Both the position numbers and the translations under genes were made by a program. From contig FTLJ01000855.1 in the NCBI GenBank assembly GCA_900155495.1, forward strand, positions 1 to 24,916: 24,916 bases of DNA, given 5' to 3'. The notes below the pieces were generated by a model. It searched no databases. It worked only from the letters and a program-made list of their open reading frames with translations, and was not told where the DNA came from. How positions within the stretch are numbered: position 1 is the first letter of the stretch; each line of letters begins with the position of its first letter. Shown here piece after piece: positions 1 through 24,916 of this stretch. Source of the stretch: Porogramme epimiltina. Taxonomy: Eukaryota > Basidiomycota > Agaricomycetes > Polyporales > Polyporaceae.

Positions 1-1111
1 CCTAGGTCCGCGAACCACTCTGCAGCGCGCTTGAGAAGTCTGCCGCGGACACGAAGGGGGCCACGCACCTGCGATGAATGGCACGCCGAGCTCCGCCGCC
101 GCTAGCTGATGGCACGTCCCCGCGAGGCCCATGAATGGGACGTTGTAGAGCTTGGCTACGCCAACCGCTGCACGAGCGAGCGCCATGTCGCGTGCGGTCA
201 TCCCGTACACCGCGCCGTGCGGCTTGATCTGCGGGGTGCGGACGCGGTTAGCGCGCCGAGGCTGAGGCGATCGCCGAGCGAGAAGCGGGGAACGTGGGAG
301 CGGGGTGGGGGAGAAGGGGGGCACGGCATCCGGGGGTCGGGGCGGACGTACGTGGTTGAGCGGGAGCCCGTGCAAGGCGAGGAAGCCGGTGAGCGCGCCG
401 ACTTGGTAGATGAAGCACGACGCGAGCTCGTCCTGTGCGGGCGGGCGGCACTTCAGGTTAGCTGTGCGCAGGCGTAGCGGAGATGAAGGGGGGGCGTACG
501 GGCTCCATGGCCATCTCACGCCTGCCCCATCCTTGCCTGTCAGGGAGGGAAGGATGCGCGCCGACGAGCACGTTGTTTTCCTTTGCGAGCCGGACGGTCT
601 CGTTCATGATCGTGAAGTCTCTGGATGCTGTAGCATAAAAGTTTATCCGGGGACGGATGGGGATAAATGGACGTACGAGGCGTGAAATCCGCACGCGACG
701 TTCGCGAGATGTATCGTCTTCATGAGTGCTTGATCATCACCCTATGACCACGGCGGCAAAGTCAAAGAAATGCTAGGCTGAGCATGTCGGGAAGAACTTA
801 CTATTTTGTAGAGCGCGAATCCCTAAAAGCATCTGAGTACGACATCCATGTGAAAGTGCTGCAGGAACTCGAAGGATGTCGATGAAAGTCGGGAGCAAGC
901 CGCGTAGCGCCCGCGCAGCTCGCTCTCTCCTCCCCATCACCATCGTCGTACATCCTAAAGGCCCAACTCTCGCCTCCTCCGCCAGCATGCAACGACTCTG
1001 AATCACGAAGCCGCTGCGTATACATGATACGGACGCCCACACCCCTCAAGAGCCGTACTGCTTGCTCACCTCGCCCATGTCGCAATTCACGGTAGCCCGA
1101 AGACGGCTCAT
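1..1111 (-). CDS. pxpA: LamB/YcsF family protein (PxpA homologue), 3' end outside window
   Basis: In bacteria PxpA works with PxpB and PxpC to open the lactam ring of 5-oxoproline in an ATP-dependent way. Seven exons join in one frame on the minus strand: 1111-1070, 822-802, 741-677, 620-500, 432-352, 228-69 and 19-1, giving 169 residues of a family that is usually about 250-260 long. The start is ATG at 1111 ([14 protein letters not shown]). Family motifs follow in order: CDMGE, a 21-nt micro-exon [56 protein letters not shown] and AEWFADL, where the window cuts it. All junctions are GT-AG and the phases agree, so nothing suggests a broken gene. It is divergent from the biotin enzyme at 1419, sharing a 307-bp promoter. 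That arrangement matches the bacterial pxp gene set and suggests a common substrate. Family assignment is sure; the fungal substrate is inferred. Confidence 0.93.
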
Positions 1112-1418
1112 GATGTTGTGGTGCGTACTTCGTGGTCTCTCTCGAGGAAAGCTCCTGAGAAAGCGCATAAAGGACATCTTTATAGCCCTACTATAGATAG
1201 CGGGTGGGGCCCATATCACGGAGCGTGTGTGGGATGATAACAAGCCTTTGGTCATGGGGTCTCTAGCTCTGAGTTCAGCCCTGCAAGAATGGCACCAAGC
1301 CGCAGATGTTGGAGCGGGTGAACTCCCGGTGCGTCCTCCGTATCTCTTCGTATCTCTGCGCACATAATCACACAAGACAACCTCAAGTGGCCTGCCCGAG
1401 AGCCTTCTGCCCCCCACA
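1112..1418. promoter_or_regulatory. Bidirectional promoter between pxpA homologue and biotin enzyme
   Basis: This 307-bp stretch separates two start codons that point away from each other, so it must hold both promoters. On the minus strand a TATAAAG lies at 1184-1178, about 67 nt before the PxpA-homologue ATG. Two sites fit the fungal GATA-factor consensus HGATAR: AGATAG at 1195-1200 and TGATAA at 1235-1240. GATA factors of the AreA/Nit2 type activate genes for secondary nitrogen sources, so nitrogen control of both genes is plausible. Two short sites can occur by chance. Confidence 0.6.
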
Positions 1419-4400
1419 ATGCCCCCATCGAACCCCACATTCGCCTCTCACAAGCTCCTCGTCGCGAACCGCGGCGAGATCGCAGTACGCATCCTTCGCA
1501 CCGCGCGGCGCCTCGGCCTGCGCACGCTCGCGGTCTACGCGCGCGCCGACGCGACAGCGCCGCACGTCGTGCTCGCAGACGAAGCGGCGCCCCTCCTCCC
1601 GGACGAGGCCGACCCGGTCGCGAACGCGCGCGGGTACGCCGACGCAGCCGAGCTCGTGCGCGTATGCAAGGAACACGGGGCGACGCTCGTACACCCCGGT
1701 TATGGCTTCCTCTCGGAGAACGCGGCGTTCGTGGAGGCGGTCGTGGAGGCGGGCGCGCGGTGGGTGGGGCCGAGGTCGGAGACGATTAAGGCGATGGGAC
1801 TGAAGCATCGCGCGCGAGAGCTGGCGGAGGAGGTTGGGGTGCCGTTGGTGCCCGGATCGAAGGGGCTGATGCGGGATTTAGAGGAGGCGGTTGCTGTGGC
1901 TGGGGACATAGGGTTTCCGGTCATGCTCAAATCGACCGCGGGTGGAGGAGGGATGGGGCTGGTGGTATGCAACAGCGTGGACGAAGTGCGAGTCAGGTTC
2001 CCGGCGACTCAAGCTCGCGCACAGGTGCGTACTAGTTCTCTTATCTGAGGCGCCGTTGCTGAATTTGTCGAGGGAGTAGTCGCTTTTCCACAACGACGGA
2101 CTATTCATCGAGAAGTACTTTCCAGCCGCGCGCCATGTTGAAGTACAGGTACGTCTCTACTCGAGTCGCATGTGTTCAATGTGCCGACCGCACAGGTCTT
2201 CGGAGACGGCGCAGGACACGCTATACACATGAGAGAGCGAGAATGCAGCGTCCAGAGGAGGCACCAGAAGGTGATAGAAGAAGCACCTAGTCCGTTCATG
2301 CTCCGCTATCCTGGTGAGTCTCCCGGTATGCCCACCTCATGCAGCGATTAAGACCCTTTGAAGCGGTCCGGGAGAGGATGTGCGAAGCAGCAGTGCGCTT
2401 GGCGGAGCACGTCAAGTACGAGTCAGCTGGCACGGTCGAGTTCTTAGTGGATGATGCTACGGGCGAGTTCTACTTCCTGGAGATGAACACGCGTCTACAG
2501 GTGCGTAACCTTGCGATATGCGCATTCGTGTCTCAAGACTCATGCTCGTAGGTTGAGCATCCAGTCACCGAGATGGTCAATCCGGGATTAGACATCGTCG
2601 AGCTTATGATCCTTCAAGGGATCGGCGCCTATGGCACCGTCTTGGATCACGCGTTCAATAAACAAGCTGTCTATGCCCCCCTCCCTAAAATACATGCTAT
2701 CGAAGTTCGCCTCTATTGCGAAAACCCTGCTGCTCAGTTCCAGCCCTCGCCCGGTGTGCTCCAGCGAGTCGAGTTTCCGAAGGCGGACTGGCTTCGAGTC
2801 GAGTCGTGGGTCGAAACGGGGACGACGATCACGCCGCACTACGACCCCCTCGCATGCAAGCTCATCGTCACTGGGGACTCGCGAGCTCAAGCCGTAGCAC
2901 GCCTTTCGGAAGCGCTCAGCTCAACGATTGTTTACGGCCCACCGAACAACGTTCAATATCTACGTGCCATATGTGCGTCCGACGTCTTTCGGGCGGGGAA
3001 TGCTACAACAACTTTCCTCGACACCTTCTCATATACACCATGGTCAGCTCTCTTCCACGATGTTTTATGCCACGTGCTTATTGGAGAGATACAGCGCTTT
3101 CACCGTCCTTAGTGGCGGCCTCGAGACGACGGTACAGGACTATCCTGGTCGCCGTATTGGTCTGGGCATCCCGAGGAGCGGCCCTATGGATTCCTTCGCG
3201 TTCCGCGTTGCGAACATCCTAGTCGGGAACAACCTCGGTACAGAAGGCCTCGAGCTCACCTTGACTGGGTGCCGTCTGCAGTTCCACACCGCAGCCGTGG
3301 TCGCCATCACTGGTGCGCCCTCCAAAGTCACGCTCAACGGGAGCGAATCGGCGATGTGGACGCGCCTCGTCATCCCCGCTGGCGGGAAGCTTACTATCGG
3401 CACCGCTCAAGGTGTGGGTATGCGCGCCTACCTGGCCATCCGTGGCGGCTTCCCCGAGATCCCAGCGTACCTCAACTCCAAGTGCACGTCGTTAGGCCTC
3501 GGGGGGTATCAAGGGCGCGCGTTGACCTCCGGGGACCAGATCTCCCTCGGCGACTGTGCGCCGCGCGCAGAAGATTCTTCGCCCCTCGCGCTCCCGCACG
3601 CGCTCATCCCGTCCTACCCCTCGCACTGGGAGATCGGCGTCCTCCCGGGGCCGCAGTGCGACGACACATTTGTGACTCCTGAAGGGATCACGAAGTTCTT
3701 TGGCGCGCCTTGGACCGTGAGCGCGGCGAGCAACAGGATGGGCGTGCGGCTCGAGGGCGGAGCGGCGATCGGGTGGGCGCGCGAGGACGGGGGCGAGGGC
3801 GGAGCGCACCCGAGCAACATCCTCGACAATGGGTACGCGTTCGGGACGGTGAACGTGAACGGAGACACGCCTGTAATCCTCGCGAATGAGGGCCCGGACA
3901 TGGGCGGGTACGTGTGCTTGTGCACGCTGGCGAGTGCGGAATTGTGAGTTTCGCTCATATGGGTGCTGGCAGACGCTAACGGAGGAATGCAGATGGAAGC
4001 TGGGACAGCTTCGGGCCGGTAGCACGGTTCGGTTCAAGAGGATCTCCTACGCGCATGCTGTACAGCTCCAAGAGCAGCAAGAACGCCTCCTCCAGGATCT
4101 CGTCGCACTCTCCTCGTCGATCCCTTCAGACCCTCCTATCTCGCTGCCCGACATTCGTGACGTCGAAGAGCAAGCCTTAGACCCGCGTCTGCACTACGTC
4201 CCTGCTGATGTAGCAGGCGGTCGGCCCGCGGTGACGTTCCGCCAAGCTAGCGACAGCGCGATCCTCGTCGAGTTCGGCGAGATGACGCTCGATCTCACCG
4301 TCCGCGCGCGCATCCATGCATTCGAGACCGAGGTCAAAGCACGCGGCATCCCTGGTATCTGGGCACTCGCGCCGTGCATACGCTCCACCATGGTCAGCTC

Positions 4401-5869
4401 GACGTGTATTGCCCTCTTCTCTACTCGAGCGCCGTTGACCTCCGTGTTCGATAGGTACACTTTGACTCCCGCACCATAACCCAGTCCACGCTTCTGTCCG
4501 CGCTCGTAGCTGCGGAGGCCGCCGTTCCGTCGCAGCTCGACGCGCTTACGTTCCCCGGACGGCGCATCACGTTCCCGGTCGTGCTCGACGACAGGTGGAA
4601 CCGCGATGCGCTCGCGCGGTATATGCGTTCTACCAGGTCGACGGCGGCGTACCTCCCTAGCAACATCGAGTATCTTGCGCGGAACAACGGGTTGCAAGAC
4701 GGTGCGGAGGCACTACGGGTCCTCGTTGGGACAGACTGGCTCACCCTTGGGGTTGGATTCTACCTGGCGTGTCCGTTCCTGGTGCCCGTGAGTGTTGGGG
4801 GAGGCTACGTGTTTTGATGCTGAATACTAACTTTATGCACAGATTGATCCTCGGTGCCGACTTGTGGGACAGAAGATGAACCCATCGCGGACGTATACCC
4901 CTCGAGTAAGTGGCCTTCCACGACGTCGCTGCGGTATCTAGCTCACCTGGTGCATAGGGCGCTATTGGAATTGCGGGAGTTGTTGCAGCGATCTACCCCA
5001 TTGAATCGCCTGGAGGGTACCAGCTGTATGGAAGGACGCTCCCTCCGTGGCAAACTTGGGGCAAGGGGAGCGACTTCAGTTTAGACAATCCATGGTTATT
5101 ACGTCCATTCGACCAGGTGAGTACGATCGACTACCACCACAGTCTCGTTTTATTGAAACGTTCTCTCAGGTCGCATACGAAGTCGTCAGCGAGGGCGAAT
5201 ATGTAGAGGTCAGATACATATCGCCTGATCATCGAGCAGGCCTACTGATCTGTACTCAAATGCAGCTAGAGAATCGATTCGATTCCGGCCAATATACCTT
5301 CAAGATCGAAGACCGCACGTTTTCGATGGCTGAGTATTCCGCTTTCGTCGGTAGTCTACAAGAAGAAATTCAAGTCTTCAAGTCTTCGCAAGCGATTGGG
5401 ACGGCTTCTGAAACGGATCGGTGCGTGCAGGGCATTTCGGACATTAGCGTATCGTACTTGATTTGACCGGTCACTGTAGGGAAAGAGTCCTGTTCGCGGC
5501 ATGGGATCAGCAGCGTCGGGAAGAGCTGCAGGCGAAACGGTCAAGCGCGCCTGATGTCCGCCCGTCAGGTATGTTGTCTTCATTGCTTCACAGCGTACTA
5601 AATTCATCATCGCGTTAGACTCGGGGGATGACGCTGGTGGCGAGCGCGTCACATCGTCGCTTACTGCGCACATCTGGAAAATTAAGTGTGCCGTAGGCGA
5701 TACTATCCAGTCTGCTGAGGACGTCTTGGTAGTCTTAGAAGCAATGAAAACGGAAGTGAGCATAGAGGCCGGGGAAGAAAACGTTGGTCGCAGAGTGAAG
5801 GGTTTCGCACAGGATGTGAAGGAGGGCGCTACTATACAGGCTGGCGATGTATTACTGTACTTAGAGTAA
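1419..5869 (+). CDS. Urea-carboxylase-like biotin enzyme: BC - PxpC/KipA - PxpB/KipI - BCCP
   Basis: Fourteen exons join in frame to about 1250 residues: 1419-2024, 2080-2148, 2196-2313, 2364-2500, 2552-3042, 3095-3943, 3993-4392, 4455-4787, 4843-4905, 4958-5116, 5170-5202, 5266-5420, 5480-5568 and 5619-5869. Residues 10-465 are biotin carboxylase: [25 protein letters not shown], the ATP-grasp glycine loop [26 protein letters not shown] and [15 protein letters not shown]. About 475-760 is PxpC/KipA ([31 protein letters not shown]). About 837-1070 is PxpB/KipI ([42 protein letters not shown]). The end is a biotin carrier domain with EAMKTE, its lysine near residue 1211. The order equals the urea carboxylase half of yeast Dur1,2, but no allophanate hydrolase domain is present. 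Beside a PxpA homologue, the likely job is biotin/ATP-dependent activation of 5-oxoproline or another lactam; urea remains possible. The first exon is notably GC-rich at third positions. All motifs and frames look intact. Confidence 0.93.
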
Positions 5870-6299
5870 GCAGCATTTCCAAATCACATCTCTCCTTTAT
5901 CTCTGATTGACATCCAGCCCAGGTCGAGTGAACGCCGAATATACTTCGAGCGCGACCACCAGCGCAAATGTATTAGTAAGGGAAGATGACTATCAATCAC
6001 GACTTCCTGGAAGTCGAATGCTGGCAGGTGCATCGAACCCCACAGATTACTCTCAGGCTTCAGCGGGGCCGTTTGCAGTCCTCGAAATCAATAGTAACAA
6101 AATGGCCATTCGGGAAGCAGGAGAAGCAGTCCTGGGTTGTGATGTGATAAGCGACGGAAAGGAAAAGAGTTTGCTGCAGCACTCGCTGTGTGCTGCGGCC
6201 AACCCTGCATAGCCCAAATACCACTGAGAGCAGGAGGCTGCCGTTCCCAATCCCATCCCACTCCACATCTTCAACTCTGCCTCTCATCTGACAACCAAC
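5870..6299. other. Intergenic: 3' UTR of biotin enzyme and promoter of BTB gene
   Basis: This 430-bp stretch lies between two genes on the plus strand. It has a 101-codon open frame (5907-6212), but the composition is not coding-like, it matches no family I recognise, and it most likely belongs to the 3' UTR. The last 80 bp before the ATG at 6300 are pyrimidine-rich, as is common in fungal 5' leaders. Confidence 0.5.
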
Positions 6300-7432
6300 A
6301 TGCCAACGACTGGTGACCCCGACTTTGATTCCTTGACAAGATGTTCAAGCCCAACTCCGTCAAGCGACTCCATCATTTCCGCCCGCTCCTCCGCGACGTC
6401 TGGTACTCCGAGTCTTCGCGGAGAGCGTTCTTTCGGTCCTATTACGGGGGGCGAATACAAACGGCATGAAACGTTCTGGTTCGACGACGGAAATGTGGTT
6501 CTCATAGCCCAGAGAACAGCGTTCAAAGTGTACCGCGGGCTTCTTGCTGCTCAATCCACCGTTCTGTCCGCCATGTTCCAAGCATCCTGTCCGGAGACCT
6601 CAGGCAACACACGCATCATCTACTTGTCAGACTCCCCATACGACGTGGCTCACTTTCTAGAGGTCCTAATTCCACATCGGGGAAAGGAGTGAGAGATTTC
6701 CCTCTAAACACGCTGTATGCTTTAACTCACCGCATCGCACCCAGCCTATATCTCAAGGATGGGCTTAAGCTTCTTAAATTCGATCACGTTTTCTCAGCGC
6801 TCCTTCTTGCTCACAAATATGGGGCCCACGATATCCTACAACAAGGGCTTGATGCTCTGAAGGAGTGTTACCCGGACACCCCTATAGATCGGGGATCACC
6901 TCCCCAGGTCCCTTTCGAGGATATACAATTCACACATGCCATCGGTGCCATCCACCTCGCCCGATTAACTGGCACTCCTTCAATCATTCCCCCGGGTATG
7001 TTGGCGTGTTGTGAACTCGGCGGGTCCATCGTATCAGGGTGGACGCGTGGGGATGGGAGTGTATTGCGACTTAGCGAAGCGGACCTCAAGAGGTGCATTG
7101 AAGGACGCGGCGCCCTTGCCACGCGTGCTCTCGCGAATAATTTTGAGATCATCCGTTGGTTCCCTAGCAAGAATTGTTCGACCCGTGCCTCGTGTAGAGC
7201 GGGGGTTGTATGGGCCATCGAGGAATTGGCCCAATCCAACTCCGAGCTCGCGCACATCATGCAGAAACTCGACATACTGGTACAAATCATCGTAAGCGTA
7301 GAAGCATCCACCTTATGCGAAAAGTGCAAGGAAGACTTGGAGAAATTCGGGAAATATCGAAGGAGGAAGCTATGGGGGGACCTTCCGGACATATTCGATG
7401 TGGCCGTCGGTGGATGGGCAGCGCGTGACTAG
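6300..7432 (+). CDS. BTB/POZ domain protein (single module)
   Basis: Two exons, 6300-6688 and 6745-7432, join at a 56-nt GT-AG intron in phase 2 to give 358 residues. After a Ser/Thr/Pro-rich start (residues 1-50), a BTB/POZ domain spans about 55-130 with the mushroom-type opening FWFDDGNVVLIAQRTAFKV. Next come an LAHKYGAHDILQQGL helix, an HAIGAIHLARLTGTPSIIP stretch and a late CEKCKEDL pair before WGDLPDIFD. BTB domains mediate homo- or heteromeric contacts, often to cullin-3 ligases. The partner and role here are unknown, and families of this kind are large and fast-evolving in Agaricomycetes. It is a paralogue of the fusion gene at 9236: the intron position and phase and the C-terminal motifs are the same. 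ATG at 6300 is the first in frame. Confidence 0.85.
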
Positions 7433-9235
7433 ATTCAGCACCAGTAGGAGCTTTAGGTGGGCATTCCCTTCTCTCCGTTTGTGTTTTTGCTCTTTCACAC
7501 ATCACTGGACTAGTACGAGCGTCGTCACAAATTGTGTTCTTTTGCGCTAGGACAGTGATTGGTTTGTAGTGAGATGTACCACGTACGACTTCATCCTTCG
7601 CCGCTCCACAATGCCAACGCGTCGCTTGTGGCCTCCAGGTCGTGCAGCGCCGACCCAAGCCGTTCGCAACGCATCATCTATGACGCAGGGCAGAAGCGCG
7701 TATTCGAGCGCGCGCGCCGTCCCGCCGAACTGAGCTCTCAACAAGGTCCGGGAGCGTAGAGAGGTGCGCACGTAAGCGACACGGCGAGTGCAGGGGACGG
7801 GCGTGATAGGAAAGGGGCGGACCTCCAGGGTACCCATCTCACATGCACGTGGTTCCGATCCTAAGGGGAACTGCAAGCGAGGATTTATTTCCTCTCCTTG
7901 TCGCGGCGCCGCATTCAAAACCGGTTTCTGGATGCCACAAAGTTATCAACGACACACGCGGCGTATACAGTTCACCCACGTAGCCTCCGATCGTACCTCT
8001 AGATTTTCGCATCCCCCAAACCACCAAGGGATTGCGCAGAAAGCTTCAACGTAGCCGGCTGCGTCGTGTCCTAAGGAGCGCATAGACCGCGCGGAATGCA
8101 ACAGTACGTCATTTGAACCCGCCTTAAGCGCGTACCAGGGCACGCTCATTTATGCGGCTTGGCGGGTGCGAGAGAGATGGGCGTAGGGTGGACGTTCTGA
8201 TGCGTCGCGCTGTAGCCCTTACCCAGCGCGGGCGGAGAGCTTGGCCCCCCGCTTCGAGGGTGCGTCAGTGACGAGCTTGAGGAAAGTGAGCATACGATCA
8301 CGGTCTAGAGAAAAGAGTGCTCAGAACGCACCTCGGTCTCAGTTTTCTTCGCTGCCTCCGCACCGAGAAGTTCTATGATCTTGCCCCCCATCAACATGTA
8401 CGAGGTTTGAGATGTACCGCTCTGGGGTGTTCGCGAACTGTACTTCATCTTCCGCGGGGGACCCCAGACGAAAGTCGCATCAGACCTTTGTCCCTAGGAC
8501 AAGTGGTGGCTTAGCTACGCACCTGCACCCGAGCCTCCACGTCCTGCTTCTCTGCTACACCTCACACGATGGCGTCCGCCTGTTCATCGATGAAAGCATG
8601 CCTCGCTGCGCCGCATGGGGGCGCAACTGACCGCCGACATCGCCTTCGCATTTGGCGAGTTGAGCCGCCTTCAACTGGAAGCGTAGGCCTGGTTAGTAGT
8701 GGCCGATCCGAACCGTCCTGTTTGTGTCACCTTCGCCCGTGGCCGCTGCTCATGTTTCGAGTGGTCTCCGCAAATGCCAGAGGGAGCGTCGGAAGAGGGA
8801 TGGAGAAGGCGTCAAATACTATGCAAGACGTTGGCTTGAGGATGGGTACATTCGCAAGGGAGACGCCAGAGAGAGCCAGGCTGCGAGGGACCATATGTCT
8901 TGGGAGCTCGAGGTTGTTAGGCGAGGGCTGCAAGACAGAACACCGAGCATTGGGGGCTGTTTTGGAGCACTGCGCACTTTAGGAGGAAGGGGAAACTTGA
9001 CAAACTAAGATAATAGAGAGTGAAACATCGAGTGAACGAGTGCCACCTGCGTCCAGGACTCCAGTCGGTCGACCGGTCGAGTTTTCCGAGCATGACTCGG
9101 CGCTTGGAGTCAGAGGAAGAGGTCACGTGCCAGAGCAACTACCGCAGCAGCGGCCGCCCGCAGCTTGCGTCTTGGATCTCGTCTCGTCGCAGAGATCGCG
9201 TCTTGCTCTCTCCTCCCAGATCCGCTCTCTGCCCT
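7433..9235. other. Intergenic stretch of 1.8 kb between BTB genes, no supportable gene
   Basis: Just after the BTB stop the sequence resembles the region after the stop at 11474 (both have TTTTGCTC followed by TAGTACGA), so the duplicated unit included part of the 3' UTR. Several open frames of 60-137 codons occur on both strands, but they overlap one another, lack recognisable motifs and cannot be joined by introns into a known protein. The last 90 bp are the 5' leader of the next BTB gene; this leader is also conserved in the truncated copy near 24800. The rest looks like decayed, once possibly coding, DNA. Confidence 0.5.
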
Positions 9236-11474
9236 ATGTCTGTCACTGCCGATCACGTAGCTGCGCAGAGTCTGAGTCCATCTCACAGCGGCTCTCCAAG
9301 TCCCAGCCGAGACGCGGCTACCCTTGGGAGTGACGATCTGTCTGATCCCTTCAACCCGGCGGCCGCGCTGAAGCGACATGAACATTTCTGGTTTGAAGAT
9401 GGAAACATCGTGCTCGTGGCGCAGCAAACAGCATTTAAAGTGTACCGTGGTCTTCTCGTAGCTCAATCTACCGTCTTCTCCGACATGTTCCAAGCCTCCT
9501 GTCGAGATGAAAGCGAAATCTTCGCCGACTCTCCAATGATTCACCTAAATGACTCCCCACACGACTTGGCCCACTTTTTAGAGGCGCTCATGCAGCTAAA
9601 TGAGAGACAGTAAGAGAATATGACCTTCGATACGCTACGATTTTTGACTCTCTATCAAATCCAGCTTGTATCATAAGGAGCCGCCCCTCCTGGATTTCGA
9701 GCGCCTATTTGCGGTGGTACAGCTTGCGCACAAGTATGGCGTAGATGATATTATGCACCAAGGGATCGAAGTTCTTACGAGGTACTACGATGATGCCGCC
9801 TATAATGAGCTAAATAAAACCCCCGATAAGCCACATAACCCTCTCGCCGATTCAGCGGATGTACACGCTATCGGCGCGATTCACCTCGCCCGATTAACCG
9901 GTACCCCCTCCATAGTTCCCGCGGCCATGTTAATATGCTGCAAGATCCCCAGAACAGTCATTTCGGGGTGGAAACGAGATGACGGAAGCGTAGTGCGCCT
10001 CAGCGAAGCCGACCTTGTACAATGGATCGTTGGCCGCGAAACACTCGCCAAGCGGGCCGTTTCGGACTATCTCAAGGTTCTCACTTGTGTACCAAGCACG
10101 GACTGTAAGACTCCGAAAGAATGCAGGGAAAGAATAATGGACGCTATGATCACTTTGAATCAATCTAGCAATGCAACTCTTGGGGACAGCCGGATCATGA
10201 TGGACCTTTTCACGCTTGCAGATGCCATATGTAAAAAGATTGACCAACAATGCTGGCCGTGCCGAGGCCATGTAGGAAAAGTCGAAGAAGAGCGATGGAA
10301 GCAAGTGTGGAAGGATCTCCCCGAGATATTCGAGTGTCTGACTCCTCGGAGCTCATCATTCCGCCCCGGCCACCTCGGGTCGGGGTCCGGCGCCGGTAGC
10401 ACTCGGGTTGCGCACTCGCCACTCTCGGCTTCGGTTATGACGTCGACAGGGCTTGTGTTAGAACGGCACCAAAGCTTTTGGTTCGATGACGGAAATGTCG
10501 TACTCGTAGCACAACAAACGGCGTTCAAGGTGTACCGAGGCCTCCTTGCAGCTCAATCCTCCGTATTCTCCGACAAGTTCCAAGTCTCTGGTGGAGATGA
10601 GAGAGAAACGCTTGACGGCTCACCCGTAATCCGCATATCCGACTCCTCGCATGACGTAGCTCGCTTTCTAGGGGATATTATTCCATTAAAGGGGAGGCAG
10701 TGAGTAAACACGTTCCGCGAAACGCTCTTTTTCCTAACACTGTATATCAAATTCAGTTTGTCCCGCAAGAATCAGCCCCCGTTGGATTTCGAGCACGTGT
10801 TCGCAACGGTCAAGCTCGCACACAAGTACGGGGTGCGTGATATTGAGCAGCAAGGGATCGCTGCTCTGGAAGCGTATTATTTGGCGATGGAAGCCGTCCA
10901 TAACAAGCCCCAGCATATCTTCATGGATTTGGAAGACGTGCATGCTATTGGCGCGATTCACCTCGCCCGGTTGACCGACACCCCTTCCATCATTCCCACA
11001 GCTATGTTGATATGTTGTGGTATCGTCAAAAGAGCGCTTTCAGGATGGAAACGACACGACGGAAGCGTGGTCACACTCAGTGAAGACGACCTCACACGCT
11101 TCATTGTCGGGCACGACACACTTGCCCGGCGTACCATCTCGGAATATCTGGAGATTTTCACTCGTGTTTCTGGCTTGGGGTGGAAGTCGCAGTGCACATC
11201 CACTGACAGATGCAAAAAGGTGGTTGTCGATAATGTGACCTCCTTGAGACGATCCTCCGATGCGAAACTCCAGGAGAGTCGCCTGATCCTTTTCAATATG
11301 CATGAAATCACGAATAGCATTGCAGATGCGCTCTATGGTTGCAATCCGTGCCGGGGTGACATAGGGAATTTTGGAAAGCAGGGACAGAGAGGAGTGTGGC
11401 AGGACCTCCCCAAGATATTTGATATAGTCGTGGAAAGATGGCCATCTCGGCTGTCCGATAGCCCGTGGTGGTAG
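9236..11474 (+). CDS. Double BTB/POZ protein: two full BTB modules fused in frame
   Basis: Exons 9236-9609, 9665-10699 and 10757-11474 join in one frame to 708 residues, about twice the single-module paralogue. Module 1 has its BTB domain near residues 44-125 (HFWFEDGNIVLVAQQTAFKV), then LYHKEPPLLDFERLF, LAHKYGVDDIMHQGI, HAIGAIHLARLTGTPSIVP, a CWPC pair and WKDLPEIFE. A Ser/Gly-rich linker of about 45 residues follows with no stop. Module 2 begins near residue 390 (SFWFDDGNVVLVAQQTAFKV) and ends WQDLPKIFD just before the stop. Each module has its own 55-57-nt phase-2 intron at the same place, so the protein arose by tandem duplication and loss of the stop and intergenic DNA. An ATG at 10437 sits where a separate second gene would start, so internal initiation or a hidden promoter cannot be excluded. 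ATG 9236 is chosen because the copy near 24752 starts at the same codon. Confidence 0.82.
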
Positions 11475-12493
11475 ACGTTTTCGGTACGGATTGTTTCCGT
11501 ACCTCCTTTTTGCTCGTCTTACACGTTCTTTAGTACGAAGATCACCCAAACCGCCACTTTCATGCCTCCATCTTGTGTAACTAACAGCGGTCAAAGGAGT
11601 AACGCGCGACTGTTTCTGTATATGGGACATTGGCTGATCAATCCCACCCACATCGAATGTACTCCCCGCACTCGAGAAATCTGACTGTATTCCCTTCTGC
11701 ACAACCGAACATAGACCTGCTATCTACGTACGGCTCCTCAGAGATATGTTATAACTCAATATATTCGGAACGACTCCGTTCCCCGTCCCAGCGCCCTGAC
11801 AGGGCCAGGAGCGCATGCCCCCGCCTATTTAGAAGCAGCCTTCGATAAAACACCCCACGGGGATATGCGGATGCACCCGAGTGCCGTGCCGCGAAACTAC
11901 GTAGAGGCTTGGGGAGACTACGCCTCCCGAACAGCGACGCAACGCCAACGGCGTCTCGCTCCGCCAACAGCACACGTTTCGGCGCGTTCGGGACCGCCGA
12001 GCGTAGCGCACAGTGCACGTGAGTGTACTGTGTCCGCCTCGTCGATGATCGCACGTACGAGCAGGCCTGCAGAGGCGGGGGCGCATCGCTTCCCCCACAC
12101 CCACACCAGCGTAATCTTCGACTAACGAGTGTCCTACTAACACTTTGGTATCCGCAGGGCCGTGCGCGGGCCCATAGCTCAGCGGAAGACGGCACGGCGA
12201 AGGGGTGCAAAAACGCCCGTGCCGCTGACTTGCCTTCAAGGAGAACGCGTGGCCCGGAGCGCAAGCTGTGAGGCTGTCCGGGTCTGACAGGCTAGCAGCC
12301 CGGGATGTTGTTTTGGTGGAGCGTGTCTTAAGAGTTGAGCTCTCTCCTGCATTGAGTTCGCAAGAACGTGTGGTGTAGGAGAATAGTGCGCTTGGTGACT
12401 TTCTAGGGAAACGAGAAACCCCAGTAGCTACGATGTAATCGACAGTTCACCTCACCGCGAGGAAATGCAGTTACTCACAGAGTGTGGGACTTG
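11475..12493. other. Intergenic, no supportable gene
   Basis: The first 100 bp are the likely 3' UTR of the double BTB gene, similar to that after 7432. From about 11850 to 12270 the DNA is GC- and CpG-rich, with overlapping minus-strand open frames of 136 and 171 codons. They are arginine-rich, low in hydrophobic residues and without motifs, which fits chance frames in GC-rich DNA. I see no RNA gene or repeat here. Confidence 0.45.
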
Positions 12494-12738
12494 GCATCAG
12501 CAAAATATGTGGTTTACTGATTCACTTATTAACGCTTGTGGGGGGCTATTTGAAATACCTAGACACATAGCTGATGCACTTATTCGGACTTGTGGCGACT
12601 TATTCGTACTTGTTCCTGTGCACAAGTAGGGATAAGCAGCTGCAAGTCGCCACAAGTCTGAATAAGCAAATCATCTGTCCCTATGTCCCCCAATAAGTCA
12701 AAATAAGTGAATCAGTAAACCGAATATTTTGCTAATGC
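12494..12738. mobile_element. Foldback MITE-like element with long inverted repeats
   Basis: The left end (12499-12530) and the inverted right end (12702-12733) match at 30 of 32 positions; the similarity extends outward to 12494 and 12738 (GCATCAGC against GCATTAGC). A second inverted pair lies inside: 12579-12601 matches the complement of about 12644-12666 at 22 of 23 positions. The whole unit can therefore fold into one long hairpin with a loop near 12602-12642. There is no coding capacity, and the motif CTTATT / ACTTGTG recurs. This is the structure of a non-autonomous foldback or MITE DNA transposon. I could not recognise a clear target-site duplication, so the exact ends and superfamily are open. 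Confidence 0.72.
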
Positions 12739-12898
12739 TACGCCGCACATCACACACTGACAGTTTGCAGGGGCTTCTCGTGATGCCCCATTGATAGTAT
12801 GATACAGATGGAGCGCAGGCGGTCTGTTTACGGCAGCCAAAGGTGTCAAAAACGAACAGCTTGAGGTCTGTATAAGGTTCCATCACTTCTCAGTAGGC

Positions 12899-12907
12899 TA
12901 TAAAAAG
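12899..12907 (+). promoter_or_regulatory. TATA box of the DUF6533 gene
   Basis: TATAAAAAG lies 44 bp upstream of the ATG at 12951, followed by a C/A-rich leader. The strong match and position support a core promoter. The MITE-like element ends about 160 bp upstream of it. Confidence 0.6.
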
Positions 12908-12950
12908 GGCGTACCCCAAAACAAGATCACCATTCCCCCAGCTCCAAGCC

Positions 12951-14668
12951 ATGGCATCCTATCAGCCAGACAAAGATGCTATAGTGGCTTTCTACAATTC
13001 AGGGTGAGTCCTACTATAAACCTATCTGATGTGCCATGTTATCGCCAGTGCTGATGGTGTCATTTCGTGACTTGAAGCGTTATCAGCAGCTATTGCGACT
13101 ATGCAGCGGCAGGTACTTTCCAAAATAAAGTTAAACATCCATCTTTATTGCTCATCAATTCTGCCTCGTGCTCTTTGAACTATGTAGTGCTGATTATCTA
13201 TGAATATTTCATCACACTTCAAGCCGAGATACGCCTCTTTTGGAGTCGCAAGTTTTCCACTTCTACATTTCTATTCCTAATCAATAGATACCTAAACGTG
13301 TTTATTTGGGGGATCTATGGATCCATTCCCATCTACGGGTCTGCATCTGCTCAAGTACGTCAACCTCATATGTGGATGACAGTTTGAGGGCTGATTACTT
13401 GCCTTAGAGGTATACAGAAGCCACACTCACAGTGCATTAGCTGCATTCTTAGTATCTGCCACATCCCATTCCTATCTAGCTGTACCACCACACGTCGGGT
13501 AAGTGCGGCAATTCAGCTCATACCCTATGGTTTTTGGGCATGTACGTCTCTTCCTGTGCCCACGTGACCAATATCATCCATCAATCTGATGTATGCCACA
13601 TCTAGTATTCTCCGCGCTTCGTACATTTGGGTTGAGTAGGAGTAAGGGACTGGCTCTTTTTGTCTTCCTGCTTGCATCAGTACCTATTGGCACCAATGCA
13701 GTAAGTGCATAGGATTTACAACACAGGATTTGTCCAGCCAACGTGTTATGTAGTATCATGTCACCACATTCGTGTGTACGACTCTCTTCGCGCCAGGATG
13801 GGAAACACCAGTATCAACAGCCACCGCAGATCTCTCCAGAAAGTAAGTGTATCCGAGGATCGTTCAGACCTCGGATTCTCATTGATTATATGAACACACC
13901 ACCAGGTGTACGCGACAGTGCTATTCTATTTGCCTGTGCTTAAACGATTTGCGTCATCGGAACAGGTATCATTGCAACAAGGATATGCTTAATGGTATCG
14001 GACATGACTGTCTTCGCAGTTACATGGTGCACCCTTCAGCGTGAGAGGCCGTTGATGAGGACACTGGGAAGGCGTACACTGTTAGACGCAGCATTTATGA
14101 ATGGTAAGGTACCCATGGTCCTCGGCATACCAGATTGCTTCAACATGATTTATTCCAGGGATGCTCTACTTCGTGTAAGACACACAGCGAATCATCCTCA
14201 GTGTGTCCAATTGAAGAATCTTTCAGAGTACTCTTCATCCTCAACATGCTCCAATTGAGTCTTAGTGTAGCTTCTGTAGGTCTCGTAGAGATGCTTCGAT
14301 AATTCGCGCCATCGTACTGACAACTTTCATCTGCCAGACTGAGAACGAACTACAACCTGGAACCGCTTATGTGACTCTGTTTACCGAACCGTATATCCTT
14401 TTACCATTTTCTTCATCGCTCTTTATTCTGATAACGTTGTCATAGGATTACTGGAATCCTTATGTCTCGGTTCCTTCTCGATCTCCAGGCCGCTTACCAG
14501 GAGTCTCTGCAAGGGATCTCAAGTTCCCATCCTCCGGAACAATCAGAATCACTGGCTTTCGTGGCTGTTTTCAGCGCACATATCAATTCCGGAGATATGA
14601 TGAGCCATCCGTTTGAGGGCAGCGGAGACGAAAGGGTAGCTGGGAATATTGAGAGGGTGCGTGGCTAG
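12951..14668 (+). CDS. DUF6533-family multi-pass membrane protein
   Basis: Exons supported: 12951-13003, 13087-13112, 13188-13354, 13433-13541, 13606-13700, one near 13754-13842, 13966-14103, 14159-14174, 14227-14275, 14338-14390 and 14446-14668. The reading starts MASYQPDKDAIVAFYNSG, then the DUF6533 hallmark SYCDYAAAVLIIYEYFITL, EIRLFWSRKFSTSTFLFLIN, LFSALRTFGL, LALFVFLLASVPIGTNA, TRICLMVSDMTVFAVTW, GMLYFVVLFILNMLQLSLS and finally MSRFLLDLQAAYQES. DUF6533 proteins are mushroom-specific membrane proteins with about seven membrane segments and no known function. Between 13700 and 13966 I could not join the flanking exons in one frame with normal introns. Either an intron is misjudged or a frameshift is present. 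Everything before and after is in good frame with consensus splice sites. Confidence 0.75.
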
Positions 14669-16571
14669 AAGAGACAGGTCTTGTGAGGGTTTGGAATGCA
14701 AGTTGGGAGGCCGTGCTGTGATAGGGTGGCGAATTCCTCCAGTACTAAATTGAGACTTTGTTTCGGTAACCATAGATAGAATAATACGGAGACGTCTGCA
14801 TCCTGCTGAAATACGTCATACCTATAGGGTCTTTTCGTATTCCTATGGGGATTGGAGGCTGTAGGGCGCAGACGCCTAGCACTGCCGGTGTACTAATTCC
14901 GTCCACACATCGCTCACTCCTCTCATCTGCTGCCACCACTTTCCCCCCTCTATCGTCCTCTCTTGTGCCAACCCTGCTTCGCACATGGGGTCCCGGGAGT
15001 TGAAAAGGGAAGGTGGAAAGCAGGTAAGTATATCCTTTCTTCTCGCGCTCCCATCTGCGCCCGTCGTCGTGAGCGTGACAAGATCAGGTGGGGGCCCGGG
15101 CCCCATCCTCTCGCCCTCTTCCATCTGGCCCCCTTCAGTCGAGACGATGTGCGGGGACAGCTATAAGTAGCTTGCACATCCTGTCCCCCATCCTCCTGTT
15201 CATGACAAGACTGAGGCCCGCCTCCTCACTCTCCAGGAGCCGTGGGCTGAGTTCGAAAGTCGACATCTGCGTCCAGTTCTCCCGCATTACCCACGGCGGC
15301 AACCAGCTCATTCCGGCCAGCTCCATCCTCTTCGCAACTTGAAGCACTACCCACCTCCCGTAGCAACAGCATCAGCACGGTTCCCAACCCTAAGCCTCCT
15401 CCTGTCACTACGCCTCGTACTCTGACAGCCGCAGGCTCCTATTCACCTCTCAATTCTCGTCCGTCGCCGTCGTCCCCGCTGATGTGTGTATTTTGTAGAC
15501 AAAGTGTAATCCCTGCGCCGCTGTGTAACTGTTTCGCAATATCATCGCTATCCGTGCTCACTCCTACGCCTTCTCGTCCATCGTGCTCTCATATAAATCA
15601 AAGAACTGGGTACTGTGTAATGGGGGCAGGCACGCTTGCGGGGGCGGTTCGAGGAGAGCGCCCGCCCCGGGCCCGACCTCTCTCCAGTCATTATCCACCT
15701 TCCCTGCAGGCGAGTCGCGACCACCAGTCAACTGCCCCTCAATACACAACGAATATCTGCTCCACAGGCATTGTATTTACTCATGCGGCTGCTCCTGCCC
15801 CACCCACTTTCTCCTGACTACATATCCTACCAGCTACTTAGATGCTCCCTGCATCAAGCACACGCCCTCTCAACAGTCCTCGACCTCCCCAGGACCTCCT
15901 CTCCTTCGATCCTGACACTCCCCCACAGACCACGTATGACTCCCTGCCCCTCGCTGTCTTCGAGCTAGAACTCCCATCATGTGCGTGAACCATAATGGCA
16001 TCATAGAGGCCGATCGGGTAGGACGTAGTTACGGGATCAGCTCGAGAGTGACGACGCAAGTGAACGGGATGGCTAGGCACCCGAGAGTAAAGTGAAGCAG
16101 AGACGACAGTCTTAGCAATGTGTGAGGATGGCTGTGAGATGTCGAAGGCGCTTTGGGCCCAACTTAGCATGGATATCGGCCGCCAGGCAGATCCGCACTA
16201 AGTAGCGCCATGTCGAATGTCCACCCGTGTGAGTGCGAGCGATGGATTTGTCATGTTAGCCTATACGTGCCCCGAAGCCGTGCGCTCGACGCCGACAGAA
16301 ACCTCAGGAGACATGAAATATTATTAGGCCAACTCATCATTGTTGTGCATGCCCTGCGCGACATAGTGTGTGGTGCACCAAAAAGTGATGTCTGGGGCGA
16401 CACACGAGAGAGCTATTATTAACACTAGCACCAGTAGTCGTGAAGCCGTATGTTCAGTAATTTGAACATAAGCGCTAAGAGGTGGCTCATGGAGACACTC
16501 GGGAGGCGTCGAGGCAGTGAAAGATAGTTGCCAATTGAATGAAAAACAAAATGGCTATATTGGAATTCAAG
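14669..16571. other. Gene-poor stretch of 1.9 kb
   Basis: I see no gene that can be assembled here. About 14880-15970 is rich in Ser, Pro and Thr codons on the plus strand and has a possible 48-codon frame (15842-15988), but stops interrupt every frame and there is no family motif. It may be a decayed retroelement or gene. A perfect 14-bp palindrome (GGGGCCCGGGCCCC) lies at 15091-15104. The segment 16000-16570 is unremarkable up to the downstream flank of the tRNA. Confidence 0.4.
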
Positions 16572-16643
16572 TTCCGACACGGGGAATCGAACCCCGGGCT
16601 ATCGCGTGAGAGGCGATAATGTTGGCCACTACACCATATCGGA
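16572..16643 (-). tRNA. tRNA-Glu: tRNA-Glu (anticodon CUC)
   Basis: Read on the minus strand, the 72 nt fold as a cloverleaf. The 7-bp acceptor stem is TCCGATA paired with TGTCGGA, with one T-G pair, and the discriminator is A at 16572. The A box is TGGTGTAGTGG and the B box GGTTCGATTCC. The anticodon stem ATCGC/GCGAT closes a 7-nt loop CTCTCAC, giving anticodon CTC for GAG codons. No intron is present and CCA is not encoded, as usual in eukaryotes. The open frames that cross it on the minus strand are artefacts. Confidence 0.96.
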
Positions 16644-16856
16644 AGGTATACGGGAAGGATAATAATACCATATACACAATCAAATTCGTGAGACCTGAAA
16701 GAGGGTCCATCAATGGGGTGCTTACGGGGCTGGAGTGTTAGCGAGGACAGAACGGACCGACAGCGCCTCCCTCGCGCGGGCCCCGCCCGCCGTTGTCCTC
16801 GACGCCGACGTCCTCTGCCCCCCTCAGCCCGCCCTCTGCCGCTCCTGGCCCGGACG

Positions 16857-19800
16857 ATGGACGCCCCCGCCCAATCCAGCCGAGCAGATGCCGCGCAGCG
16901 TCCCAGCGCGTCCGGCTGCGGCACCTCGGCACCTCGGCAGCCCGACCGCACGGCTCAATCACCCGCGTCCTCGCCCAGCCAGAGCCCCAGCGCGAGCATG
17001 AGCGCCCTCGCCCACGTCCACGACGACCCCAAGCAGGCGTCCAAGGCCTCCTTTGTCGCGGACCCCGCCGTCGACGTCCCCGCATACGGCCCCCCGGTCC
17101 GCCATGGCTGTGAGCAGCCCCCGCGCCGTGTCGCAGCCCCCGCTGACCGCCCGCCAGTCTTCGCGTCGGCCTTGGCCCCGATGCGGCGGCAGTACTTCAT
17201 TATCGTCTGCAGGGCCACCCTCTTCATCACCATCCTCATGTGGATCTCCCTCCCCGTGTACGTCCCGCTCTCCCCCCGCCTCCGCACGCGCCCTCACCCG
17301 CGCGCCCGCGCAGATACTGGGGCGCGCTCACCAACTCCTCCCGCCTCACCGGCAACCTCGAGGCCTGGTTCGTCGACCTCGACGGCGACCGCATCGGCGC
17401 AGGCATGACCCGCGCAGTCCAGAACTTCGTCCCCCACGGCCCCGCCCTCAACTGGACCTTCAAGGACCCCGCAGACACCGGCGACAACGACGCCATCGCC
17501 AGCGCAGTCCTGCGCGAGCAGGTCTGGGTCGCCATCGTCGGTGAGTCCTCCACTCCCCCCGCGACGCGTTCCCCGCCCTATATGCTACCCCCCGCGCGAT
17601 CTTTATGTGTGGTCGTCCATTTGGGCGCCTATTCCCTCGGCCACACGCAAACCGTGCCGTACCAGTCTTCTTTTCCGCTTGGCGCAGTTAAGCTCTGCTG
17701 CGCGCGTGCTCTCGTTGCCCGATCTGAGGATCGTGGCAGATTCTGGGTGACCATAACACCAGGCGGCGTCGTCGGGATGTTCGACTGCGCCGGAACAGCG
17801 TGCAAGGCATCGAAGATCCTCATCTGCGATGCTTTGCGCGTTTATCGGGCACTGCACCAGTGTTTGCGAGGTCTCCGATACGAGACGACCATCCTGCCGC
17901 AATCCACCACATTCAGTTTCGCCTTATGTCTTGAGTGTTACCCGACGATTTTTTTCTTTCGCAACTTCGTTTCGTGCAGGCAAATAGTGACTGGATGGTG
18001 GGCCGGTGGAGCGTTATGAAAGTAAACCTACATAGGCTGATCTTGGAGCCTCCTTTTCTCTCTTGCTCTACATAGCCTCGTTACACTCGACTCTCGTATA
18101 GCGGTGTGACGGTGGGCGTGGTACTGAGTGGACACTTGCACAACGCGCATATAGCCATGCGGCGCGAGAGCATCTATCTGTATGGCCTTAGCGGGTGTCT
18201 CCCTACCTCCGCAACCCGGCCGCAGGGCGCTTTCATGGCAATTTCGCCTTGAGGCCGCTAGGTGCTCGTGACGCATACGTAGTCAGCGTTTGGCCGTCAC
18301 GTCCTCCATCACTTCGCCTGAATCCAATTTGACGCATCCTCCCGCTTGTTCCACACCTGTTGCATTTCAGGCTCGGCGTAGTTTCGTTTTGTTGCGTTAT
18401 AACGAACTGCACATGTACAGTCTCTGAGAGCAGTCCGCCACGTACCGCCGTTGTTTCCGCGTCTTGTAATCCAAAAAAACCTATCAGCTGGTGCTCATCT
18501 CCGCCCGCAGTCCAGCCAAACGCAACGTCACGACTTTCTCACGCACGAATCAACGGAGACACGACTTACGACCCCTCCACCGCAATTAGGGTATACTATT
18601 CCCAAGTACGTCCTCCCGCCCCCGCCCCCGTCGCCCCTTCCCCGCACTTTCCATTTCCTCCTCCCCGCCCCCGCTTCTCCCGCGCTGATCGCCTCCCCAC
18701 CCTGCCCCCGCACAGGCGCGCCAGGAGATCGCGACGGGCAACTTCATCGTCCCGCTCACGACGCAGCTCATGCAGGCGACGACGAGCGCGTACTCGACCT
18801 CGACCGCCCAGCGCTACTTTGCGCAGATCAACTCCAACGGCGAGCCCAATGCCACTGCGCTGCAGCTCATTGCGAATGCGCCGCAGACGATCACGCCCGG
18901 CGTCAGCTGGACGATGGTCAACCTGCGCCCGTACGAGTGCGTTGAATTTTATGTGGCCTTTGGTCTGCGGATGCTGATGTATTTTCTAGGGCTCCGGCTG
19001 CGCAGGCAGTCACCCTCGTCGGGAACATCTTCCTCTGTATTTTCTCGTACGTACCTTGCACACTCAACATCCTCGTTCGGATGCTAACACCCTTCGCACA
19101 GATTCATGATCGTACGTCCTCCATGCGTCAGAACATGCGCATACACTCACCCCTGACATAGACGATGGCCAACTCGACAGCCCGCGCGCTCGTCGAGCCC
19201 TACATGGCCTTCCTCCCCTACATCGGCCTGCGCCTCGCCGTCCCCCTGCTCGCCTACTTCCCGCTCAGCCTCAGCTTCGCGATGATCAACCTCGCGTTCA
19301 AGCTCCCCCTCGGCACCAAGTCCGCCCCCTTCCCCCTTTCTTGCGGGCACGCGCTGACACGTCACGCAGGTTCGGCCTCGGCCCGGGCTTCATCGTCTCG
19401 TTCTTCTACATCTACATCGGCATGGCCGCGCTCGGGCTCTCGCTCGAGGCGATGATCACCATCCTCTCGCCGCGCTATACTCCGCTCTTCCTCTTCGTGC
19501 TCGTGCGTTTCCTATCCTGCTGTCTGCGTGCTCTGGTGGCCGCTGGCTGACCGCTGCCGTGGCAGATCCTATACAACATCTCGCCGGTGGTGCTCCCTGA
19601 CGAGCTGCAGGCGCCGTTCTTCGCGTACGGCAACGGCTTCCCCATCTTGTGCGTCTCTCCTCTCCCCCCAGACGTTCACTCTGCTAACCCATTCCACCTC
19701 TCCAGCAACCTGTGAGCCCGCGCCTCGCCGCCCGAGTTCCTTCGTACCGAGTGCTAACCCCCCACACGCAGATCCCAAGCGCTCCGGACGATCCTCTTCG

Positions 19801-20216
19801 ACACCGAGTCCCACCTCGGGGAGAACGCGGCGATCATCATCGCCTGGATCGTCCTCTCCTGCGGCACGATGACCGTCTTCACCTGGCTCGTGCCCTACGT
19901 CAACCGGCGCCTCCGCGCGCGCGCGATGAAGCGCGTCCGCTCCAAGTCGCCCTACGGCGACGGCGCCGCGGCCGAGAAGGGCGAGAGCAAGGAGAAGGAA
20001 AAGGAGAAGGGCAGCGTCGTTTCGGAGAAAGACGCGGTGGGAATGGGAAAGGGGAAGGGGAAGGGGAAGGGCGTGGCGAAGAGCGGGACGCCGACGCCGT
20101 CGCTCAAGTCGGCGCGCGGCTCGTTCAAGAGCTCGAAGGGGTCGGTCAAGTCGGAAAAGCGCTCGGTGAAGAGCGGGAAGGCGGACGCGGTCGTCGTCGA
20201 AAAGAGCGTCGACTAG
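16857..20216 (+). CDS. DUF3533 (Sng1-like) membrane protein
   Basis: Eleven exons join in frame: 16857-17257, 17314-17540, 18511-18605, 18716-18936, 18990-19046, 19102-19111, 19162-19319, 19370-19502, 19566-19648, 19706-19711 and 19772-20216, giving 611 residues. After a long Pro/Ala/Ser-rich start, a membrane segment spans about 108-134. A large extracytoplasmic loop follows (YWGALTNSSRL, NLEAWFVDLDGDRIG, VQPNATSRL, RQEIATGNFIVPLTTQL), then five hydrophobic segments in about 320-503 (LVGNIFLCIFSFMI, LRLAVPLLAYFPLSLSFA, FIYIYIG-type core, YTPLFLFVLILYN, IIIAWIVLSCGTM). The family includes yeast Sng1, linked to nitrosoguanidine resistance; its biochemical role is unclear. Two exons are tiny (10 and 6 nt), each required by the family sequence. 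The tail 505-611 is Lys/Ser-rich and likely disordered. The start is uncertain: 16998 (MSALAHVHDD) is also in frame. Confidence 0.9.
17541..18510 (+). other. Unusually long (970-nt) intron in the DUF3533 gene
   Basis: The donor GTGAGT follows codon GTC plus G and the acceptor CCGCAG precedes TC CAG; together they restore the family sequence AIVVQPNATS. The other introns of this gene are 50-110 nt. I found no terminal repeats, no target duplication and no coding motif inside, though a large insertion of unknown nature would explain the length. Confidence 0.7.
20045..20071 (+). repeat. GGGGAA hexamer repeat encoding (Gly-Lys)n
   Basis: About four copies of a GGGGAA unit lie in frame inside the last exon of the DUF3533 gene and encode GKGKGKGKG. 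Being hexameric, length changes keep the frame. Confidence 0.75.
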
Positions 20217-20330
20217 GCGGGTGCGCTCGGCGCGCGCGGGGCGGGGTGCTTCTCACATTCTAACGTTCTGCTTGCATAATACCTTTTACAGTGCGCGTCG
20301 CTCGCGTGAGTGACTTGTACGTGGCGTTGG

Positions 20331-20373
20331 ATATACGTACACACACGCATACACGCATACATATACACACGTG
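20331..20373. repeat. CA/CATA-rich simple sequence
   Basis: An imperfect microsatellite of ACAC, GCATACAC and CATATACAC units in the 3' flank of the DUF3533 gene. Confidence 0.65.
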
Positions 20374-20557
20374 GATAGACATTAGCTAGTTGTTTACTTA
20401 GTTGCTTCGTTCGTTTGTTAGTCGTTAGTTGCTGGATGGATGCTTTCCTGACGTCTCCGCGACCTTCTCGTCGCTGGTCTGTACATCAAGCATTCCTCAA
20501 AACGACTGGAAGCCTCAGGTGCGCACACTCTAAAGATCTACCAGTCCAGACGCCTGC

Positions 20558-20757
20558 GATAAGGTGAGTCTCGGTCCCGCTTGAAGTAGTGTCCAGAATC
20601 TCAGAATCTCCCCACAGCAGCCAGCCCGCACACCGTCCTCAGGCCAAGTGCAAGAAGCACCACCGCGCTCGCCATCCCCGAGCGCATGACGCGATAAGTG
20701 TCCCCGGCCCAACCGGCACGGTCAGTCACCCGCCCCTTCCCACTCCTCCAAGATAAG
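20558..20757 (+). promoter_or_regulatory. Cluster of three GATAAG motifs upstream of Dal5-like transporter
   Basis: GATAAG occurs at 20558-20563, 20693-20698 and 20752-20757, all on the plus strand, 244-443 bp before the transporter ATG at 21001. This is the core of fungal nitrogen GATA-factor sites. Nitrogen permease genes in ascomycetes are typically controlled this way, so the cluster fits activation under nitrogen limitation. No binding data are available. Confidence 0.55.
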
Positions 20758-21000
20758 GCGTAATCGCGGTGCTGGATGTCGCGGGCCCCCGCGCGCCGTA
20801 AGTGCCTGATAGAAGCCCCCCTCCCCGGCTTGGCTTCTCTCCGCGCGCCATTCTACGGCCGACGCGCGAGCTTGCGGGGGCGCGGGCGTACTTAAGCACG
20901 GGGCTCGCGCTGATGTCGGGGCTTCTAGCTTCCTGGCGATCTGCCTCGGGTGCTCCACCTCCGTGCGACCGCACCCAGCTGGACCTACGCACGCTCAGCA

Positions 21001-24000
21001 ATGTCGTCCCACGGAGACAACGCGTCGCTCAGCAAGTCCGAGAAGGAAGATGGCGCGTTTGCCAGCGATAAGGAGAAGGCGCTGGTGCGGAGCCCGAGCG
21101 AGGACGGCAGCGACGCCGCGGGGAATGTGGGCCTGCACGAGTTCGCGCTCGCGAAGCGGGCGGGGCTTCGGGTGACGCGCGAGGAGACCCGCAGGTGAGT
21201 GGGTGTGTGCGCGTACATATGCGCCCATACCTCGTCCCCGTCCCCGTTCCCGAAACGGGGGCATGGAGGCTAAACAAGGTTTCGTTGTGGGGGCGGTAGG
21301 ATCGCGCGGAAGATCGACGTGTGGATTTTGCCGATGGTGCGTATTGGGCCTCTCAGCCTTCGGACCCTGTTGGTACTTAGTGTTCGTTCTTGTCCTCGCC
21401 AGCTGTGTTTGTGCCAGGGAATGAGCATCTGTGAGTGTTTCTTGCGTGTAGGCCCTACCGGACACTAATGTTATGGTTATCAGTGGATAAGACCGCGTTG
21501 GTGTCTTTGTGTGTGGTAAGGACGCGAGTGATTATGCTGACATTATGGCCCGCAGTCTCAACTACGGGAACTTGTACGGAATGAAGGCTGCGCTGCATCT
21601 TTCTGGTAACCAGTTCAGCTGGTTCGCTAGCAGTATGTCGTCTGCTGCTACGTTGTTTACACAAAAGCTAACGCGCTTCGCAGTCTTCTAGTGAGTGATA
21701 GTCTGCGTGCGCCCCCCTCACTTCGATGACGTCATACTTCGTCAGCCTGGGTTACCTGGTAGGAAATTATCCCGACAGCTGGCTACTCCAGCATTATCCT
21801 ACCGGCAAAGTCCTCTCGATCAGTGAGCATCTGCGTATTGCACAGCTGGCTGCTAATCTGACATACTCCTTCCTAGCTACCCTCATCTGGGGTACCATCG
21901 TCATAACGTTCGTCGACTGACACGTCATCACTCATCCCGCGCGTTGATACAGAGTGATGACAGCACCCCGGCATGCACGAACTTCGCAGGAACTATGGCG
22001 AACCGGTAAGCGTTGCCTCCAGCGGCTTCCATATTCATACTAACATTGTGTTTCAGGTTCTTCCTTGGTTTGATCGAGGCGATCGTAACTCCCGGGATGA
22101 CGATCCTCACTTCGATCTGGTACACGCAGTCCGAAGTGCCATTTCGCTCCCTCGTCTGGTACTCTTTCAACGGATGGGCGGGCATCTTTGGAGGCTTCGT
22201 GGCGTATGGGGTACACTTCCCTCTTTCTGTTATTCACGCAGTGACACTCTAATGCGACACCCTTTCATCCAGATCGGACACATCAAGGAACCCAAAATCG
22301 ATCTTTGGAAGTACATCTTCCTGATCCTCGGGGCGATGAGCGTTTTTCGTATGTGTCTCGAGAATCGACGTGTTGATAGTACTCATGGGGTGCTGGGTAG
22401 TCTCTATCGCACTGTGGTTCCTATTCCCAGATTCTCCTGTCGACGCACGATTCTTGACCGCAGAGGAAAAGGTGCTCGCTGTCAAGCGCGTTGCTGAGGC
22501 GAAAGTAGGAGTTAAGAACAAGGTGTTTAAGTGGTACCAGGTATTGCAGGACCCACGTTCCGTCGAATTCACCTTCACGAGTGCGAACAATAGATCCAAC
22601 ACGCTCTCGCTGACCCGAAGACGTGGCTGCTCTTCATCGCTTCCATCGCGGCTCAGATACCCAATGGGTGCGTGTAACCTCGTCGCAGGTGGTAGCAGGG
22701 TTGCTTACATCACGTGTTTGGTAGGATTGTCTCCAATTTCTCCACGATTATCATTCGGGAAAGTATAATGCTCGCGTCTGAGGTATATTCGAGGCCTTAT
22801 CTCTCACTCTAGGGACTTGGTTTCACAACACTACAAAGTACCCTCCTCGATGCAGCGTCCTCCGGTGTACAGATCGTGAGTTTGCTCGCGGCTGGGTAGG
22901 TCTATGCTCCTGAGTTCTTCTTCCCCTTTCTCACCCCGTCTTTGACCTACATAAGGTGGATCTGCATGCGGTTTAAGAACAGTGCGTACCCATGCTCTCG
23001 AACCGAAGTTGGGGCGGCCTGCTCACTCCGCACCTGTTTGTAGTGCGCATTATCACTATGGCGGCTGGGAACATTACGTGTATCATCGCTGCAGCCTGCC
23101 TGACTTACCTTCCCACCGATCAGAAATGGAATCGATTGGTGGCTTATTGGTTCACATCGTTCCAGGCAAGTCGTACCTCGTCCTACGAGCCCCCCGCACT
23201 CACGTGATCGAATACAGTCCGTGGGGTTTTCGCTGTCTCTTGTGATGATCTCAAACAATGTGAGCCAGGGTTCAACTACAGGGATATAGATGCGTTCTGA
23301 CATCCGGATAGGTCGGAGGATTCACGAAGAAGACATTCACAACAGCAGTAACGTTCATCGGAGTACGTGTCAACCCTCGCCGTTCTAGACCGTGGTTCTC
23401 ACTGTCGACCTTCGTATATATGTAGTACTGCATCGGCAACGTCATTGGGTATGTTTTGTCCCTAATAGACACGAGTACCCACTGATTATCCTCTATCAGT
23501 CCCCACTTCTTGATTGTGAGTAATGAGATACCGCATACTTCCCTCGTCTCGGAAGAGTGACGACGTGGTGCTGTAGGACAGCGAGGCCCCTAAGTATATA
23601 ACCGGAACAGTAAGCCATTCTGCCTCGCCATCAATGCATCTTGTTGAATACCATCCGAACAGAAAGCGATGTTTATTGGTTCGTACAGTTCTTTTCCGGG
23701 GGAATGTCTCTAAACTGTCTATGCGACAAAGGATATGTCATCAAGACAGGTACGCTCACATCGAGATATGGCATCTGCGGGTTTTCAACGATCTCGCCAC
23801 AGTTGCACACCTGATACTCGGGGCATATATGTTGTGGAGTAATATCAGGGTCAGTCGTTCCGTGTTGTTGATTTGGCAACCTCTCACGTAGACTTTTTCA
23901 GCGCGACCGGAAGAACGGAGTTATTACGTCGTACGAAGACCAGCTGAAAGGGGAAGGTACTGATCCCGTATTACGTGGTCATATTCAATTCGCTGACGTC

Positions 24001-24116
24001 GGTACAGAGGCGGGGATGCACGACCTTACAGAGTTTGAGAACCCCTACCACAGGTTCGTCCCTTGAATATCTCGCTTTGAATTATAACACATACTTTTCC
24101 CAGATACGTTCTATAG
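21001..24116 (+). CDS. MFS transporter, Dal5/allantoate-permease-like (anion:cation symporter family)
   Basis: Twenty-seven exons: 21001-21194, 21300-21336, 21403-21430, 21484-21496, 21556-21632, 21684-21690, 21746-21822, 21877-21907, 21964-22005, 22057-22210, 22273-22348, 22401-22540, 22594-22667, 22725-22762, 22813-22895, 22956-22981, 23044-23165, 23218-23259, 23312-23362, 23426-23448, 23500-23515, 23577-23609, 23663-23678, 23732-23749, 23803-23849, 23902-24053 and 24104-24116. The result is about 542 residues with the family hallmarks RKIDVWILPMLCLCQ, DKTALNYGNLYGM, FASIFYLGYLVGNYP, CTNFAGTMANRFFLGLIEA, VTPGMTILTSIWYTQSE, FPDSPVDARFLTAEEK, KWYQ, ISNNVGGFTKKTFTTA, YCIGNVIGPHF and a C-end FENPYHRYVL. 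It should be a 12-segment plasma-membrane carrier for a small organic anion or nitrogen compound (allantoate, ureido acids, vitamins, dipeptides). One frame conflict remains at 22763. The intron at 23166-23217 is GC-AG. Confidence 0.85.
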
Positions 24117-24119
24117 AAC

Positions 24120-24752
24120 ATGAATCGCGCCGATAGCGTGTACATCTGCTAAATCGGCGAAGAGCTTGTTTGGCTTGTCGTAGGCAGCATCCTTATTTGC
24201 ATAGTACTCCGTGAGAGCTTCTATCCCTTGTTGCACAATGTCGTCCACGCCATACTTGTGCGCAAGCTAGACCACCGCGAACAGGCGCTCGAAATATAGG
24301 AGGGGCGGAGCTTTATGATACAAGTTGGGTTCGATACAAAGAGTCAGAGCTTGTAGCATCCCGAAGGTCGTATTCACTTACTGTCTCCGGTTTAGTTGCA
24401 TAAGAGCCTCTAGAAAGTGGGCTAAGTCGTGTGGGGAGTCGGATAGGTGAATCATTGGAGAGCCGTCGAAGATTTCGCTCTCATCTCGACAAGAGGCTTG
24501 GAACATGTCGGAAAAGACGGTGGATTGAGCTGCAAGGAGGCCACGGTACACTTTGAAAGCGGTTTGTTGCGCCACGAGCACAATGTTTCCATCTTCAAAC
24601 CAGAAATATTCATGTCGCTTCAGTGTGGTCGGGTTGAAGGGATCGGACAAATCGTCGCTCCCATTGGTATCCGCGTCCCGGTTGGAACTTGGAGAGCTGC
24701 TGTTGGACAGGCTCGAGCTCTGCGCAGATATGTGATCGGCAGTGGTAGACAT
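24120..24752 (-). pseudogene. Truncated, decayed BTB/POZ gene copy
   Basis: On the minus strand, exon 1 (24752-24382, MSTTADHISAQ to MQLNRRQ) is intact and closely matches the first exon of the double BTB gene at 9236, including EYFWFEDGNIVLVAQQ. It fails after that. The intron acceptor before 24324 reads AA instead of AG. The second exon has an in-frame TAG at 24269-24267 where the intact copy reads Gln (VVQLAHKYG), and similarity stops at about 24120 after HAIGAIH. About 200 residues of the module are missing. Similarity to the intact gene also covers the 5' leader up to about 24850, so the copy came from DNA, not mRNA, and still has its intron. An aberrant 124-residue protein ending at the retained intron (TAA at 24380-24378) could still be made. 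Confidence 0.88.
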
Positions 24753-24916
24753 AGGGGCAGAGAGTGGATCTGGGGGAGAAAGAAAGATGCAATAAATTGC
24801 GACGAGACGACATCCAAGACGCAAGCTGCCGCTGCAGTAGGGCTCGACAATTACAATTACTTACGCTGAATCGGCCGTAATTAATAATACGGTTGATTAC
24901 GGATTACGCTGGGCGG
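24753..24916. other. Upstream flank of BTB pseudogene, window edge
   Basis: Up to about 24850 this matches the 5' leader of the BTB gene at 9236. Beyond that the sequence turns AT-rich and holds TTACGCTG twice (near 24863 and 24903) with several GATTAC/AATTAC words. It could be the edge of another repeat, but the window ends here. Confidence 0.4.

Follow-up and report, generated by a model that had tools for sequence, protein, structure and literature searches.

The start of the window (the whole 24,916-nucleotide stretch analysed) carries two genes that together resemble the lamA/lamB locus of Aspergillus nidulans, which serves 2-pyrrolidinone use. We consider the pair to be the basidiomycete form of that locus, with both products probably acting as one ATP- and biotin-dependent lactamase that opens small cyclic amides as a nitrogen source, a reading to which we give a probability of about 0.6. 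As in A. nidulans, a LamB gene stands with a second gene, both there for lactam catabolism; the difference is that the pair here lies in a polypore-like basidiomycete. A LamB_YcsF gene linked to an amidase-less urea-carboxylase-like gene, the mark by which a lam locus was recognized, is found here. We assume that A. nidulans lamA encodes the urea-carboxylase-like type of protein and that lamA and lamB are divergently oriented in that fungus. The lam locus was reportedly published in 1989 and 1992, the pair being known genetically, and the novelty in a eukaryote implied by the sequence-only reading is therefore unsupported. In the excerpts available, AmdR of A. nidulans regulates gatA, gabA, amdS and the lactam genes lamA and lamB (PMC8016842), in agreement with "another lactam", the substrate that the same reading had offered as a fallback to 5-oxoproline. 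Further excerpts relate ycsF to lamB, a 2-pyrrolidinone gene of A. nidulans (PMC3412718), and give this fungus a single amidase-less urea carboxylase protein of 1,241 residues, with neither a urea amidolyase nor a separate amidase of that type (PMC3073912).

The gene pair and its linkage in other fungi

The lamA-type gene (1419..5869, forward strand), called urea carboxylase in many relatives, was assigned from a spliced model with Pfam and NCBIfam profiles. The model, built on genomic DNA, has 13 exons (1419-2024, 2080-2148, 2196-2313, 2364-2500, 2552-3042, 3095-3943, 3993-4392, 4455-4787, 4843-4905, 4958-5116, 5170-5420, 5480-5568 and 5619-5869) and encodes 1271 residues without an internal stop. 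Splicing was predicted from the genomic sequence: 10 junctions were set by hand from reading frames and similarity, and the last two introns are those with the top splice-site score among 119 frame-keeping combinations. All 12 predicted introns are GT-AG and 47-62 bp long.

The LamA product contains Biotin_carb_N, CPSase_L_D2, Biotin_carb_C, CT_A_B, CT_C_D and Biotin_lipoyl domains. These make up a biotin carboxylase part (residues 11-467, 1449..3022), a PxpC-like carboxyltransferase (CT) A-B part (residues 497-772, 3162..4038; CT_A_B, 292.9 bits), a PxpB-like C-D part (residues 838-1054, 4234..5053; CT_C_D, 113.4 bits) and a biotin carrier part (residues 1204-1269, 5663..5860; Biotin_lipoyl, 29 bits), all assigned by Pfam on the forward strand. 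Hence, the sequence-only reading was right in describing an intact gene with PxpC and PxpB domains between a biotin carboxylase and a biotin carrier. The motif EAMKT we take to be the biotin attachment site, a role known from biotin carriers generally, and its position makes Lys1232 (codon 5747..5749, forward strand) the expected biotinylation site. A Pfam search of the 1271-residue product found no amidase domain. A Trametes polyzona protein is 75% identical to LamA in the CT region, and the profile search gave a single CT_A_B match in the genome.

The lamB gene (1..1111, reverse strand) encodes a LamB_YcsF (PxpA-type) protein in a spliced model with exons 1111-1070, 822-802, 741-677, 620-500, 432-352, 228-69 and 19-1. 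The window starts at contig base 1, and the frame can be read for 169 residues (a complete LamB_YcsF protein has about 250) before it leaves the contig. The LamB_YcsF profile (PF03746) matches at 215.1 bits against a cut-off of 22 and is covered from position 3 to 165 of 239; the LamB of Lentinus brumalis is 91% identical to the product read here. When a full-length relative (P0121, 91% identical where the two overlap) was used to search the entire assembly, only places in the window were matched. Thus, the PxpA gene, previously called intact, stops at the contig edge, and the assembly search did not recover its remainder. Translation of lamB starts with the ATG at 1111 on the reverse strand and that of lamA at 1419 on the forward strand, leaving a shared upstream region of 307 bp (1112..1418). 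With both gene starts so placed, the divergent arrangement first read from the sequence is confirmed.

Linkage was counted from the best 120 of 728 and the best 120 of 6477 protein hits, of which 114 rows from 112 species and 103 rows from 100 species were used (rows without a species name, 6 and 17, were left out), the contig being the longest of each protein cluster. Among the 58 species common to the two lists the two proteins lay on contigs of identical length in 48, the shortest such contig having 16,457 bases, and on contigs of unequal length in 10. Four lamA/lamB protein pairs among the matches listed have consecutive locus tags. In the excerpts seen of a Trichoderma study, one inserted segment of 5-6 genes contains both a urea carboxylase and a LamB gene, and four other species have the homologues side by side (PMC8675399). 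The pairing of PxpA-type and urea-carboxylase-like genes is thus kept in many species, and the refuting outcome named beforehand, adjacency confined to this genome, did not come about. Given the profile scores and the linkage of both genes in other species, a chance match is excluded.

Carboxyltransferase residues, trees and split gene sets

The residue comparison was drawn solely from columns of a CT alignment, in which the urea-type group comprised 20 rows: 19 linked to AtzF, three of them without a biotin carboxylase in the stretch, and the urea amidolyase KlUA. All 20 have the LGD-loop Asp (KlUA 1584), whereas each of the 14 fungal LamA rows has a gap there; the Asp is also absent from the three L020-L022 rows, the three L106-L108 rows and the seven classic PxpB rows. 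Phe992 is found in 14/14 LamA and 13/13 PxpA-linked rows at a position where the urea-type rows have Val (20/20). In total 26 CT columns are fixed differently in LamA and the urea-type rows. At these columns L020-L022 share the LamA residue in 3 cases, the urea-type residue in 9 and neither in 14, and the fungal pocket is therefore largely its own. The KlUA positions inspected (1330, 1331, 1332, 1392, 1393, 1548, 1549, 1583 and 1584) were presumed ones or residues adjoining them. The column of KlUA 1330 separates the groups uncleanly, with Asn in 14/14 LamA and 3/3 L020-L022 rows and Asp (12), Asn (6) or Met (2) in the urea type.

Two trees gave LamA and LamB different nearest relatives. The urea carboxylases, rather than the PxpA-linked sets, form the sister group of fungal LamA in the CT tree (support 100), and fungal LamB groups with the PxpA proteins of the biotin-associated sets of Thioclava (52.5%) and L106 (47%), also with support 100. 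The first CT tree was built on a selection of the surveyed loci; for a second, 13 rows were dropped and 7 added. Descent of LamA and LamB from one bacterial operon was abandoned because the trees place each with different relatives. With the root assumed to lie on the classic PxpBC group, the CT tree would allow that LamA kept an ancestral link to PxpA.

In prokaryotes PxpA, both CT subunits and a biotin carboxylase occur in one stretch at six loci (L020, L021, L022, L106, L107 and L108), although in L020 the biotin carboxylase is about 6 kb away on the other strand. The same company is found on plasmids of Shinella (L112), Thioclava (L113), Haladaptatus (L115) and Rhizobium N731 (L116); for these later sets 8 of 60 listed were opened, by eye for variety. 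In L112, L113 and L115 the carrier is presumed from the size of a gene with the name acetyl-CoA carboxylase; in Thermomicrobium a small gene of that name (a carrier by size) stands in one line with the genes for the two CT subunits, for PxpA and for the biotin transporter BioY. The tblastn pieces considered scored at least 45 bits (at least 60 for AtzF), with no such floor for the carrier query. Like these split sets of bacteria and archaea (Leucobacter L022, L107, L112, L113, L115 and L116), the fungal locus brings together PxpA, CT parts, biotin carboxylase and carrier; unlike them, it has a single chain in urea-carboxylase order in place of separate subunits. Among 30 actinomycete loci in urea-carboxylase order, 22 with an allophanate hydrolase, no fused homologue lay beside PxpA.

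Alternative substrates

Given its fusion of biotin carboxylase, CT_A_B, CT_C_D and carrier in one chain, as in urea carboxylase and urea amidolyase (TIGR02712; KlUA, PDB 3va7 and 5i8i), LamA might be an ordinary urea carboxylase, the name that databases give to its homologues. An unlinked amidase would then hydrolyze allophanate, and LamB would be an unrelated neighbour or a later partner. We consider this unlikely, despite the sister position in the CT tree, a 902-bit match to 3va7 with shared domain order and an end-to-end match to the bacterial model TIGR02712 urea_carbox, the score of which (1271.6 bits) is close to, but under, the cut-off of 1303.85. Excerpts of Strope 2011 (PMC3073912) place green-algal urea carboxylases, accompanied in those algae by amidase genes, in one cluster with the fungal enzymes (100% bootstrap), and report an unlinked allophanate-type amidase in some Dothideomycetes having a urea carboxylase gene. 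In the same excerpts the fungal urea carboxylases fall together with a bacterial group of broad distribution, and Cryptococcus is grouped with the urea carboxylase proteins of other fungi (97% support). Table 2 of that study gives Coprinopsis cinerea (under the name Coprinus cinereus) no such gene. However, LamA differs from urea amidolyase in lacking an allophanate hydrolase domain and in having a PxpA-type neighbour (a linkage seen in 48/58 species), whereas atzF adjoins the urea carboxylase in 6/6 plasmid loci opened (picked by eye for variety from 60 listed). A profile search found urease in the genome and gave 11 allophanate hydrolase matches, all of which stayed below the cut-off and reached no further than profile position 264 of 563, intron-rich genes being matched exon by exon. 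With urease present, no allophanate hydrolase matched over its full length and LamA devoid of the urea-type Asp, plain urea use is unlikely to be the role of LamA, and the earlier argument from the absent hydrolase is upheld. Urea carboxylase was dropped as the leading label on the missing hydrolase, the residue pattern, the curated score and the LamB linkage.

Still less probable, in our estimate, is a 5-oxoprolinase, in which LamA and LamB would convert 5-oxoproline (pyroglutamate) to glutamate. All three PxpABC families are at the fungal locus (CT_A_B, CT_C_D and LamB_YcsF), as they are in E. coli, where pxpB, pxpC and pxpA are adjacent. Moreover, the E. coli-type set of Rhizobium N731 (L116), a classic PxpBC set sister to that of E. 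coli (support 100), is adjoined by genes for a biotin carboxylase and a biotin/lipoyl protein; neighbouring biotin genes alone therefore do not suffice to set a lactam enzyme apart from 5-oxoprolinase. In the excerpt seen, C. glutamicum required pxpTABC to grow on 5-oxoproline (PMC13274462). However, unlike the Rhizobium set, the 7.5-kb E. coli stretch has no biotin genes beside pxpB-pxpC-pxpA, and unlike the E. coli proteins the fungal PxpB- and PxpC-type parts are fused into a biotin enzyme. The classic PxpBC CT rows are the least similar to LamA among the groups tabulated (mean identity 26%), and LamA scores under the cut-offs of both the PxpC (160.9 bits against 500) and PxpB (40.3 against 145.55) equivalogs. 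Eukaryotic 5-oxoprolinase belongs to the Hydantoinase_A/Hydantoinase_B family, and genes of both kinds, of putative substrate, are present elsewhere in the genome. They lie on different contigs and a complete eukaryotic 5-oxoprolinase gene is therefore not shown. For A. nidulans, the excerpts seen connect the lam genes with lactam and 2-pyrrolidinone (PMC8016842, PMC3412718). From the 5-oxoprolinase proposal of the sequence-only reading we thus keep the pairing of PxpA with a biotin enzyme and the fallback to another lactam; for 5-oxoproline as the named substrate no supporting evidence was found, and the label was given up as the leading one for want of positive evidence. The chance that the two proteins form a biotin-dependent ring opener for a different amide (another lactam, a cyclic imide or a ureide) seems smaller again. 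The 14 of 26 LamA-specific columns at which L020-L022 match neither group would fit such a substrate, but the sole locus of this type to have been defined by genetics has to do with 2-pyrrolidinone, according to the excerpt seen (PMC3412718).

Proposed reaction and its reach

If the two proteins form a biotin-dependent lactamase, the biotin carboxylase part would use ATP and bicarbonate to make carboxybiotin, which the carrier would swing to the PxpC/PxpB-type carboxyltransferase. There the ring nitrogen of a small lactam, most likely 2-pyrrolidinone, would be carboxylated. The N-carboxyl group would weaken the amide so that LamB, as the PxpA-type partner, could open the ring, and loss of CO2 would leave the amino acid, GABA in the case of 2-pyrrolidinone. 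The eukaryotic GABA transaminase profile matched the genome weakly (best 49.2 bits against a cut-off of 567.15) in a search that is itself weak for intron-rich genes.

A broader proposal, tentative and in our view just short of evenly balanced, is that of a family of biotin-dependent lactamases across archaea, bacteria and fungi, in which PxpA and a carboxybiotin-driven PxpB/PxpC carboxyltransferase open rings via N-carboxylation. Urea carboxylase would be an offshoot with allophanate hydrolase in exchange for PxpA, and the numerous Agaricomycete proteins called urea carboxylase would be lactam enzymes under a wrong name, urea-carboxylase-like fusions with a PxpA partner. The lactamase reading would give a common fungal protein its proper name and point to an origin for urea carboxylase. 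The excerpts of open-licence literature searched contained neither a description of a biotin-dependent LamA/LamB or BC-PxpABC lactamase nor an assay of any amidase-less "urea carboxylase" from fungi, and in them the manner in which PxpA-type enzymes spend ATP on ring opening is unsettled. With its ATP-using, biotin-carrying part in plain view, a two-protein system from a fungus would allow direct tests of this chemistry by means of labelled bicarbonate. In PDB entry 9yx5, chains under the names allophanate hydrolase subunits 1 and 2 accompany a biotin carboxylase alpha3 chain, an association that may be incidental.

The divergent lamA-lamB-type pair

In the 41.9 Mb assembly (926 contigs), base 1 of the window is base 1 of its contig, C660, near which two genes diverge from start codons 307 bp apart on opposite strands. 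Small introns and the closest relatives suggest a polypore-like basidiomycete. The lamA-type gene (1419-5869, forward strand) has a spliced model of 13 exons and a 1271-residue open frame, with Pfam matches to biotin carboxylase (residues 11-467), the PxpC-like carboxyltransferase part CT_A_B (residues 497-772), the PxpB-like part CT_C_D (residues 838-1054) and a biotin carrier (residues 1204-1269, with Lys1232 within EAMKT). The LamB_YcsF (PxpA-type) gene starts at 1111 on the reverse strand and runs to the contig end; its spliced model of 7 exons and 169 residues covers profile positions 3-165 of 239 before the contig end is reached. The sequence-only reading had picked out the right pair, and both genes were recovered, but the PxpA gene that it called intact is cut off by the contig end. 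A whole-assembly search with a full-length relative as the query found no further lamB exons elsewhere, and the simplest cause is an assembly break.

To the right of the pair, 6228-11474 (forward) and 24378-24860 (reverse) hold a tandem family of BTB/POZ-type frames, neighbors of which are alike by eye. Weak BTB matches above the cut-off lie at 6228-6692 and 9648-10703 (forward) and at 24378-24860 (reverse), and the frame at 17147-18019 has a DUF3533 match below the cut-off (25.8 of 27.6 bits).

Over its carboxyltransferase region LamA shares 75% identity with a protein of Trametes polyzona that is annotated as urea carboxylase, and the named proteins among the best 120 of 728 LamA matches are, judging from their names, from basidiomycetes. 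LamB is 91% identical to proteins of Lentinus, Earliella, Daedaleopsis and Epithele. As a proxy for linkage we used the length of the longest contig given with each protein, a record that carries no genomic context, and scored LamA and LamB of one species as linked when the lengths were the same. The lists (best 120 matches each) named 112 species for LamA and 100 for LamB, with 58 common to both. In 48 of these 58 the two proteins come from contigs of exactly equal length, among them contigs of 16,457, 22,348 and 25,521 bases, and the two genes carry consecutive locus tags in Coniferiporia weirii, Paramarasmius palmivorus, Marasmius oreades and M. crinis-equi. The LamA-LamB pairing is conserved over many species, which dispels the concern that the adjacency might be peculiar to this genome. 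Lengths are unequal in the other 10 species, some of which may represent other strains or assemblies and some true separation. Mycena galericulata has two LamA-LamB pairs from contigs of matching length (P0057/P0070 with P0211/P0212) and Favolaschia claudopus has two LamA copies (P0085/P0088) with LamB P0195; these extra copies suggest duplication.

Substrate of the pair

We take the lamA and lamB genes of Aspergillus nidulans to be divergently transcribed, and lamA to be similar to urea amidolyase. AmdR of A. nidulans is described as controlling five genes for the breakdown of acetamide, omega-amino acids (gatA, gabA) and lactams (lamA, lamB) (PMC8016842, citing Katz and Hynes 1989), and lamB as a lactam (2-pyrrolidinone) gene related to ycsF (PMC3412718, citing Richardson et al. 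1992). The P. epimiltina pair is probably a further member of this already known locus; the sequence-only reading overlooked the precedent from 1989, and novelty in a eukaryote is unsupported. According to PMC3073912, A. nidulans lacks a urea amidolyase and has instead a 1,241-aa urea carboxylase without an amidase; this amidase-less type occurs in many, not all, Basidiomycota and Pezizomycotina and has a history distinct from that of Dur1,2. The words 'lamA' and 'lactam' are absent from the main text of that paper. In Trichoderma, one inserted segment contains genes for both urea carboxylase and LamB, and the authors left its status as a urea cluster undecided (PMC8675399).

The gene parts, linkage, relatives and residue pattern are observed here; in the chemistry proposed for the pair, the biotin carboxylase part of LamA would make carboxybiotin, the carboxyltransferase part would move the carboxyl group onto the lactam nitrogen, and LamB would open the ring of the N-carboxylated lactam with subsequent loss of CO2. 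Because of the A. nidulans genetics, conversion of 2-pyrrolidinone to GABA would be the likeliest reaction. GABA transaminase gave only a weak match in the genome, in a search that handles intron-rich genes poorly, and this weighs neither for nor against the reaction.

LamA could instead be an ordinary urea carboxylase, its allophanate being split by an unlinked amidase. According to passages of Strope 2011 (PMC3073912), green-algal urea carboxylases with companion amidase genes cluster with the fungal ones at 100% bootstrap (our carboxyltransferase tree is without algal sequences), and an unlinked amidase is listed in Stagonospora and Cochliobolus, both of which have the gene. We consider this unlikely for P. 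epimiltina. The genome, in which CT_A_B has a single match, contains a urease; none of its 11 allophanate hydrolase matches is above the cut-off or extends beyond profile position 264 of 563; and LamA scores 1271.6 bits against NCBIfam urea_carbox, below the cut-off of 1303.85. We also compared carboxyltransferase residues of 14 fungal LamA proteins with 20 urea-type sequences, namely KlUA and 19 whose stretches also encode allophanate hydrolase (L079, L080 and L084 without detected biotin carboxylase), and with 13 PxpA-linked sequences. LamA and the urea-type sequences are fixed differently at 26 alignment columns. The LGD-loop Asp (KlUA 1584) is present in 20/20 urea-type sequences and absent in 14/14 LamA proteins, as it is from the PxpA-linked L020-L022 (3/3), L106-L108 (3/3) and classic PxpB (7/7), and Phe992 is common to LamA and the 13 PxpA-linked sequences where 20/20 urea-type sequences have Val. 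However, at the 26 columns L020-L022 agree with the urea-type sequences in 9, with LamA in 3 and with neither in 14. The earlier doubt about plain urea use holds, given the urease, the lack of an allophanate hydrolase above the cut-off and the missing Asp. 5-Oxoproline, the leading substrate of the sequence-only reading, which took the pair for a candidate 5-oxoprolinase, is unsupported, if still conceivable: the E. coli pxpBCA stretch examined is without biotin genes, and the classic PxpBC group is the least like LamA of the groups tabulated (26% mean identity).

The P. epimiltina genome has family matches to Hydantoinase_B (contig C47) and Hydantoinase_A (C83, twice, and C74), and a piece of the C47 gene resembles hydantoinase and caprolactamase subunits. 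By family these genes may include the ordinary eukaryotic 5-oxoprolinase; no complete gene of the hydantoinase/5-oxoprolinase family was recovered, the Hydantoinase_A and _B matches lying on different contigs. The two matches on G000:C83 (61312-62169 and 70595-71455) point in opposite directions, with roughly 8 kb between them.

Prokaryotic gene sets and trees

Among 246 actinomycete genomes searched, 34 gave strong matches and 35 stretches were fetched. Thirty of these (L075-L105 minus L091) have CT_A_B ahead of CT_C_D, the urea-carboxylase order, where both are visible; allophanate hydrolase is present in 22 and absent in 8 (L083, L101 and L103 at contig edges), biotin carboxylase was detected in 19/30 and PxpA in 0/30. 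L079, L080, L084 and L095 have allophanate hydrolase, with biotin carboxylase undetected in the stretch. L077, L078, L086, L089 and L102 keep the urea-carboxylase order, but neither biotin carboxylase nor allophanate hydrolase nor PxpA was detected in their stretches; their carboxyltransferases fall inside the urea carboxylase clade of the tree. All six plasmid urea carboxylases examined in a first set are accompanied by allophanate hydrolase, and in a second set of 8 plasmid regions two are urea carboxylases with atzF, the other six being those of Shinella, Thioclava, Haladaptatus, Rhizobium N731, Thermomicrobium and Paenarthrobacter described next.

Split-subunit sets with both PxpA and biotin carboxylase occur at L020, L021 (one locus with L091), L022, L106, L107 and L108, and also in Shinella, Thioclava, the archaeon Haladaptatus and Rhizobium N731. 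The L109 and L025-L031 loci have PxpA with biotin carboxylase undetected. In Paenarthrobacter the PxpA and carboxyltransferase genes adjoin a class III aminotransferase and an aldehyde dehydrogenase, biotin genes being absent from the stretch. In Thermomicrobium roseum a small 'acetyl-CoA carboxylase' gene is followed in a row by those for the two carboxyltransferase subunits, PxpA and BioY, a biotin transporter; biotin carboxylase is absent from the stretch. BioY comes immediately after PxpA (L110 7817-8422), which hints at a biotin requirement of this set. PDB entry 9yx5 includes a biotin carboxylase alpha3 chain along with chains labelled as subunits 1 and 2 of allophanate hydrolase, which would fit a physical complex, although the company may be incidental.

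Carboxyltransferase trees were built from concatenated parts (55 and 49 rows); the bacterial sample of these and of the LamB tree is mainly actinomycetes and plasmids. Support is 100 for a fungal LamA clade, for a clade of urea carboxylases with KlUA, and for the grouping of these two clades. When the 49-row tree is rooted on classic PxpBC, an assumed root, their sister is PxpA-linked L020-L022 plus Thermomicrobium. Fungal LamB, in its own tree, groups at support 100 with the PxpA of Thioclava (52.5% identity) and of L106 (47%), away from classic PxpA. Together the trees place PxpA-linked biotin systems near both LamA and LamB, but different ones; in Strope 2011 (PMC3073912) the urea carboxylases of fungi cluster instead with a bacterial group of broad distribution. 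The Rhizobium N731 set, its biotin genes notwithstanding, is sister to E. coli PxpBC (support 100), which raises the question of whether some true 5-oxoprolinases use biotin; in that stretch (L116 3062-7782) biotin/lipoyl protein and biotin carboxylase genes adjoin the PxpB-PxpC-PxpA set. Cyanobacterial PxpB/PxpC-type pairs (L023, L024 and L032), with biotin carboxylase, PxpA and AtzF undetected in the stretch, form a separate clade.
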